This document shows positions 1-64,000 of a DNA stretch of 64,000 nt, in pieces; positions within the stretch are counted from its first letter, which is position 1, and each line of letters opens with the position of its first letter. The stretch comes from Streptomyces sp. HPF1205 (GTDB lineage Bacteria; Actinomycetota; Actinomycetes; Streptomycetales; Streptomycetaceae), in the NCBI RefSeq assembly GCF_020400825.1, contig NZ_JAINVH010000018.1, positions 62,001 through 126,000 of the forward strand. The letters are read 5' to 3'. Both the position numbers and the translations under genes were made by a program. The notes beneath the pieces are model-generated. The model was not told the DNA's origin and searched no databases. It saw nothing but the letters and a program-made list of their open reading frames with translations.

Positions 1-1
1 G

Positions 2-1093
2 CACAACTCCAACGTCCACCGCGGTGTGCACACCCTCGCCGAGGAGGCCACGGCGGCGTACGAGGGCGCGCGCGACAAGATCGCCGCGTTCATCAACGCG
101 CCCAGCCGCGACGAGGTGATCTTCACCAAGAACGCCTCGGAGTCGCTGAACCTCGTGGCGAACATGCTCGGCTGGGCCGACGAGCCCTACCGGGTGGACC
201 AGGACACCGAGATCGTCATCACCGAGATGGAGCACCACTCCAACATCGTGCCCTGGCAGCTGCTGTCGCAGCGCACGGGCGCGAAGCTGAAGTGGTTCGG
301 CCTGACCGACGACGGCCGGCTCGACCTGTCCGGGATCGAGCAGGTCATCACCGAGAAGACGAAGATCGTCTCCTTCGTGCTGGTCTCCAACATCCTCGGC
401 ACCCTCAACCCGGTCGAGGCCATCGTGCGCCGCGCCCAGGACGTCGGCGCGCTGGTGCTGATCGACGCCTCGCAGGCCGCCCCGCACATGGCGTTGGACG
501 TGCAGGCGCTCGGCGCGGACTTCGTGGCCTTCACCGGCCACAAGATGCTCGGCCCGACCGGCATCGGCGTGCTGTGGGGCCGCCAGGAGCTGCTGGAGGA
601 CCTGCCGCCGTTCCTCGGCGGCGGCGAGATGATCGAGACCGTCTCGATGCACTCGTCCACGTACGCGCCCGCGCCGCACAAGTTCGAGGCCGGCACCCCG
701 CCGATCGCCCAGGCCATCGGGCTGGGCGTCGCGGTGGACTACCTCACCGCGATCGGCATGGACAAGATCGCCGCCCATGAGCACGCGATCACCGAGTACG
801 CGCTGAGCCGGCTGCGGGAGGTCCCGGACCTGCGGATCGTCGGCCCGGTCACCGGCGAGGACCGCGGCGCCGCCATCTCCTTCACCCTCGGCGACATCCA
901 CCCGCACGACGTGGGGCAGGTGCTCGACGAGCAGGGCATCGCGGTGCGGGTCGGCCACCACTGCGCGCGGCCGGTCTGCCTGCGGTACGGAATTCCCGCG
1001 ACCACGCGAGCGTCGTTCTATCTGTACTCCACCCCGGCCGAGGTCGACGCCCTGGTCGAGGGCCTGGAGCAGGTACGCAACTTCTTCGGCTGA
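2..1093 (+). CDS. sufS: Cysteine desulfurase SufS (5' end outside window)
   Basis: PLP enzyme that takes sulfur from L-cysteine for Fe-S cluster assembly in the cytosol. The reading frame is open from base 2, where NVHRGVHTLAEEAT matches the internal SufS motif, so the true start lies upstream of the window. The PLP lysine is visible in FTGHKMLGP. The persulfide cysteine is in VRVGHHCARPVC near the C-terminus, as in the class II SufS family. The ATG at base 26 is internal, not the start. The gene is followed 13 bases later by sufU, its sulfur acceptor partner, so this is the tail of a suf operon whose earlier genes lie to the left. Confidence 0.95.
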   Translation, partial: HNSNVHRGVHTLAEEATAAYEGARDKIAAFINAPSRDEVIFTKNASESLNLVANMLGWADEPYRVDQDTEIVITEMEHHSNIVPWQLLSQRTGAKLKWFGLTDDGRLDLSGIEQVITEKTKIVSFVLVSNILGTLNPVEAIVRRAQDVGALVLIDASQAAPHMALDVQALGADFVAFTGHKMLGPTGIGVLWGRQELLEDLPPFLGGGEMIETVSMHSSTYAPAPHKFEAGTPPIAQAIGLGVAVDYLTAIGMDKIAAHEHAITEYALSRLREVPDLRIVGPVTGEDRGAAISFTLGDIHPHDVGQVLDEQGIAVRVGHHCARPVCLRYGIPATTRASFYLYSTPAEVDALVEGLEQVRNFFG

Positions 1094-1106
1094 TGGTGGT
1101 GCTGCT

Positions 1107-1571
1107 GTGAAGCTCGACTCGATGTACCAGGACGTGATCCTGGACCACTACAAGCACCCCCACGGGCGCGGCCTGCGGGACGGCCAGGCCGAGGTGCACC
1201 ACGTCAATCCGACCTGCGGGGACGAGATCACCCTGCGGGTGCGGATGGACGGCAGCGTCATCGGCGACGTCTCCTACGAGGGGCAGGGCTGTTCCATCAG
1301 CCAGGCCAGCGCCTCGATGCTCAACGACCTGCTCGTCGGCAAGGAACTGGGCGAGGCCCGCAGGATCCAGGAGACCTTCCTGGAGCTGATGCAGTCCAAG
1401 GGCCAGGTCGAGCCCGACGACGCGATGGAGGAGCTGCTGGAGGACGCGGTGGCGTTCGCCGGCGTCTCGAAGTACCCGGCGCGTGTGAAGTGCGCGCTGC
1501 TGAGCTGGATGGCGTGGAAGGACGCGACCGCGCAGGCGCTGTCCGGCGCCCCCACCAAGGAGACCGCATGA
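1107..1571 (+). CDS. sufU: Fe-S cluster assembly scaffold / sulfur acceptor SufU
   Basis: A 154-residue SufU/IscU-fold protein that accepts persulfide sulfur from SufS. It has the zinc/sulfur ligands of the SufU family: Cys37 and Asp39 in NPTCGDE, Cys62 in GQGCSISQAS, and Cys129 in RVKCALLSW. Length fits the Gram-positive type with its extra loop. The start is GTG at 1107, giving KLDSMYQDVILDHYKHP, the usual N-terminus. The stop overlaps the next gene's ATG (ATGA), indicating translational coupling with the DUF59 protein. Confidence 0.95.
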   Translation: MKLDSMYQDVILDHYKHPHGRGLRDGQAEVHHVNPTCGDEITLRVRMDGSVIGDVSYEGQGCSISQASASMLNDLLVGKELGEARRIQETFLELMQSKGQVEPDDAMEELLEDAVAFAGVSKYPARVKCALLSWMAWKDATAQALSGAPTKETA

Positions 1572-1960
1572 CCGCGCCCGAGGAACACGCCGAGCACCAG
1601 GGGACGTCCCCGGTGGGCCCCGGCCCGGGTGGTGCCCCCACCACCACGAAGCCCGCCTCCGAGGAGGAGCTGAAGGAGGCGCTGTACGACGTGGTCGACC
1701 CCGAGCTGGGGATCGACGTGGTCAACCTGGGCCTCATCTACGGCATGCACATCGACGAGAGCAATGTCGCCACCATCGACATGACCCTCACCTCGGCGGC
1801 CTGCCCGCTCACCGACGTGATCGAGGAGCAGGCCAAGTCCGCCACCGAGGGCATCGTCAACGACCTGAGGATCAACTGGGTCTGGATGCCGCCGTGGGGC
1901 CCGGAGAAGATCACCGACGACGGCCGCGAGCAGTTGCGGGCGCTGGGCTTCAACGTCTGA
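1568..1960 (+). CDS. sufT: Metal-sulfur cluster assembly protein SufT (DUF59)
   Basis: A 130-residue MIP18/DUF59 protein involved in maturation or delivery of Fe-S clusters. An acidic, low-complexity N-terminal stretch of about 30 residues is followed by the DUF59 core (LKEALYDVVDPELGIDVVNLGL) and the hallmark TSAACPLTDVI with the conserved cysteine. The C-terminus WMPPWGPEKITDDGREQLRALGF is typical. ATG at 1568 overlaps the sufU stop by four bases. A long hairpin follows directly, so this is the last gene of the suf operon. Confidence 0.92.
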   Translation: MTAPEEHAEHQGTSPVGPGPGGAPTTTKPASEEELKEALYDVVDPELGIDVVNLGLIYGMHIDESNVATIDMTLTSAACPLTDVIEEQAKSATEGIVNDLRINWVWMPPWGPEKITDDGREQLRALGFNV

Positions 1961-1993
1961 CGCGCGGGGTCCGCGCGGGGTTCGCGTGAGGTT

Positions 1994-2032
1994 CGCGGAG
2001 GGCGGTCACCCGATGGGTGGCCGCCCTCCGCG
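1994..2032 (+). terminator. Rho-independent-type hairpin ending the suf operon
   Basis: Arms 1994-2011 and 2015-2032 form an 18-bp stem (one G-T wobble) around the loop GAT. There is no U-tract, as is usual in Streptomyces. It lies 34 bases after the sufT stop and about 115 bases before dapD. Confidence 0.75.
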
Positions 2033-2147
2033 CTGCCGTCGCCCGGGCGTGCCGTGCCGCCCGTGCCCGCGCGGGCCGCGGCCGGGTCCTCCTTCCGCAT
2101 GGTGGTCCGAGTACGCATCGGACGGGCCCAGCGGTTAGCGTGACCGC

Positions 2148-3128
2148 ATGAACGACTTGCGTCCCGGCGGGGCCCGCGCCTACGGCCTCGCGACGGTCGC
2201 CGACGACGGCACCGTCCTCGACACCTGGTACCCCGCCCCCGAACTGGTCGCGCGGCCGGGCCCCGCCGGCACCGAGCGGCTCACCGCGGAGCAGGCGGCC
2301 GAAGCGCTGGGCGCCGCCGCCCCCAAGGCGCTCGGCCCCGACCCGCGGCGCGGGGTGGAGGTCGTGGCGGTCCGTACCACCATCGCCGCGCTCGACGAGA
2401 AGCCGGTCGACACGCACGACGTGTACCTGCGGCTGCACCTGCTCAGCCACCGCCTGGCCCGGCCCAACAGCCTCAGCCTTGACGGCGTCTTCGGGCTGCT
2501 GGCCAACGTCGCGTGGACCTCGATCGGGCCCGTCCCGGTCGGCTCGCTGGAAGCCGCCCGGCTCGCCGTGCGCGCCGAGGGGCAGCACCTGGCCGTCCAC
2601 GGGATCGACAAGTTCCCGCGCATGACCGACTACGTCGCGCCGGCCGGTGTCCGTATCGCCGACGCCGACCGGGTCCGGCTCGGGGCGCACCTGGCCGCCG
2701 GGACCACCGTCATGCACGAGGGTTTCTGCAACTTCAACGCCGGAACGCTGGGCACCTCCATGGTCGAGGGCCGTATCTCGCAGGGCGTGGTCATCGGCGA
2801 CGGCAGCGACGTCGGCGGCGGCGCGTCCATCATGGGCACCCTGTCCGGCGGCGGCACCCAGGTGATCTCCGTCGGCGAGCGCTGCCTGCTCGGCGCCGAG
2901 TCCGGCCTCGGCATCGCCCTCGGTGACGACTGCGTCGTCGAGGCCGGCCTGTACGTGACGGCCGGAACCCGGGTGACCCTGCCCGACGGCACGATCGTCA
3001 AGGCCGTGGAGCTGTCCGGAGCGAGCAACCTGCTCTTCCGCCGCAACTCCACCACCGGCGCGGTGGAGGCCCTGCAGCGCACGGGTTCCTGGGGCGGCCT
3101 GAACGCGGTCCTGCACGCGCACAACTGA
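2148..3128 (+). CDS. dapD: Tetrahydrodipicolinate N-succinyltransferase DapD
   Basis: 326-residue enzyme that transfers succinyl from succinyl-CoA to tetrahydrodipicolinate in the succinylase branch of lysine/diaminopimelate biosynthesis. It is the actinobacterial long type, with a left-handed beta-helix of hexapeptide repeats in the C-terminal half ([21 protein letters not shown], then [18 protein letters not shown]). [14 protein letters not shown] and [11 protein letters not shown] are family signatures. ATG at 2148 was chosen because the N-terminus begins at the expected point. It is monocistronic here, flanked by terminators or short gaps. Confidence 0.95.
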
Positions 3129-3368
3129 GGCCCCGCCCGAGGGGAGGGCCCGCCCCCGCCCGGCGGCAGGGGCGGTCGGGTCCCGCCTCCCGGGGCGGGT
3201 CCTCGTATCCTGGGGCGGACCGGGCCGGCGCGCGCAGGCAATACGCTGAGAGCCACGCGTGTCGCCCGGACGGACGGCCGCCCGGGGCGGGCCGTGCCCG
3301 GCGAGGACGCGCGCTGCCGCAGATCCGACATCCCCTCACATCCCTCGCGCCGAATGGGAGTTCCTCCG

Positions 3369-4880
3369 ATGCCCGCAAGTCCTTTCGTCCTGCCGCCGGT
3401 GCGGCTGCTGCCCGCGGACGATCTGGCGCGGCTGGCGCTCGCCGCGCCGCTGCTGGACCGCGCCGTGCGGCTGGTCCGGTGGGCGGAGCCGTACCGGCAG
3501 GTGGACGCGGCGGGCGAACTGCTCGACGCCGATCTGGTGGCGGCCGCCGAGGAGTTGGGGCTGCCGACCGACGAGGAGGACGAAGGGCTCGCGGACACCG
3601 CGCAGGCGTGGGCGGTGGCCGTCGACACCGGGCTGCTCGCGCTGCGGATCGACGAGCCGTCCGAGGAGTCCACGCCGCCCGGCGAGGCCGCGGGCCGGGC
3701 GGAGCCGGGCGACGCCTACCGGCGGATCTCGTCGGGCGACCCCTACGAGGTGCTGGACATCTGGCTGGCCGCCGCGGAGTCCGCGCTGGCCGAGGCCGCC
3801 TCGCCGGACTACGAGAGCCTGCGCGGGGCGCTGGACGACGGTGACCGGCTGATGCTGGACGAGCTGGACTGGGACCCGGAGGAGGAGGCGGAGTTCCTGG
3901 ACACCGCGCTCGCCAACCTCTACGCCCTGACCGCGGTGGAGGACGGCGCCGCCGGCTCAACCGAGCCGTCCGGGGCCGTGCCGCTGCCCGTGCTGGCCGC
4001 CTCGCTGGTCATGCCCGACGAGATGGAGCAGCCCAGCGACGCGGTGCTCGAAGAGGTCACCGAGGTGATGATGCGGCTGGACGACCACTTCCGGCTGCTC
4101 GCGCCGACCGGGCTGCTGGACTACCAGCCGGTCGACGAGGCGCTCATCGAGGAAGAGGATGCCGCCCCCGAGCCGCCCGCGGCGCCGCAGGCGGACCCGG
4201 ATCCGGCCGAGGTCGCCCGCTACGGGCTGGTCAGGCTGACCCCCCTCGGCCTGCACGGGGTGCGCGAGCGGCTCAGCGACGCGGGCGCCCACGTGCCCGC
4301 ACTCGGCGACCTGGCGGAGGGCCCGGGGGCGGACCTGCTGGACGCGCTCACCGAGTACCCCGACCACAGCGCCCGCGCCGAGGCCGAGCTGTGGCTGGAG
4401 CGGCGGGAGGCCGTCGAGGCCGCCCGCGAGCTGCTGGCCGCCGGCCGCGGCGACGACGAGGACGCGCCGCGCCGCCGCCTGATCTGCCAGGAGACCCTCG
4501 CCCTGCTCGGCGCCGAGGCCGAACCGGCGCTGCGGGAAGTGCTGGACGACCGGCAGCTCGGCGGCCTGGCCCGGGTGTGGCTCGCCGAGCGCGGCGCCGC
4601 GGACGTGCCCGCGCCCGATGCCGAGATGGTCTACTGGCTGACCGTGGACACCCTGGCGGCCCAGCTCTCCGCCGACGACGACCCGGAACCGCTCACCGAG
4701 CTCGTCCGCGACCTGGTCGCCCGGCACGACGGCTTCTTCGACGCGGCCTGGCGGGTCGAGCACCCGGCCACCGCCGACGTCCTGGAGGCGGTGGGCCGCC
4801 TCCACCCGGACCGCAAGGCCGCCAAGGAAGCGCGTAAGGCGGCCTTCAAGGCCCGGTCCCGCGAGGGCTCGGCCCTCTGA
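3369..4880 (+). CDS. Conserved hypothetical protein, Ala/Glu-rich (paralogue of the gene at 44330)
   Basis: 503 residues, no signal peptide or membrane segment seen, strongly acidic in the middle (runs of Asp/Glu around residues 60-270). ATG 3369 is chosen over in-frame upstream ATGs (3294, 3354) because GGAG lies about 8 bases before it. The N-terminus LARLALAAPLLDRAVRLVRW and the C-terminus with LHPDRKAAKEARKAAFK match the protein at 44330 (LARLARAELADAVRLARW; AHPDPALAKAMRRAAFQ), so the two are diverged paralogues of one actinobacterial family. The C-terminal half looks helical and HEAT-like, with repeated ARVWLAERG and REVLDDRQLGG blocks. I assign no function. Confidence 0.85.
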   Translation: MPASPFVLPPVRLLPADDLARLALAAPLLDRAVRLVRWAEPYRQVDAAGELLDADLVAAAEELGLPTDEEDEGLADTAQAWAVAVDTGLLALRIDEPSEESTPPGEAAGRAEPGDAYRRISSGDPYEVLDIWLAAAESALAEAASPDYESLRGALDDGDRLMLDELDWDPEEEAEFLDTALANLYALTAVEDGAAGSTEPSGAVPLPVLAASLVMPDEMEQPSDAVLEEVTEVMMRLDDHFRLLAPTGLLDYQPVDEALIEEEDAAPEPPAAPQADPDPAEVARYGLVRLTPLGLHGVRERLSDAGAHVPALGDLAEGPGADLLDALTEYPDHSARAEAELWLERREAVEAARELLAAGRGDDEDAPRRRLICQETLALLGAEAEPALREVLDDRQLGGLARVWLAERGAADVPAPDAEMVYWLTVDTLAAQLSADDDPEPLTELVRDLVARHDGFFDAAWRVEHPATADVLEAVGRLHPDRKAAKEARKAAFKARSREGSAL

Positions 4881-5275
4881 CCTCGGTCCGCCGATTCCGG
4901 TCCTCCGATTCCGGACTTCCGGTCTCGGCCCTCTGACCTCGGTCCTCTGCCCCGGCCCTCTAACCGGCCCGGCAGGAGCGGGTCCGCGGACGGGCGCCGC
5001 GTTCCTGGGTTTCCCGGACGGACCCGGACGGATCCCCGGCCGTCCGCGATCCGGGACGCGGCCCCTCTCACCTGGCGCCCCGCCTGGGACACCGCCGACC
5101 CGGGCGGCCCGCTGTGCCGCCGGACCTCTCCCGTCCCGGAGCGCTCCGGGACGGGAGGCGGTCCCGGCTCGCGGGACGGCGGCGGCCGGCGGCTCCTGAG
5201 CACGGGCCGCCACCGCAGGTGGCCGTCGCGCTCCTCGCGCCCCTGCGCCCGCCGCGCCCCTCGCCGTACTCGCGC
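4881..5275. other. 395-bp convergent intergenic region with duplicated gene end and a perfect palindrome
   Basis: No convincing gene. A 22-bp direct repeat at 4868-4889 and 4924-4945 copies the last codons and stop of the upstream gene (Ser-Ala-Leu-stop) 56 bp downstream. Between and after the copies are pyrimidine-rich GGTC/CTCC motifs. A 30-bp perfect palindrome lies at 5128-5157. The open frames across this stretch are low-complexity shadows. Confidence 0.6.
5128..5157. terminator. 30-bp perfect palindrome, probable bidirectional terminator
   Basis: Two 15-bp arms (CTCCCGTCCCGGAGC and its exact complement) meet with no loop, between the convergent genes ending at 4880 (+) and 5276 (-). 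Position and strength suggest a shared terminator or cruciform. A symmetric protein-binding site is the alternative. Confidence 0.6.
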
Positions 5276-6532
5276 TCACAGCGCCGCGGCGCCCGGCTTC
5301 ACCATGCCCTTCGCGGTGCGTGAGTCGACGAACTGGCCGAGGGCGGTCATCTCCCACTCGCCCGAGTACTGCTTGATCAGCTTGGCCATCATCACGCCGG
5401 TGCGCGCCTCGCTGTTGGTCAGGTCGAAGCGGACCAGCTCCTCGCCGCTCGCGGCGTCCAGCAGGCGGCAGTACGCCTTCGCCACGTGGTTGAACTTCTG
5501 CCCGGAGTAGGAGTTCACGGTGAAGATCAGGCCGGTCACGTCGGCGGGCAGGCCGCCGAGGTGGACGGTGATCGCCTCGTCGTCGCCCGAGCCCTGGCCG
5601 GTCAGGTTGTCCCCGGAGTGCTGGATCGCGCCGTTCAGGACCATCAGCTTGCCGAAGTAGCAGGTCGCCACGTGGTTGCGCTGGGGGCCGTAGGCGATGA
5701 CCGAGGCGTCCAGGTCGATGGCCCTGCCGCCGTACGCAGGCTCCCAGCCCAGGCCCATCCGGACCGAGGACAGCAGCGGCTTGCCCCCCTTGACCAGGGA
5801 GACCGTCTCGTTCTTGCGCAGGTTGACCCGGCCCTTGTCGAGGTTGATCCGGCCGGGCGCCGCGGCGGGCGCGGGCGCCGGCGGGGCAGCGGGTGGCGCC
5901 GCGGCCGGGGGCGGCGGGAGGTGCGTGGCGGCCGGCCCGCTCGGCGGCGGCGCGGAGGCCGGCGGGGCACTCGGCGGCGCGGGCGGGGAGACGACGGCCG
6001 GCGCCGGGGCCTGCGGCGCGGCGGGCGCGGCCGGCTCCTCCACGGACACCCCGAAGTCGGTGGCGATGCCCGCCAGCCCGTCGGCGTACCCCTGCCCGAC
6101 CGCGCGCACCTTCCAGGCGCCGCCCCTGCGGTAGACCTCCACCACGATCAGGGCGGTCTCCGGACCGAGGCCGGTGGGCGAGAAGGTGGCCACCACCGAG
6201 CCGTCGTCGGCGCCGCGCACGGTGGCGGTCGGCGTCCGCCCGGCGAAGGCGCCGCCCCCGTCGATGCTGGCCGTCACCACGATCTTCTCGATGGCGGCCG
6301 GCACGGCGGCGGTGTCCACCGTGATCGCGTCGGGGGCCGAGCCGCCCCCGGCCCGGTACGTCACCCCGGGCCCCTGCGGCTGGTTGTAGAACACGAAGTC
6401 GTCGTCGGAGCGCACCTTGCCATCGGCGGCCAGGAGCAGGCCCGAGACGTCCAGCCGCACCGGAGCGGCGACTTCCACCGTCACCCGGGGCACGGTCAGC
6501 GGCACATTCGAGCCAGGCGTCATTGCGGTCAT
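5276..6532 (-). CDS. TerD-family protein with two TerD domains
   Basis: 418 residues. The N-terminal half (about 1-165, MTPGSNVPLTVPRVTVEV, then SDDDFVFYNQPQ) and the C-terminal half (about 225-418, INLDKGRVNLRKNETVSLVK, then SGDNLTGQGSGDDEAITVHL) are both TerD folds. They carry the acidic Ca-binding motifs DDFVFYNQ and GDDE. A Pro/Ala-rich linker of about 60 residues joins them. TerD proteins are cytosolic or membrane-associated calcium-binding proteins linked to tellurite and stress responses; the exact role is unknown. The second in-frame ATG (6523) is an equally good start. No other ter genes are nearby. Confidence 0.88.
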   Translation of the reverse strand: MTAMTPGSNVPLTVPRVTVEVAAPVRLDVSGLLLAADGKVRSDDDFVFYNQPQGPGVTYRAGGGSAPDAITVDTAAVPAAIEKIVVTASIDGGGAFAGRTPTATVRGADDGSVVATFSPTGLGPETALIVVEVYRRGGAWKVRAVGQGYADGLAGIATDFGVSVEEPAAPAAPQAPAPAVVSPPAPPSAPPASAPPPSGPAATHLPPPPAAAPPAAPPAPAPAAAPGRINLDKGRVNLRKNETVSLVKGGKPLLSSVRMGLGWEPAYGGRAIDLDASVIAYGPQRNHVATCYFGKLMVLNGAIQHSGDNLTGQGSGDDEAITVHLGGLPADVTGLIFTVNSYSGQKFNHVAKAYCRLLDAASGEELVRFDLTNSEARTGVMMAKLIKQYSGEWEMTALGQFVDSRTAKGMVKPGAAAL

Positions 6533-6629
6533 GCCCCGCTAACGACCGGCCGCGCTTTGCGGTTCCATTACCCGCGGTGAGCGGCCGGGCCCGCCGTCCG
6601 GGCCGACGCGGCGGTCCGGTCACAGGGCG

Positions 6630-7385
6630 TCACATCGTGTTCGCGGCGCCGGGTGCCCGAAGTTCCAGGCCCCCGGGGGACGCGGCCGGCAGGGCGAAGG
6701 CGGCCGCCGCCTCGGCCGGCAGCGGGGCCAGGCCGAGCAGGGCGCAGGCGGCCCGGGCGGTCAGGGAGTGCCACACGGCCGCGTACCTGAGCATCGTGTG
6801 GTCGCCGCCGGGCAGCAGGTAGCGGCACACCCCGGCGCCCGCGGCCCGCGCCGCGACGGCCATCCGCAAGGACTCCTCGGGGGCGGTCACGCGGTCGGCC
6901 CGGGCGTGGGCGAACACCAGGCGGCGGCCGGCCAGTTGGGCGACGGGCTCGCCGGGCGGACACCACGGGGCCAGCGCGACCACGCCGGTCACCCGCTCGT
7001 GGCCGGCCACGCGCAGGGCGGCCCTGCCGCCCATGGAGTGGCCCACGAGGACGACGGGGACGCCGCCGCTAAACGTGTCGAGCTCAGCCAGCGCCTCCTC
7101 GGCGTCCCTGGCAGCGTCGGCGCGCTCGCCGTTCCAGCCGCGGTGGCGGTACCGCGCCTCGGCCAGCACCAGGCCGCCGCCGCCCGCTTCTGCCGGCACC
7201 AGGCCGCCGCCGTCCGGCTCCCGCGCCAGTGCCCGCACGAACGGCCGCATGCGCCACGACGGCCCGCTGAGCCGCGAGGGCCGCCGCATCCCGTACTCGG
7301 CCCCTCCGTGGAGCAGGAGCACGGCTCCCCGCGGGGTGCCCGTGCCGGTGACCCGCCGCACCACCAGCCGCCGTCCGCCCGCCAC
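6630..7385 (-). CDS. Alpha/beta hydrolase (cytosolic)
   Basis: 251-residue alpha/beta-hydrolase. The oxyanion motif LLLHGGAEYG is at residues 23-32, the nucleophile Ser117 in VGHSMGG, a probable acid Asp in HARADRVT, and a probable base His in PGGDHTM. GTG at 7385 is preferred because AGGAGG sits six bases upstream; the longer open frame adds only Arg-rich low complexity. An internal tandem duplication (GGGLVPAEA / GGGGLVLAEA, residues about 59-77) gives an unusual Gly-rich loop. Substrate unknown. It lies on the same strand as, and upstream of, the TerD gene. Confidence 0.82.
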   Translation of the reverse strand: MAGGRRLVVRRVTGTGTPRGAVLLLHGGAEYGMRRPSRLSGPSWRMRPFVRALAREPDGGGLVPAEAGGGGLVLAEARYRHRGWNGERADAARDAEEALAELDTFSGGVPVVLVGHSMGGRAALRVAGHERVTGVVALAPWCPPGEPVAQLAGRRLVFAHARADRVTAPEESLRMAVAARAAGAGVCRYLLPGGDHTMLRYAAVWHSLTARAACALLGLAPLPAEAAAAFALPAASPGGLELRAPGAANTM

Positions 7386-7475
7386 GTCCCGCCTCCTGTC
7401 CCGCCGCGCGTACCGCCGGCGCCCCTCGGGACGAGTCTGGCACCTCCGGGCGGACCGGACCGTGGCGGTGCGGCA

Positions 7476-7557
7476 TCCGGCCCGCGCCCGTGACGCCTCG
7501 CCGGGCTCGGGCCGCGCCCGCAACGCGCCTCGCCGGGCTCCGGCCCGCGCCCGTGAC
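7476..7557. repeat. 32-bp imperfect tandem repeat, about 2.6 copies
   Basis: The block GCCTCGCCGGGCTC starts at 7495 and 7527 (32 bp apart), and TCCGGCCCGCGCCCGTGAC starts at 7476 and 7539. It fills most of the 228-bp gap between the hydrolase start and the udh stop. No coding assignment. Confidence 0.6.
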
Positions 7558-7613
7558 ACGGCCCTGGACGGCCCCGTGCGGCCCCGGCCCTGGACCGCCC
7601 GGCCCGCCGCGCC

Positions 7614-8423
7614 TCAGTGCGGCCAGATCGGCGGGTCGACGACGAACGCCCCGCCGAAGTGCGCCTGGGCCGGGTCGGAGCGGTCGAGCTCGCCCTGTTC
7701 GGCGATCAGTTTCCCGGCGAAGGGCTCGGAGTCGTCCTGCGGGGTGTAGCCGAGGGCGCGGGCCGGGCCGAGGTCCCACCACAGGCGGGTGTTGGCGGAG
7801 GAGCCGTAGACGACGGTGTGGCCGCGGACCGGGGCGGTGAGAGCGGCGTGGAAGAGACGGGCGCCGTCGGCGGGGGAGAGCCACACCGACAGCATCCGGA
7901 CCGTGGTGGGCTCGGGGAAGCAGGAGCCGATGCGCACCGAGACGGTGTCGATGCCGTGCCGGTCGGCGTAGAGCTGCGCCAGGTCCTCGCCGAAGCACTT
8001 GGACAGGCCGTAGAAGGTGTCGGGCCGGCGCGGGGCGGTGACCGGGAGGAGCGGGTCGCCCTCGCGCGGCGTCGGCGTCCAGCCCACCGTGTGGTTGCTG
8101 GACGCGAACACCACGCGGTTCACGCCTTCCTCGCGCGCGGCCTCGTAGAGGTTGTAGGTGCCCTCGATGTTGGCCCGCAGGATCTTGTCGAAGGTGGACT
8201 CCAGCGAGATCCCGGCGAGGTGCAGGATCGCGTCGACCCCGCGTACCGCCGCCCGCAGGGCCTCCTTGTCGGCGAGGTCCGCGACCACGGCGTCCGGCTC
8301 GCCCTCGATCGGCCGCAGGTCCAGCAGCCGCAGGTCGTAGCCGTACGACGGGAGCAGGCCGCGCATTAGGGTGCCCAGCCCGCCGGCTGCGCCGGTGAGC
8401 AGGACGGTACGGGGAGCGGGCAT
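7614..8423 (-). CDS. udh: Uronate dehydrogenase (SDR family, NAD-dependent)
   Basis: 269-residue extended SDR. It closely resembles the Agrobacterium Udh as I recall it: TGAAGGLG nucleotide-binding loop at residues 11-18, LHLAGISLESTF, VFASSNHTVGW with the catalytic Ser, YGLSKCFGE (Tyr/Lys pair), VRIGSCFPEP, and RLWWDLG. Uronate dehydrogenase oxidises D-glucuronate or D-galacturonate to the aldarolactone. ATG 8423 has GAGGAGA just upstream. It is divergent from kdgD, whose product acts later in the same route, which supports the call. A general sugar epimerase is the less likely alternative. Confidence 0.85.
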   Translation of the reverse strand: MPAPRTVLLTGAAGGLGTLMRGLLPSYGYDLRLLDLRPIEGEPDAVVADLADKEALRAAVRGVDAILHLAGISLESTFDKILRANIEGTYNLYEAAREEGVNRVVFASSNHTVGWTPTPREGDPLLPVTAPRRPDTFYGLSKCFGEDLAQLYADRHGIDTVSVRIGSCFPEPTTVRMLSVWLSPADGARLFHAALTAPVRGHTVVYGSSANTRLWWDLGPARALGYTPQDDSEPFAGKLIAEQGELDRSDPAQAHFGGAFVVDPPIWPH

Positions 8424-8583
8424 GTCAGGTCTCCTCGGTCTCACCGGCCGGGCTGGGCCCGAAGGTGGAGGCGGTCCGCCGCGGCCGGACGCGGGCGATG
8501 GCCGAGCCGAGTATAGGAGCGGATGCGTTCACGTACGTGGACGGGTCCGGATCGCTTGCCGCGCCCGCCCGTTTCCGGACAGC

Positions 8584-8634
8584 TTGACCCCCCGGCGCGT
8601 CTCCCCTAGCGTGGCAGCGTTCACGAATATGGAC
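8584..8634 (+). promoter_or_regulatory. kdgD promoter with operator-like dyad at the start point
   Basis: TTGACC at 8584-8589 and TAGCGT at 8607-8612, spaced 17 bp, form a good housekeeping-type promoter. The expected start point falls on GTTCACGAATATGGAC (8619-8634). This has the same 16-bp GTTCA...G-AC frame as the dyad at 14725-14740 next to the IclR gene, so a repressor site is inferred. The match between the two sites is 9 of 16. Confidence 0.5.
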
Positions 8635-8682
8635 ATGAATCACATGAGCGCACATCGCGCCCTGGCTCTGAGGGGAACCCCG

Positions 8683-9624
8683 ATGACCTCACCCGCGCTC
8701 GCCGAGCGCCTCGGCGGCCTGCTGTTCTTCCCGGTCACGGCCTTCGGCCCGGACGGCGGCCTCGACCTCGGTGCCTTCCGCGACCATGTGCGGGCGGGAG
8801 TGGACAAGGGCGCCGGGGCCGTCTTCGCCTGCTGCGGCACGGGTGAGTTCCACGCGCTGACCCGCGAGGAGTTCGGCGCCTGCGTGGCCGCCGCGGTCGA
8901 GGCGGCCGACGGCCGCGTCCCGGTCGTCGCCGGGGCCGGCTACGGCACCGCCGTGGCACTGCAGTACGCGAAGGCGGCCGAGGACGCCGGCGCGGACGGC
9001 CTGCTGGCCATGCCGCCCTACCTCGTCGTGCCCGACCAGGCGGGCCTGCTGCGCCACTACACCGCGCTGGCCGCCGGGACCTCGCTGCCGGTCATCGTCT
9101 ACCAGCGCGACAACGCCGTCCTCACCCCCGAGACGGTGGTGGAACTGGCCGCGAACCCCTCGGTCGTCGGCCTGAAGGACGGCGTGGGCGACCTCGACCT
9201 GATGCAGCGCATCATCAGCGCGGTCCGCACGGAACTGCCCGGCCCCGAGGGCCGCGGCTTCCGTTACTTCAACGGCCTGCCCACCGCCGAACTCACCGGC
9301 CTGGCCTACCGCGGCATCGGCGTCACCCTCTACTCCTCGGCGGTGTACGCCTTCTCGCCGGAGATCGCCCTCGCCTTCCACACGGCACTCACCACGGGCG
9401 ACGACGCCACCGTGAACCGCCTGCTCGACGGCTTCTACCGCCCCCTGGTCAACCTCCGCAACAAAGGCCGCGGTTACGCGGTCTCGCTGGTCAAGGCAGG
9501 CGTGCGGCTGCGCGGCCTGGACGTGGGCGAGGTCCGGCCGCCGCTGTCGGAGCCGTCCGCGGCGCACGTCGCGGAACTCGCCGCGCTGATCGAGCGCGGC
9601 ACCGCCCTGCTCGCCGACCGCTGA
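8683..9624 (+). CDS. kdgD: 5-dehydro-4-deoxyglucarate dehydratase
   Basis: 313-residue class I aldolase-fold (DapA-like) enzyme that dehydrates and decarboxylates 5-keto-4-deoxyglucarate to alpha-ketoglutarate semialdehyde. Signatures: LFFPVTAF at the N-terminus, ACCGTGEFHALTREEF, VIVYQRDNAVL (Tyr), and the Schiff-base lysine in VVGLKDGVGDL. ATG 8683 is chosen for the preceding GAGGGG and for family length; in-frame ATGs at 8635 and 8644 are possible. Followed after 17 bases by the unassigned gene at 9642, so the two form an operon. This is the penultimate step of oxidative uronate/glucarate breakdown. Confidence 0.93.
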   Translation: MTSPALAERLGGLLFFPVTAFGPDGGLDLGAFRDHVRAGVDKGAGAVFACCGTGEFHALTREEFGACVAAAVEAADGRVPVVAGAGYGTAVALQYAKAAEDAGADGLLAMPPYLVVPDQAGLLRHYTALAAGTSLPVIVYQRDNAVLTPETVVELAANPSVVGLKDGVGDLDLMQRIISAVRTELPGPEGRGFRYFNGLPTAELTGLAYRGIGVTLYSSAVYAFSPEIALAFHTALTTGDDATVNRLLDGFYRPLVNLRNKGRGYAVSLVKAGVRLRGLDVGEVRPPLSEPSAAHVAELAALIERGTALLADR

Positions 9625-9641
9625 CCAGGAGGCAGACCGCC

Positions 9642-10832
9642 GTGAAGACCTCCGCCTTCCTCTACCCCTGGGACGTCCTGGGCGACCCCGCCGCCGCGGA
9701 GCGCGTCGCCGCTCTCGGCGTCCAGCAGGTCACCCTCGCCTCCGCCTACCACTCCACCCGGGCCCTGACCCCCCGTCACCCGCGCCACCGGGTCGTCACC
9801 GCCGAGTACGCCGCCGTCCACTACCCGGTGGACGAGCGGCGCTGGGCCGGCCGCGAGCTTCGGCCTCACCCGGCCGGCGGGTGGACCGGCGCCGACCCCG
9901 GCGCCGACGCGTACGGCACGGCCGCCGCGGCCCTCCAGGAGGCGGGTCTGGAGGTCCACAGCTGGGTCGTGCTGGCCCACAACTCCCGCATGGGCGCGGA
10001 GCATCCGGACACCAGCGTCGTCAACGCCTACGGCGACCGCTATCCGTGGGCGCCCTGCGTCGCCCGGCCCGCCGTACGCGCCTACCTGGCCGACCTGGCC
10101 GCCGAGGCCGCGGTACGCCCCGGCGCGCGCGGTACCGAGCTGGAGTCGCTGGGCTGGTACGGCCTGGCCCACCTGCACGCCCACGACAAGACCGGCGGGG
10201 TCCCGCTCGGCGACGCGGCCGCCTACCTGATGTCGCTGTGCTTCTGCCCGCACTGCCGGGACGGGTACGCCGGGCTCGGCGCCGACCCGGACGACCTGGC
10301 CGCGGCCGTCCGCCGCGCCCTGGAACCGGTGTGGGCCGGCGGCGCCGAGGGCGCGGCCGGGGGGGTGGCCGGCATCGGGAAGCTGCTGGGCGAGGAGGCC
10401 GCCGCGCTCACCCTGGACTTCCGTGCCGCGACGGCCCGATCGCTGCAGGAGCGTGTGGTCGCGGCCGTCAGGGCGGCCGCGCCGGACGGCTTCCAGGTGC
10501 TGATGCACGCCGACCCCGTCCCGTACCACTGCGGAGCCAACGCCGGGGTGGACCCGGAGCACGTCCTCGGCCATGTCGACGGACTGGTGCTGCCGTGCAC
10601 CGGAGGGCCGGCCGCGCGCGAGGCGGTGCTCGGGCCGGTCGCGGCGCACGCGCGCGAACACACCGTCGTCGCCGCGAACTTCACGGTCGTGGCCGGCATG
10701 GGCGGCAGCCCCGGCTCGCTCGCGGGGGACGCGGCGCACGCGGCCGCCCTCGGTGCGACCGAACTGCGGCTCTACCACGCCGGGTTGGCCTCCGACGCCG
10801 ATCTCGCCCAGGTGCGCGCGGCACTGCGGTGA
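9642..10832 (+). CDS. Unassigned TIM-barrel-like protein in the uronate operon
   Basis: 396 residues, cytosolic (no signal peptide). GTG 9642 follows AGGAGG by nine bases and lies 17 bases after kdgD. Features suggest a glycoside-hydrolase-like barrel: MKTSAFLYPWDVLGD at the N-terminus, SWVVLAHNSRMG, LESLGWYGLAHLHAHDK at the usual active-site strand, then CFCPHCRDGY. A Cys-x-Cys-x-x-Cys segment of this kind is common in hypothetical GHL-type barrels. NAYGDRYPWAPC and VLMHADPVPYHCG are other strongly patterned blocks. Operon position suggests release or conversion of a uronic-acid substrate; that is inference. I know of no characterised homologue. Confidence 0.75.
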   Translation: MKTSAFLYPWDVLGDPAAAERVAALGVQQVTLASAYHSTRALTPRHPRHRVVTAEYAAVHYPVDERRWAGRELRPHPAGGWTGADPGADAYGTAAAALQEAGLEVHSWVVLAHNSRMGAEHPDTSVVNAYGDRYPWAPCVARPAVRAYLADLAAEAAVRPGARGTELESLGWYGLAHLHAHDKTGGVPLGDAAAYLMSLCFCPHCRDGYAGLGADPDDLAAAVRRALEPVWAGGAEGAAGGVAGIGKLLGEEAAALTLDFRAATARSLQERVVAAVRAAAPDGFQVLMHADPVPYHCGANAGVDPEHVLGHVDGLVLPCTGGPAAREAVLGPVAAHAREHTVVAANFTVVAGMGGSPGSLAGDAAHAAALGATELRLYHAGLASDADLAQVRAALR

Positions 10833-10870
10833 GCGCGTGGCCGGGGGATCCGCGGCAAGCGCACCGCATG

Positions 10871-10909
10871 CCGGGGCGCGGCGATCATGGGGGTACCGCC
10901 GCGCCCCGG
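10871..10909 (+). terminator. Strong hairpin after the kdgD operon
   Basis: Perfect 13-bp arms, 10871-10883 and 10897-10909 (CCGGGGCGCGGCG and complement), with a 13-base loop, 38 bases after the stop at 10832. Confidence 0.8.
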
Positions 10910-10938
10910 AACCATTCCGGCGGTGAACAAGGAGCCGG

Positions 10939-11052
10939 ATGCACACTCAAGTCGCCACCGGGACGGAGGAGGTTGCCGTGGTGACGCGAATATTTCCGGG
11001 CGATGACCGGCCGGGTCCAGACCCGCGGCACGAACCGGCGGAAAAACGGTGA
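10939..11052 (+). CDS. Possible 37-residue small protein
   Basis: ATG 10939 is preceded by AAGGAG four bases upstream and opens a 38-codon frame ending in TGA at 11050-11052. The peptide starts MHTQVATGTEEVAVVTRIF and ends Pro/Arg/Glu-rich (DPRHEPAEKR). A second good ribosome site (GGAGGAGG) sits before an internal in-frame GTG at 10978. It lies behind the kdgD terminator and converges on the gene ending at 11098. No family recognised; small size makes chance occurrence possible. Confidence 0.35.
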   Translation: MHTQVATGTEEVAVVTRIFPGDDRPGPDPRHEPAEKR

Positions 11053-11097
11053 TTCACGGCAAAGTGTCCGAACCGTTCCCGATAGGGGGAATCCGGC

Positions 11098-11991
11098 TCA
11101 GAATCCTCCGCCGGCGGCCACCGGACCGCCCGGTCCGTCGGCCGTCACCCCGTAGTGGTCGCCGCTCGCGTCCCGGTTGCCGGGATCGTGCTGGAACTGC
11201 CCGGCGAAGGTGTACGTACCCGGCTGCACGGTGCGGCCGGCGTCCAGCACCCACCGGTAGACGAGGTAGCCGCCTTCGGTGCTCGTCGACGCCGTGAGGT
11301 CCTGCGCGCTCATCGTGCTCCACTGCCCGGTGCTCGCCACCCCGCCGCCGGCCGCCACCCGCAGCTCCACGGTGAGCGACGTGAGCGGGCTGCTGACGGT
11401 GACCGTGATGTCGCTCTGCGTCCAGTAGGCGTTGCTGCCGGAGTCGACCTTGCCGGTCGCCGTCATCCCGGTGCCGGACCCGGCGGACGGCGGCGGTGCG
11501 GCGCTCCCGGCGCCGGACGCGCCGGGCGCGTAGCCGGAGCCGGTGCCGGTCGCGTGCCCGGCGGGCGTCGTGACGGCCGCGGAAGGGCTGTGCGGCGAGT
11601 GCGGGGGCAGACCGGTCGGCGGAAGGGAGGTGCCGGTCGAGCCTGCCCTGGGGTGCGCGGCGGCGGAGCCCGAGGTGCCCGACACGGCGGGCGGCGGCGT
11701 CACGGTCGCGTCGCCCGACGTCGTCACCGTCCACCCGGGGGTGTCCGCGCCGCCGGTCCCGCCGGCGCCGCCGGCCGCGCCCACCGCGAGCCCGCCCAGG
11801 CCGATCGCCCCCGCCACCGCCGCGGTCACCGCGACCACCCGGCCCCAGGGCGCCGGCGACCGCTCCGCCCGGCCGGGCCGCGCGCCGGCGCCGGGCGGGT
11901 CCATCCCGCGTTCCACCCGGGCCAGCATCCGCTCCCGGTCGGGGTGGTGCGCGTCTGCCGCGGCCCGCAGCCGCTCCGGCAGCTCGGACAT
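11098..11991 (-). CDS. Sigma-linked membrane protein (putative anti-sigma-like partner)
   Basis: 297 residues. Short cytosolic N-terminus (SELPERLRAAADAHHPDRERMLARVERGMD), one membrane segment at about 49-71 (VVAVTAAVAGAIGLGGLAVGA), then an extracytoplasmic Pro/Ser/Thr/Gly-rich stretch (about 80-180) and a beta-rich C-terminal domain (TQSDITVTVSSPLTSLTVEL; GTYTFAGQFQHDPG). ATG 11991 overlaps the sigma-factor stop by one base (TGATG), so the pair is translationally coupled. This arrangement suggests membrane-based control of the sigma factor. No ZAS zinc motif (HxxxCxxC) is present, so it is not a classical anti-sigma factor. Confidence 0.7.
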   Translation of the reverse strand: MSELPERLRAAADAHHPDRERMLARVERGMDPPGAGARPGRAERSPAPWGRVVAVTAAVAGAIGLGGLAVGAAGGAGGTGGADTPGWTVTTSGDATVTPPPAVSGTSGSAAAHPRAGSTGTSLPPTGLPPHSPHSPSAAVTTPAGHATGTGSGYAPGASGAGSAAPPPSAGSGTGMTATGKVDSGSNAYWTQSDITVTVSSPLTSLTVELRVAAGGGVASTGQWSTMSAQDLTASTSTEGGYLVYRWVLDAGRTVQPGTYTFAGQFQHDPGNRDASGDHYGVTADGPGGPVAAGGGF

Positions 11992-12818
11992 CACAGTCCC
12001 CGTCCCGTCCGCGGACGAGCCGTGGCGCCCATCGCCGTACCTCGCGTCCTCAGCAGCGTCCGCGGCCTGGCGGCGGACGGCGGACCGGCCTCGTGCACCG
12101 GCTCCCGCGCGGGTCCCGCGGCCGTCCCCCGGCCCACCGGCGACCGTACCGCGTCCCGCATCCGGCACTCGTCCGCCACCCGGTCACCGGGCGCCGCCTC
12201 GGGGTGCGGGGCCAGCAGCCGCTCCAACTCCGCGACACCGCGCGAGGTCTGGCTCTTGACGGTACCGACCGAGATGCCCAGCGCCTCGGCCGTGTCCCGC
12301 TCCGACAGGTCGAACGCGTGCCGCAGCACCACGCACGCCCGTTTGCGGAACGGCAGCCGCTGCAGCGCCTGGCGCAGGTCGAGGACGGCGGGCACGTCCG
12401 GCCCCTCGACCCGCTCGGGGCGCTGCGACCAGAAGATCGCGATCCGCCGGCGCTCCCGCACGGCGCTGCGGATGCGCGAGCGGGCCAGGTTGGCCACGAC
12501 CCCGCGGGCGTACGCCGCCGGATGCTCGGCGTCCCGCACCCGGTCCCAGCGCCGCCACAGCGCCACCAGCGCGTCGGCGGCGAGGTCGTCGGCCGCGTCC
12601 ACCTCGCCGGTCAGCAGGTGGGCGAGACGGGCGAGTTCCGCGTAATGCCGCTCGAAGAAGCAGTGGAACTGCGCGGCGGCGTCCTGCGACAGCTCCGGTA
12701 CGGCGGGCGGGCCGCCCGCCCGGGGCACGTCGTGGACTGTGTGTTCAGCGCCGTCGACCACGGCGCTGCCGGCGGCCTCGACGGCGTCGGCGCCCCCGGC
12801 TTCGACCGAAGTGGACAC
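11991..12818 (-). CDS. ECF-type (SigE-family) RNA polymerase sigma factor
   Basis: 275 residues from the GTG at 12818, which has AAGAGG upstream; an in-frame GTG at 12851 lacks a ribosome site. Region 2 is at about 60-125 (FERHYAELARLAHLLTGE, DALVALWRRWDRVRD). Region 4 is at about 155-205 (LQRLPFRKRACVVLRHAF, then an HTH around ALGISVGTVKSQTSRG). The N-terminal 50 residues and C-terminal 60 residues are long, Pro/Arg-rich extensions not needed for the sigma fold. Coupled to a membrane protein gene downstream. Target genes unknown. Confidence 0.85.
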   Translation of the reverse strand: MSTSVEAGGADAVEAAGSAVVDGAEHTVHDVPRAGGPPAVPELSQDAAAQFHCFFERHYAELARLAHLLTGEVDAADDLAADALVALWRRWDRVRDAEHPAAYARGVVANLARSRIRSAVRERRRIAIFWSQRPERVEGPDVPAVLDLRQALQRLPFRKRACVVLRHAFDLSERDTAEALGISVGTVKSQTSRGVAELERLLAPHPEAAPGDRVADECRMRDAVRSPVGRGTAAGPAREPVHEAGPPSAARPRTLLRTRGTAMGATARPRTGRGL

Positions 12819-12978
12819 GGTCACCTCTTCCTGCCCGGACCTCCCCGCCACGGCGCGGCGAGAGCGTAGCAGCGCGTGCGAGTCGTGGGCAGAGGTCGGG
12901 AATCACCGATTCCACGGCGGAAGAAGGGGCCGGACGAAGCCGCAGGTGACGCAGACGCGCCAAGCGCTTGAGGAACCG

Positions 12979-13767
12979 TCAGGTACGGCGCACGCAGCGC
13001 TGCGCCCGCGTGACGATCTCCAGATCGAAGGCGCCGCCGGAGGTCTCGGGCCGCGAGCGCAGGTAGTCGCGCACCGCCGCCAGCCGCCGCTCGCGCTCGG
13101 CCGGTTCGAGCAGGAGTACGCGGGAGTGGGTGGCCACGGTGGCGACCAGCGAGTCGACGGTGTGCCGCCGGCGGTGCGCGAAGTCGGCGTGCTCCACGGG
13201 GGAGTAGGCCGGATGCGCCCGGATGACGCGGTCCTGCGGCCAGTCGACGAAGGAGACCAGGCTCGCGGCGACCCGGCCGAGGCCGGCCGTCCATTCCACC
13301 CGGTCGTCGTCGGTGTTCCACAGCGCGCCCAGCGCCCCGCCCGGCCGCAGCACCCGGGCGATCTCGGGCAGCGCCCGGTCCTGGTCGAACCAGTGGAACG
13401 CCTGGCCCACCACCACGGCGTCCACCGAGCCGTCCGGCAGCGGTATGTCCTCCGCGCTGCCGGCCAGCGCGGTCGCCCCGGGCACCCGCCGGCCCAGCTC
13501 GGCCAGCATCCGCGCGTCCGGCTCCACCGCCGTGACCCGGTGGCCGAGCGCGAGCACGCCCGCGCCGAGCTTTCCCGTTCCGGCCCCGAGGTCCAGCACG
13601 TGCAGCGCGCCCGGCTCGGCCGCGCCGGCCACCGGCTCCAGCAGCCACCGCACCGCGGCCGCGGGGTAGTCGGGCCGGTGCTCGGCGTAGGCGGCGGCCC
13701 GGCCCCCGAAGGCGGTCGCCCTGCGGGCGAACGCCCCGGGCTCGGCGCCGGTGTCACGCGTGCTCAT
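12979..13767 (-). CDS. Class I SAM-dependent methyltransferase
   Basis: 262 residues with the Methyltransf_11/25 pattern: motif I VLDLGAGTGKLG (about 57-68), an acidic motif II residue in VTAVEPDARM, PLPDGSVDAVVVGQAFHWFD, and RVLRPGGALGALWN. The C-terminal 90 residues form a variable cap. ATG 13767. Substrate cannot be told from sequence or neighbours. It follows the sigma-factor pair on the same strand but with a gap of about 160 bases, so it is probably a separate unit. Confidence 0.85.
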   Translation of the reverse strand: MSTRDTGAEPGAFARRATAFGGRAAAYAEHRPDYPAAAVRWLLEPVAGAAEPGALHVLDLGAGTGKLGAGVLALGHRVTAVEPDARMLAELGRRVPGATALAGSAEDIPLPDGSVDAVVVGQAFHWFDQDRALPEIARVLRPGGALGALWNTDDDRVEWTAGLGRVAASLVSFVDWPQDRVIRAHPAYSPVEHADFAHRRRHTVDSLVATVATHSRVLLLEPAERERRLAAVRDYLRSRPETSGGAFDLEIVTRAQRCVRRT

Positions 13768-13790
13768 GTCGCCCCCTGGCAGAGTCGGAC

Positions 13791-13865
13791 GGAGTACGGA
13801 AAGTACGGAGTACGGAAAGTACGGAGCACCGAGTACCGAGTACGGAGTCGGAGTCCGGAGTACGG
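13791..13865. repeat. AGTACGG-rich short tandem repeats
   Basis: A perfect 16-bp tandem repeat (GGAGTACGGAAAGTAC at 13791-13806 and 13807-13822) continues as degenerate GAGTACGGA/GAGTACCGA units to about 13865. It lies between the methyltransferase start and the iclR stop. Unusually low GC for the region. Confidence 0.75.
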
Positions 13866-13879
13866 CACGCGGCTCGCGG

Positions 13880-14650
13880 TCACAGGCGGCGGGTCGCCAG
13901 CAGCAGCCGGTCGCGGGCGTCGAAGAGCGCGTCCTTGATCATCTGCTCGTGGCCGGGCGTGAGCCGGGCCACCGGCACCGAGCAGCTCACCGCGTCGCGG
14001 GCCGGCGTGCGGTACGGGATCGCGATGCCGAAGCAGCGCAGCCCCACGGTGTTCTCCTCGCGGTCCACCGCGTAGCCCTGCTCGCGGATCCGGTCCAGCT
14101 CCTCGATGAGCTTCTCGCGGTCGGTGTGGGTGTGCTCGGTGAGCGGCTCCAGCGTCTGCGGCAGCATCGTGCGCACCTGCTCGTCGCTGTACGTGGCCAG
14201 GATCGCCTTGCCCAGCGAGGTCGAGTGGGCGGGCAGCCGGCGGCCGACCCGGGTGAAGGGCCGCAGGTAGTGCTGGGACTGCCGGGTGGCCAGGTAGACC
14301 ACGCTGGTGCCGTCGAGCCGGGCCAGGTGGATGGTCTCGCTGGTGTCGTCCGAGAGCCGGTCCAGGGTGGGCCGGGCGGCGGCCACCACCTCGTCCCCGT
14401 CGATGTACGAGGTGCCCACCAGCAGCGCGCGCACGCCGATCCCGTACCGCGTTCCGGTCGCGTCCGTCTCGATCCAGCCGAGCTCGACGAGGGTGCGCAG
14501 CAGCATGTAGAGGCTGGACTTGGGGTAGCCGACCGCCTCCTGGACCGCCGCCAGGCTGTGCATGCCCGGGCTGCCGGCGAAGAACTCCAGCAGTTCCACC
14601 GTGCGGACCGCGGACTTGACCTGGGAACCGGCTCCTTCGGCAGCCGCCAT
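13880..14650 (-). CDS. IclR-family transcriptional regulator of the uronate pathway (inferred)
   Basis: 256 residues. An N-terminal winged HTH (about 10-75: SAVRTVELLEFFAGSPGMHS, then VGYPKSSLYMLLRTL) is followed by the IclR effector domain (about 85-250: SETIHLARLDGTSVVYLA, LPAHSTSLGKAILA, and GLRCFGIAIPYR with the conserved Cys). It is divergent from the semialdehyde dehydrogenase gene; a palindromic site lies between them and a related site lies at the kdgD start. This suggests repression of both blocks, relieved by an aldarate or keto-deoxyaldarate. Confidence 0.88.
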   Translation of the reverse strand: MAAAEGAGSQVKSAVRTVELLEFFAGSPGMHSLAAVQEAVGYPKSSLYMLLRTLVELGWIETDATGTRYGIGVRALLVGTSYIDGDEVVAAARPTLDRLSDDTSETIHLARLDGTSVVYLATRQSQHYLRPFTRVGRRLPAHSTSLGKAILATYSDEQVRTMLPQTLEPLTEHTHTDREKLIEELDRIREQGYAVDREENTVGLRCFGIAIPYRTPARDAVSCSVPVARLTPGHEQMIKDALFDARDRLLLATRRL

Positions 14651-14724
14651 CGCGGGGACCCCCTCTTGTTCGGCCGGGAGGCGCGGACGTAGGCTCCCGA
14701 CGGAGATTCACATCTGAGGACGCT

Positions 14725-14740
14725 GTTCAGTATATAGAAC
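14725..14740. promoter_or_regulatory. IclR-type operator candidate
   Basis: GTTCAGTATATAGAAC: arms GTTC/GAAC with a central TATA, 16 bp, midway between the divergent iclR and dehydrogenase genes. TATATA (plus) and TATACT (minus) within it could serve as overlapping -10 boxes, so binding would block both directions. The call rests on symmetry and position only. Confidence 0.55.
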
Positions 14741-14788
14741 GACGCATCTCGATGAGCTGTGACGATGTCGCTTTATGGAGGTTTCACG

Positions 14789-16336
14789 GTGGCAGAACCA
14801 GTCTGGAGCGTCGACCCGCGGACCGGGAAGCCGCGTGAGCGGGTCGCCGTCGAGGCCACGGCCGAGCAGGTCGACGACGCCGTCCGCGCCGCCGCCGCCG
14901 CGCTCCCGGCCCTCGCCGAGCGCAGCGTACGCTCCCGGCTGCTGCGCGGCGCCGCCGGGCTGCTGGAGGAGGCGGCCGCGGACGTCGTGGCCGTCGCCGA
15001 CGCCGAGACCGCGCTCGGGACGCCCCGGCTGACCGGGGAACTGGCCCGCACCGCCTTCCAGCTGCGGGCCTTCGCCGACGTCGTGGACGAGGGCGCCTTC
15101 CTCGACGTGACCATCGACCACGCCGACCCGGACGCCAAGCCCATTCCCCGGCCCGACCTGCGGCGCTACAAGATCCCGCTCGGCGTCGTCGCCGTCTACT
15201 CGGCCAGCAACTTCCCGCTCGCCTTCTCCGTCCCCGGCGGCGACACCGCCAGCGCGCTGGCCGCCGGCTGCCCGGTGGTCGTCAAGGCCCACCCCGACCA
15301 CCCGGCGACCTCCGAGCTGTGCGCCGGCCTGCTGCGCAGGGCCGCGGAGGAGGCCGGGCTGCCCGCGGACACGGTCGTCCTCGTGCACGGCTTCCAGGCC
15401 GGCGTCGAGCTCGTGCGGCACCCCCTGGTGGCCGCCGCCGGGTTCACCGGCTCCATCCCCGGCGGGCGCGCGCTGTACGACGCCGCCGCAGCCAGGCCCC
15501 GTCCCATCCCCTTCTACGGTGAGCTCGGCAGCCTCAACCCGGTCGTCGTCACCCCGGCCGCCGCGGCCGAGCGGGCCGAGCGGATCGGCACCGGGCTCGC
15601 CGCGTCCTTCACCCTGGGCAACGGGCAGTTCTGCACCAAGCCCGGCCTCGTGCTCACCCCCTCGGGTCCCGACGGCGACCGCCTGGTCGAGGCGCTCACC
15701 TCGGCCGCGTCCGCCGCCGGCCCCGGGGTCCTGCTCGACTCCCGCATGCGCGACTCCTTCCTCAAGGGCGCCGCCGCCCGCGCCGAACTGCCCGGCGTCA
15801 CCGCGCCCGTCGAGGCCGGGGACGCCGGCGAGCTGTCCGTACGCCCCGGCTTCCTCACCGTCCAGGCCGCCGACCTGGCCGCCGAGGGCGCGGGCGACCT
15901 GCTGCTGGAGGAGTGCTTCGGACCGCTCACCGTGGTCGTGCGGTACGGCGGCGAGGCCGAACGGGACGCCGTGCTCGACCGCCTCCCCGGCAACCTCACC
16001 GCGACGGTCCACCTGTCCGAGCGGGAGGCCGAGGCGGGCGACGGCCCTGCGGCAGCCCTCCTCGGCCGGCTCACCGCCGTGGCCGGGCGCGTCCTGGTCA
16101 ACGGCTGGCCCACCGGCGTCGCCGTCGCCCCCGCCCAGCACCACGGCGGGCCCTACCCGGCCACCACCTCCACCTTCACCTCGGTGGGGGCCACCGCCAT
16201 CGAACGCTGGCTGCGCCCCGTGGTCCACCAGGACACCCCGCCCGCCCTCCTTCCCCCCGAACTGCGCGACGACAACCCCCTCGGGCTGCCCCGCCGGGTG
16301 GACGGCGTCGCCCAGGTCGCGGCGGCCTCCGCCTGA
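14789..16336 (+). CDS. Aldehyde dehydrogenase, alpha-ketoglutarate-semialdehyde type
   Basis: 515 residues from GTG 14789, with GGAGG seven bases upstream; a GTG at 14759 is less likely. It belongs to the NADP-type ketoglutarate-semialdehyde / fatty-aldehyde dehydrogenase group: RYKIPLGVVAVYSASNFPLA, NAD(P) region VVKAHPDHPATS, general base Glu in PFYGELGSLNPVVV, catalytic Cys in GNGQFCTKPG. The reaction alpha-ketoglutarate semialdehyde to alpha-ketoglutarate is the step after KdgD. Divergent from iclR across a shared operator candidate. The family also takes other aldehydes, so the substrate is inferred from context. Confidence 0.87.
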   Translation: MAEPVWSVDPRTGKPRERVAVEATAEQVDDAVRAAAAALPALAERSVRSRLLRGAAGLLEEAAADVVAVADAETALGTPRLTGELARTAFQLRAFADVVDEGAFLDVTIDHADPDAKPIPRPDLRRYKIPLGVVAVYSASNFPLAFSVPGGDTASALAAGCPVVVKAHPDHPATSELCAGLLRRAAEEAGLPADTVVLVHGFQAGVELVRHPLVAAAGFTGSIPGGRALYDAAAARPRPIPFYGELGSLNPVVVTPAAAAERAERIGTGLAASFTLGNGQFCTKPGLVLTPSGPDGDRLVEALTSAASAAGPGVLLDSRMRDSFLKGAAARAELPGVTAPVEAGDAGELSVRPGFLTVQAADLAAEGAGDLLLEECFGPLTVVVRYGGEAERDAVLDRLPGNLTATVHLSEREAEAGDGPAAALLGRLTAVAGRVLVNGWPTGVAVAPAQHHGGPYPATTSTFTSVGATAIERWLRPVVHQDTPPALLPPELRDDNPLGLPRRVDGVAQVAAASA

Positions 16337-16397
16337 CCCGCGCGGCCCCGGCCGGGTGCCCGCGCGGCACCGGTACCCGGCCGGGGCGAGATCCCGC

Positions 16398-16465
16398 GTC
16401 CGCCCGCCCGTCCGTCCGCCCGCCCGTCCGTCCGTCCGTCCGCCCGTCCGTCCGTCCGCCCACGC
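16398..16465. repeat. (GTCC)/(GCCC) tetranucleotide minisatellite
   Basis: About 16 tandem CCGT/CCGC-type 4-mers upstream of the amidohydrolase gene. Slippage-prone; no reading frame assigned. Confidence 0.75.
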
Positions 16466-16505
16466 CCGCTCCTCTGCCGGGCCCGCGGCTCGTAGAGTTC
16501 CGTGC

Positions 16506-17594
16506 ATGGCCGAACGCGAAGTGCTGCACATCAAGGGCTGGATCCTGACCGGTCCCCAGGACGTCCGCGACGAGATGTGGGTGGTCGGCGGGCGGGTCAC
16601 CTACGAGCGGCCGGCCGCGGAGCCGGCCGGCACCGTCACCGGCTGGGTGCTGCCCGGGCTGGTGGACGCGCACTGCCACATCGGCCTGGACGCGCACGGC
16701 GCGGTGGACGCCCAAACCGCGGAGAAGCAGGCGCTGACCGACCGGGACGCCGGCGCCCTGCTGGCCCGGGACGCCGGCTCGCCCAGCGACACCCGGTGGA
16801 TCGACGAGCGCGAGGACCTGCCGAGGATCATCAGGGCCGGCCGGCACATCGCCCGCACCCGCCGCTACATCCGCAACTACGCCCACGAGATCGAACCCGG
16901 CGACCTGACCGCCTACGTCCGGCGGGAGGCCCGGCGCGGCGACGGCTGGGTCAAGCTGGTCGGCGACTGGATCGACCGCGAGGCCGGCGACCTGGCCCCC
17001 TGCTGGCCGGCCGGCGCCCTCGCCGAGGCCATCGCCGCCGCACACGAGGAGGGCGCCCGCGTCACCGCCCACTGCTTCGCCGAGGACTCCCTGGCCGACC
17101 TGGTGAACGCCGGCATCGACTGCGTCGAGCACGCCACCGGCCTGACCGCCGAGACCATCCCGCTGTTCGCCGAGCACGGCGTCGCCATCGTGCCGACGCT
17201 GGTCAACATCGCCTCCTTCCCCCGGCTCGCCGACGGCGGCCAGGCCAAGTTCCCGCGCTGGGCCGACCACTTGCGCCGCCTGCACGCCCGCCGCTTCGAC
17301 ACCGTCCGCGACGCGTACGACGCCGGCATCCCCGTCTACGCCGGTACGGACGCGGGCGGCGGCCTCGCCCACGGCCTGATCGCCGCCGAGGTCGGGGAGC
17401 TCGTCCGCGCCGGGCTGCCGACCGAGGCCGCGCTGTCCGCCGCCACCTGGGGCGCGCGGACCTGGCTCGGCCGCGAGGGCCTGGCGGAGGGCGCGCCCGC
17501 GGACTTCGTGGTCTACGACGCCGACCCGCGCGAGGACGTCGGCGTGCTGCTCGCGCCCAGGCGGATCGTCCTGCGCGGCGCGATCGTGGCCTGA
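16506..17594 (+). CDS. Amidohydrolase-family metal-dependent hydrolase
   Basis: 362 residues. The amidohydrolase-superfamily metal motif is VDAHCHIGLD (His56, His58). Later ligands are likely in VTAHCF and CVEHATG, and the Asp in YAGTDAGGG; TEAALSAATWGARTWLG is the usual C-terminal helix. It resembles the imidazolonepropionase-like / prolidase-like cyclic-amidohydrolase group, but the substrate is unknown. No signal peptide, so cytosolic. ATG 16506. Monocistronic, between a minisatellite and a structured leader. Confidence 0.85.
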   Translation: MAEREVLHIKGWILTGPQDVRDEMWVVGGRVTYERPAAEPAGTVTGWVLPGLVDAHCHIGLDAHGAVDAQTAEKQALTDRDAGALLARDAGSPSDTRWIDEREDLPRIIRAGRHIARTRRYIRNYAHEIEPGDLTAYVRREARRGDGWVKLVGDWIDREAGDLAPCWPAGALAEAIAAAHEEGARVTAHCFAEDSLADLVNAGIDCVEHATGLTAETIPLFAEHGVAIVPTLVNIASFPRLADGGQAKFPRWADHLRRLHARRFDTVRDAYDAGIPVYAGTDAGGGLAHGLIAAEVGELVRAGLPTEAALSAATWGARTWLGREGLAEGAPADFVVYDADPREDVGVLLAPRRIVLRGAIVA

Positions 17595-17674
17595 CGGCGT
17601 GCCTGACGGCGTGCCGACGACCTCCCGACGACCTCCTGACGACCACGACCTGACGACCAGCGGGACGAGGACTG

Positions 17675-17746
17675 CCCGCAGCTCGGTGAAAGCTGCGGGA
17701 AACCACCCTTATGGGTGAACTGGCGGCGCGTAGCCGTGCGTTCACC
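17675..17746 (+). promoter_or_regulatory. Structured leader or terminator hairpins upstream of the LAxTG gene
   Basis: Hairpin 1: CCCGCAGCT (17675-17683) with its exact complement 17691-17699, loop of 7. Hairpin 2: GGTGAAC (17714-17720) with GTTCACC (17740-17746). Hairpin 1 may terminate the amidohydrolase transcript. The GGGAAACC...GGGTGAAC core faintly recalls actinobacterial ydaO (c-di-AMP) riboswitches, but I cannot fold the full motif, so the function is open. Confidence 0.4.
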
Positions 17747-17843
17747 GTCAGTGCGTAAATATGGCCGGGTCAAGTTCCCGGCGCCGCTGTCCCCTTCAGT
17801 GCCGCGCCCGGGACGCCGTGTCCTTCGTGGGGGTTCCACCACC

Positions 17844-19073
17844 GTGTACCGCACCATCACCTTCCGCCTGCCCGCACGCCGTTCGGCCCTCGCCGCCGGG
17901 GCCGCCGCACTGGCCGCCGCCGCGGGGGCGCTCGCCGTACCCGCGGCGCAGGCGGCGCCGGACGCCGCGTACGGCGGCGGCACGTCGACCGCCGCGGTCC
18001 TGCGGGCCTCGCTGGACGTGTCGCTGCTCGGCGGGACCGCGGACGTGCCCGTGGACACGTCGCTGGACGACGTGCGCGCGCCCGCCGACGCCAGTGAGAC
18101 CGCGCTCACCGTGACCGTGGGCCGCGGGGTGCAGGGCGGGCGCCCGGTGAGCCTGCTGCGGGCGAAGGCCGCCACGGCCGAGGCCACCGCGGACACGCGG
18201 CAGGCGCGGGGCCACGCGGAACTGGCCGACGTTCAGGTCCACGTCCCGGGGCTGCCGCTGCTCGCCCTGGTCAGGGCGGACGTGCTCACCGCCACCGCCA
18301 CCTGCAGGGCCGGCCACCACCCGACCGCGTCCTCGACGCTCGCGGGGGTCACCGTCCTCGGCCGCCGTGTCGCACTCCACGCGGACGGCCCGACCGACGT
18401 CCAGGTCCCGGGCGTCGGCAGGGTCCGGCTCGACCTCACCCGTACCGCCACCACCTCCACCACCGCGGCGGCCACCGCACTCCACCTGGGCGTCCGTCTC
18501 GACCCGGCCCGCCTGGGCGTGGCCAAGGTTTCCGGCGACGTCACCCTGGTCCAGGCCACCTGCCGCACCCCGCGGGCGGGCGGCTCGACGGGCGGCGTGA
18601 CGAACGGATCGACGAGCGGATCGACGAGCGGATCTACGGTGGGCTCCACCGCGGGTTCGACCGCGGGCCCGACCTCGGGCGGCTCCACCTCCGGCTCGGC
18701 GTCCGGCGGTTCGGCCTCGGGCGGCAGCGGCTCGGGCGGCGCCTCCACCAGCGGCGCGTCCGGCGGCGGTTCGTCCACCGGCGCCACGGCGTCCGGCGGG
18801 ACGGGGACGGCGGGCACGGGAACCTCCGGAGCAGGAACCACGGGAGCAGGAACCACCGGAACCGGAAGCACCGGCACGCCGGCCTCCGCCGGCACCACGG
18901 CGACCGGCGGCGACGGTTACGCGACCGGCGGCGACCTGGCCCACACCGGCGCCAGTGGGGCCCTGCCCTACCTCGTACCGGCCGCCGCCGGGCTCATGGC
19001 GGCCGGGGCGGGAGCCATCGCGCTGTCCGGCCGCCGGCGCCGGGCGCGGGCGGCCTCCCGTCCCGAGGCGTGA
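17844..19073 (+). CDS. Secreted LAxTG-anchored surface protein
   Basis: 409 residues from GTG 17844. Signal peptide: basic YRTITFRLPARR, hydrophobic [17 protein letters not shown], and AQA-A cleavage near residue 38. The folded part is about 40-250 (LRASLDVSLLGGTADVPV; SETALTVTVGRG). Then comes a stalk of about 110 residues rich in Gly/Ser/Thr, the sortase signal LAHTG, a C-terminal membrane helix (LPYLVPAAAGLMAAGAGAIAL) and a basic tail. LAxTG is the class E sortase signal of high-GC actinomycetes, so cell-wall anchoring is expected. It resembles the SCO1860-type family as I recall it. No sortase gene is in the window. Confidence 0.85.
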   Translation: MYRTITFRLPARRSALAAGAAALAAAAGALAVPAAQAAPDAAYGGGTSTAAVLRASLDVSLLGGTADVPVDTSLDDVRAPADASETALTVTVGRGVQGGRPVSLLRAKAATAEATADTRQARGHAELADVQVHVPGLPLLALVRADVLTATATCRAGHHPTASSTLAGVTVLGRRVALHADGPTDVQVPGVGRVRLDLTRTATTSTTAAATALHLGVRLDPARLGVAKVSGDVTLVQATCRTPRAGGSTGGVTNGSTSGSTSGSTVGSTAGSTAGPTSGGSTSGSASGGSASGGSGSGGASTSGASGGGSSTGATASGGTGTAGTGTSGAGTTGAGTTGTGSTGTPASAGTTATGGDGYATGGDLAHTGASGALPYLVPAAAGLMAAGAGAIALSGRRRRARAASRPEA

Positions 19074-19116
19074 GACATCGTCTCGTGATCGCCACAACGG
19101 TGTAACGACAGGACCC

Positions 19117-19144
19117 GGGGCGGCACCCCCGTCGGTGCCGCCCC
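19117..19144 (+). terminator. Terminator after the LAxTG gene
   Basis: Perfect 11-bp arms (GGGGCGGCACC 19117-19127; complement 19134-19144), 6-base loop, followed by TTA. Located 44 bases after the stop. Confidence 0.8.
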
Positions 19145-19268
19145 TTACGCTTTCCCTACGCACGGCAACGCATCGTCCGTGCGCAGGGGTTGACGTGCGT
19201 TCGCCGTCCGCGGGGGCGGGGGGACGGACCGGATGAGGCGCCGGGGCGGGCGCAGGGACGGGCGGGGA

Positions 19269-22200
19269 ATGGCTGACGGGCTTTTCGCGGGTCGCTACGA
19301 GCTTGCGGAGCTGCTCGGCTCCGGCGGGATGGCCCGGGTGCAGCGGGCCCGCGACACGCGGATGGGCCGCACCGTCGCCGTCAAGACGCTGCTGCCGGAA
19401 CTGGCCAGCGACCCCGACGCGCGGCGCAGGTTCGCGCGCGAGGCCCAGGCCGCGGGCGCCCTCAACCACCCGGGCATCGTCACCGTCCACGACCAGGACG
19501 AGGTGCGCGACGGCGACAGCGTCATCCCCTACCTGGTGATGGAGTACGTCGAGGGCACCACCCTGGCCGCCCTCGTCCGCGCCCAGGCCCCGCTGGAGCC
19601 CGCGCGGGCGGTCCGCATCACCTGCGACATCCTGGACGCGCTCGCCCACGCGCACAGCCACGGCACCGTGCACCGCGACGTGAAACCCGCCAACGTAATG
19701 ATCACGACCGCGGGCGCGGTCAAGGTCGCCGACTTCGGCATCGCCCGCGTCCTGGACAACGACGCCCGCCTGACCACCACCGGCTCGGCGATCGGCACCC
19801 CCAGCTACATGTCGCCCGAGCAGATCAACGGCGAGGACGTCGACCCGCGCAGCGACGTCTACTCCGTCGGCTGCGTACTGACCGAACTGCTCACCGGCAA
19901 GCCGCCGTTCACCGACGGCAACCCGCTCAACCTCATGTACTGGCACGTCCACACCCCGCCGCCCGCCCCGTCCTCCCGTATCCGGCGGGTGCCCCGGGAA
20001 CTCGACGACCTGGTGCTGGCCGCGCTCGCCAAGGACCCCGCCGACCGGCCGGCCGACGCCGCCGCGTACCGCGACCGGCTGCGCGCCTGGCTCGTCACGG
20101 CCGGCCCGGAGACCCTCGGCGGCCCGGCGGCCGAGGGCCTGCCCCGGCCCGGCTCCGTACCCGGCCAGGCACGGGAGTCCGGCGGTACGCCCCCGCCCGG
20201 CGGGCAGACGGCGGGCGGGCACGACCCGGGCGGTGCCCGGACCTCGGGGGAGCGGCCGGCCGACCCGCGCTTCACCTACGGCGTCGGCGCCAGGCTCCCC
20301 TCCCTGCCCGCCGCCGCGCCGGGCACGCCGCCGCCGTCGGGCCCCTCCGCCGCCCCGGCGCCCGCCGGTCCCGCGACTCCCGCCGCCCCCGGCGCCGTAC
20401 GCGACGCCACCCCGCCTCCGCCGCCCCGGCCCGCCCAGCCGGAGCACCCCGCGTACTCCCGGGCCCCGCAGGTGCCGCTGCCGCCGCCCTACCTGCCGGG
20501 CACCCCGCCGCCTTCCAACGCCGGGACCCCGGCCGTCCCGCCGGCCCGGCGCCGGCGCCGCCGCTGGATCGCGGCGGGCGCGGGCGTGGCCGTCGCCGCC
20601 ACCGCGGTCTCCGTCACCCTCGCCTTCGCCCCGATCGGCGGCCACGGCGGCACGCCGAGCCCCACCCACAGCCCCACCACCGTGCGGAACGCCGCCCTCA
20701 CGCTGCACGGCGGCAAGGAGGGCAGCGGCTACGACGGCGGTCTCGCCGGCGTCGTCCGCCCCTCCACACAGCGCGGCGGCACGCTGCGGCTGGCGTCCGT
20801 GGGCGGCGCCACCAACCTGCTCGACCCGGCCGCCACGTACGACCAGGCGTCGTGGAACGTCCAGCGGCTCTACCTGCGCAAGCTCGTCGACTACGCGCCC
20901 GCCCCCGGCGACAAGGGCCGCCGCCTCGTCCCGGACCTGGCCACCGACACCGGCGAGGTCAGCTCCGACGGCCTGACCTGGACCTTCCACCTCAAGCCGG
21001 GGCTGCGGTTCGACAACGGCGAGGCCGTCACCTCCGAGGACGTCAAGTACGGCATCGAGCGCACCTTCGACCGCACCGTGTTCCCCGGCGGCCCCTCGCA
21101 CTTCGTGGACCTGCTCGACCAGGGCCAGCACTACCCCGGTCCGTACAAGGACAGCGACCCGAACAAGCTCGGGCTGCGCAGCGTCCGGACGCCCGACGCC
21201 ACCACCATCGAGTTCACGCTCGCCAAGCCCTTCGCCGACTTCCGCTACGTGCTGGCGCTGTCCATCGGCGCGCCCGTCCCGCAGTCCGCCGACGGCGACG
21301 GCGGCAAGGACTTCGAGAAGCACCCCGTCGGCAGCGGCCCGTACCGGGTCAGCAGCTACACCCCCGGCAAGTCCCTGGTGATGGTGCGCAACCCGTACTG
21401 GAAGCAGGCCACCGACACCGTCCACTCGGCGCTGCCGGACACCATCCGGCTCACCTACTACGACAGCCAGGACGAGGTGGAGAACGCCCTGCTGGGCGGC
21501 AGCGCCGACCTGGACATCCAGGGCTCCGCGCTGAGCGACGCCACGCAGACCAGGATCCTCACCGACCCGTCGCTCAAGGCCGACACCGACCTGGTCTTCG
21601 GCGGCACCACGCGCTACCTGAGCCTGCAGACCTACGAGAAGCCCTTCGACAGGTACCAGTGCCGGTGGGCCGTGGAGTACGCGATCGACCGCGCCGACGT
21701 CCTCAAGGCGCTCGGCGGGCAGTACGCAGGCGACGTCGCCACCACCATCCTGCCCCCGACCACCGACGGCTACGACCCGACCTTCACCCCGTTCAACACC
21801 TCGGTCGGCCTGACCTACCCCGACGAGGCCAAGAAGAACCTGGCCAAGTGCGGGCAGCCGAACGGCTTCACCGTCACCCTGGCCGGGCCGAGCGGCGTGA
21901 CCAGGATCGAGCGGGCGATGGAGTCGATCCAGCAGTCCCTGGCCAAGGTCGGCATCACCGTCAAGATCCAGGCCGTGGACCCCAGCAGTTTCTACTCCGC
22001 CCTGCTGTCGCCCACCGCGCTGAAGGCCAAGCACTGGGGCATGGTGCTCACCGGCTGGGCAGCCGACTGGCCGACCGGCGGCGGCTTCCTGCGCACCCTC
22101 GTCGAACCCGGCAGCGAGAACAACTACTCCGGCCTGGACGACAGCCGGATCAACAGCGAGGTGGACACCGCCGACTCCGAGACGGACCCGGCCAAGGCCG

Positions 22201-22364
22201 CCGCCGACTGGCAGGACATCGACAAGCTGGTGATGGGCGAGTCCACCATGGTGCCGCTGGTCTACCTCCGCTACCTCGTCTACCGCGGCCCGCACCTGAC
22301 CAACGTCTACGAGCACCAGGTGCTGGGCGGCGTCGACCTCACGGCGCTCGGCGTCGCCTCGTAG
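19269..22364 (+). CDS. Transmembrane Ser/Thr protein kinase fused to a family-5 solute-binding protein
   Basis: 1031 residues in one uninterrupted frame. Kinase domain about 9-275: Gly loop LLGSGGMA, ATP lysine K39, catalytic HRDVKPAN (Asp137), DFG 155-157, GTPSYMSPEQ; all catalytic residues are present. A Pro-rich linker (about 285-430) leads to an Arg cluster and one membrane segment (about 434-455). The outside domain (about 500-1031) is an SBP_bac_5 peptide/nickel-binding protein: GGTLRLASVGGATNLLDPA, LTWTFHLKPGLRFDNGE, GSGPYRV. It has no lipobox of its own and is tethered by the helix. A ligand-sensing receptor kinase is the natural reading. ATG 19269 gives the standard N-terminus; 19233 is an alternative. 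Confidence 0.9.
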   Translation: MADGLFAGRYELAELLGSGGMARVQRARDTRMGRTVAVKTLLPELASDPDARRRFAREAQAAGALNHPGIVTVHDQDEVRDGDSVIPYLVMEYVEGTTLAALVRAQAPLEPARAVRITCDILDALAHAHSHGTVHRDVKPANVMITTAGAVKVADFGIARVLDNDARLTTTGSAIGTPSYMSPEQINGEDVDPRSDVYSVGCVLTELLTGKPPFTDGNPLNLMYWHVHTPPPAPSSRIRRVPRELDDLVLAALAKDPADRPADAAAYRDRLRAWLVTAGPETLGGPAAEGLPRPGSVPGQARESGGTPPPGGQTAGGHDPGGARTSGERPADPRFTYGVGARLPSLPAAAPGTPPPSGPSAAPAPAGPATPAAPGAVRDATPPPPPRPAQPEHPAYSRAPQVPLPPPYLPGTPPPSNAGTPAVPPARRRRRRWIAAGAGVAVAATAVSVTLAFAPIGGHGGTPSPTHSPTTVRNAALTLHGGKEGSGYDGGLAGVVRPSTQRGGTLRLASVGGATNLLDPAATYDQASWNVQRLYLRKLVDYAPAPGDKGRRLVPDLATDTGEVSSDGLTWTFHLKPGLRFDNGEAVTSEDVKYGIERTFDRTVFPGGPSHFVDLLDQGQHYPGPYKDSDPNKLGLRSVRTPDATTIEFTLAKPFADFRYVLALSIGAPVPQSADGDGGKDFEKHPVGSGPYRVSSYTPGKSLVMVRNPYWKQATDTVHSALPDTIRLTYYDSQDEVENALLGGSADLDIQGSALSDATQTRILTDPSLKADTDLVFGGTTRYLSLQTYEKPFDRYQCRWAVEYAIDRADVLKALGGQYAGDVATTILPPTTDGYDPTFTPFNTSVGLTYPDEAKKNLAKCGQPNGFTVTLAGPSGVTRIERAMESIQQSLAKVGITVKIQAVDPSSFYSALLSPTALKAKHWGMVLTGWAADWPTGGGFLRTLVEPGSENNYSGLDDSRINSEVDTADSETDPAKAAADWQDIDKLVMGESTMVPLVYLRYLVYRGPHLTNVYEHQVLGGVDLTALGVAS

Positions 22365-22381
22365 CGGCCCGCCGGGCCCAC

Positions 22382-22416
22382 CCGGGCCGGGTGTCCCCGC
22401 CGGGGGCCCGGCCCGG
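22382..22416. terminator. Bidirectional terminator between the kinase gene and the cob operon
   Basis: Arms CCGGGCCGGG (22382-22391) and CCCGGCCCGG (22407-22416), directly abutting the cobC stop at 22417 and 18 bases after the kinase stop on the other strand. Confidence 0.7.
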
Positions 22417-23472
22417 TCAGTGGTCCGCGGTCGCCGTCGCCAGCGCGTTGACGAAGCCGTCGGTGGTACGGCGGTCCCGGACGGCGATCCGCAGCCATTC
22501 GGGGCCGAGCCCGGGGAAGGTGTCGGCGCGCCGGACGGCGTAACCGAGCGCCCGCAGCGTGCCCCGCACCCTCGCCGCGTCCGGCAGCCGCAGCAGGAGG
22601 AACGGCGCCGCCGGCGGGTCGCCCGCGACCTCCACGCCGGGCAGGTCGCGCAGGCGGTCCACCAGGTAGGCGCGGTCGGCGGTGAACACGCGGGCCGCCT
22701 CCGCCGCTTCGGCCAGCGCCCGCGGCTCCATGCACGCGGCCGCCGCCGCCAACGCCGGCGCGGACACCGCCCACAGCGGCTGCGCCCGCCGCAGGGCGGC
22801 GACCGGTTCGGGGCCGGCCAGCGCGTAGCCGATCCGCAGGCCCGCGAGTCCCCAGGTCTTGGTCAGGCTGCGCAGCACCACCAGCCCCGGCACGTCCCGG
22901 TCGGCCGCCAGCGACTCCCGTTCGCCGGGCACCGCGTCCATGAACGCCTCGTCGACCACCAGCGTGCGGCCCGGCCGGGCCAACCGCCGTACCAGCGCGG
23001 CGGGATGGAGGACCGACGTCGGGTTCGTCGGGTTGCCGACCACCACCAGGTCGGCGTCGCGCGGCACCGCGGCGGGGTCCAGGCGGAAGCCGTCCGCGGC
23101 CCGCAGCACCACCCGTTCCACCTCGTGCCCGGCGTCGCGCAGCGCCGACTCGGGCTCGGTGAACTGCGGGTGCACCACCACGGCCCGGCGCGGCCGCAGC
23201 GCCCGAGCCAGCAGGACGAACGCCTCGGCCGCGCCCGCCGTCAGCAACACCTCCTCACGCGGCCTGCCGTGCCTGGCCGCGACCGCGGCGAGCGCGGCCC
23301 GGCCGTCCGGATACGCGGCCAGCGCGGTCAGCGACGCGGCGATGCGCTCGCGCAGCCACGGCGGCGGCGTGCCCGCGCGGACGTTGACGGCCAGGTCGAC
23401 CAGGCCGTCGCCGACCTCCGCGTCGCCGTGGAAGCGCAGGTCGTACCGGCCGGCGTCAGTGGGTGTGCGCAT
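22417..23472 (-). CDS. cobC: Threonine-phosphate decarboxylase-like aminotransferase CobC
   Basis: 351-residue class I/II PLP enzyme. It has the PLP lysine in LRSLTKTWGLAGLRIGYAL, the VVGNPTNPTSVLH substrate/cofactor loop and VVDEAFMD. The histidinol-phosphate-aminotransferase-like sequence combined with cob-operon position points to CobC, which makes (R)-1-amino-2-propanol phosphate for the nucleotide-loop linker. Its start overlaps the end of cbiX by 17 bases, the largest overlap in the operon. Last gene of the operon, followed by a strong hairpin. Confidence 0.88.
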   Translation of the reverse strand: MRTPTDAGRYDLRFHGDAEVGDGLVDLAVNVRAGTPPPWLRERIAASLTALAAYPDGRAALAAVAARHGRPREEVLLTAGAAEAFVLLARALRPRRAVVVHPQFTEPESALRDAGHEVERVVLRAADGFRLDPAAVPRDADLVVVGNPTNPTSVLHPAALVRRLARPGRTLVVDEAFMDAVPGERESLAADRDVPGLVVLRSLTKTWGLAGLRIGYALAGPEPVAALRRAQPLWAVSAPALAAAAACMEPRALAEAAEAARVFTADRAYLVDRLRDLPGVEVAGDPPAAPFLLLRLPDAARVRGTLRALGYAVRRADTFPGLGPEWLRIAVRDRRTTDGFVNALATATADH

Positions 23473-24457
23473 GGTGATGACCGGTGCCGTGGTCGGTGCC
23501 GGTGCCGGTGCCGGTGCCGGTGTCGGTGCCGGAGCCGGAGCCGTGACCTGCGCCGTGATCGTGATCGTGGCCGGGGCCGTGGCCGTGCGCGTGCCCCGGG
23601 TCGTCCGGGTGGTGGTGCGGCTGCTGCGGCATGCCCACCCGCTCCTCGAAGCCCGGCAGCTTCACCCGGTACACGCAGCTGTCGCAGTTCATCCGCAGAT
23701 CGCCCGTCAGGGTCTCGCGGTACCGCTCGCGCACCAGCGCGGCCAGTTCCGGCTCGGCCCCCAGTACGTCCGCGCACCGCACGTCCACGCCTTGGTGCGA
23801 GTCCGCCCACTCGCGTGCCTGGTCCCGTACCCGGTCCGGCAGCACACCGGGGAACAGGAAGTACGGCAGGACCACGACGGGTCCCCGGCCTTCGGCGCCC
23901 AGCCGCCGGCAGCGCTCCAGGCCGGCCGGGACCGACGGCTCGGCAAGCGACACGAACGCGGTCTCCACGCCCGCGTAGCCGCGGCCCTCCCACAGCAGCC
24001 GGGCCACCTTGAAGACCTCGGCGTTGGCGTCCGGGTCGGTCGAGCCGCGGCCCACCAGCAGCACCGTGGCGTCCGCCCGGTCCGTGCCCGCCAGGGCCTC
24101 GTCGATCCGCCGCTCCAGGACGGTCAGCAGGTGCGGATGCGGGCCGAGCGGGCGGCCGTACGCGTAGGACGTGCCCGGGTGGCGGCGCTCCTCGCGGGCC
24201 AGCGCCGCCGGGATGTCGCCCTTGGCGTGCCCGGCGGACACCAGCACCAGCGGCACCGCGGCGAACCGCGTCACCCCCTGGGCCACCAGGGACGCCACCG
24301 ACTCCGCCAGCGGCGGCGCGGACAGCTCGATGAAACCGCCGCCCACCGGCAGGGCCGGGTCGGCGGCGCGCAGGCTCTCGACGAAGGCGCGGAAGGCCGC
24401 GGCGCCGGCCTCGTCGCGGGTGCCGTGGCCGACGAGCAGGAGTGCGGGCGGGTTCAC
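23456..24457 (-). CDS. cbiX: Sirohydrochlorin/cobalt chelatase CbiX with His-rich tail
   Basis: 333 residues. Two CbiX half-domains (about 1-125 and 130-245): LLVGHGTRDEAG with the metal-binding His, VPLVLVSAGHAKGDIP, and VLLVGRGSTDPD. Next is the C-terminal MNCDSCVYRVKLPG motif, suggestive of an Fe-S or metal site. About 55 further residues are dominated by His, Gly, Asp and Thr (HHHPDDPGHAHGHGPGHDHD, then GTGT repeats). The GTG start overlaps the cobH stop (GTGA). CobN in the same operon is a second, late chelatase, so this one may handle sirohaem/early insertion or metal supply. Confidence 0.88.
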   Translation of the reverse strand: MNPPALLLVGHGTRDEAGAAAFRAFVESLRAADPALPVGGGFIELSAPPLAESVASLVAQGVTRFAAVPLVLVSAGHAKGDIPAALAREERRHPGTSYAYGRPLGPHPHLLTVLERRIDEALAGTDRADATVLLVGRGSTDPDANAEVFKVARLLWEGRGYAGVETAFVSLAEPSVPAGLERCRRLGAEGRGPVVVLPYFLFPGVLPDRVRDQAREWADSHQGVDVRCADVLGAEPELAALVRERYRETLTGDLRMNCDSCVYRVKLPGFEERVGMPQQPHHHPDDPGHAHGHGPGHDHDHGAGHGSGSGTDTGTGTGTGTDHGTGHHHAHTH

Positions 24458-25044
24458 AGGTCGTTCTCCTCAAGGGGGTACGCGGTGTACACGAGCGCGT
24501 TGAGAGCGGCGGCGGCCACCGCGGAGCCGCCCTTCTCCGAGATGTTGCTGACCGCGGGCAGGCCCGACGCCCGCAGGCGCGCCTTGCTCTCCGCGGCGCC
24601 CACGAAGCCGACCGGCATGCCGATGACCAGGGCGGGCGCCGCGTCCAGCGCGACGAGTTCCTCCAGCGCGGTCGGGGCGCAGCCCACCACCCAGACCGCG
24701 CCCGGCCCCACCTGCTCGTACGCCAGCCGCACCGCGTGGGCGCTGCGGGTCAGGCCCGGGCCGGGGGCCGCGTCGGCGAGCCGGCACACGGCCCGCCGCG
24801 CGGTGATCCCGGCCGCGACCATCTCCACGTCGGCGACGACCGGGGCCCCACTGTGCAGCGCCTCGTGCCCGCGCCGCAGCGCGGCCTCTTCGGTGACCAG
24901 GTCGGCGGCGTAGTCCAGGTCGGCGCTCGCGTGGACCACCCGCTCCACGACCGCGCGGTGCAGCGGCGGGAAGGCGGAGGTGTCCAGGCGGGAGCGCAGG
25001 ATGCGGAAGGACTCCCGCTCGATGGGATGGACCGTGCGCCTCAC
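24454..25044 (-). CDS. cobH: Precorrin-8X methylmutase CobH
   Basis: 196 residues from GTG 25044, which overlaps the stop of the cbiG-cobJ gene. It catalyses the 1,5-methyl shift giving hydrogenobyrinate. The catalytic histidine is in VVERVVHASADLDYA (His38). Other signatures are VVADVEMVAAGI, VGCAPTALEELV, and GMPVGFVGAAESK near the end. The longer open frame upstream is the shadow of cbiG-cobJ. Length and motifs are normal for the family. Confidence 0.92.
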   Translation of the reverse strand: MRRTVHPIERESFRILRSRLDTSAFPPLHRAVVERVVHASADLDYAADLVTEEAALRRGHEALHSGAPVVADVEMVAAGITARRAVCRLADAAPGPGLTRSAHAVRLAYEQVGPGAVWVVGCAPTALEELVALDAAPALVIGMPVGFVGAAESKARLRASGLPAVSNISEKGGSAVAAAALNALVYTAYPLEENDL

Positions 25045-26945
25045 TCGGCCTCCTCGGCGAGGTTGTGCTGCCAGCGGTAGCCGCGGGGGGTGACCATGCG
25101 GCCGGCGACCGTACGGGTCGCGGTGTTGCCGACCGTCACCACGGTCACCATGTCCACGGTGTCCGGATCGAGTCCGGCGAGGGTAGTGAGCACGGTGCGC
25201 TCGCCGGGGCGGGACGCGGCGCGCACCACGCCCACCGGCGTGTCCGGCGCGCGGTGCCCGGCCAGGATCGACAGGGCCTTCGGCAACTGCCAGTCCCGGC
25301 CGCGGCTGCGCGGGTTGTAGAACGTCACGACCAGGTCGGACTCGGCGGCCGCGCGCACCCTGCGCTCGATCACCGGCCACGGGGTGTGCAGGTCGCTGAG
25401 GCTGATCGACACGTGGTCGTGGCCCAGCGGCGCCCCGAGCAGCGCGGCCGCCGCCAGCGCCGCGGTCACCCCGGGCACGCCCACCACGTCGATGTCGTCC
25501 GCGGCCTCGGCCAGCGCGGGGGAGGCCATCGCGTACACCCCGGCGTCGCCGCTGCCGATCAGCGCCACCGCGTGGCCCGCGCGCGCCTCGGCCACGGCGG
25601 TACGGGCCCGCTCCTCCTCGGCGCCGAGCCCCGAGGCCAGCACCCGTGTCCCCGGGCGGAGCAGGTCCTCGATCTGCCGCACGTACTGGTCGAGCCCCAC
25701 CACGACCGACGCGGCCCGCAGTTCCCGCTCCGCCCTGGGCGTCATCAGGTCCCTGGCCCCCGGTCCGAGCCCCACCACCGCCAGGCGCCCGCGCGGCGGA
25801 CGGCGCGCGACGGCCACCGTGGCCATCGCCGACTTGCGCTTCTCCACGACGAGTTCGCCGCCGCGCGCGGCGAGCAGCGCGGCCGCCTCCGCCACCGAGG
25901 GGGTGCCGAGCGCCCGCAGCGGGGCGTCCGAGGGGTTCGGCACGGCCACCCGCGCGAGCGCGGCGGCCCCGAACGTCACGAGCGGCACCCCCAGCCGCTC
26001 GGCCGCCGCCACGATGCCCGGTTCGTCCCTCTTGGCGTCCGCGGTGGCCAGCGCGCTCACGCTCCTGACGGACAGCGAGGCGCCCGCCAGGCTCTCGCGC
26101 ACCAGCCCGAGCACTTCCGCGGCGCCGGCCCCGCGGCTCGCCCCCACCCCGACCACGAGTGACGGCGGCCGTACGAACACGGTGCGCGCGGCGCGCGGCT
26201 TCACGGTGTCCGTCACCCACACGAGCGGCTCGGCGTCTTCCTGTGGGCGGCCCCCGTCGCCACCGGCGGCCGTCCCGCCCGCGGTGGGGCCCGGGGACCG
26301 GCCGTCCCCGGACGCTCCCGGTCCTTGGTGGGGCCGGGCTGCCGCGGCGGTCGCGGGCGCGAAGCGTTCGGCACCGCCGGTCCACGTCGTCCCGCTTCCC
26401 GCCGTCGCGGCGGGGCCGGGGGGAGCGGCGTCCCCCCGCGTCCCCGGCCGGTGGGCGATCACGGGGAGGGCGGGGAGAGGCCAGATCGCGTCCTCGCGCA
26501 GGTGGACGGGGGAGCCGTCCAGGAGGGCACGGGTGACCGCGGCCACCGCGCCTTCCACCGGGTAGGGCAGCGTGTCGAGCGCGGGAGTCCCGGAGGAGTC
26601 CGTCGCCGTCGTGACGACCGGCGCGCAGCCGAGGACGTCCGCGACGGCCCCCGCCAGGGAGTTCGCGCCGCCCGCGTGGCCGCCGAGCAGCGCGACGGCG
26701 AAGGTGTGGGCCTCGTCCACGGTCACGACGCCCGGGTCGGTGTCCTTGCCCGCCAGGAGAGGCGCGAGGAGCCGTACGGCCGCGCCCGTCGCCAGGAAGA
26801 GGACGAGCCGGTCGCACTCGGCGAAGGCGCGCGGGACGGCCTCGCCGAGGGGGCCGTCGTAGCGCCGGGTCGGTTCGGGGAGGGCGGCGGCGAGCCGTTC
26901 GCAGCCCCGGCGGCCGGCGGCCGTGGCCCAGAGCAGGCCGATCAC
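25041..26945 (-). CDS. cobJ: CbiG-CobJ fusion: cobalamin protein CbiG / precorrin-3B C17-methyltransferase
   Basis: 634 residues from GTG 26945, which overlaps the cobL stop and has AAGGAA upstream. N-terminal CbiG region (about 1-130: VIGLLWATAAGRRG, LVLFLATGAAVRLLAPLL, VVTVDEAHTFAVALLGGHAG), a Pro/Gly-rich spacer, the CbiG C-terminal domain (about 265-385: VVGVGASRGAGAAEVL, KRDEPGIVAAAERLG), then a CobJ SAM methyltransferase (about 400-634: AVVGLGPGARDLMTP, IGSGDAGVYAMA, VTFYNPRSRGRDWQL). CbiG is known from the anaerobic ring contraction, yet the operon has the aerobic-type CobN, so this is a mixed set common in actinobacteria. Confidence 0.9.
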   Translation of the reverse strand: MIGLLWATAAGRRGCERLAAALPEPTRRYDGPLGEAVPRAFAECDRLVLFLATGAAVRLLAPLLAGKDTDPGVVTVDEAHTFAVALLGGHAGGANSLAGAVADVLGCAPVVTTATDSSGTPALDTLPYPVEGAVAAVTRALLDGSPVHLREDAIWPLPALPVIAHRPGTRGDAAPPGPAATAGSGTTWTGGAERFAPATAAAARPHQGPGASGDGRSPGPTAGGTAAGGDGGRPQEDAEPLVWVTDTVKPRAARTVFVRPPSLVVGVGASRGAGAAEVLGLVRESLAGASLSVRSVSALATADAKRDEPGIVAAAERLGVPLVTFGAAALARVAVPNPSDAPLRALGTPSVAEAAALLAARGGELVVEKRKSAMATVAVARRPPRGRLAVVGLGPGARDLMTPRAERELRAASVVVGLDQYVRQIEDLLRPGTRVLASGLGAEEERARTAVAEARAGHAVALIGSGDAGVYAMASPALAEAADDIDVVGVPGVTAALAAAALLGAPLGHDHVSISLSDLHTPWPVIERRVRAAAESDLVVTFYNPRSRGRDWQLPKALSILAGHRAPDTPVGVVRAASRPGERTVLTTLAGLDPDTVDMVTVVTVGNTATRTVAGRMVTPRGYRWQHNLAEEAE

Positions 26946-28204
26946 AGGGGAGTTCCTTTCGACGCGAAGGCGCGGGGACGGGTGCCCCACAGGACGAAGA
27001 CGGGATTGGCGGCGGCAAGCCGCGTGACGTCACCGGGCAGCGGGGCGAGCCGGGAGGACTGCAGCAGGGTGCCGTCGGTGACCAGCCCCGCCGACGCGAG
27101 GGCGAGCCGCACCTCCCGCACCCGGTCCACCGCGGCCAGCGTGACCACGACCCGGCGCCGCACCACTCGCGCGCAGTGCGCCACGATCGCGCCGAGCGCC
27201 GCGCCCCCGCCGCCGACGAACACCGCGTCGGGCTCGGCCAGCGGGGCCAGCGCGCCGGGCGCGGTCCCGCACACCACCTGGACGTCGACCCCGTGCGCGG
27301 CCGCGTTCGCGCGGACCCGGTCCGCGCCCTCGGGGTCGCGTTCGACCGCGACCGCGGCGGCGCCCAGCCGCGCGCACTCCACGGCCACCGACCCCGAACC
27401 GGCCCCGACGTCCCACACCAGTTCGCCCGGCCGCGGGCCGAGCCGGGCCAGCGCCAGCGCCCGCACCTCGTACTTCGTGACCATCGAGTCGCGGTGCTCG
27501 AAGGCGTCCTCCGGCAGCGCCCACTGCGCCGGCGGCCCCGCGGGCCCGGCGAGCACCCGGGCGGCCGGCGCGGTCCACGACTCCTGCGGCCCGCCGAGGC
27601 TGAGCACCACCGACACCCCGTCACCCCACGCCCGGCCCGCCGCCTCGGCGGGGGAGACCCGCACCACGGACTCGCCCTCGCCCCCCAGCCCGGTGGCGAC
27701 GAAAAGGGTGCGGGCGACGCCGGTACGCGCCAGCGCCCCGCCGAGTTCGGCCGGTCCCGCGCCCGGGCCGGTCAGCACGGCCACCTTGCGATGCGCCGCG
27801 CAGACGTTGACCGCGGTCCGCGCGTCCCGCCCGTGCGCGCTCACCACGACGGCGTCGTCCCAGCCCAGCCCGACCCGGGCGAAGGCCGCGGCGACCGACG
27901 GCACCGACGGGCGCACGTCCAGGGCCGCCGCGCCGAACCGCGCGCCCAGCGCCCGTACGATCCCGAAGAACCCGGGGTCGCCCGAGGCGAGCACCGCCAC
28001 CCGGCGGCCGGCGGCCACGTGCTCGGCGACGGCGTCGAGGGCGGGCGCCAGCGGTCCGAGCACCACCTGGCGCACACCCGGCGGAAGGCCGGCCGCCGCC
28101 AGGTGCCGGGCGGCGCCCACCACGAGGTCGGCTCCGGCGACGGGCGGCGGGGCGCCGCCCGGCACCGTCCCCGTACCGATCACGGTGATCGAACGGTCAG
28201 CCAC
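26942..28204 (-). CDS. cobL: Precorrin-6Y C5,15-methyltransferase (decarboxylating) CobL
   Basis: 420 residues, GTG 28204. N-terminal tetrapyrrole methylase (about 1-205: ITVIGTGTVPGG, VLASGDPGFFGIVRAL), then a C-terminal CbiT-type methyltransferase (about 225-400: DSMVTKYEVRALALARL, VWDVGAGSGSVAVECARL). It thus carries both CbiE and CbiT activities, adding methyls at C5 and C15 with decarboxylation. Overlaps cobM by eight bases at its start and cbiG-cobJ by four at its end. Confidence 0.93.
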   Translation of the reverse strand: MADRSITVIGTGTVPGGAPPPVAGADLVVGAARHLAAAGLPPGVRQVVLGPLAPALDAVAEHVAAGRRVAVLASGDPGFFGIVRALGARFGAAALDVRPSVPSVAAAFARVGLGWDDAVVVSAHGRDARTAVNVCAAHRKVAVLTGPGAGPAELGGALARTGVARTLFVATGLGGEGESVVRVSPAEAAGRAWGDGVSVVLSLGGPQESWTAPAARVLAGPAGPPAQWALPEDAFEHRDSMVTKYEVRALALARLGPRPGELVWDVGAGSGSVAVECARLGAAAVAVERDPEGADRVRANAAAHGVDVQVVCGTAPGALAPLAEPDAVFVGGGGAALGAIVAHCARVVRRRVVVTLAAVDRVREVRLALASAGLVTDGTLLQSSRLAPLPGDVTRLAAANPVFVLWGTRPRAFASKGTPL

Positions 28205-29003
28205 GGCGGGTCCGCAACTCGCGGCGGGCGGCGGGATCGGCCCGCCGGAAACCGTGGAAGTGCCCCGGGTGGTACAGGTGCGAGCGCGTCCCGGACGCCG
28301 ACAGGGCGGGCCCGACGAGGAACAGCGTGTGCTTCCACAGCTTGTGCGCCTTGACGGTCTCCTCCAGCGTCCCGACCGTGCAGCGCACCAGCGCCTCCTC
28401 CGGCCAGGTCACCTGGTGGGCGACGATCACGGGCGTGTCGGCCGGGTAGCCGCCCTCCAGCAGCTCGGCGGCGAGCCGGCCGGAACGTGCGGCGGACAGG
28501 AAGACCGCCATGGTGGTGCCGTGCCGCGCGAACTCCCGTACCTCCTCGCCCGGCGGCATGGGCGTCTTCCCTCCGCCCAGCCGGGTCAGCACCACGGACT
28601 GCGCGACCTCCGGGATCGTCAACTCGCGTCCGGCGGCGGCCGCGACGGCCGAGAACGACGACACGCCGGGCACGATCTCCACCTCGACGCCCAGCTCGGC
28701 GCACCGGTCCACCTGCTCCTGCGTGCCGCCCCACAGCGCCGGGTCGCCCGAGTGGATCCGCGCCACCCGCAGCCCCTCGCGCCGCGCACGCTCGTAGACG
28801 GCCACCACGTCCTCCAGCGACATCGCCGCCGAGTCCAGGACCAGCGCGTCCGGGCGGGCGTGCTCCAGCACCTCGGGCCGCACCAGGCTCGCCGCCCAGA
28901 TGACGACGTCCGCCTCCGCGATGGCCCGCGCCGCCCGGAACGTCAGCAGGTCGGCCGCGCCCGGACCCGCGCCGACGATCGTGACCTTGGCCCGCCCCGT
29001 CAC
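28197..29003 (-). CDS. cobM: Precorrin-4 C11-methyltransferase CobM
   Basis: 268 residues, GTG 29003 overlapping the cobI stop. SAM-dependent tetrapyrrole methylase signatures: VTIVGAGPGAADLLTFRAA, VARIHSGDPALWGG, IVPGVSSFSAVAAAAGREL, VVLTRLGGGKTPMP. This is the expected CobM pattern. It methylates C11 of precorrin-4. The open frame extends upstream into cobI, but GTG 29003 matches the family N-terminus. Confidence 0.93.
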   Translation of the reverse strand: MTGRAKVTIVGAGPGAADLLTFRAARAIAEADVVIWAASLVRPEVLEHARPDALVLDSAAMSLEDVVAVYERARREGLRVARIHSGDPALWGGTQEQVDRCAELGVEVEIVPGVSSFSAVAAAAGRELTIPEVAQSVVLTRLGGGKTPMPPGEEVREFARHGTTMAVFLSAARSGRLAAELLEGGYPADTPVIVAHQVTWPEEALVRCTVGTLEETVKAHKLWKHTLFLVGPALSASGTRSHLYHPGHFHGFRRADPAARRELRTRRG

Positions 29004-29797
29004 AGCTTCCCCCCGCGGCCCGTGCGGCGCGCCGGCGCGATCAGCGTCGACAGGTACGGCAGGGGGCCGCCGGGCAGCTCCGCGGCCGGGCGGATCGCCT
29101 CCTGCGCCAGCCCCAGCGAACTGCCCCACACCGCGCCCTCGGTCCGCCCGGTGGCCCGCAGCGCCGCCGCGACCTCGTCCGCCAGCCGGCCGAACTTGTA
29201 GGCGACGACCGTGCCAGGGCCCTCCAGCGCCTCCTTCAGCACCGCGGACCCGGCCGTCACCGGCACCAGCGTCAGCGGTTCCGCCCCCTCGGTCAGGACC
29301 GCGCCGCTGCGCGCGGCCAGGTCCTGCATCGCGGTGATGCCGGGAACCGTCGCGATGGCGACGGCGGGGAGCAGCGACCTGACCGTGGCGGCCAGGTAGG
29401 TGAACGTCGAGTACACGTTGGGGTCGCCGATCGTGGCGAACGCCACCGTGCCGTGCCGCCGCAGCAGTTCGGCGACGGTCTCGCCCGCCGCGTCCCAGGC
29501 GGCCTCGTGGCGGGCCCGGTCGGCGCGCTCGTTGAGGGCGAAGACGACGCGTACGACGCGGCCGGCGTCGACGTAATGGCGTACGGTCGCCTCGGCGCGG
29601 CCGATCCCGCCCGCCGCTGTCCCGTCGGGCGCGGCCATGACCGGCACGACTACGGCGCCCGCCGCACGCAGGGCGTTCACGCCCTTGACGGTGACGAGTT
29701 CGGGGTCACCGGGGCCGACACCGACGCCGGTCAGCCGCGCGGGCGCGGCTCCGGCCGCCGCACGTGCGGCGGCCGGCCCGGGCACAGGGCTGCTCAT
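29000..29797 (-). CDS. cobI: Precorrin-2 C20-methyltransferase CobI
   Basis: 265 residues, ATG 29797 overlapping the cobB stop (ATGA). Signatures: LTGVGVGPGDPELVTVKGVN, VAFATIGDPNVYSTFTYL, TVPGITAMQDLAARSG. It makes precorrin-3A, the first committed corrin step after precorrin-2. About 20 Ala/Pro-rich residues precede the catalytic domain. The upstream continuation of this open frame is a shadow of cobB. Confidence 0.93.
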   Translation of the reverse strand: MSSPVPGPAAARAAAGAAPARLTGVGVGPGDPELVTVKGVNALRAAGAVVVPVMAAPDGTAAGGIGRAEATVRHYVDAGRVVRVVFALNERADRARHEAAWDAAGETVAELLRRHGTVAFATIGDPNVYSTFTYLAATVRSLLPAVAIATVPGITAMQDLAARSGAVLTEGAEPLTLVPVTAGSAVLKEALEGPGTVVAYKFGRLADEVAAALRATGRTEGAVWGSSLGLAQEAIRPAAELPGGPLPYLSTLIAPARRTGRGGKL

Positions 29798-31200
29798 ACG
29801 GCACACCTCTCTACGAAGCGGGCCGCGACATAGGGTGCGCCGGCCCAGTGGACGTGCAGGTAGGAGGCGTGCACGTTGCGCCGCACCACGCCTTCCGTAC
29901 GGCGTCGGGCGCGGGCGCCCCCAGGGGCCGAGGCGGTCAGGCCCCACGCCGGTTCCGTCCCGCCCTCCGCCATGACGCGGGTGCGGTGGAACTCGTGGCC
30001 CCGCAGCCTGGTGCCGGCCGCCGCCAGGACGTTGTCGCCCAGCGCGACGGCCTCGCGGTAGCCGAGGGTCAGGCGGTCGGTCATCGTGGCGGTGGCGTCC
30101 AGGACGCCGCACATCGGACTGCCGTCCAGGGCGCGGGTGAGGTACAGCAGCCCGGCGCATTCCGCCGCCACCGGCCCCCGGAAGGCGCGCACACGGCGGC
30201 GCAGCGCCTCGTTCGCGGACAGCTCCCTCGCGTACGTCTCGGGGAAGCCGCCGCCTATGACGACGCCCGCGGTGCCCTCCGGGAGGGCCTCGTCCCGGAG
30301 CGGGTCGAAGGGGACGCACCGCGCCCCGGCGGCCTCCAGCAGTTCGCGGTTCTCGGCGTAACCGAAGGTGAAGGCGGCTCCGCCGGCCACGGCGACGACC
30401 GGCCCGTCCCGGCGGTCGACCGGCCCGTCCCGGCGGTCGCCCCGCCCGGCGCCGTCCGGCCGCACCGCCGCCCGCGGGTCCCACTCCCCGCCGTCCAGCG
30501 GCGGGGCCGTGCGGGCCAGGGCCAGCAGGGCGGGAAGGTCGCAGGACTCCCGCACCCGCGCGGCCAGGTCGCGCACCCACGCCAGCGCCTCGGGCCGGCG
30601 CTCGGCAGCCGGAACCAGCCCGAGGTGGCGGGAGGGGACGGTCAGGGAGGGGGTACGGGGGAGTACGCCGAGGACCGGGACGCCCGTCTCGGCCGCGGCC
30701 TCGCGCAGGGCGGCCTCGTGCCGGCCGGAGCCGACCTTGTTCAGGATCACGCCGCCGACACGGACGCCGGGATCCCAGGTGACGAAGCCGTGGACGAGGG
30801 CCGCCAGGGAACGGGACTGCGCGGAGGCGTCGACGACCAGGACGACCGGGGCCCGCAGCAGTTTGGCGACCTGCGCGGTGGAACCGAGCTCGCCCTGCCC
30901 GTGCGCGCCGTCGTACAGGCCCATGACCCCCTCGACGATCGCGAGGTCACCGCCGCGGGCGCCGTGGCGGAAGAGCGGCCCGATCAGCTCGGGGCCGCAC
31001 AGGTAGGGGTCCAGGTTGCGGCCCGGCCGGCCGGCGGCCAGGGCGTGGTAACCCGGGTCGATGTAGTCGGGGCCGACCTTGTGCGGCGAGACGGCCAGGC
31101 CCGCGGCACGGAACGCGGCCATCAGGCCGGTGGCCACGGTCGTCTTCCCGCTGCCCGAGGCGGGTGCCGCGACGACCAGGCGGGGGACGGCGGCGGTCAC
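29794..31200 (-). CDS. cobB: Cobyrinate a,c-diamide synthase CobB (CbiA type)
   Basis: 468 residues, GTG 31200 overlapping cobO. ATP-grasp-like P-loop GSGKTTVATGLMA near the N-terminus, HKVGPDYIDPGYH, VEGVMGLYDG. The glutamine amidotransferase class I half starts around 245, with the GAT nucleophile in FRGPVAAECAGLLYLT. It amidates the a and c side chains. A small in-frame tandem duplication (GDRRDGPV / DRRDGPV) occurs in the linker at about 30403-30440. Confidence 0.93.
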   Translation of the reverse strand: MTAAVPRLVVAAPASGSGKTTVATGLMAAFRAAGLAVSPHKVGPDYIDPGYHALAAGRPGRNLDPYLCGPELIGPLFRHGARGGDLAIVEGVMGLYDGAHGQGELGSTAQVAKLLRAPVVLVVDASAQSRSLAALVHGFVTWDPGVRVGGVILNKVGSGRHEAALREAAAETGVPVLGVLPRTPSLTVPSRHLGLVPAAERRPEALAWVRDLAARVRESCDLPALLALARTAPPLDGGEWDPRAAVRPDGAGRGDRRDGPVDRRDGPVVAVAGGAAFTFGYAENRELLEAAGARCVPFDPLRDEALPEGTAGVVIGGGFPETYARELSANEALRRRVRAFRGPVAAECAGLLYLTRALDGSPMCGVLDATATMTDRLTLGYREAVALGDNVLAAAGTRLRGHEFHRTRVMAEGGTEPAWGLTASAPGGARARRRTEGVVRRNVHASYLHVHWAGAPYVAARFVERCAV

Positions 31201-31793
31201 CACTCGATGCCCCTCTGGCCCTTCTGACCGGCGTCCATGGGGTGCTTGACCTTCGTCATGTCGGTGACGAGGTCGGCGGCGTCGACCAGTTCCCGCGGCG
31301 CCTCGCGGCCGGTGATCACGACGTGCTGCGTGCCGGGCCGCTCCCGCAGGACGGCCACGACCTCGGCGGTGTCGACCCAGCCCCAGCGCATGGGGTACGC
31401 GAACTCGTCCAGGACGTACAGCCGGTAGGTCTCGGCGGCCAGGTCCCGCCTGACCTGCGCCCAGCCCTCGCGGGCCGCCTCCTCGTTGCTGCCCGGCGTG
31501 CGCTGCACCCACGACCAGCCCTCGCCCATCTTGTGCCAGGCCACCGTGCCGCCCTCGCCGGAGTCGCCCAGCACGCGCAGCGCCCGCTCCTCGCCGACCC
31601 GCCACTTCGCCGACTTGACGAACTGGAACACCCCGACCGGCCACCCCTGGTTCCAGGCGCGCAGCGCCAGGCCGAACGCGGCGGTCGACTTGCCCTTGCC
31701 GGCGCCCGTGTGCACGATCGTCAGCGGCCGGTTGCGGCGCTGACGGGTGGTCAGCCCGTCGTCCGGTACCGCGCTCGGCTGTCCCTGCGGCAT
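31197..31793 (-). CDS. cobO: Cob(I)yrinate a,c-diamide adenosyltransferase CobO
   Basis: 198 residues. P-loop GAGKGKSTAAFG at about 30-41, then LRAWNQGWPVGVFQFVKS, VLDEFAYPMRWGWV and VVITGREAPREL, all typical of CobO/BtuR adenosyltransferases. It attaches the 5'-deoxyadenosyl ligand to cobalt(I). Its ATG 31793 overlaps the chelatase stop by one base (TGATG). Confidence 0.95.
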   Translation of the reverse strand: MPQGQPSAVPDDGLTTRQRRNRPLTIVHTGAGKGKSTAAFGLALRAWNQGWPVGVFQFVKSAKWRVGEERALRVLGDSGEGGTVAWHKMGEGWSWVQRTPGSNEEAAREGWAQVRRDLAAETYRLYVLDEFAYPMRWGWVDTAEVVAVLRERPGTQHVVITGREAPRELVDAADLVTDMTKVKHPMDAGQKGQRGIEW

Positions 31794-33886
31794 CAGGCTG
31801 CCCTCCGTACGTCCTTCACCAGCGCGGACACCGTGTCCGCGCGCAATTCGCCGAGCGTGACCGCGATCCCGCCCAGGTCCCGGGCGAGCGCGCCGGCCAG
31901 ACCCAGCCGGACCGGGCCCGACTCGCAGTCCACGACCACCGAGGCGACGCCGGCCGCGCCCAGCAGGCGGGCGGCGCGGGCCGCCAGCGCGACCGGCTCG
32001 GGGCCGCCGGTGGCCCGGCCGTCGGTGACCACCACCAGCAGCGGGCGCCGCGCCGGGTCCCGCAGCCGCTCCACCCGCAGCGCCTCATGGGCGGTCAGCA
32101 GCCCGGCGGCCAGGGGCGTGCGGCCCCCGGTGGGCAGCTTCTCCAGCCGCGCGGCGCCCGCCTCCACCGACGACGTCGGCGGCAGCGCCAACTCGGCCCC
32201 GGCGCCCCGGAACGTGATCAGGCCGACTTTGTCCCGCCGCTGATAGGCGTCCAGCAGCAGGGACAGCACCGCGCCCTTGACCGCGCCCATCCGCTGCCGG
32301 GCCGCCATGGAACCGGAGGCGTCCACCACGAACAGCACGAGGTTGGACTCCTTGCCCTCCCTGACCGCCTGCCGCAGGTCGCCGCCGCGCAGCACCAGTC
32401 CGGGACCGCGGCGCCCGCGCGCCATCTGGTACGGCGCCGCCGCCCGTACCGTCGCCGCGAGGTGCAGCGCGGTCAGCCGGTCGCCGCCGCGCGGCCGCCG
32501 GGACCCGGTGACGTGGCCCGACACCGTCCTGGCGCGCGAGCGGCGCCCCGCCGTGCCCTCGCCGAGGCCCGGCACGGTCAGCGGCCGGGTGCGGTACGGG
32601 TCCGCGGCCGCGGCGGGCCGCTGCCCGGCGGAGGCGGACCCGCGCGAGGCGTCCCGGCTCCCCTCCGGGCCGGCCGTACGGTCGCCACGAGGGGGCTGCC
32701 CGCCGTCCCCGGGGCTCTCGGGGCCGCCTCCTCCCTCAAGGCCGACAGGGCCCGCGTCGCGGCCTTCGCCGGGGCCGCCGCCGGGGCCGCCTCCCTCGGG
32801 GCCGCCGTCCGGGCCGGGGTCGTCCGGGCCAGGGTCGTCCGGGCCGGGGTCGGGGTCGTCGTCGGGGTCCGTGCCCCGCTCCCGCCGCAGCGTCTCGTCC
32901 AGCTTGTCCTCGTCGAGGCCGGGCGCGTCGAAGGGGTTGCGGCGGCGCCGGTGGGGGAGGGCCAGCAGGGCCGCCCGCCGTACGTCCTCGGCGAGGACGA
33001 CCGTACGTCCCGCCCACGCGGCCAGCGCGGCCGCCGCGCGGGCCGTCACGATGTCGGCGCGCATGCCGTCCACCTCGAAGGCGGCGCAGACCGCGGCGAT
33101 CTGCCGCAGCGCCCCGTCGCCCAGCCGCACCTCGGGCAGCAGCGACCGGGCCGCCGCGATCCGCCCGCGCAGCGCCTGCTCCTCGTCCGCCCAGCGCGCC
33201 GCGAACGCCGCGGGGTCGGCGTCGTACGCCAGGCGCCGCCGGACGACCTCCACACGCTGCTCGGGCTCTCGCGGGGCGGTCACCTCGACGGTCAATCCGA
33301 AGCGGTCCAGCAATTGAGGTCGCAGTTCGCCTTCTTCGGGATTCATGGTCCCGACGAGCAGGAACCGCGCCGCATGCCGCACGGAGACGCCCTCCCGCTC
33401 GACGTGACTGGCGCCCATGGCCGCGGCGTCCAACAGGACGTCGACCAAGTGGTCGTGCAAGAGGTTGACTTCGTCCACGTAGAGGATGCCGCGGTGGGCA
33501 TGGGCCAGCAGGCCCGGTTCGAAGGACTTCACGCCCTCCGTCAGCGCCCGCTCGATGTCCAGCGCGCCGACGAGCCGGTCCTCCGAGGTGCCGACGGGCA
33601 GCTCCACGAGCTTCGTGGGGCGGGACTCGCCCTGGACCGCGGCCCCGTGCGGCCCATCAGGACAGGCAGGATCGGGCGAGGCGGGGTCGCAACCGAAACG
33701 GCACCCCGGAACCACGCTGATCTCGGGGAGCAGCGCGCTCAGGGCCCGCACGGCGGTGCTCTTGGCGGTCCCCTTCTCGCCGCGCACGAGCACGCCGCCG
33801 ACCGCCGGCGAGACCGCGTTCAGCAGCAGGGCGAGCCGCAGACTGTCCTGGCCGACGATCGCGGTGAGCGGGTAGGGGGTACTCAC
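31793..33886 (-). CDS. Magnesium-chelatase-like cobaltochelatase AAA+/VWA subunit (ChlI-ChlD type)
   Basis: 697 residues from GTG 33886. AAA+ ATPase (about 1-340): Walker A VRGEKGTAKSTAVRAL, Walker B GILYVDEVNLL, sensor region LVGTMNPEEGELRPQLLDRF. An acidic Pro/Gly/Asp linker (about 350-450) follows. A VWA domain (about 520-690) has the MIDAS motif VVDASGSMAARQRM and later TDGRATGG. In actinobacteria this fused protein replaces CobS and CobT as the motor for CobN. It is separated from cobN by 172 bases, the only non-overlapping junction in the operon; AAGGAG sits about 10 bases before the GTG. Confidence 0.9.
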   Translation of the reverse strand: MSTPYPLTAIVGQDSLRLALLLNAVSPAVGGVLVRGEKGTAKSTAVRALSALLPEISVVPGCRFGCDPASPDPACPDGPHGAAVQGESRPTKLVELPVGTSEDRLVGALDIERALTEGVKSFEPGLLAHAHRGILYVDEVNLLHDHLVDVLLDAAAMGASHVEREGVSVRHAARFLLVGTMNPEEGELRPQLLDRFGLTVEVTAPREPEQRVEVVRRRLAYDADPAAFAARWADEEQALRGRIAAARSLLPEVRLGDGALRQIAAVCAAFEVDGMRADIVTARAAAALAAWAGRTVVLAEDVRRAALLALPHRRRRNPFDAPGLDEDKLDETLRRERGTDPDDDPDPGPDDPGPDDPGPDGGPEGGGPGGGPGEGRDAGPVGLEGGGGPESPGDGGQPPRGDRTAGPEGSRDASRGSASAGQRPAAAADPYRTRPLTVPGLGEGTAGRRSRARTVSGHVTGSRRPRGGDRLTALHLAATVRAAAPYQMARGRRGPGLVLRGGDLRQAVREGKESNLVLFVVDASGSMAARQRMGAVKGAVLSLLLDAYQRRDKVGLITFRGAGAELALPPTSSVEAGAARLEKLPTGGRTPLAAGLLTAHEALRVERLRDPARRPLLVVVTDGRATGGPEPVALAARAARLLGAAGVASVVVDCESGPVRLGLAGALARDLGGIAVTLGELRADTVSALVKDVRRAA

Positions 33887-33899
33887 GAGGTGATCACTC

Positions 33900-34050
33900 C
33901 TTCGAGTGGCGATTGCGCCGGTGTTCCGATGAGGGAGGCAGCGCGTGCGATGCTCAGGATCTGATCCCCGCTTGCGTGGGGGTGGTCCGAATGTCGACAC
34001 GCGGGAACACGAGCTCGCCGACTACTCCCCGCACGCGCGGGGGTGCCACA
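33900..34050 (+). CRISPR. Degenerate type I-E-like CRISPR relic in the cobN/chelatase gap
   Basis: Repeat 1 at 33961-33989 and repeat 2 at 34022-34050, 29 bp each, share 20 of 29 bases, including TCCCCGC and GGGGGTG. The repeat period is exactly 61 bp, leaving a 32-bp spacer (33990-34021), the normal type I-E geometry. Each repeat folds into the expected CCCCGC/GCGGGG hairpin. A third, poor match at 33900-33928 (14 of 29) keeps the 61-bp phase and the end GGTGTTCCG, but overlaps the chelatase ribosome site. The crRNA sense would be the plus strand, antisense to cob. No cas genes in the window. Confidence 0.6.
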
Positions 34051-34058
34051 CGGGGACC

Positions 34059-37747
<3,689 letters not shown>

Positions 37748-37751
<4 letters not shown>

Positions 37752-39265
37752 GGCGCCCCCGGCGCGACGAAGGGAAGGCCGGCGGGAGCGCCGTCCTCGA
37801 TGAGCCGCAGCAGGGCGGCGGTGTCCATGTGCTCCTCGACGAGGGCGGCCAGCCGGTCGAGCCGGGCCTCGCGCAGGCCGGCGAAGCAGGTGTCGGGCGC
37901 GGGCACGAACCGGCGGCCGGCCGCCGCCGCGACCTCGGCCAGGAAGCGGCGGCGGAAGCCGTCGCTCTCCAGCGAGCCGTGCCAGTGGGTGCCCAGGACG
38001 GCCCCGACCCGGCAGCCGCCGAGGAACGGCTCGCCGCCGCGCACGTCGGCCACGCCGTGGTGGATCTCGTAACCGGTGACCGGCTCCCCGTAGTACGTGC
38101 CCTCCGGGCGGGCGAGGGTCTTGGCGGCCGCGAACCGCACCCGCACCGGCAGCAGGCCGAGACCCGGCACCGTGCCGCGGCGCGACTCGACGTCGTCCTC
38201 GATGACCTCGCCGAGCATCTGGAAGCCGCCGCAGATGCCCAGCACCGGGCGGCCCTCGGCCGCGCGGCGGCACACGGCGTCGGCCAGGCCGCGCTCGCGC
38301 AGCCACTCCAGCGCCCCGACCGTGCCGCGCGTGCCCGGCAGCACCACGAGGTCGGCGTCCGCCAGTTCCTGCGGACGGTCCACGAACCGCACGAGGACGC
38401 CCGGTTCGGCGGCGAGCGCGTCCAGGTCGGTGAAGTTCGACATCAGCGGCACGGCGGCGACGGCCACCCGCAGCACGTCCTCGCCGTGCGGCGGCGTGGG
38501 CGCCGACTCACGGGCCGCCCCGCCCCACCCCCGCCCCGGCGGGGGCACGCCCAGCCCGTCCTCCTCGTCGATGCCCAGACCCTCCGCGTACGGCAGGACG
38601 CCCAGGGTGGGGCGGCCGGTGAGCCGCCGCAGCATCTCGAGGCCGGGCTCCAGCAGGGCGCGGTCGCCGCGGAACTTGTTCACCACGTAGCCCGCGACCA
38701 GCCGCTGGTCCTCCGCGCTCAGCAGCGCGGTCGTACCGAAGAAGCTCGCGAACACCCCGCCGCGGTCGATGTCGCCGACGACGAGGACGGGGATCCGCGC
38801 GGCGCGGGCGACGGCCATGTTGACGATGTCGGTGCGGCGCAGGTTGATCTCCGCGGGGCTGCCGGCGCCCTCGCAGACCACCACGTCGTACGCGGCGGCC
38901 AGTTCCTCCAGGCAGCCGGTCACCGTGGCCAGCAGTTCGGCCTGCCGGCCGCCGTGGTAGCCGCGCGCGCTCATCTCGCCCACCGGCCTGCCCATCACCA
39001 CGACCTGGCTGGTGCGGTCGCCGCCGGGCTTGAGCAGCACCGGGTTCATCAGCGCCGAGGGTTCGGCCCGGGCGGCCATCGCCTGCATGGCCTGCGCGCG
39101 CCCGATCTCCGCGCCCTCCCGGGTCACGAACGAGTTCAGGCTCATGTTCTGGCCCTTGAACGGGGCGACCCGCACCCCGCGTCCGGCCAGGAACCGGCAG
39201 ATCCCGGCGACCAGGACGCTCTTGCCCGCGTCGCTCGACGTGCCGGCGACGAGCAGACCCCTCAT
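37748..39265 (-). CDS. cobQ: Cobyric acid synthase CobQ
   Basis: 505 residues. N-terminal dethiobiotin-synthetase-like ATPase ([48 protein letters not shown]). C-terminal class I amidotransferase with the nucleophile in [12 protein letters not shown] and the His in VTGYEIHHG. It amidates side chains b, d, e and g to give adenosylcobyrate. ATG 39265 overlaps the cobD stop by four bases. Confidence 0.96.
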
Positions 39266-40281
39266 CGGCCGGCCCCCTTCCCGGTGGCGCCGCCGCCCCC
39301 GGACGAACAGCCGCCGCCGGAGCGGCGGTCGGCGCCGGAGAGGCGGCCGGCGACCGCGAGGCGGACGGCGACGGACGCGAGGAGCGCGAGCGCGGACACC
39401 CGGCGCGACAGGCGGACCGCGCGGCCGATGTCCCGCGGCCCGGGCGGGGCGAACTCGGCGCCCAGGACCGGGCGGTGCTCGGCGCGGCCCGCGTACGACA
39501 GGGCGCCGCCCAGCCGCAGCCGCAGGGCTCCGGCGAACGCCGCCTCCACCGGGCCCGCGTTGGGGCTCGGGTGGCCGCCGGCGTCGCGGCGCCACACGCG
39601 CAGGGCGGAGCCGGGGTACGGACCGGCCAGGACCGCGAGAGCGGCGGTGAGGCGGGAGCCGGGCAGGCCGGCGAGGTCGTCGAGGCGGGCCGAGGCCCAG
39701 CCGAAGCGGAGGTGGCGCGGCGAGCGGTGCCCGACCATGGCGTCGAGGGTGTTGACCGCCCGGAACCCGGCCAGCCCCGGCACGCCGCACAGCGCGCCCC
39801 ACACCAGGGCGCCGACCACGGCGTCGGAGGTGTTCTCGGCGACGGACTCCACCACGGCCCGGGCGATCCCGTCCGCGTCGAGCCGCCAGGGGTCCCGTCC
39901 GCACAGGTGCGGCAGCCGCGCCCGGGCCGCAGCCAGGTCGCCCGCCTCCAGTGCGGAGCCGACCGCCCGCGCCTCGCGGGCCAGCGAGGTCCCGCCGATC
40001 ACCGTCCAGGTCGCGGCCGCCGCCAAGGCGGCGGACAGCGGCGGGCGGACCCGTGCCGTACGGTCCGCCAGCGCGGCCGCGCCGGCCGCGCCGCCCACGC
40101 ACAGCGCCGTGTAGAGCGCGCCGCTGAGGCGGTCGTCGCGCCACATCCGGCGTTCCAGGGCGCCCGCGAGGCGGCCGAAGCCCGCCACGGGGTGGCCGCG
40201 GCGGGGGTCGCCCGCGACAAGGTCGCCGAGGAAGCCGAGAAGGGCACCGTACGCATAGGGACGAACACCATCCGTACGCAT
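39262..40281 (-). CDS. cobD: Adenosylcobinamide-phosphate synthase CobD (CbiB type)
   Basis: 339-residue integral membrane protein joining aminopropanol (phosphate) to cobyrate. Family motifs: [55 protein letters not shown], and [21 protein letters not shown]. Four to five hydrophobic segments. The C-terminal tail is Gly/Ser-rich. First gene of the operon, about 110 bases behind the cobalamin riboswitch. Confidence 0.93.
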
Positions 40282-40389
40282 AGGTGTCAGCCCGTCGCCG
40301 TCACACTCCGGCGTACGGGAGGGGGTGGGCAGGGTGCGCGCAGGCCGGGCATGGCTGAAGTCCTCACTCAGGGTCCGCGCCCTGGTTCG

Positions 40390-40545
40390 ACGTGACCGGC
40401 GGTGAGAGTCTCCTGGCTCCCGGATCTACGCACTCCCGGTCTTCCAACCGGCAACCCGGCCGTGACGTACGGGTGGGAGTGCACTCCCCGGTGACAGTGG
40501 CGGGACCGCGCCGGATTCACACCGGACTTCCTCTCCTGCCGCCGT
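40390..40545 (-). promoter_or_regulatory. Cobalamin (B12) riboswitch controlling the cob operon
   Basis: On the minus strand the order is GAAGTCCGGTGTGAATCCGG, CGCGGTCCCGCCACTGT, then a variable stem and finally the B12 box AGCCAGGAGACTCTCACC (40401-40418). These are the diagnostic conserved blocks of the AdoCbl riboswitch. It precedes cobD by about 110 bases. Coenzyme binding is expected to shut down the biosynthetic operon. Confidence 0.93.
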
Positions 40546-40557
40546 ATGGCTCCCCGC

Positions 40558-40586
40558 AGTCCACCACGTGCGGGATGCGCCGTCAA
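40558..40586 (-). promoter_or_regulatory. Promoter of the cob operon
   Basis: Minus strand: TTGACG (40586-40581), 17-bp spacer, TGGACT (40563-40558). The expected start point is near 40550, just ahead of the riboswitch. The -10 is weak but the spacing and position fit a housekeeping promoter. Confidence 0.5.
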
Positions 40587-40631
40587 CTGACCGCTGACCT
40601 GCGACGACGGAGTGTGGTGAGCCCCACACGG

Positions 40632-40684
40632 CACGGTGTCCCGTCTGCCGGGCCCCTGACGGGCGCGGCGGACGGGACACCGTG
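40632..40684 (-). terminator. Long inverted repeat after the pit operon
   Basis: Perfect 14-bp arms CACGGTGTCCCGTC (40632-40645) and complement (40671-40684) with a 25-base loop, 11 bases past the stop of the small gene at 40696. It probably terminates the pit transcript and insulates the cob promoter. Confidence 0.75.
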
Positions 40685-40695
40685 GGTGGCGCGGG

Positions 40696-40920
40696 CTACT
40701 TGGAGACGATCAGCCAGATGCCCCAGCCGACGGCCGCCGCGCAGGCGGCGAAGCACAGGCCGGCGGCGGCCCGGCGGGTCAGGACGGCGGGCCCGGCGGC
40801 GGCCGCGCCCGCGGGCCGGGACAGTCCGACGATCCCGAGGGTGAAGACGCCGACCAGGCCGACGGTGGACAGGACGGTGACGGCGAGGACCGTGAGGAGG
40901 GCGTGCCAGTCGATGCTCAT
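40696..40920 (-). CDS. Small membrane protein downstream of the phosphate transporter
   Basis: 74 residues with two hydrophobic segments: about 6-32 (HALLTVLAVTVLSTVGLVGV) and about 47-72 (AAGLCFAACAAAVGWGIWLI). ATG 40920 lies 10 bases after the pit stop, so the genes are co-transcribed. Streptomyces PiT genes are often followed by such a small protein. No known function; a modulator of the transporter is a guess. Confidence 0.8.
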   Translation of the reverse strand: MSIDWHALLTVLAVTVLSTVGLVGVFTLGIVGLSRPAGAAAAGPAVLTRRAAAGLCFAACAAAVGWGIWLIVSK

Positions 40921-40930
40921 CGGGGGACCT

Positions 40931-42118
40931 TCAGGCCGTGGTGGGGGCGGTGGACGCGGGCGGGGGCGGGGCCACGGCCGCGATGGCCGCGGTGACCGCG
41001 CCCGGCGCCTCGTCGGGGAGTTCGTTGACGTTGGCGTGGGTGACCGGCTTGCGGCGCGAAGCGGTACGGATGGCCAGACAGGCGGCGAGCGCGAGGACCG
41101 CGACCAGGGTGACGCCCCAGGTGCCGCGGTCGGCCAGCAGGGCGGCACCCGCGCCGACCAGGCCGGCCGCGGGCAGGGTCAGCGCCCAGGCGGCGACCAT
41201 GCGGCCCGCGGTGCCCCAGCGGACGACCGCGCCCTTGCGCCCCATGCCCGCACCCATGACGGCGCCGGAGCAGACCTGCGTGGTCGACAGGGCGAAGCCG
41301 AGGTGCGAGGAGGCGAGGATGGTGGCCGCCGCGCCGGTCTGCGCGGCGAACCCCTGCTGCGGCTGGATGTCGGTCAGGCCGCGCCCTATGGTGCGGATGA
41401 TCCGCCAGCCGCCCAGGTAGGTGCCAAGCGCCATGGCGGCGCCGGCGGAGCAGATCACCCACAGCGGCGGGTCGGAGTGCGGGGCGATCACGTCGCCGGT
41501 GATCAGCGCGAGGGTGATCACGCCCATCGTCTTCTGCCCGTCACTGGTGCCGTGGGCCAGCGAGACCAGGCCGGCGGAGGCGATCTGGCCGGCCCGGTAG
41601 CCGCGCGAGGTGGCGGCGGGGTCGGCGGCCCGCCCGAGCCGGTAGGTCAGCCTGGTGGACAGCGTCGCGGCCAGGCCGGCGACGATCGGCGCGGCCGCCG
41701 CCGGGATCAGGACCTTCATGACGACCGCGTCGCCGTGGATGCCGTGGGTGCCCACGGCCACCAGCACCGCGCCGATCAGACCGCCGAACAGCGCGTGCGA
41801 CGAACTGGAGGGCAGGCCCGCGAGCCAGGTCAGCAGGTTCCAGACGATCGCGCCGACCAGGCCGGCGAAGATCACCTCGGGTTTCACGCCCGCCGCCTCG
41901 TCGATGATGCCGCCGGAGATCGTCTTGGCCACCTGGACGGACAGGAAGGCCCCGACGAGGTTGAGGACGGCGGACATGGCCACCGCGGTCCTGGGTTTGA
42001 GAGCGCCGGTCGAGATGGTGGTGGCCATCGCGTTGGCGGTGTCGTGGAAACCGTTCGTGAAGTCGAAGACCAGAGCGGTTGCGATGACGATTCCGATCAG
42101 GAGCGTCACGTGTTCCAT
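40931..42118 (-). CDS. pit: Inorganic phosphate transporter, PiT family
   Basis: 395 residues, about ten membrane segments. PiT signatures: DFTNGFHDTANAMATTISTG at the N-terminus and SLAHGTSDGQKTMG in the second half; SSSSHALFGGLIGA is the loop after helix 4. Low-affinity Pi (metal phosphate) symporter at the membrane. ATG 42118 is chosen by family start; the open frame runs further upstream without a ribosome site. A PHO-box-like direct repeat lies 54-71 bases upstream, suggesting PhoP control. The C-terminal 25 residues are Pro/Ala/Thr-rich and cytosolic. Confidence 0.93.
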   Translation of the reverse strand: MEHVTLLIGIVIATALVFDFTNGFHDTANAMATTISTGALKPRTAVAMSAVLNLVGAFLSVQVAKTISGGIIDEAAGVKPEVIFAGLVGAIVWNLLTWLAGLPSSSSHALFGGLIGAVLVAVGTHGIHGDAVVMKVLIPAAAAPIVAGLAATLSTRLTYRLGRAADPAATSRGYRAGQIASAGLVSLAHGTSDGQKTMGVITLALITGDVIAPHSDPPLWVICSAGAAMALGTYLGGWRIIRTIGRGLTDIQPQQGFAAQTGAAATILASSHLGFALSTTQVCSGAVMGAGMGRKGAVVRWGTAGRMVAAWALTLPAAGLVGAGAALLADRGTWGVTLVAVLALAACLAIRTASRRKPVTHANVNELPDEAPGAVTAAIAAVAPPPPASTAPTTA

Positions 42119-42171
42119 GGACCCGATTTTTCGTTTGATCGGACAGTGTCGCGGTGACCGTACGGTCGCTT

Positions 42172-42189
42172 GATGAACGGGAGGTGAAC
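42172..42189 (-). promoter_or_regulatory. PHO-box-like direct repeat (PhoP site)
   Basis: On the minus strand GTTCACC (42189-42183) and GTTCATC (42178-42172) are spaced at the canonical 11-bp period, ahead of pit. Streptomyces PhoP binds GTTCACC-type direct repeat units of 11 bp. A nearby 12-bp palindrome GACCGTACGGTC (42156-42167) may be a second site. Confidence 0.6.
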
Positions 42190-42335
42190 TCAGGGCGTAA
42201 TCGGAGTGCTGAGATGAACTGCTTTCGAACAGCACGTATACGTTCGGGTGCGTACCCGGCACCGTCCGTCAGCGGGCGGGCCGTGATAATGCGTCTGCAA
42301 CGGTCGGCCGTACCCCAACCCGTAAAGGACGCGCG

Positions 42336-42998
42336 GTGCTCGACGCTCTGGAGAAAGCCTGGTCGGAGGTGGTGGACACGGCCCGCAGAACGGTGGCCGA
42401 GGGGCTGGTCGCCGGGACCTCGGGAAACGTGTCGGCCCGGGTCGGCGACCTGGTGCTGGTCACGCCGACAGGCGTCCCGTACGACCGCCTGGGGCCGGGG
42501 GACGCGGTGGCCGTCGACCTGGACGGCCGGCAGGTGCGCGGCACCCTGCGCCCCACCAGCGAGCTGCCCACCCACCTCGCCGTCTACCGCGAGACGCCGG
42601 CCCGCGCGATCGTGCACACCCACGCGCCGCACGCCACGGCCGCCTCCACCCTGGTCAGCAAGCTGCCCAACATCCACTACGCGGCCGCCGGCATGGGCGG
42701 GCAGGTGCTGGTCGCCGACTACGCCCTCTACGGCAGCCAGGAGCTGGCCCGCGCGGTCCTCAAGGCGCTGCGCGACGGCCGCACCGCCTGCCTGATGCGC
42801 AACCACGGCACGCTCGCCCACGGCGACACCCTCGGCCAGGCGTACGAGCGGACCGCCCAGCTCGAATGGATGTGCCGGGTCTGGCTGCTGGCCAGGTCCG
42901 CCAACGACACCGGCTCGCCCCGGACCCTGTCCAACCGCGAGCTGGGCAGGGTGGCGGAGAAGCTGAAGGGGTACGGCCAGCCGGACACGGCGGACTGA
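42336..42998 (+). CDS. Class II aldolase/adducin-family protein (L-fuculose-phosphate aldolase-like)
   Basis: 220 residues, GTG 42336. Class II aldolase fold: GLVAGTSGNVSARVG (phosphate loop), TPTGVPYDRLGPGD, TSELPTHLAVY with Glu, the zinc pair in IVHTHAPHATAAS, and a further His in LMRNHGTLAHGD. The zinc ligands are intact. Family members act on fuculose-, ribulose- or methylthioribulose-phosphate; nothing nearby picks the substrate. Transcribed away from pit. Confidence 0.87.
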   Translation: MLDALEKAWSEVVDTARRTVAEGLVAGTSGNVSARVGDLVLVTPTGVPYDRLGPGDAVAVDLDGRQVRGTLRPTSELPTHLAVYRETPARAIVHTHAPHATAASTLVSKLPNIHYAAAGMGGQVLVADYALYGSQELARAVLKALRDGRTACLMRNHGTLAHGDTLGQAYERTAQLEWMCRVWLLARSANDTGSPRTLSNRELGRVAEKLKGYGQPDTAD

Positions 42999-43141
42999 CC
43001 CCCGCGGCACCCGTCCTGCCGTGGGCGGGTCCGGGAAGCGTGCGCGGAACGCCGGGTGCGCGTCCGGCGCGCGTCCGGCGCGGGTCACAGGTGAGTCGTC
43101 CGGCCGCGGTTGTCTGGCGGAGTCCGGGCAATCCGCTCAGT

Positions 43142-44275
43142 ATGGACAGCGTGCGCCTTCGAGTGGCGGTGGCCGTGGCGGCCACGACGGTGGTGGGTGC
43201 CGGGGCGGCCGCACTGGTGGCCGGCCGGTACGTGTCGGGGCTGGCCCTGAAGCCCTCGGTGGCCGGCCCGCCCCCGGAGAGCCTGATCGCCGTGCGGGAG
43301 GCGGACGGCGACCGGGTCGTGCTCACCCGGACGACGGCCGCGGCGCGCCACGGCGTCTACGGGCTGACCGGCGTGGGCGTGCACGCCACCGTGGGCCCGG
43401 TGCTGGAGCAGGATCCGTACTCGGTGACGCGCGCGCTGCGGCGGGTCCAGCAGGGCGCCCTGCGCAAGGGCGACTTCGTGCGGATGACTCCGCAGGCGTA
43501 CTGCGGCGACCCGGGCAGTGCCTTCGGCCTCGACTACAGCGACGTCGAGGTGCCCGGCGAACTCGGGCCGCTGCCCGCCTGGTACCTGCCCGGCGACCGT
43601 TCCACCTGGGTGATCACCGTGCACGGCCTGGGCGCGACCCGCGAGCACGCCCTGAACGCCGTGCCGGTGCTGCACCGCTTCCGCTTCCAGCAGCTCGTGC
43701 TCGGCTACCGCAACGACCCCGGCGCCCCCGCCTCGCCCGACGGCCTGGACCACCTGGGCGACACCGAGTGGCAGGACCTCGACGCGGCCATGCGGTTCGC
43801 CGCCGACCACGGCGCCCGGCGGATCGTGCTCTACGGCTGGTCCACCGGCGCCACCATGGCGCTGTGGGCGCTGGCCAGGTCGGCGGTGCGCGACCGCGTG
43901 GGCGGGCTGGTGCTGGACTCCCCGGTGCTCGACTGGCGCTCGCTGGTCCAGGCCGCCGTGACCACCCGTGGCCTGCCCGCCGCGCTGCGGCCGCTGGCGG
44001 TGCGCGCCGCCGAGGGCCGGGCCGGGCTGGCCGCCGCCCGGCACCCCGAGGCGGCCACCGCCGCCGTTCCGCCCGACCCCACCGTTCCCACCCTCGTCGT
44101 GCACGGCCCCGACGACGCCTTCGCCGACTGGCAGGACTCGCGCGCGCTCGCCGACCGCCACCCCGAGCTGATCGCCTTCCACCCGGTGCCCGACGCCCCC
44201 CACGCGGCCATGTGGAACGCCGATCCGAAGGGGTACGAGGAGGCCCTGCGGCGCTTCCTGACACCGCTCATGTGA
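43142..44275 (+). CDS. Membrane-anchored alpha/beta hydrolase
   Basis: 377 residues. A hydrophobic N-terminal segment (about 6-30, VAVAVAATTVVGAGAAALVA) is a signal anchor. Hydrolase core: oxyanion loop TVHGLGATREHALN, nucleophile Ser in VLYGWSTGATMALWAL, an Asp in VHGPDDAFADW, and His in VPDAPHAAMW. Catalytic triad complete. It resembles the prolyl-oligopeptidase-like/DUF1100 esterase group. Substrate unknown. Confidence 0.85.
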   Translation: MDSVRLRVAVAVAATTVVGAGAAALVAGRYVSGLALKPSVAGPPPESLIAVREADGDRVVLTRTTAAARHGVYGLTGVGVHATVGPVLEQDPYSVTRALRRVQQGALRKGDFVRMTPQAYCGDPGSAFGLDYSDVEVPGELGPLPAWYLPGDRSTWVITVHGLGATREHALNAVPVLHRFRFQQLVLGYRNDPGAPASPDGLDHLGDTEWQDLDAAMRFAADHGARRIVLYGWSTGATMALWALARSAVRDRVGGLVLDSPVLDWRSLVQAAVTTRGLPAALRPLAVRAAEGRAGLAAARHPEAATAAVPPDPTVPTLVVHGPDDAFADWQDSRALADRHPELIAFHPVPDAPHAAMWNADPKGYEEALRRFLTPLM

Positions 44276-44329
44276 GCATGGTGGAATGCGAGTTTGGGAT
44301 TATGGGCGCGGAGCGGGGAGACTTCTCCA

Positions 44330-45694
44330 GTGACGTCCCGTAGCCCGCGAGACACTCCGCTCCGCCTCGTCCCCCGCAGGCCGCTCACCGCCGCCCGCAG
44401 GGCCGCCACGACGCGCAGGTCCAGGCCCGCGCGCCCGCCCGAGGGCACGCCCTCGGTCCCCGAACTCGCCCGCCTCGCCCGGGCCGAACTCGCCGACGCC
44501 GTACGGCTCGCGCGCTGGGCCGGCTCAGGTCCGGGCGCCGCGGGCACGACGGGCATACTTCCCCCGCAGGCGGTCGCGAAGGCCGCCGCGGCACTGGGGG
44601 TGACGCCCGGTCAGGTCCGTGCCGACTGGGACCGCGCCCGGCTGACCGGCCTGATCGAACTGCACGGCGGCACCGCGCGCCCCGGCTGGCGGCTGCGCGC
44701 CTGGGACGACGACGACACCGCGGTGCTGCGCGGCTGGGTCGCCCTGTTCGACGCCTGGTCGCTGGCCCACCCCTTCCTGCCCGGCGGCGGAGACGGGCCC
44801 GACCCGGCGCTGGTCGCCGAAGTCATCGAGGCCGTACCGCAGTTGCTGTCCTTCATGCACCTGTCCAGCGGGCCGGTCGCACTGGACACGCTGCTGGACC
44901 TGCTGCGCCAGCGGGTGGCCGAACTGCGGACCGAGCGGCACGAGCCGCCCGCGGCCGGCGACCCGCTGCCCGCACTGCTGGACTGGGCGCTGGAGGCCGG
45001 CACCCTGGTGGGCGCACTGTGCCCGCGCGACCCGCTGCGGCCGGACGAGGTGTCCCTGACCGCGCTCGGCAGTTGGGCGGTGTGGGTGAAGCTGGAGCAG
45101 ATCTGCGTGGCGGCGCAGGGGCCGGCCGGGCACATGGAGCAGTCCGCGGCGACCATGCTGCGCGCGTGCGCCCGGCTGTCCCCGAGCCAGGCCCGCGCCG
45201 AGTACCGGGCGTGGCTCGCCGCACGGCCGGTCGGCCTCGCGGTGGCCGAACTGCTCGACACCGCCCGGGGCGACGACGCGCTGCTGCGCGGCCTGGCCTT
45301 CGAGGCCCTGCGGGTGGTCGGCGACCCGGCCGAGGCGGCCGTGCGGGAAGTGGTCGGCGAGCCCGGCCTGCGCCCGTACGCGGTGCTGTGGCTGGCCGAA
45401 CTCGGCGGCGGCGACCCGGACGCGGCGACCGAGCTGCTCACCCGCGAGGAGGCCACCTGGCTGTGGATCGACACGGCCGCCGCCGTCGCCGACCACGGCG
45501 AGGACCACCTGCTGGTCAGCCACCTGGAGACCGCCGTGCAGGGCTCGGTGCCCGGGCTGCTGGAAGAGGTCAGGGGCGTGGGCCATCCGCGTACCGTCCA
45601 GGTGCTGGTGGCGCTCGCCGCCGCGCACCCGGACCCGGCGCTGGCCAAGGCGATGCGGCGGGCGGCGTTCCAGGTCCACACCGGCGAGGCGTGA
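44330..45694 (+). CDS. Conserved hypothetical protein (paralogue of the gene at 3369)
   Basis: 454 residues from GTG 44330, with GGGGAG nine bases before it. No signal or membrane segment. Arg-rich first 45 residues, then LARLARAELADAVRLARWAG, which matches the start of the 3369 protein. The centre has a winged-helix-like look (LTPGQVRADWDRARLTGLIEL is suggestive). The C-terminal half is built of alpha-helical HEAT-like units (GLAFEALRVVGDPAEAAVRE; YAVLWLAELGG). It ends like its paralogue. Function unknown; about 41 kb apart in the same window. Confidence 0.83.
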   Translation: MTSRSPRDTPLRLVPRRPLTAARRAATTRRSRPARPPEGTPSVPELARLARAELADAVRLARWAGSGPGAAGTTGILPPQAVAKAAAALGVTPGQVRADWDRARLTGLIELHGGTARPGWRLRAWDDDDTAVLRGWVALFDAWSLAHPFLPGGGDGPDPALVAEVIEAVPQLLSFMHLSSGPVALDTLLDLLRQRVAELRTERHEPPAAGDPLPALLDWALEAGTLVGALCPRDPLRPDEVSLTALGSWAVWVKLEQICVAAQGPAGHMEQSAATMLRACARLSPSQARAEYRAWLAARPVGLAVAELLDTARGDDALLRGLAFEALRVVGDPAEAAVREVVGEPGLRPYAVLWLAELGGGDPDAATELLTREEATWLWIDTAAAVADHGEDHLLVSHLETAVQGSVPGLLEEVRGVGHPRTVQVLVALAAAHPDPALAKAMRRAAFQVHTGEA

Positions 45695-45720
45695 CGCGCG
45701 TCGACCGGCTGCCTGCTGCC

Positions 45721-46008
45721 GCCGTCTCGCCTCCGGGCGCTGGTGTCCGGTGTCGACGGTCGACCGTGCTCGATCGTTCGTTCCTCACGATCTGCGCGCG
45801 CTCTCCTCTTTCGACACCGGCGCGCCCTTTGGCTCGGCGGCTGGTTGTTGCCGCCGTCTCGCCTCCGGGCGCTGGTCTCCGGTGTCGACGGTCGACCGTG
45901 CTCGTTCGTTCGTTCCTCACGATCTGCGCGCGCTCTCCTCTTTCGACACCGGCGCGCCCTTTGGCTCGGCGGCTGGTTGTTGCCGCCGTCTCGCCTCCGG
46001 GCGCTGGT
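45721..46008. repeat. 132-bp tandem repeat, 2.2 copies, with internal dyad symmetry
   Basis: Copy A 45721-45852 and copy B 45853-45984 differ at only two bases; a third, partial copy (24 bases) runs to the VOC gene stop. Each unit contains the inverted pair CCGGTGTCGA / TCGACACCGG (45747-45756 and 45811-45820 in copy A), flanked outside by GGGCGC / GCGCCC (45735-45740, 45822-45827). It can therefore fold into a long stem-loop. It fills the 313-bp gap between convergent genes. Open frames through it are low-complexity artefacts of the 132 = 3 x 44 period. Confidence 0.9.
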
Positions 46009-46418
46009 CAGGCGGTCGGCGTGGCCGGCGCGTACGTGCCGAAGGCCCAGATGTTGCCCTCCGGGTCGCGGGCGGCGTACTCGCGCGAGCCGTAGTCCTG
46101 GTCGGTGAGCGGCATCACGATCTTCACGCCGTACTGCACGGCACGGTCGTGGTGCGCGTCCGGGTCGTCCACCACCACGTACACCTGCGCCGGGCCAAGG
46201 GCGTTCAGGGCCCGGTCGTACTCCGAGTCGTCGCCCTCCCTGAGTGTGCCGAGCATCACCGTCCCGCCGCCGTGGGCGAGTTCGGCGTGCGCGATCGTGC
46301 CGTCCTCGTTCTCGTGCACGACGACCCCGGTGAAGCCGAACGCCTCCTTCAGCAGGGCGATGGCCGCCTTCGCGTCCCGGTACCGCAGGGCCGGGCACAC
46401 GGTGGATCCTCTGGCCAT
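46008..46418 (-). CDS. VOC-family (glyoxalase/bleomycin-resistance-like) protein
   Basis: 136 residues. Paired beta-alpha-beta-beta-beta modules: VCPALRYRDAKAAIALLKEA, FGFTGVVVHENEDGTIAHAE, then VYVVVDDPDAHHDRAVQYGV, and the C-terminal SREYAARDPEGNIWAFGTY typical of the group once called PhnB-like. It lacks a complete, obvious metal-ligand set, so the activity is unclear. Its stop codon sits at the edge of the 132-bp repeat array. Confidence 0.85.
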   Translation of the reverse strand: MARGSTVCPALRYRDAKAAIALLKEAFGFTGVVVHENEDGTIAHAELAHGGGTVMLGTLREGDDSEYDRALNALGPAQVYVVVDDPDAHHDRAVQYGVKIVMPLTDQDYGSREYAARDPEGNIWAFGTYAPATPTA

Positions 46419-46573
46419 GAGTGGTCACCTTTCCGAGCGATTCGACCGCCTGTGCCGATTATCTGTGACCTACTCCACATTCGCCCGGTCGTGCCCGCTC
46501 AGCCGCGCCCGCGCCCGACCGCCGGAGGCCCGCGCCCGGTAAAACGCTTGCCACCCCCCAGTAGACTTCCCCC

Positions 46574-46597
46574 ATGGCAGTTTTCCTCCTCGATTAG
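46574..46597 (+). CDS. Putative 7-codon leader peptide of the ABC-F gene
   Basis: ATG GCA GTT TTC CTC CTC GAT TAG encodes MAVFLLD. TAGACT at 46562-46567 ends seven bases before the ATG, so the transcript may begin at this ATG (leaderless). Downstream, GGCGT/ACGCC (46602-46606 with 46616-46620) and ACGAC/GTCGT (46607-46611 with 46629-46633) are mutually exclusive stems before the ABC-F start. The layout resembles ribosome-stalling attenuators of other ABC-F resistance genes; function is inferred. Confidence 0.45.
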   Translation: MAVFLLD

Positions 46598-46655
46598 CGG
46601 CGGCGTACGACCTCGACGCCCCCTGACTGTCGTCCGCATGCCCTGGAGCTTTTCC

Positions 46656-48254
<1,599 letters not shown>

Positions 48255-48951
48255 GCCCGGTGCCGGGCGCGGGCCGGGGCCCGCGCCGAGGCCGCGGCCA
48301 TGGGCCGGGGCCCGCGTCCGCCCGGGCCCGCGCCCTGGGTCGAGGCCCGCGTCGGACGGGCCCGCGTCGGACGGGCCCGCGCCCCGCGTCGAGGCCCCGG
48401 CTTTCGGGCCGAGCCGCGGGTTGAGGACCGCGCTGCGCTGAGTCCGCGCCCCGGCCCGAGGCCGAGCCGGCACCCGGCGCCCGCCCCGGCCCGCCCGCGG
48501 CGGCCCTTGCGGCCGCCCTTGCGCCCCCCCGCGACTCGCGGGCGGGCCGCCGTGCCGTGTCATGGCGCCCCCGAGGACGCGGGCCCGACGGCCGGTCCGC
48601 CCCGCTGATCATGTGCAGTCGATCATTCGGCCCATCGGTGATCCTTCATCTGCGTGAGTCCGGCTCGTACCGGGGCCGACGGCGGCGCCGCGCGGACCGC
48701 TCGTACCGTGATCAGCCCCGTGACGTCGGCAAACTCCTTACCAACCACAGCTGACCTGCAAATATTCCCCGATGCCGGATCCGGGTCCGTAATTGCCGGG
48801 GGAAAACCGCGGCGCCACGGCCCGTGAACCGGCTCTATCTCGGCATTCCTGTTGCGCATGTCCGGCGACGGACCTTGTCGAATGGGTGGCCAGGACGGCC
48901 CTTAGGGGTGATCATGAGAGTCCATAGCGCACTTCCCTGGAGGAGGCACGG
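48255..48951. other. 697-bp region without a convincing gene
   Basis: The first 350 bases are an extreme G+C tract with many GGCCCGCG units and a perfect 15-bp direct repeat (GCCCGCGTCGGACGG, around 48342 and 48360). A hairpin at 48266-48287 may terminate the ABC-F gene. From about 48610 composition drops; 48720-48800 is the least GC-rich stretch and likely holds the promoter of the HTH gene. Short open frames (48557-48754 plus, 48623-48859 minus) show no family features. Confidence 0.5.
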
Positions 48952-49173
48952 GTGGCCGAGACTCTGAAGAAGGGCAGCCGGGTGACCGGCGCCGCGCGCG
49001 AGAAGCTCGCGGCAGACCTGAAGAAGAAGTACGACTCCGGTGCGAGCATCCGGGCGCTGGCCGAGGAGACCGGCCGCTCCTACGGGTTCGTGCACCGGAT
49101 GCTCAGTGAGTCCGGCGTGACCCTGCGTGGTCGCGGCGGCGCGACACGGGGCAAAAAGGCCACGGCGGCCTGA
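48952..49173 (+). CDS. Small helix-turn-helix protein
   Basis: 73 residues, GTG 48952 with GGAGGAGG six bases upstream. Basic N-terminus (AETLKKGSRVTGAAREKLAA), an HTH at about 28-52 (SIRALAEETGRSYGFVHRML) and a basic tail (RGRGGATRGKKAT). This is a very conserved small actinobacterial DNA-binding-type protein, resembling Hin/resolvase-type HTH modules. Likely a nucleoid or regulatory protein; the precise role is unknown. Monocistronic. Confidence 0.88.
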   Translation: MAETLKKGSRVTGAAREKLAADLKKKYDSGASIRALAEETGRSYGFVHRMLSESGVTLRGRGGATRGKKATAA

Positions 49174-49263
49174 CCCCCGGGGCCCGGGGGCCAGGCGGCG
49201 TCCACGGTTGGTTACTCTTCGGTAATTCGGTAATCACATCCGTGGTCCGCTCGGAGGCGCCCG

Positions 49264-50055
49264 ATGCCCGAAGACACAACTCTGCTCGACCGTGACGGCG
49301 TGCGGCTCACCGTCGACGACACCGTCGCGAACATCACCCTGACCAACCCTGCCAAGCGCAACGCCCAGTCGCCCGCGCTGTGGCGGGCCCTCGCCGAGTC
49401 GGGCCGCCTGCTGCCCGGGCAGGTACGGGTCGTCGTGCTGCGTGGGGAAGGGGTGTCCTTTTCCGCGGGGCTCGACCGGCAGGCGTTCACGCCCGAGGGG
49501 TTCGACGGGGAGCCGTCGTTCCTGGATCTGGCGCGCGGCTCCGAGGCGGAACTCGACGCGGCCGTCTCGGCGTACCAGGAGGCTTTCACCTGGTGGCGGC
49601 GTACCGACCTCGTGACGGTCGCCGCCGTCCAGGGCCATGCGATCGGGGCCGGCTTCCAGCTCGCCCTCGCCTGCGACCTGCGGGTCTGTGCCGACGACGC
49701 GCAGTTCGCCATGCGCGAGACCAGCCTGGGCCTGGTACCGGACCTGACCGGCACCAAGCCGCTGGTGGAACTCGTCGGCTACGCCAGGGCGCTGGAGATC
49801 TGCGTCACCGGCCGCTTCGTCCACGCCACCGAGGCCGAGCGCATCGGGCTGGCCACCGTCGTGGTACCCGCGGCCGAACTCGACGCGGCGGTCAAGGACC
49901 TGGTCGCCGCCCTCCTGGCCGCGCCGCGCGACGCGGTCAACGAGACCAAGGCCCTGCTGCGTGGCGCCCTGTCGCGTACCGAGGCCGAGCAGTTCGCCGC
50001 GGAACGCGCCGCCCAGGGCCGCCGGCTGCGCGACCTGGCGGGCCTCGGCGAGTAG
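49264..50055 (+). CDS. Enoyl-CoA hydratase/isomerase family protein
   Basis: 263-residue crotonase-fold protein: oxyanion-hole regions VVLRGEGVSFSAGLDRQAF and AAVQGHAIGAGFQLALACD, then RETSLGLVPDLTGTKPLVEL. In typical hydratases two Glu residues are catalytic; here the second lies near GLVPDLTGT as Asp, so isomerase or another crotonase chemistry is possible. ATG 49264. Stand-alone gene; pathway not evident. Confidence 0.87.
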   Translation: MPEDTTLLDRDGVRLTVDDTVANITLTNPAKRNAQSPALWRALAESGRLLPGQVRVVVLRGEGVSFSAGLDRQAFTPEGFDGEPSFLDLARGSEAELDAAVSAYQEAFTWWRRTDLVTVAAVQGHAIGAGFQLALACDLRVCADDAQFAMRETSLGLVPDLTGTKPLVELVGYARALEICVTGRFVHATEAERIGLATVVVPAAELDAAVKDLVAALLAAPRDAVNETKALLRGALSRTEAEQFAAERAAQGRRLRDLAGLGE

Positions 50056-50125
50056 CGGTAGCGGGCGGCGGACCGGCCCGCGCGCGGGCCGCGTGCGGGT
50101 TCGCGCGAGGCCGCCCGACGCCCCC

Positions 50126-50989
50126 TCACTCGGCTTCGGTCACCACCACGACCGCCGTCACCGGGCCGGGCGCGCCCGGGGCGGCGGCAGCCGTCACCGC
50201 GGTCACCACCTCGCGGGCCACCCGCAGCGGCACCAGCCCCGGGGCCACCGCGATCTGCACCTGGACCAGGCGGGCCGGCGGCCGGCCGGGCTCCGCCGTG
50301 TCCCGTACCCGCAGCCCGGGCGCGAACCCGGCCAGCCGCCCGGTCAGGCCCGCCACCCCGGGGACCGCCAGCGCCGCCACCTCCAGCGGCCGGTACGGGT
50401 CGGGAACCGTCACCCGCGCCGCCGGGCCCTCCCACGGTTCCTGCGGCCAGCCCGCGACCGGGAACTCCTCCTCCAGCAGCCCGGTCACCGTCAGATCCAC
50501 CGCGGCCACCGCGATCCCCAGCAGGTCCCGCGCCGCCGCCCACAGCACCCCGCGCAGCCGGTCCGCCGTGGCCGGCAGCGGCTCGTCCGCCGCGGCCTCG
50601 AAGGCGGCCCCGATCCGCACCGGCACGTGCGGCAGCGCGCCCATCGGCGCCCCTGCCACCGGCGCGACCCCGGTCGTACCCGGGCGCGTGCGTGTGCCCG
50701 TGCCTCCTTGCGCTGCCGTGCCCGCGCCTGCGCCCGTCCTCGTCCCCGCGCCCGTCCCCGTATCCGGGCCCGCTTCCGCGTCGGCGGCCGTGCCCGGGTC
50801 CGCGGGGCCGAGTCCCACCGCGCCGAGCCGCGCCTGCGGCATCGCCGCGCAGGCCCGCCGCAACACCCGGACGGCCGCACTCTCGGTGATCCAGGACGTG
50901 TCTCCCGCGCTGCCCAGGGGAACGATCCGGCCCAGGGACACCTGCTCCCGTACCGTCCGGGCCAGTCGGTCGGTCGGGTCCGTCGTCAA
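50126..50989 (-). CDS. Hypothetical protein divergent from the Asp23 cluster
   Basis: About 287 residues; probable TTG start at 50989 (LTTDPTDRLARTVREQVSLG) with GAGGG eight bases upstream. Longer frames exist but run into the divergent promoter region. A Gly/Thr/Ala-rich low-complexity stretch lies at about 60-100. The remainder is reminiscent of Asp23-like repeats: LRGVLWAAARDLLGIAVAAVDLTVTGLL and PARLVQVQIAVAPGLVPLRVAREV suggest two alpha-beta modules similar in rhythm to Asp23. From memory such neighbours are labelled 'nucleopolyhedrovirus P10 family', which is not informative. Probably part of the envelope-stress locus. Confidence 0.7.
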   Translation of the reverse strand: MTTDPTDRLARTVREQVSLGRIVPLGSAGDTSWITESAAVRVLRRACAAMPQARLGAVGLGPADPGTAADAEAGPDTGTGAGTRTGAGAGTAAQGGTGTRTRPGTTGVAPVAGAPMGALPHVPVRIGAAFEAAADEPLPATADRLRGVLWAAARDLLGIAVAAVDLTVTGLLEEEFPVAGWPQEPWEGPAARVTVPDPYRPLEVAALAVPGVAGLTGRLAGFAPGLRVRDTAEPGRPPARLVQVQIAVAPGLVPLRVAREVVTAVTAAAAPGAPGPVTAVVVVTEAE

Positions 50990-51122
50990 AGGAATCGCCC
51001 TCCAGCGGCCGCCACTCGTTCGGGGGGTAGGCGGATACCCACTGGCCGCATCCCCCCAGCGGGGCGCGGCCCGCGCACCTAGTGTGGGACACGGAGCAGC
51101 CCAGACGAAGGGACGACTCGCG

Positions 51123-51611
51123 ATGACGGAGACCGCGCAGCACAACCGGCCGGAGCCGGAGGGTGCGCACGAGGGCAGGACCCTGGAGAGGGGCACGGCA
51201 GGCCGGCGGAACCTCGCCGAGGCGGCCGTGCGGGGGCGTACCACCATCGCCGACGGCGTGGTGGAGAAGATCGCCGGCCTCGCCGCCCGCGACGTCGTCG
51301 GCGTGCACGCGATGGGCACCGGCCTGGCCCGCACCTTCGGCGCCGTGCGCGACCGGGTGCCCGGCGGCGGCCGATCGGTCACCCGGGGCGTCAAGGCCGA
51401 GGTCGGCGAGGTCCAGACGGCACTGGACCTGGACATCGTCGTCGACTACGGCGTCTCCATCGTCGAAGTGGCCCGCGCGGTGCGGGAGAATGTGATCGCC
51501 GCGGTCGAGCGGATGACCGGCCTGGAGGTCGTCGAGGTCAATGTCGCGGTCGACGACGTGAAACTGCCCGACGAACCCGACGAGGACGAGCGGGAGCAAC
51601 GGGTCCAGTAG
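51123..51611 (+). CDS. Asp23/Gls24-family envelope stress protein (1)
   Basis: 162 residues. The Asp23 core is about 33-150: TTIADGVVEKIAGLAARDVVGVHAMG, then VKAEVGEVQTALDLDIVVDYG and a C-terminal VVEVNVAVDDVKLPDE. The N-terminal 30 residues are polar. Cytosolic alkaline-shock-protein family, anchored to the membrane by AmaP in Gram-positives. First gene of a five-gene cluster (51123-53562). Promoter-like TAGTGT lies about 40 bases upstream. Confidence 0.88.
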   Translation: MTETAQHNRPEPEGAHEGRTLERGTAGRRNLAEAAVRGRTTIADGVVEKIAGLAARDVVGVHAMGTGLARTFGAVRDRVPGGGRSVTRGVKAEVGEVQTALDLDIVVDYGVSIVEVARAVRENVIAAVERMTGLEVVEVNVAVDDVKLPDEPDEDEREQRVQ

Positions 51612-51662
51612 CGGTCTCGCGGGCACGCGGACGCGGACGGTCGAGGGGACGGAGAGCGCGGG

Positions 51663-51851
51663 ATGAGCATGGCGGCGGTCGGCCTGATGTTCGGGGTGGC
51701 GCTCGGATTCGCCGGGTACTTCGGCGGGTTCGGGGCGTTCATCGTGGTGGCGGTGCTCGGCATCGTCGGGTTCGTGGCGGGCAAGTTCCTCGACGGCGAC
51801 CTGGAACCGGGGGACTTCTTCCGCACCCGGGACCGTGATCGGCGGCGCTGA
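51663..51851 (+). CDS. Small membrane protein of the Asp23 cluster (DUF2273-like)
   Basis: 62 residues. One long or hairpin hydrophobic region (about 4-42, VGLMFGVALGFAGYFGGF, AFIVVAVLGIVGFVAGKFL), then an acidic/basic tail (DGDLEPGDFFRTRDRDRRR). Small proteins of this type sit between asp23 genes and amaP in many Gram-positives. Its stop overlaps the next ATG by one base. Confidence 0.82.
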   Translation: MSMAAVGLMFGVALGFAGYFGGFGAFIVVAVLGIVGFVAGKFLDGDLEPGDFFRTRDRDRRR

Positions 51852-52234
51852 TGGCGGAAGCGGTCCCCGCGAGCCTGCCCGCCGCCGTCCGGGGCAGCCT
51901 GCGCATCGCGGACCGGGTGGTGGCGAAGATCGCCGCCCAGGCGGCGGGTGAGGTGCTCGTCGACGCGCCGGGCGCCGACCTGGTGCCCAAGGGCGTGACT
52001 CCGCACGCCTCCGTGTCGGTGCGCAAGAGCGGCACCCGGGACACCGCCCGGGTGCGGCTGGTCCTCGAACTGGGCCACCCGGTCGACATCGGCGCGGTGT
52101 GCGGCACCGTACGCCGTCATGTCACCGACAAGGTCCAGGCTCTGACGGGTATGCATGTACCCGAGGTGGCCGTGGAGGTCGAACGGCTGCACTCGGCGGC
52201 GGCCCGCCGCAAGGACGAGGGGAGGGTGGAGTGA
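51851..52234 (+). CDS. Asp23/Gls24-family protein (2)
   Basis: 127 residues. Shorter Asp23 domain: GSLRIADRVVAKIAAQAAGEVLVDAPG, VRLVLELGHPVDIGAVCGTV, and ALTGMHVPEVAVEVERLH at the end. A second paralogue in the same cluster, as in many actinobacteria. Overlaps its neighbours by one base before (TGATG) and four bases after (GTGA). Confidence 0.85.
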   Translation: MAEAVPASLPAAVRGSLRIADRVVAKIAAQAAGEVLVDAPGADLVPKGVTPHASVSVRKSGTRDTARVRLVLELGHPVDIGAVCGTVRRHVTDKVQALTGMHVPEVAVEVERLHSAAARRKDEGRVE

Positions 52235-52950
52235 GCGACGACGAACCCCCGGCGCGCCCCGGACCCGGGCAGGGGCCGGAACCGGACGCGGAACGACCCG
52301 CGGCCGGGCAACCGCCGTCCCCCGCCCGGGTGAGCGTCGAGAAGCGGCCGGAACCCGGGCGCATCCCGCCGTACGCGGTGACCTCCGAGGAACCCGGTAC
52401 GGTCAAGATCCGCAGGTTCTGGTCCGGCCGCCGGGTCCCCGCCGCGATCGTCGCCGCCGTCCTCCTGGGCCTGTCCGGCCTGTTCCTGTACGACATCGCG
52501 TCCGTGCGCGCCGGCCGCGATGCCATGCGCTGGCGGGTCGACCTCGCCGACGAACTGGCCACCCGCCCCCTGGACGACGTGTGGGTCATGACCGGTGCCG
52601 CGGTCGCCGCCGCGCTCGGCCTGTGGCTGATCGTCCTCGCCCTCACCCCCGGCGAGCGCCGGCTGCTGCCCATGTCCCGCCGCGGCGCCTCCGGGGTGCG
52701 GGCCGGGCTGGAGCGGCGCGCGGCCGAATTCGTGCTGCGCGACCGGGCCATGGAGGTCTCCGGCATCCGCTGGGCCCGGGTCAGGGTGCGCCGCCGTCGG
52801 ATCGTCGCCCGCGCGGGCTCGCACTTCCGCGATCTGGAGGACGTGCGGCGAGAGCTGACGGACGCGCTGGGCGAGGCGGTGCGCCAGCTCGGGCTCGCCC
52901 GCGCCCCGCACCTGACCGTGCACGTCCAGCGGGCCGAGAAGAAGGCATGA
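52231..52950 (+). CDS. Two-helix membrane protein of the Asp23 cluster (DUF6286-like)
   Basis: 239 residues, GTG 52231. About 70 polar Pro/Arg/Glu-rich residues precede two membrane helices (about 74-96, VPAAIVAAVLLGLSGLFLYD, and about 122-144, VMTGAAVAAALGLWLIVLAL). A cytosolic Asp23-like domain follows (RDRAMEVSGIRWARVRVRRR, then LGLARAPHLTVHVQ). It looks like a membrane-anchored partner of the two Asp23 proteins, analogous to AmaP. Confidence 0.82.
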   Translation: MSDDEPPARPGPGQGPEPDAERPAAGQPPSPARVSVEKRPEPGRIPPYAVTSEEPGTVKIRRFWSGRRVPAAIVAAVLLGLSGLFLYDIASVRAGRDAMRWRVDLADELATRPLDDVWVMTGAAVAAALGLWLIVLALTPGERRLLPMSRRGASGVRAGLERRAAEFVLRDRAMEVSGIRWARVRVRRRRIVARAGSHFRDLEDVRRELTDALGEAVRQLGLARAPHLTVHVQRAEKKA

Positions 52951-52965
52951 CGGAGGGATGAGGGC

Positions 52966-53562
52966 GTGCGGACCCCACTGAACCGGGTGCTGCTCGGGCT
53001 GACCGGGCTGGTACTGATGATCCTCGGCCTGTCCGTACTGGTCGGCAGTTTCAACCTGCAGCAGCACTGGGACTTCACGCTGCCCCACTGGTGGCCGTAC
53101 ATGGGCCCGCACGACGTCCTGCTCAAGGCGCAGGACCGCACCCGCTACCGCTCGAACGGCTGGTGGTGGCCCGTGGTCATCGCCGTCCTCGCCGTCCTCG
53201 TACTGGGCTCCCTGTGGTGGCTGCTCGCCCAGGCCCGCACCCGGCGGCTGCGGCAGATCAGGGTGGACAGCGGCGACGGCCAGGGCGCGCTGCTGCGCGG
53301 CCGGGCCCTGGAGAGCGTCCTGGTCTCCGAGTCCGAGGCCTACGAGGGCGTGGAATGGGCGCACGCCGCCCTCGTCCGCAGGCACGGCGGGCCCGAGGCC
53401 CGGCTCGTCCTCGGGCTGGCCCCGCACGCCACCCCCGACGAGGTCGTCGCGGAACTCGACACCGGTGTCCTCGCCCGGGCCCGTACCTCGGCGGGCCTGG
53501 CCGCCCTGCCCGCGGAGGCCCGCCTGCGCCCGGTCCGCCACAAACCGGCCAGGGTGAGCTGA
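52966..53562 (+). CDS. amaP: Alkaline shock response membrane anchor protein AmaP
   Basis: 198 residues, GTG 52966. Two membrane helices (about 5-28, NRVLLGLTGLVLMILGLSVL, and about 67-91, GWWWPVVIAVLAVLVLGSLW) flank an outside loop. A cytosolic domain of about 100 residues then has the Asp23-binding pattern (GQGALLRGRALESVLVSESEA, EARLVLGLAPHATPDEVVAEL). In Gram-positives AmaP anchors Asp23. Last gene of the cluster; a hairpin at 53572-53605 follows. Confidence 0.8.
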   Translation: MRTPLNRVLLGLTGLVLMILGLSVLVGSFNLQQHWDFTLPHWWPYMGPHDVLLKAQDRTRYRSNGWWWPVVIAVLAVLVLGSLWWLLAQARTRRLRQIRVDSGDGQGALLRGRALESVLVSESEAYEGVEWAHAALVRRHGGPEARLVLGLAPHATPDEVVAELDTGVLARARTSAGLAALPAEARLRPVRHKPARVS

Positions 53563-53571
53563 CGCCGCCGG

Positions 53572-53605
53572 CCCGGGGCGAACCGGCACCGTCCGCCGCC
53601 CCGGG
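53572..53605. terminator. Bidirectional hairpin between amaP and the SDR gene
   Basis: Perfect 9-bp arms CCCGGGGCG (53572-53580) and CGCCCCGGG (53597-53605), between convergent stops at 53562 and 53617. Confidence 0.65.
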
Positions 53606-53616
53606 GTGAGCTCGCG

Positions 53617-54378
53617 TCACAGGGCCTGCTGCGCCCCGCCGTCCACCGGGACGAGGGTGCCGGTCAGGTACGAGGCGGCCGGGGAGAGCAGGAAGGCGGC
53701 GACCCGGCCGAACTCCTCGGGCGTGCCGTACCTGCGCAGCGGGATGGCGGCGGTGGCGCGCGCCCTGGCCGCCTCCGGGTCGCCCCCGGCGGCGTCGAGC
53801 TCACGGACGCGATCGGTCTCGACGCGTGCGGGCAGCAGCCCCACCACGCGGATCCCGCGCGGTCCCAGCTCGGCCGCGAGGGTCTTGGCGAAGCCGGCGA
53901 GGCCCGGCCGCAGGCCGTTGGAGAGGGCGAGCCCGGGAATGGGCTCGCGTACCGAACCCGACAGCACGAAGCCGATCACCCCACCCTCGCCCAGCACGTC
54001 CGCCGCCGTCCTGGCCAGCCGCACCGCGCCCAGGAACACCGACTCGAAGGCGCCGCGCCACTGCTCGTCGGTCACCTGCGCGGCCGCTCCCGCGGGCGGG
54101 CCGCCCACGCTGATCAGGATCCCGTCCACGCGCCCGAAGGTGTCGTTGGCGGCGTCCAGCAGCCGGTCCGCCGCCGCCGGGTCGGCCTGGTCCGCGACGA
54201 CGCCGAGCGCCTTGGCGGGACCGCCCAGTTCCCCGGCGGCTGCCTGCACCGCCTCGGGGGTGCGCCCCGAGACGACCAGCCGCGCGCCCTCCTGCGCCAA
54301 TACGCGCGCCGCCGCCAGGCCCAGCCCGCGCGTCGCGCCCGTGACCACGTAGACCCTGTCCGTCAGACCGAGGTCCAT
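53617..54378 (-). CDS. Short-chain dehydrogenase with atypical active site
   Basis: 253 residues. Rossmann fold intact: VYVVTGATRGLGLAAARVL at 10-28 and ISVGGPPAG in place of NNAG. The usual Ser...YxxxK triad is changed: FVLSGSVREPIPGLALSNGL has no Tyr at the expected place, only Ser-Asn. The lysine four residues on is replaced by Arg-Pro. The C-terminal TGTLVPVDGGAQQAL is standard. Thus NAD(P) binding is likely but classical SDR catalysis is doubtful; a known group of FabG-like proteins shows this. ATG 54378 follows the GH15 stop without a gap. Confidence 0.85.
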   Translation of the reverse strand: MDLGLTDRVYVVTGATRGLGLAAARVLAQEGARLVVSGRTPEAVQAAAGELGGPAKALGVVADQADPAAADRLLDAANDTFGRVDGILISVGGPPAGAAAQVTDEQWRGAFESVFLGAVRLARTAADVLGEGGVIGFVLSGSVREPIPGLALSNGLRPGLAGFAKTLAAELGPRGIRVVGLLPARVETDRVRELDAAGGDPEAARARATAAIPLRRYGTPEEFGRVAAFLLSPAASYLTGTLVPVDGGAQQAL

Positions 54379-56166
54379 TCACTGCCTCCCGTTCTGCATG
54401 CCCGCCAGCGTGAGGGCGGTGTTGACCAGGCCGATGTGGCTGAACGCCTGCGGGAAGTTGCCCAGTTGCCGCCCCGCCACCGGGTCCCATTCCTCCGACA
54501 GCAACCCCACGTCGTTGCGCAGCGTCAGCAGCTTCTCGAACAGCTCGGCCGCCTCGCCCTCGCGCCCGGTGGTGTGCAACGCCTCCGCCAGCCAGAACGA
54601 GCAGGCCAGGAAGGCCCCCTCACCGCCCGGCAGGCCGTCCACCGAACCGGAGTCCGGGGTGTAGCGGCGGACGAACCCGCCCAGGTCCAGTTCCCGGCGC
54701 ACCGCCTCCACGGTTCCCAGCACCCGGCGGTCGGACGGCGGCAGGAAGCCCACCTGGGGTATCAGCAGTGTGGCCGCGTCGAGCTCGCGCGAACCGTAGT
54801 ACTGGGTGAAGGTGTTGCGTTCGGCGTCGTACCCCTTCTCGCACACCTCCGCGTGCACACGCGCCCGCATCGAGCGCCAGCGGGCCAGGTCGCCGCGCAG
54901 CTTCGGGTTGGCCTCCAGGGTGCGCACCGCGCGGTCGGCCGCGACCCACGCCATCACCTTGGAGTGCACGAAGTGGCGGCGCGGGCCGCGCACCTCCCAC
55001 AGCCCCTCGTCCGGCTCGCGCCACTTGGTCTCCAGGAAGTCCATCAGCGACCGCTGCAGGTTCCAGGCGTGCGCCTCGTCGTTCAGGCCGCGCTCCCGGG
55101 CCAGGAACAGCGAGTCCAGCACCTCGCCGTACACGTCGAGCTGGAGCTGGCCGGCCGCCGCGTTGCCGACCCGGACCGGCGCGGAGCCCTCGTAGCCCTT
55201 CAGCCAGGGCACCTCGTACTCGGGCAGCCGCCGCTCGCCCGCGATCCCGTACATGATCTGCAGGTCGGCGGGGTCGCCGGCCACCGCGCGCAGCAGCCAG
55301 TCCCGCCACGACCTGGCCTCGTCGAGGTAGCCGCAGGCGATCAGCGCGTTCAGGGTCAGCGCCGCGTCGCGCAGCCAGCAGAAGCGGTAGTCCCAGTTGC
55401 GCACCCCGCCGATCTCCTCGGGCAGGGAGGTCGTCGCCGCGGCCGCGATACCGCCGCTGGGCGCGTAGGTGAGCGCCTTGAGGGTGATCAGCGAGCGCAG
55501 TACGGCCGGCCGCCACGGGCCGTCGTAATCCAACCGCGCCGACCACTCCTGCCAGTCCCGCAGGCTCTGCTCCAGCGCCTGGTACGGCTCCACCCGGCGC
55601 GGCCGCTTCTCGTGCGAGGGGTGCCAGGTCAGCACGAAGGCGACCTTCTCCCCGGCGGCCACGGTGAAGTCGCAGTACGTGCGCATGTCCCGGCCGGTCG
55701 TCGGCACCGGCGGCTCGCTGCGCAGCCATACGGAGTCCGGTCCGGCGATCGCCACCCGGTGGTGGTCGGTGCGGCGCATCCACGGCACCACCGCGCCGTA
55801 GTCGAACCGCAGTGCCAGCTCGCCGCGCATCGCGACCTCGCCGCCGAGCCCCTCGACGATCCTGACCACGTCGGGCGCGCGGTCGCGCTGCGGCATGAAG
55901 TCGGTGACCCTCACCCGTCCGGTGGGCGTCTCCCAGTACGTGTCGAGCACCAGGGTGTCGCCGCGGTAGGAACGCTCGGTGCATCGCGTGCCGTTCAGGG
56001 GGGCGAGCCGCCAGTGGCCGTTGTCCGCGTCGCCGAGCAGCGCGGCGAAGCAGGCCGCGGAGTCGAACCGCGGCAGGCACAGCCAGTCGATGGAGCCGTC
56101 CCTGCCCACCAGAGCGGCGGTCTGCAGATCGCCGATGAGCGCGTAGTCCTCGATACGTCCTGCCAC
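54379..56166 (-). CDS. Glycoside hydrolase family 15 (glucoamylase/trehalase-like)
   Basis: 595 residues, no signal peptide, so cytosolic. N-terminal beta-sandwich (about 1-215: IEDYALIGDLQTAALVGRDG, IDWLCLPRFDSAACFAALLG). Then an (alpha/alpha)6 barrel: SLPEEIGGVRNWDYRFCWLRD, GYEGSAPVRVGNAAAGQLQL, and LSEEWDPVAGRQLGNFPQAF with the acid/base Glu. The trehalase-type GH15 of actinobacteria has this layout. Substrate is likely trehalose or maltodextrin; not settled. Directly upstream of the SDR gene (TGA-ATG, no gap), hence an operon. Confidence 0.9.
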   Translation of the reverse strand: MAGRIEDYALIGDLQTAALVGRDGSIDWLCLPRFDSAACFAALLGDADNGHWRLAPLNGTRCTERSYRGDTLVLDTYWETPTGRVRVTDFMPQRDRAPDVVRIVEGLGGEVAMRGELALRFDYGAVVPWMRRTDHHRVAIAGPDSVWLRSEPPVPTTGRDMRTYCDFTVAAGEKVAFVLTWHPSHEKRPRRVEPYQALEQSLRDWQEWSARLDYDGPWRPAVLRSLITLKALTYAPSGGIAAAATTSLPEEIGGVRNWDYRFCWLRDAALTLNALIACGYLDEARSWRDWLLRAVAGDPADLQIMYGIAGERRLPEYEVPWLKGYEGSAPVRVGNAAAGQLQLDVYGEVLDSLFLARERGLNDEAHAWNLQRSLMDFLETKWREPDEGLWEVRGPRRHFVHSKVMAWVAADRAVRTLEANPKLRGDLARWRSMRARVHAEVCEKGYDAERNTFTQYYGSRELDAATLLIPQVGFLPPSDRRVLGTVEAVRRELDLGGFVRRYTPDSGSVDGLPGGEGAFLACSFWLAEALHTTGREGEAAELFEKLLTLRNDVGLLSEEWDPVAGRQLGNFPQAFSHIGLVNTALTLAGMQNGRQ

Positions 56167-56274
56167 CTGCCGGCCCCTCGCACCCTTCGTCCCGCCCGAT
56201 GCCTGCCGTCCGCCGCGCGGCCCGTCACCGCTCCCCGCGCCGCCACCCGCTGTCGTGCGCCACCCAGGGTACGG

Positions 56275-57198
56275 TCACGCCGTCGCCTGGACGCCGTTAC
56301 TCGCCTCGGCGCCGTCCCGCGGCGCGTCCCCCGGACCGCCGGGGTTTTCGTCCTCGCCCCCGCCGATGTTCTCGTCCTCGCCCTTGTCCTCGCCCTTGTC
56401 CTCGTCCTTCTTCGCCCGCGCGGCCAGGATCTCGGCGCGCTCGCGGCGCAGCAGCACCACCCAGCCGACCGGGACCATCGCCGAGAACAGCCACCACTGG
56501 ATCGCGTACGCCAGGTGCGGGCCGATGCTGCTGTGGTCCGGCTCGGGGATCAGGGCCGGCGAGGACGGCTTGCCGCCCGGCGACACCGACACCATCTCCA
56601 TGTAGCCGCCCACCAGCGGTTCGGGCACGTCCCCGGCCAGCACGCGGCTGCTGATCAACTGGGTCTGGCGCGGCGGCAGGCCGCCATGGTTGCGGATGCC
56701 GGTGGAGGCGGTGGTCTCGTCGGGCCGCAGCCGCCCGGTGACGGTCACCTCGCCGGAGGGCGGCGCCGGGATCCTGGGGAACGTGTACGGGTCGTTGCCG
56801 CTGGAGATCCAGCCCCGGTTGACCAGCACCGCCCGGCCGTCGTCCATGACGAACGGGGTGATCACGTGGTAGCCGATCTGCTGGCCGCCCGCCTGGTCGT
56901 CGGCGCCGGTGTTGCCCGCGGTGCGGTTGCGGGCCACGACCTCGTGCGCGGTGTCGAAATGACCCCGCGCGCTGACGGCCTTGTACAGGTCCCGCCGCGG
57001 GACGTCGAAGCCCGGGTGCGTCACCGACTCCACCGGTACCGGCGGGGCCGACAGGGCTGCCGCGATGAGGTTGTTGTTCGCCACCCGGTGCTCGTGCCGG
57101 TGGAGCTGCCAGAAGCCCAGCCTGATCATCACGGGGATCATCACCAGGCCGAGGAGGGTGAGGATCACCCACTGGCGGGACAACAGGAAGCGGTACAC
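56275..57198 (-). CDS. SURF1-family cytochrome oxidase assembly protein
   Basis: 307 residues from GTG 57198. N-terminal membrane helix (about 11-27, LTLLGLVMIPVMIRLGFWQL) with the SURF1 start motif FWQLHRHEHR. The central domain is in the periplasmic space (VLVNRGWISSGNDPY, the SURF1 NRGW signature). A second helix is at about 228-250 (WWLFSAMVPVGWVVLLRRER), with an acidic Glu/Asp/Gly/Lys-rich cytosolic tail of about 45 residues. It assists haem A oxidase assembly. The tail is longer than usual. Confidence 0.88.
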   Translation of the reverse strand: MYRFLLSRQWVILTLLGLVMIPVMIRLGFWQLHRHEHRVANNNLIAAALSAPPVPVESVTHPGFDVPRRDLYKAVSARGHFDTAHEVVARNRTAGNTGADDQAGGQQIGYHVITPFVMDDGRAVLVNRGWISSGNDPYTFPRIPAPPSGEVTVTGRLRPDETTASTGIRNHGGLPPRQTQLISSRVLAGDVPEPLVGGYMEMVSVSPGGKPSSPALIPEPDHSSIGPHLAYAIQWWLFSAMVPVGWVVLLRRERAEILAARAKKDEDKGEDKGEDENIGGGEDENPGGPGDAPRDGAEASNGVQATA

Positions 57199-57359
57199 CC
57201 CACGACGGTACAACTCGGCCGCGGGGCCGGGGCGGGTAGGGGTCGGGTAGGGCCGGGGCGCCGCCGGGCGTACGCGTGGGGCGGGCGCGGCGGTACGGGC
57301 CCGGGGCCGTACGCGGGGCGGCCGTACCCGGGGCCGTACGCGGGTCCGGTCTCCCGGGA

Positions 57360-57611
57360 TCAGGCGGAGGCGGCGGACTCGGCGTGGTCGACGATGCCGA
57401 CCCCGCCCTCCGCCTTCGCGCAGTGGGCGCAGCAGTAGAAGCGGCCGTCGACCTCCACGCCGTGGCCGATGATCTGCACCCTGCAGTGCTCGCAGATCGG
57501 GGCCAGGCGGTGCACGGCGCACTCGAAGCAGTCGAAGACGTGCACCGCCCCCTGGGCGTGCACTTCAAAGGTCATCGCGTAGTCGTTTCCGCAAACCTCG
57601 CATCGGGCCAT
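57360..57611 (-). CDS. Small zinc-ribbon-like protein
   Basis: 83 residues. Several Cys pairs: ARCEVCGNDYAMTFEV, HVFDCFECAVHRL, PICEHCRVQIIG and FYCCAHCAK, enough for two or three zinc sites. ATG 57611. The pattern is of the conserved actinobacterial 'prokaryotic metallothionein/rubredoxin-like' small proteins; no defined role. It lies upstream of the SURF1 gene on the same strand, after a 161-base gap. Confidence 0.8.
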   Translation of the reverse strand: MARCEVCGNDYAMTFEVHAQGAVHVFDCFECAVHRLAPICEHCRVQIIGHGVEVDGRFYCCAHCAKAEGGVGIVDHAESAASA

Positions 57612-57686
57612 GCGCCAAGGCTGCGGTGCGCCGCGGGGCGGGGCAAGCCGGGCGGTGGCGCGTCCCGGCACATCCACCCGAAGGGC

Positions 57687-58802
57687 TCATCCGTGCACCC
57701 CGGGGGCGGGCACGACCGCTTCCAGCAGCTCGGTGAACCTGCGCTCGTCGATGACCGGGGTACCGAACTGCCGCGCCTTGACGACCTTGGTGGTCGACGA
57801 ACCGGGATCGTTGGTGACCAGGAGGCTGGTGAGACGGCTGATGGAGGAGGCGACGTGCAGGCCCGCGTCGGTCGCGCGGTCCTCCAGCAGTTCCCGGTCC
57901 ACGCCCGTGTCCCCGGAGAACGCCACGCGCATGCCCTGCACCAGCGGCCCGCCCGGGGCGAGCCGGCCCGGGTTGGGGTACGGGCAGGGCGGCCGCCTTC
58001 GGGCCGGACGCCAGCCGGAGCGCGGGACGGAGCCGTACACCCGGCCGTACCGCGGCTCAGGCACGCGGTCGGACCACTCGGTGAGCGGGCGGCAGGCGTG
58101 CAGCGGCAGCGGCAGCCCGGCCGCCGCCGCCAGGTGCAGGCTGGGGCGGAACGTCTCGGCCAGCACCCGGGCGTCGTCCAGCGCGTGGTGCGCCCTGCGC
58201 TGCACCACCCCGTAGTGCGCCGCCAGCGTCTCCAGCTTGTGGTTGGCCAGCGGCAGCCGCAGCTCCTTGGCCAGCACGATCGTGCACAGCCGGTGCTCGA
58301 CCGGCGCCGCGGCACCGGCCCTGGCGAACTCCCTTGCCAGCATCGACCAGTCGAAGACCGCGTTGTGCGCCACCAGTACCCGGCCGGCCAGCCGCTCCGC
58401 GAGGTCGGCGGCGACGTCCGCGAACAGCGGGGCGTCGGCGAGCATCGCGCCGGTCAGCCCGTGGATCCACACCGGGCCCGGGTCGCGCTGCGGGTTCACC
58501 GGCGAGTACCAGTGGTCCTGGACCTCCCCGCGCCCGTCGAGCCGGTAGACCGCCGCGGACACTATGCGGTCGTCCCTGCCGAGCCCGGTGGTCTCCACGT
58601 CGACCACGGCGTACCCCTCGGGGTAGCCGGCCGGCCACGGGGCCGGCCCGGCCGGCGGCGGGACGCCGGGGCCCGGGTGCGGGTGCCCGGCGGCCCGGGG
58701 GCCCCCGGTGTCCCCGATCGCCCCGGTGTCCCCGAGCGCCTCGGCGGCCTTGGTGTCCCCGGTGGCCTCGGCGTCCTCGGTCAGGTTGTCCGGCATGGTC
58801 AT
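57687..58802 (-). CDS. DEDDh 3'-5' exonuclease with BRCT domain
   Basis: 371 residues from ATG 58802 (58796 is also possible). N-terminal 55 residues are low complexity (Glu/Asp/Gly/Thr, then Pro/Gly). Exonuclease about 58-230: YAVVDVETTGLGRDDRIVSA (DxE), VLVAHNAVFDWSMLAREF, RRAHHALDDARVLAE (HxxxxD). A Pro/Arg-rich linker of about 60 residues precedes a BRCT domain (about 285-365: GMRVAFSGDTGVDRELLEDR, TSLLVTNDPGSSTTKVVKAR). Similar to the DNA polymerase III epsilon-like proteins of actinobacteria; DNA repair or proofreading is likely. Confidence 0.88.
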   Translation of the reverse strand: MTMPDNLTEDAEATGDTKAAEALGDTGAIGDTGGPRAAGHPHPGPGVPPPAGPAPWPAGYPEGYAVVDVETTGLGRDDRIVSAAVYRLDGRGEVQDHWYSPVNPQRDPGPVWIHGLTGAMLADAPLFADVAADLAERLAGRVLVAHNAVFDWSMLAREFARAGAAAPVEHRLCTIVLAKELRLPLANHKLETLAAHYGVVQRRAHHALDDARVLAETFRPSLHLAAAAGLPLPLHACRPLTEWSDRVPEPRYGRVYGSVPRSGWRPARRRPPCPYPNPGRLAPGGPLVQGMRVAFSGDTGVDRELLEDRATDAGLHVASSISRLTSLLVTNDPGSSTTKVVKARQFGTPVIDERRFTELLEAVVPAPGVHG

Positions 58803-58925
58803 CGAATATAGGGGCCGGCGCCGACAGCCCGCCGCCGCCCGGTGCCTCCTGCCGGTCCGCACACCGTTCGTACTTGTCGGTAACAAGGTCTGGCGGGCGC
58901 GCGCCGCTGCCCCTATGGTGCGGAC

Positions 58926-59861
58926 ATGCCGCAACTGCCCGATGTCGTGCTGTGGTCGATACCCGCGTTCGTGCTGCTCACCGTGGTCGAGATGGTGAGC
59001 TTCCGGATTCACCCCGACGAGGACGCCGAGGGGTACACCGGCAAGGACACGGCGACGAGCCTGTCCATGGGATTCGGCAGCCTGTTCACCGACGCGCTGT
59101 GGAAGCTGCCCGTGGTGGCGATCTACTCCGCGCTGTACGCCGCCACCCCGCTGCGGGTGCCGGTGCACTGGTGGACGGTGCTGCTGATGCTCCTGGCGCA
59201 GGACTTCTTCTACTACTGGTCGCACCGCGGCCACCACGTGATCCGGCTCCTTTGGGCCTGCCACGTGGTCCACCACTCCAGCCGCAACTTCAACCTCTCC
59301 ACCGCCCTGCGGCAGCCGTGGACCAGCCTCACCTCCTGGCCCTTCTACCTGCCGCTGGTCGCCTTGGGCGTGCACCCGGCCGCGTTGGCCTTCTGCTCCT
59401 CGGTCAGCCTCGTCTACCAGTTCTGGATCCACACCGAACGGATCGGCACCCTGCCCGCGCCCGTGGAGTTCCTGTTCAACACCCCCTCCCACCACCGCGT
59501 GCACCACGCCTCGCAGGGCGGCTACCTGGACCGCAACTTCGGCGGCATCCTCATCGTCTGGGACCGCCTGTTCGGCTCCTTCACCGCGGAGACCGAGCGC
59601 CCGGTCTACGGCCTGACGAAGAACATCTCCACGTACAACCCGCTGCGGGTCGCCACCCACGAGTACGCCGCCATCGCCCGCGACGTGGCAGCCGCCCGCA
59701 CCTGGTCCGACAAGCTGCGCCACCTCGTCCTGGGCCCCGGCTGGCGCCCCGCCGCGCAGGCGGCCGCGCACCCGGCCGCGCAGGCGGCCGCGCACCCGGC
59801 CGCGCACCCGGCCGAGGCGGCTCCCGTCGCGGGCGAGTCCGTGGGCGGCGCCGCCGCGTGA
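58926..59861 (+). CDS. Sterol desaturase-family membrane hydroxylase/desaturase
   Basis: 311 residues, about four membrane segments. All three His motifs of the fatty acid hydroxylase superfamily are present: SHRGHHVIRLLW, CHVVHHSSRNFN, and FNTPSHHRVHH. Di-iron oxygenase at the membrane; substrate unknown. The C-terminal 45 residues are an Ala/His/Pro repeat tail (AAQAAAHPAAQAAAHP) coded by an 18-24-bp tandem repeat (59752-59818), length-variable and unlikely to be catalytic. ATG 58926. Confidence 0.88.
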   Translation: MPQLPDVVLWSIPAFVLLTVVEMVSFRIHPDEDAEGYTGKDTATSLSMGFGSLFTDALWKLPVVAIYSALYAATPLRVPVHWWTVLLMLLAQDFFYYWSHRGHHVIRLLWACHVVHHSSRNFNLSTALRQPWTSLTSWPFYLPLVALGVHPAALAFCSSVSLVYQFWIHTERIGTLPAPVEFLFNTPSHHRVHHASQGGYLDRNFGGILIVWDRLFGSFTAETERPVYGLTKNISTYNPLRVATHEYAAIARDVAAARTWSDKLRHLVLGPGWRPAAQAAAHPAAQAAAHPAAHPAEAAPVAGESVGGAAA

Positions 59862-60019
59862 CGGGCAGTCGCGTGGCGGCGCCGCCGTGACGGTGAAGCC
59901 CGCAAGGCGCCGACCGGACGCCCGCGCCGCCGCCTTGTCGGTGGTGGGACTTAAGGTGGGGTGACAGGGCAGGGTGAAAAGCGGCGCACCGGGCGCCCGG
60001 GAGGGAGGTCGCGGCGATC

Positions 60020-61015
60020 GTGTCCGCACTCATCGACACCTACGGTCGGGTGGCCACCGACCTGCGGGTCTCCCTGACCGACCGGTGCAACCTGCGCTGC
60101 ACGTACTGCATGCCGGAGGAGGGCCTGCAGTGGCTGGCCAAGCCCGACCTGCTCACCGACGACGAGATCGTGCGGATGGTGCGGATCGCGGTCACCGACC
60201 TCGGCGTCACGGACGTCCGCTTCACGGGCGGCGAGCCGCTGCTGCGCCCGGGGCTGGTCGGCATCGTCCAGCGCTGCGCCGCCCTGGAGCCCCGCCCCAA
60301 GCTGTCGCTGACCACCAACGGGATAGGTCTGCGCAGGACCGCCGAGGCCCTGCGCGAGGCCGGCCTGGACCGGGTCAACGTCTCGCTCGACACCCTGCGT
60401 CCCGAGGTCTTCCGCACCCTGACCCGCCGCGACCGCCACCACGACGTCCTCGCCGGCCTCGAAGCGGCCCGCGCCGCGGGTATGACCCCGGTCAAGGTCA
60501 ACGCCGTCCTGATGCGGGGGATCAACGACGACGAGGCCCCCGACCTGCTGCGCTGGGCCGTCGACAACGCCTACGAACTGCGGTTCATCGAGCAGATGCC
60601 GCTGGACGCGCAGCACGGCTGGCAGCGCGAGGGCATGGTCACCGCCGAGGAGATCCTGGCGAGGCTGCGCACCCGGTTCGCGCTCACCCCCGAGCCGGAC
60701 GGCGTGCGCGGCTCCGCGCCCGCCGAGCGCTGGCTGGTGGACGGCGGCCCGGTCCGGGTCGGGGTGATCGCCTCGGTCACCCGGCCGTTCTGCCGCGCCT
60801 GCGACCGCACCCGGCTGACGGCCGACGGGCAGGTGCGCAACTGCCTTTTCGCGCGCGAGGAGTCCGACCTGCGCGCGGCACTGCGCTCGGGCGCCGAGGA
60901 CGCGGAGATCGCCGGGCTGTGGAAGGCCGCGATGTGGGGGAAGAAGGCGGGCTCGGGCCTGGACGACCCCTCGTTCCTGCAGCCCGAGCGCCCCATGTCG
61001 GCGATCGGCGGCTGA
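60020..61015 (+). CDS. moaA: GTP 3',8-cyclase MoaA (molybdenum cofactor)
   Basis: 331 residues, GTG 60020. Radical-SAM cluster CNLRCTYC (Cys23, 27, 30), then VRFTGGEPLLRPGL and SLTTNGIGL. The second cluster is in FCRACDRTRLTADGQVRNC. The C-terminal SAIGG includes the Gly-Gly end needed for activity. Converts GTP to 3',8-cyclo-GTP in the first step of Moco synthesis. No other moa/moe gene is adjacent. Terminated by an inverted repeat that includes its stop. Confidence 0.95.
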   Translation: MSALIDTYGRVATDLRVSLTDRCNLRCTYCMPEEGLQWLAKPDLLTDDEIVRMVRIAVTDLGVTDVRFTGGEPLLRPGLVGIVQRCAALEPRPKLSLTTNGIGLRRTAEALREAGLDRVNVSLDTLRPEVFRTLTRRDRHHDVLAGLEAARAAGMTPVKVNAVLMRGINDDEAPDLLRWAVDNAYELRFIEQMPLDAQHGWQREGMVTAEEILARLRTRFALTPEPDGVRGSAPAERWLVDGGPVRVGVIASVTRPFCRACDRTRLTADGQVRNCLFAREESDLRAALRSGAEDAEIAGLWKAAMWGKKAGSGLDDPSFLQPERPMSAIGG

Positions 61016-61071
61016 CCGGGTCGTCGAGACGGCTGGGCGCCCCCGGGCCGGGGGAGGGGATCGACCCGGTC
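61014..61071. terminator. Inverted repeat between moaA and the convergent small gene
   Basis: Arms GACCGGGTCG (61014-61023) and its complement (61062-61071), 38-base GC-rich loop that can itself pair, between stops at 61015 (+) and 61096 (-). Confidence 0.6.
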
Positions 61072-61095
61072 GCCGGCGGCCCGCCCATGTCCCGG

Positions 61096-61341
61096 TCAGC
61101 GCTCGGTGGCCGTCTGCTCCCACTCCCGCAGGGTCACCACGTCCTTGAGGAAGCCCCGCACACCGAGGAACTTCGACAGGTGCTCGCGGTGCTCCTGGCA
61201 CGCCAGCCACGTCTTGCGCCGCTCCGGCGTGTGGATCTTGGGGTTGTTCCAGGCCAGCACCCACACTGCGGGATTCCGGCAGCCCTTGGCCGAGCACACG
61301 GGTATCTGCGGGTCGGCCGCTTCGTTCACTGCGTCAGTCAC
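61096..61341 (-). CDS. Small conserved actinobacterial protein
   Basis: 81 residues. IPVCSAKGCRNPAVWVLAWN and WLACQEHREHLSKFLGVRGF keep Cys-x4-Cys...Cys-x2-His, a likely zinc site. Such proteins are sometimes labelled acetone carboxylase by mistake; I see no basis for that. The ORF uses GTG or ATG at 61341. Function unknown. Confidence 0.78.
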   Translation of the reverse strand: MTDAVNEAADPQIPVCSAKGCRNPAVWVLAWNNPKIHTPERRKTWLACQEHREHLSKFLGVRGFLKDVVTLREWEQTATER

Positions 61342-61574
61342 GACGACCAGTAAACATGGCGACGCCGGGCAGCCACGGGGGGAGCCGCCCGGCGTCGGTT
61401 CATCGCTCCGACGGGGGATGCGGAGCGCGTACGCAGTATGTCACGTGCCCAGCCCGCCGTGGAGTGGATCCCGACGATTGATCTGAGCTTTTCTTGAGGT
61501 TCGGCCTCCGCTTTCACTGGATTTTCACTGGTTCAGACCATTGCGGAGGCGGGCGCCCCGGACGCCGCGGGCGG

Positions 61575-61934
61575 TCAGCCGTGGCCGCGGTGGTCGTCGG
61601 GCGGCTCCGTGACCCGTTCCGGTGTGGGCTCCGCTTGCCCGGGGCCCAACTCCGGCCGGTCGGGCGGCGGGAGGTACGGGTCGGGCGGCTTGGGAGGATT
61701 CTCCCGGCCGGCGTTGGCGACCACCACGGCGATGTACGGCAGCAGCGCGCCCACGACCAACGTCGCCCAAGCGAGCGGGCGTTCGACATTCCACAGCAGG
61801 ACCGTGAGGATCACCGAGACGGTACGGATCGACATCGAGATGATGTACCGCCGCTGGCGCTGGCGGACGTCCTCGGTCAGGCCGGTCCGGGCCCCCGTGA
61901 TCCGGAAGACCTCTCGCTCACCGCGCTTCCGCAT
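61575..61934 (-). CDS. DUF3099 membrane protein
   Basis: 119 residues from ATG 61934. N-terminus KRGEREVFRITGARTGLTED, then two helices (about 32-50, IISMSIRTVSVILTVLLW, and about 53-74, LAWATLVVGALLPYIAVVVA) and a Pro/Glu-rich tail. Matches the DUF3099 pattern of actinobacterial two-helix proteins. A longer upstream frame has no support. Function unknown. Confidence 0.82.
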   Translation of the reverse strand: MRKRGEREVFRITGARTGLTEDVRQRQRRYIISMSIRTVSVILTVLLWNVERPLAWATLVVGALLPYIAVVVANAGRENPPKPPDPYLPPPDRPELGPGQAEPTPERVTEPPDDHRGHG

Positions 61935-62200
61935 AACGTTCCACCGTCCGCTTCGAATGACCGGACGTGCTGACCACGGGGCACAGCACTCCCACCCGGC
62001 ACACTCCACGTTACGCCGCGGCGCCCCCGCCGAGCAGAGCGGGGGCATGGTCGGCACGGCGCCTCACCTGCGCCGTACGGCGGACGGCCGGGTCCGGCAG
62101 GCACCGTAGCGCACCTCAGCCGCCGGGCCGCCTGCCGCCGGGCGGCTCCCCGCCGGGCGGCGGCCGCCCGGCCGCCCACCGGGCTCGGACGGTCGGCCGG

Positions 62201-62752
62201 TCAGCCGGTCAGCCGGCGCAGGCGGTCCGGGGGGACCGTGTCGGTCAGCCACACCCCGTTCGCACTGAGCCGGAACTCGTGGCCAGTGGCGGCCAGGCCC
62301 GCTGCGTCGACCTCCAGGACCACCGGCCTGCCGTGCCGCGCTCCGACCCGGATGGCCGTCTCCTTGTCGGCCGACAGGTGCACGTCCTGCCGGGACATCG
62401 GCCGCAGGCCCTCGCGCAGGATGACCGGCACGGTGGCCGCCCCGGTGCCGTGGTACAGCACGGCGGGCGGCTCGACCGACGCCAGGCCCAGGTCCACGGG
62501 TATGGAGTGCCCCTGGCTGGCCCTGATCCGCCGGCCGTCCCCGGACAGCGCGAACCGCTTCTTGTCGTTGTTCGCCACCACGTGATCGAGTTCGGCCCTG
62601 GAGAAGCTCCGCCCCCTCGCGGCGCACGCGGCGATCAGCTCGTCCACGTCCACCCAGCCGCCCTCGTCCAGCGTGACGCCGATCCTGCCGGGATCGTGCC
62701 GCAGCACGAGCGACAGGAACTTCGACACTTTGACGACCCGCTTCTCGTCCAT
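62201..62752 (-). CDS. kptA: RNA 2'-phosphotransferase (Tpt1/KptA family)
   Basis: 183 residues from ATG 62752; a TTG two codons upstream (62758) is an alternative start. KptA motifs: SKFLSLVLRHDPGRIGVTLD at the N-terminus, RIRASQGHSIPVDLG, AVLYHGTGAATVPVIL, and SRQDVHLSADKETAIRVG, with the catalytic Arg/His set intact. In eukaryotes it removes the tRNA splice-junction 2'-phosphate using NAD. Bacteria have no such splicing, so the substrate here is unclear (RNA or ADP-ribosylation chemistry). Upstream of it, on the same strand, is the TldE gene. Confidence 0.9.
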   Translation of the reverse strand: MDEKRVVKVSKFLSLVLRHDPGRIGVTLDEGGWVDVDELIAACAARGRSFSRAELDHVVANNDKKRFALSGDGRRIRASQGHSIPVDLGLASVEPPAVLYHGTGAATVPVILREGLRPMSRQDVHLSADKETAIRVGARHGRPVVLEVDAAGLAATGHEFRLSANGVWLTDTVPPDRLRRLTG

Positions 62753-62813
62753 CTCCAAGGCCCCCCTCGATCATTTCTCTCTGTTCTCTCTCGGTTCTCC
62801 GCCGGTCCTTGGG

Positions 62814-64000
62814 TCAGACCCCCTGGCTGACCGAGCTCATGTTGAAGTCCGGGACGCGCAGCGGCGGCATCGCGGCCCGCGTGAACCAGTCGCTCCACTC
62901 GCGTGGCAGTGTCCGCTCGGTGCGGCCCGCCTCGGTCGCGCGGCCCAGCAGGTCCACCGGCGACTCGTTGAACCGGAAATTGTTCACCGCGCCGGTGACC
63001 TCGCCACCCTCCACCAGGTAGACGCCGTCCCTGGTCAGGCCGGTCAGCAGCAGCGTGGCAGGGTCCACCTCGCGGATGTACCACAGGCAGGTCAGGAGCA
63101 GGCCGCGCTCGGTGCCTGCGACCATCTCCTCCAGCGAGACGTCGCCGCCGCCCTCCAGCACGAGGTTGTCCGCGGCCGGGGCGAGCGGCAGCCCGGTCAG
63201 GGCCGCGCTGTGCCGGGTGGTCAGCAGCCGGTTGAGCGTGCCCTGCCGTACCCACTCCACCGGGTCCACCGCCAGCCCGTTGTCGAACACCGAGGAGTCG
63301 TCGCCGGAGGCGTGCGCGATCACGAACGGCGCCGCCTCCAGGCCCGGCTCCGCCGGATCGCTGCGCAGCGTCAGCGGCAGCGGCGACAGCTTCTCGCCGA
63401 CCCGCGTACCGCCGCCGGGCCTGCTGAACACCGTGCGTCCCTCGGCGGCGTCTCGCGCGCCGGACGACCAGAGCTGGTAGATCAGCAGATCGGCGACCGC
63501 GGTCGGCGGCAGCAGCGTCTCGTAACGCCCCGCGGGCAGCTCCACCTGCCGCTCGGCCCAGGCCAGCCGCCGGGCGAGGCCGGTGTCCATGGCCAGCGGA
63601 TCCACGTCGGCGAAGTCCCGGGTGGACGCCCCCGCCCACGCCGACCTCGTCCGGTCCGGGGACTTGGCGTTCATCTCCAGGGTGCCGGTCGGCTGGTCGT
63701 GGCGCAGCCGCAGCCCGGTCGAGGTGCCCAGGTAGGTGCTGGTCACCGAGTGGAACGCGAACCCGTACAACTGCCGGCCGCCCGCCGCGGCCGCGCCGAA
63801 CGCCTCGCCCAGCGCCGGGGCGAACCGCGCGAACACCTCCGAGCCGGTCTCGGCCGGCGGCTCGGTGAAGCGCGGGTCCGCCGCCCCGGCGGCCACCAGC
63901 GGCTGCGCGTCCTCGGCCGGTCCGGCCTCCCGGGCCGCCGCCTCGGCCGCCCGGACCAGAGGTTCCAGCCCGTCCGCGGTCACCGCGGAGCGCGAGACGA
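62814..64000 (-). CDS. pmbA: PmbA/TldE-family protein (5' end outside window)
   Basis: The C-terminal 395 or so residues of a TldD/PmbA family protein; the frame stays open to the edge of the window, so the GTG at 63983 is internal. Features: LYGFAFHSVTSTYLGTSTGL, SWAGASTRDFADVDP, PVEWVRQGTLNRLLTTRHSA, LLLTCLWYIREVDPATLLLT, and VNNFRFNESPVDLLG. The non-catalytic TldE subunit partners with TldD in a metalloprotease. TldD is expected just upstream, beyond the window. Confidence 0.9.
   Translation of the reverse strand, partial: VSRSAVTADGLEPLVRAAEAAAREAGPAEDAQPLVAAGAADPRFTEPPAETGSEVFARFAPALGEAFGAAAAGGRQLYGFAFHSVTSTYLGTSTGLRLRHDQPTGTLEMNAKSPDRTRSAWAGASTRDFADVDPLAMDTGLARRLAWAERQVELPAGRYETLLPPTAVADLLIYQLWSSGARDAAEGRTVFSRPGGGTRVGEKLSPLPLTLRSDPAEPGLEAAPFVIAHASGDDSSVFDNGLAVDPVEWVRQGTLNRLLTTRHSAALTGLPLAPAADNLVLEGGGDVSLEEMVAGTERGLLLTCLWYIREVDPATLLLTGLTRDGVYLVEGGEVTGAVNNFRFNESPVDLLGRATEAGRTERTLPREWSDWFTRAAMPPLRVPDFNMSSVSQGV

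Follow-up and report, generated by a model that had tools for sequence, protein, structure and literature searches.

The window analysed here, 64,000 nucleotides of the soil actinomycete Streptomyces sp. HPF1205 (contig NZ_JAINVH010000018.1, positions 62,001 to 126,000), holds a gene in which a Ser/Thr kinase domain is followed by a family-5 solute-binding domain (SBP). This raises the question of whether the two halves form one protein and, if they do, what such a protein would sense. To our knowledge, the activators of most bacterial Ser/Thr kinases are not known. Since this sensor is a binding domain that is well understood and has a close homologue of solved structure, its ligand is directly searchable.

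Architecture and integrity of the gene

The gene (19269..22364, forward strand, as are all features within it) translates into 1031 amino acids with zero internal stops, so that one protein joins a kinase, via a Pro-rich linker and a single predicted membrane helix, to a family-5 solute-binding domain that is complete. The Hanks-type kinase domain covers residues 10-262 (19296..20054; Pfam PF00069, E 6.9e-52) and has intact motifs that are conserved in homologues, namely the G-loop from Gly17, the VAIK Lys39, the HRD Asp137 and the DFG Asp155. Across 26 homologues, Asp137 and Asp155 are invariant; Lys39 shows gaps but zero substitutions, several of these loci being cut at the upstream end. A Pro/Ala-rich linker, predicted to be cytoplasmic (residues 273-426; 20085..20546), leads to an Arg cluster and the single predicted membrane helix (residues 427-455; 20547..20633), which was read from the sequence as a hydrophobic stretch at residues about 433-454, between the kinase and the SBP. 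The predicted extracytoplasmic solute-binding domain (residues 496-1031; 20754..22361) is assigned from Pfam PF00496, homology to OppA2 and a fold match. Its SBP_bac_5 match spans residues 553-949 and profile positions 2-365 of 368 (E 3.6e-73), with a score of 247.2 bits vs a gathering score of 32.4, and both the Pkinase and the SBP_bac_5 matches lie far above the Pfam cut-off.

An earlier sequence-only reading had described this layout as a receptor-like kinase in a single frame, and that description holds, as the order of kinase, membrane helix and SBP was found again in homologues. A frameshift or start site splitting the halves was looked for and none was seen. The GC content at codon position 3 is 0.93-1.00 in each 100-codon window, linker included, which argues that there is no hidden frameshift and that the reading frame is one piece. 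The start Met at 19269 is common to homologues ("GMADGLFA"); an alternative in-frame ATG at 19233 would lengthen the protein by 12 amino acids. A frameshift or artificial fusion was rejected on the basis of this uniform third-position GC and of the same frame being present in homologous genomes.

The only cysteines of the protein are at positions 119, 202, 798 and 861, and there is no lipobox Cys. Cys798 (codon 21660-21662) and Cys861 (codon 21849-21851) are both present in 39/39 fused and 80/81 solo homologues, and both are absent in the remaining solo one. This co-occurrence is compatible with a predicted disulfide and an extracytoplasmic location and, together with the helix and the Arg cluster, suggests that the SBP is exposed at the cell surface.

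Conservation in Actinacidiphila and relatives

The host genome was placed in the genus Actinacidiphila, and 35 genomes of this genus were compared. An SBP of the same clade as that of the window protein occurs in 28 of them at an identity of at least 49%; the kinase is in the same open frame in 25 of these carriers, two loci run off the end of a contig and one is frameshifted. In this last locus (L187, genome G023, reverse strand), the kinase and the SBP lie in different frames, reflecting either a frameshift or an assembly error in one Actinacidiphila genome. The gene is absent from 7/35 genomes, so the lineage can do without it. The kinase, helix and SBP also occur in two genomes of a second genus in the family, one of them Wenjunlia tyrosinilytica, and the whole order thus recurs in 25 Actinacidiphila genomes and in two of the neighbouring genus. 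Mean identity to the window protein over 26 homologues is 76% for the kinase, 58% for the SBP and 33% for the poorly conserved linker; judged by these values, one polypeptide holds two constrained domains, the kinase and the SBP, joined by a drifting linker.

These data also bear on the alternative that the chain is processed, with the SBP released outside as a soluble binding protein and the kinase left separate. Although the one genome with the halves in two frames would suit separate products, the frame is kept whole in 25 genomes of the genus, a lipobox Cys is missing from the protein, and the helix has a single AxA-like site, which is directly followed by a Pro. We consider such processing very improbable.

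Genomic neighbourhood and the metal-ligand proposal

The upstream neighbour (17715..19073, forward strand; start codon uncertain) encodes a predicted secreted surface protein, rich in Ser, Gly and Thr, with a sortase-E-like sorting signal made up of LAHTG, a hydrophobic stretch and an Arg-rich tail, and it is a conserved neighbour of the end of the cob cluster. A further frame at 16502-17653 was set aside as a probable wrong frame, with no match in Pfam. Downstream, the cob-cluster class I/II aminotransferase (22417..23472, reverse strand; Pfam PF00155) converges on the kinase gene, and matches to CbiX, CbiC, CobO and CobN follow on the same opposite strand, in agreement with the convergence noted previously. 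The order of surface protein, SBP kinase and cob aminotransferase is kept in named Actinacidiphila and Wenjunlia.

From this arrangement, the earlier reading had raised the idea of a metal-related ligand, and the corresponding alternative is a receptor that, through its SBP, detects a metal chelate or a ligand related to cobalamin and controls the cob cluster beside it. In the genus, the gene does adjoin a corrin cluster of the cobalt type, and NikA is a member of family 5. However, in Actinacidiphila genomes that do not carry the gene (G002, G013, G034, G014 and G010), the aminotransferase and the LAHTG gene adjoin each other, convergent and within about 1 kb, and the same empty site is found in other Streptomycetaceae genomes (G091, G102, G097 and G126). 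Neither a kinase nor an SBP lies between the two genes at these empty sites. The SBP-kinase gene therefore occupies an insertion site, or was lost there in those genomes, and a cob or metal link as the cause of the gene location is rejected on this comparison. Given the empty site and the convergent orientation, in which the gene is not co-transcribed with cob, its position gives a metal ligand no support. Fused genes elsewhere are not near cob or LAHTG neighbours, and NikA-type entries match the SBP at only about 3e-17, compared to 2e-154 for OppA2. A metal-sensing role in cob regulation is consequently very unlikely.

The absence of a nearby permease partner was borne out on a larger scale, as no BPD_transp_1 permease match was found on the whole 150,586-base contig of the fused gene. 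With no permease partner alongside it, the fused gene does not qualify as the SBP of an ABC oligopeptide importer. In genome G000, two adjoining SBP_bac_5 genes (contig C122:161179-163897) likewise lie on a contig without a BPD_transp_1 match.

Binding pocket and ligand class

OppA2 is the closest solved protein (2wok, E 2e-154), followed by 8upi (9e-68). In order to examine the fold, an AlphaFold model was generated for the SBP domain alone (17 sequences; mean pLDDT 78.8, pTM 0.72), and its best fold matches are the OppA2 arginine and bradykinin complexes (TM 0.84, Foldseek 3.8e-54), in keeping with the complete binding fold that had been claimed for the C-terminal part. The pLDDT of the model is below 50 at model residues 437-446, a segment that includes the pocket Asp (438).

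Alignment to OppA2 and HbpA places Asp933 (22065..22067), within WAADWP, at the position of the OppA/DppA ligand-amine Asp. We take the Asp of this WxxDxP motif to hold the amino end of the peptide in OppA and DppA. Asp933 is invariant in 30/30 members of the window-protein clade and in 81/81 solo homologues, and two Frankiaceae-group fusions have Gly at this position. An invariant ligand-amine Asp, with OppA2 as the closest solved protein, points to a peptide or an amino acid as the likely ligand class. Of the two ligand types suggested earlier, the oligopeptide is thus retained, and the metal chelate is not, since the nickel proteins are weak relatives.

The SBP could instead be a docking or dimerisation module that takes no free ligand, for example one that senses the loading of an oligopeptide permease. 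A changed constraint is suggested by the long stem branch of the fused SBP clade (0.46), and OppA2 itself comes from a biosynthetic cluster, both of which would agree with such a role. The amine-binding Asp and its Trp and Pro neighbours are still invariant, though, as expected if ligand is still bound, and we regard a ligand-free module as unlikely.

Proposed mechanism and relation to known systems

The reading that we favour, and hold to be probable, is a single-pass receptor kinase with an external oligopeptide-binding domain, in which binding of a peptide or amino acid drives trans-autophosphorylation. An OppA2/OppA-type binding domain has been recruited from an ABC-transporter lipoprotein and would lie outside the membrane, where both SBP lobes would close on a small peptide or on one amino acid, for instance arginine. 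Lobe closure would alter the spacing or dimerisation of the receptors, and the altered association would change how the PknB-like kinase domains in the cytoplasm autophosphorylate in trans and, through this, the phosphorylation of downstream targets. As one helix and a long flexible linker form a weak lever for lobe closure, dimerisation would be required. The domain content and order, the intact catalytic and ligand-amine residues, the conservation, the recruitment history and the absence of a permease are established by the comparisons reported here; from these we infer the ligand class and ligand-driven kinase activation. Overall, the protein very probably signals the presence of a small peptide to the cell.

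A binding domain on a bacterial kinase had been put forward as an unusual sensor, yet there is precedent, as kinase and SBP domains in single polypeptides have already been reported for MSMEG_1200 and about 260 more proteins in InterPro (PMC6069109). StpK7/MSMEG_1200 of mycobacteria (NCBIfam NF052427) shares with the window protein a Ser/Thr kinase and a solute-binding domain in one polypeptide, but its sensor is of the SBP_bac_3 (amino-acid) type rather than family 5 and its total length is 600 amino acids, as seen on a homologue above the family cut-off. The window protein reaches 212.6 bits against NF052427, over the kinase part only, with a cut-off of 900, and lies outside that family; it belongs to the broad class of StpK7-like SBP receptor kinases in that a kinase and an SBP share one frame with a predicted helix between them. 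GlnH-GlnX-PknG, in which an extracellular SBP is coupled to a Ser/Thr kinase in trans (PMC6069109), is a documented precedent that, by analogy, supports the receptor reading, since the ligand state of an extracellular SBP is coupled to a kinase there, as is proposed here. Unlike the window protein, that system consists of three separate proteins, GlnH binds Asp, Glu and Asn, and PknG is not a membrane receptor (PMC6069109). OppA2 of the clavulanic acid cluster (PDB 2wok, 2wol, 2wop) is, along the entire SBP, the closest homologue of solved structure, but it is a stand-alone protein with no kinase and, in the alignment, has Val and Ala at the positions of the two conserved Cys. The PASTA kinases PknB/Stk1 (NF033483) share the kinase domain and single-pass layout, and the match of 369 bits over residues 5-276 falls below the equivalog cut-off of 450; Pfam detects no PASTA repeats in the window protein. 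No published family-5 SBP kinase was found in the open-access literature searched, although papers beyond it may exist. To the extent that this could be checked, what is new is the SBP kinase of family 5, its genus-wide conservation, its repeated independent origins, which involve at least three kinase lineages, and one caspase-SBP fusion.

Origins of the fusion and related fusions

Solo homologues carry the same SBP after a lipoprotein signal peptide (e.g. LSACGGG...FNAALTTV). The fusion has the kinase, linker and helix in place of this signal peptide, and the stretch just before the SBP domain is still recognisable. A solo paralogue in the same genome (contig C155) is 42% identical and resides in an oligopeptide ABC operon with two BPD_transp_1 permease genes and two ATPase genes with an oligo_HPY tail. 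The fused SBPs of Actinacidiphila group with those of the neighbouring genus in one clade (100, starred; 30 rows), and the kinases of the same fusions likewise group together in one clade (99, starred).

Further proteins with a kinase and SBP_bac_5 were found in Kitasatospora phosalacinea, Streptomyces roseolus, S. filamentosus, Streptomyces sp. A108 and a group (f18) that falls with Frankiaceae in the tree. When the fused label (kinase or caspase) is mapped on a tree of 120 SBPs, 6 changes are required, every one of them forced by a starred branch; on the kinase tree, the fused kinases require 5 changes, of which starred branches force at least 3, corresponding to at least three lineages. Both trees are quick and have some long branches, making the exact count of origins unsure. 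More than one origin of family-5 SBP kinases is well supported by these tree placements, and a single origin is not favoured, as fused SBPs fall in several places and the kinases in at least three lineages.

A protein of Streptomyces sp. NBS 14/10 (L109:8909-11617) joins Peptidase_C14 (caspase-like), a Pro linker, a membrane helix and SBP_bac_5 in one frame and, judged from its domain order, is the same receptor layout with a different effector. It is possible, and we propose it tentatively, that Actinomycetes reuse the OppA2-type domain as an outside sensor, wired on several independent occasions to kinases of several lineages and to a caspase-like protease, and that it reads extracellular signalling peptides rather than nutrients. 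If it has been fused repeatedly, with a caspase-like domain as well as with different kinases, this sensor would be a general peptide-sensing module in Actinomycetes.

In Streptomyces sp. t39, a gene at L098:9854-11611 encodes an SBP and a membrane helix with no kinase motif nearby, and its SBP is sister to the fused S. roseolus and S. filamentosus proteins; it may perhaps be a fusion that lost its kinase. Finally, one genome (G311, contig C165) carries two kinase-SBP_bac_5 genes (L169 and L174, at 8128 and 15303) about 7 kb apart.

Follow-up and report, generated by a model that had tools for sequence, protein, structure and literature searches.

A one-spacer type I-E CRISPR cassette at the cobN-chelatase junction of Streptomyces matches its flanking genes and lies beside a recoded target

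Organization of the cobN-chelatase junction

The window, by which we mean the whole stretch of 64,000 nucleotides of Streptomyces sp. HPF1205 that was analysed, contains a cob operon in which cobN is followed by a gene for a putative cobaltochelatase. The cobN stop codon at 34059 and the GTG start codon of the chelatase gene at 33886 bound a gap of 172 bp, and this gap is filled by a cassette of two type I-E-form repeats, R1 and R2, which have a period of exactly 61 bp and enclose a single 32-bp spacer (Table 1). A preliminary description of this DNA had reported the two 29-bp repeats, their period, the spacer, the gap and the antisense orientation of the repeats relative to cob, all of which were verified in the sequence with their coordinates. 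It had also noted a third, weak repeat match that overlaps a ribosome site. This match, at 33900-33928, was rejected as a repeat, as alignment columns from 16 genomes are conserved there only over the chelatase ribosome-binding site.

The same alignment showed by information content a near-invariant A at column 73 and an invariant T at column 77, ahead of R1. These positions could form a -10 box, in which case transcription would begin at R1. The junction is organised alike in the other carriers of the cassette, in a form of 181 bp when measured from the cobN stop to a conserved YPF codon. Elsewhere in the window, positions 24454-27624 (-) hold an open frame of 1056 amino acids with a precorrin-8X methylmutase domain only in the last 190 residues.

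Table 1. Features of the cassette and of the genes on either side, in window coordinates
Feature	Position	Strand	Remarks
Cassette filling the cobN-chelatase junction, 172 bp	33887..34058	+	Repeat sense antisense to cob operon
R1, type I-E-form repeat, 29 bp	33961..33989	+	CTGATCCCCGCTTGCGTGGGGGTGGTCCG; conserved 8-nt 5' handle GTGGTCCG
Spacer, 32 nt	33990..34021	+	In-frame translation NVDTREHELAD, a conserved CobN segment
R2, type I-E-form repeat, 29 bp	34022..34050	+	CTACTCCCCGCACGCGCGGGGGTGCCACA; conserved over first 21 nt only, to the Cas6e cut
Chelatase Shine-Dalgarno AAGGAG, provided by the cassette	33897..33902	-	From sequence; carriers share a conserved GATCACTCCTTCGRGTG block
Possible -10 element, pattern [CG]ANNNT	33949..33954	+	6 bp before R1; putative
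Escaped cognate protospacer within cobN	34549..34580	-	AATGTGGACTCTCGAGAACATGACATTGTGGA; 10 mismatches vs spacer
PAM position of the cobN protospacer	34581..34583	-	AAA here; AAG in 78/80 cassette-free genomes
cobN, cobaltochelatase subunit CobN, target gene here	34059..38306	-	TIGR02257, 1163.7 bits
Chelatase gene, putative cobaltochelatase, BchI/BchD-like	31793..33886	-	TIGR02442, 817 bits

CRISPR origin and distribution of the cassette

The CRISPR origin proposed in the preliminary description was borne out by alignment to the repeats of the host, as R2 aligns over 30 bp with CRISPR repeats on contig C100 at 93% identity (E 1.6e-5). The host has genuine type I-E arrays with a 61-bp period and a complete type I-E operon (cas3e, cas8e, cas11e, cas7e, cas5e, cas6e and cas1e), with a second Cas8e locus on C100. 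The cassette is on contig C89 and the cas loci are on C67 and C100. Several I-E arrays with two repeat types were observed (C100:22.8-24 kb, 43.8-44.3 kb and 54.6-54.9 kb; C67:81.8-97.3 kb), together with two Cas8e lineages in this one genome. A mini-array at C100:43878 was also inspected, and none of its spacers that were examined convincingly matched the DNA on either side.

The most informative test was one that the preliminary description had proposed, in which this junction is compared among relatives. A first comparison found the R1-spacer-R2 cassette at the identical place and in the identical orientation in 16 genomes including this one, and the count rose to 26 different carriers, this genome included, in Streptomyces and Actinacidiphila. 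Chance was ruled out by the recurrence of both repeats at this position in another 25 genomes. Among compared cob loci the genes at this junction overlap in about half (gap of 10 or less in 52/106). A search pattern that required one particular cobN end gave only two carriers, and we therefore used a leader-plus-R1 pattern to search 392 Streptomyces genomes and 394 genomes of the family. This was found in 11 and 8 of them respectively, and every match whose neighbours were read lay upstream of the chelatase gene.

All 26 carriers have the 29/32/29 architecture with period 61 of a type I-E repeat and spacer, and every full cassette has exactly one spacer. Reduced forms were also seen, in which one repeat (L156, L161) or only the start (L148/L183) is kept. 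The cassettes of L243 and L247 are flanked by a cobQ-like gene on one side and the chelatase gene on the other, and their spacers target the chelatase gene. Locus L083 (genome G029) has a single I-E-like hairpin at the 3' end of cobN, antisense as in the cassette but lacking the other cassette parts, which is possibly an old remnant. Six Actinacidiphila loci (L062, L063, L072, L081, L076 and L071) have unrelated dispersed hairpin repeats of a Streptomyces type at the cobN-chelatase junction, and genome G004 has two cobN genes, one ordinary and one more distant.

Conservation within the cassette follows the outline of one crRNA. In R1 the hairpin and the 8-nt handle carry 1.43 and 1.38 bits per position, the exact 32-nt spacer carries 0.35, and R2 carries 1.50 over nucleotides 1-21, which form the hairpin, versus 0.70 over nucleotides 22-29 past the Cas6e cut. 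Pairing in the hairpin stem is kept in 98-99% of cells of the carrier alignment, with covariation too weak to establish RNA selection by itself. These boundaries, and the occurrence of the unit in 26 genomes at one site with always a single 32-nt spacer, do not support the earlier reading of a relic or stranded array end. The cassette resembles an ordinary type I-E array in its 29-bp hairpin repeat, 32-bp spacer, 61-bp period and AAN PAM at targets. It differs in always having one spacer, in its fixed place in the cob operon, in the origin of its spacers from cob genes and in the decayed end of R2; it does not carry several mobile-element spacers growing at a leader end.

The spacers match the flanking genes

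The preliminary description had suggested a search for the spacer in phage and plasmid sequences. Matches of this spacer to phage sequences were at chance level only (E at least 0.2) and matches to plasmids followed the repeats rather than the spacer, and a phage or plasmid source was rejected. Its partner lies in the cob operon itself. Across carriers the spacers, when translated, give peptides that are conserved in the products of the flanking genes, including segments of CobN and, for the chelatase, AVSPAVGGVL, GTAKSTAVRA, LLHDHLV and others. When compared with cobN and chelatase consensus sequences built from cassette-free genomes, 22/23 spacers scored 24-31/32; the exception, that of L139, mapped weakly (21/32) to a known site. 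Shuffled spacers had a mean score of 19.3/32 with 0/4600 reaching 25, and 0.5% of 1500 32-mers from the host reached 25.

Targets lie within the coding regions of the genes adjoining the cassette, on both strands, and the chelatase is the target gene in about half of carriers. An AAN PAM usually stands beside the target, and in cassette-free genomes the PAM position has AAG or AAC at most sites, with a conserved AAC at some. The PAM of the type I-E system of S. avermitilis is AAG (PMC4762764), and the sites with a conserved AAC therefore count against the crRNA reading developed below. Antisense action on cob mRNA was rejected, since at least roughly half of the spacers are in the sense of the mRNA.

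The preliminary description had also suggested that the hairpins may be reused as a processing site, so that cobN is uncoupled from the chelatase gene. If RNA were processed or terminated there, the spacer would be meaningless. Stable hairpins do occupy the intergenic stretch (z = -2.3 for a 90-nt fold), but we give this idea almost no credence, as it does not predict the exact 32-nt length or the conservation of the handle and leaves the matches of the spacers to cobN and the chelatase gene unexplained; the statistics of these matches already refute it.

Different cob spacers occur in the same cassette across carriers. L237 and L246 have spacers from the same site with about 10 differences, all of them synonymous, which may have arisen when priming led to a new uptake of the spacer, or by drift restricted to the positions that are conserved among targets. 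Plain inheritance of spacers fails to explain such synonymous differences between species, and we count them against the reading of the cassette as a crRNA allele that is developed below.

The carrier's own target is a poor match and is locally recoded

The spacer of this genome matches its own cobN at 22/32. Against 80 cassette-free genomes the median match was 26/32 and the maximum 28, and none was as low as 22. This deficit of self-match was general, with a Fisher p of 2.6e-7 for 22 carriers and of 2.3e-5 once these were grouped into 12 sites. The best fit of a guide that is inherited or regulatory would be expected in its own genome; the opposite was seen, and the copy that stands apart is the carrier's own. 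L266, L267 and L269, three carriers that came to light when the hypothesis was already in place, scored 22, 19 and 22 against themselves versus medians of 26, 24 and 28 (p = 0.002).

To control for fast or distant lineages, the divergence of each carrier's target window was set against that of the full set of windows from this gene in its own genome. The carrier's own target was hyper-diverged, falling in the top 5% (below 0.05) in 13/22 carriers (Fisher 3e-11). When carriers were scored at the sites of other carriers, 18% were below 0.05 (Mann-Whitney p 3.5e-4 vs own sites). Carriers were thus mildly more diverged than expected where other cassettes have their targets, for example at chelatase codons 31-41 of L169, and this may represent the recoding scars of earlier spacers.

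In this genome the target is in the top 0.7% of cobN windows for local divergence, and 6/10 of its wobble bases are A or T vs 11% in the gene. Mismatches to own targets are distributed 33/19/111 over the three codon positions (111/163 at third positions), and in L145 spacer and target disagree at each wobble base and nowhere else. The target codons of L267 include AGA, AGG, CAT, TAT and GGA. A general enrichment of A/T-ending codons at targets was not significant in most carriers, and recoding was therefore assessed as local divergence. The PAM is also changed in carriers, to AAA for AAG as here, or to AAT, CGG or GCA. No local recoding was found in L130, L175, L146, L239, L169 and L246, which counts against the proposal made below. 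Among these L130, L175 and L239 nevertheless have a changed PAM, whereas L146, L169 and L246 keep AAG and an intact seed and have no detectable Cas8e. As judged from the sequences, the carrier allele is predicted to be resistant to its own guide.

These data bear on autoregulation, in which a crRNA-Cascade complex would bind its own cobN or chelatase gene by partial complementarity and repress the operon, as in CreA/CreR. In CreTA systems one or two degenerate repeats outside arrays give rise to a crRNA-like guide that is partly complementary to a neighbouring gene (PMC9458426), and the cassette is similar in both its degenerate non-array repeats and its guide; the AAG and seed retained in L169, L146 and L246 would also fit. 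However, the cassette has no toxin, its junction has no room for a toxin gene, and it is not beside cas genes. Its targets are coding sequence of a metabolic operon, in both orientations, and its self-target has escaped instead of being kept: the self-match is among the worst of all genomes, and most carriers, among them all nine with Cas8e, show a change in PAM or seed. We therefore regard autoregulation as very improbable.

A better fit to the alleles of other species than to self would also be expected of a barrier to gene transfer that involves no drive, in which the spacers would protect the cell from cob DNA that arrives by conjugation from related strains or on plasmids, as spacers from the chromosomes of other species do in Haloferax. 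The presence of cobN on some actinobacterial megaplasmids is in keeping with this. Ordinary immunity, however, requires neither placement in the targeted operon nor a one-spacer format, the targets are restricted to the genes adjoining the cassette, and phages are essentially without cobN (2/50,697 records). A barrier of this kind is decidedly unlikely.

Joint exchange of cassette and target between species

On a tree of the cobN-chelatase region the carriers form one large group with additional scattered cases, requiring 10 changes vs 22.5 expected by shuffling. Two carriers, L238 and L156, were placed among cassette-free relatives. From the cassette through the chelatase target, 20/20 informative sites in L238 and 22/23 in L156 are of the type of another carrier, L147. 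Both sequences revert to that of the nearest cassette-free relative some six codons beyond the target. Over the first 50 codons L238 and L156 are 95% identical to L147 vs 84-85% to their relatives. Donor-type sites through the target followed by reversion indicate that cassette and recoded target were exchanged jointly in a short tract. L156 has since lost the spacer and retained the recoded target.

As with a homing endonuclease gene, occupied and empty alleles exist at one site, the carrier allele appears resistant, and flanking markers were converted together with the element in both recipients. Unlike a homing endonuclease gene, the cassette encodes no nuclease and would rely on the Cascade-Cas3 of its host, and its resistance would come from recoding and not from disruption of the site.

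Cas8e in carriers

Cas8e (PF09481) was detected in 9/23 carriers tested, a count from which diverged minimal I-E variants may have escaped. It was not enriched among Streptomyces carriers (6/20 vs 13/31 non-carriers), and this is the main weakness of a reading in which a crRNA attacks other alleles. In all nine Cas8e-positive carriers the own site has a PAM that is changed or other than AAG, a mismatch in the seed, or both. Together with the lack of a detectable Cas8e in the three mapped carriers that retain AAG and seed, this pattern of escape agrees with selection by a nuclease, in a number of carriers too small for significance.

The many carriers without Cas8e would be accounted for if the cassette were an autoimmune scar, in which a self cob spacer was taken up by accident, the cell survived by mutation of the target, and the unit was then carried with little function. 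This would also account for self-derived spacers and escaped self-targets. It does not readily explain one site, one spacer and crRNA-shaped conservation across 26 genomes, the several different cob spacers in the same cassette, or the joint movement of cassette and recoded target into other species, and the dense recoding exceeds the single mutation that would suffice. We consider a scar conceivable but unlikely.

A proposed crRNA allele that spares its own operon

Together, these results suggest that the cassette is probably a crRNA gene whose product attacks non-self alleles of the surrounding operon while sparing the linked recoded allele, by allele exclusion or homing. A more specific form of this, that it is a natural RNA-guided homing or 'cleave and rescue' allele, is put forward tentatively: here a one-spacer crRNA gene would borrow type I-E Cascade-Cas3, destroy cassette-free cobN or chelatase alleles and spread by recombination together with its synonymously recoded target.

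We infer the following steps. The cassette would act as a minimal crRNA gene, consisting of a putative promoter and R1-spacer-R2, whose transcript would be processed and loaded into type I-E Cascade. The guide would recognise the flanking gene, cobN or chelatase, in the non-self form that is common elsewhere, and the linked own copy would escape through its changed PAM, seed and wobble bases. With Cas3, an incoming or resident cassette-free cob allele would be cut, and could then be replaced through recombination with the linked, recoded, cassette-bearing allele. The benefit would be that foreign cob alleles are excluded and that the unit spreads by homing, as a natural analogue of 'cleave and rescue'.

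Synthetic cleave-and-rescue and homing drives combine a guide against the common allele with a linked recoded copy (cf. PMC4117217). The cassette has the same two components; it differs in being natural, bacterial, of type I-E and in a metabolic gene, and its cleavage and drive are putative. A precedent for the proposed recombination step is provided by the type I-B system of Haloferax, where CRISPR targeting in matings biases recombination toward the targeting strain in a Cas3-dependent manner (PMC12814878). The guides there are likewise directed against housekeeping genes of mating partners (PMC12814878), but their spacers are in ordinary arrays and not beside a recoded copy of the target. 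Our literature search, which covered work outside subscription access, returned no report of CRISPR in a cob operon or of self-sparing guides.

If this proposal is correct, CRISPR guides are used naturally for allele warfare among relatives, at an operon of core metabolism and with a carrier gene that is recoded in the manner of engineered gene drives. CRISPR would then be tied to homologous exchange and to the boundaries between species in Streptomyces, and the target, PAM, escape codons and transfer tract of each carrier would form a comparative system ready for tests of drive behaviour.

Hairpins of related form were also seen elsewhere in the host genome. Lone I-E-like hairpins lie between genes at C56:157944, C56:131968 and C120:64028, one of them upstream of a clpC-like gene.
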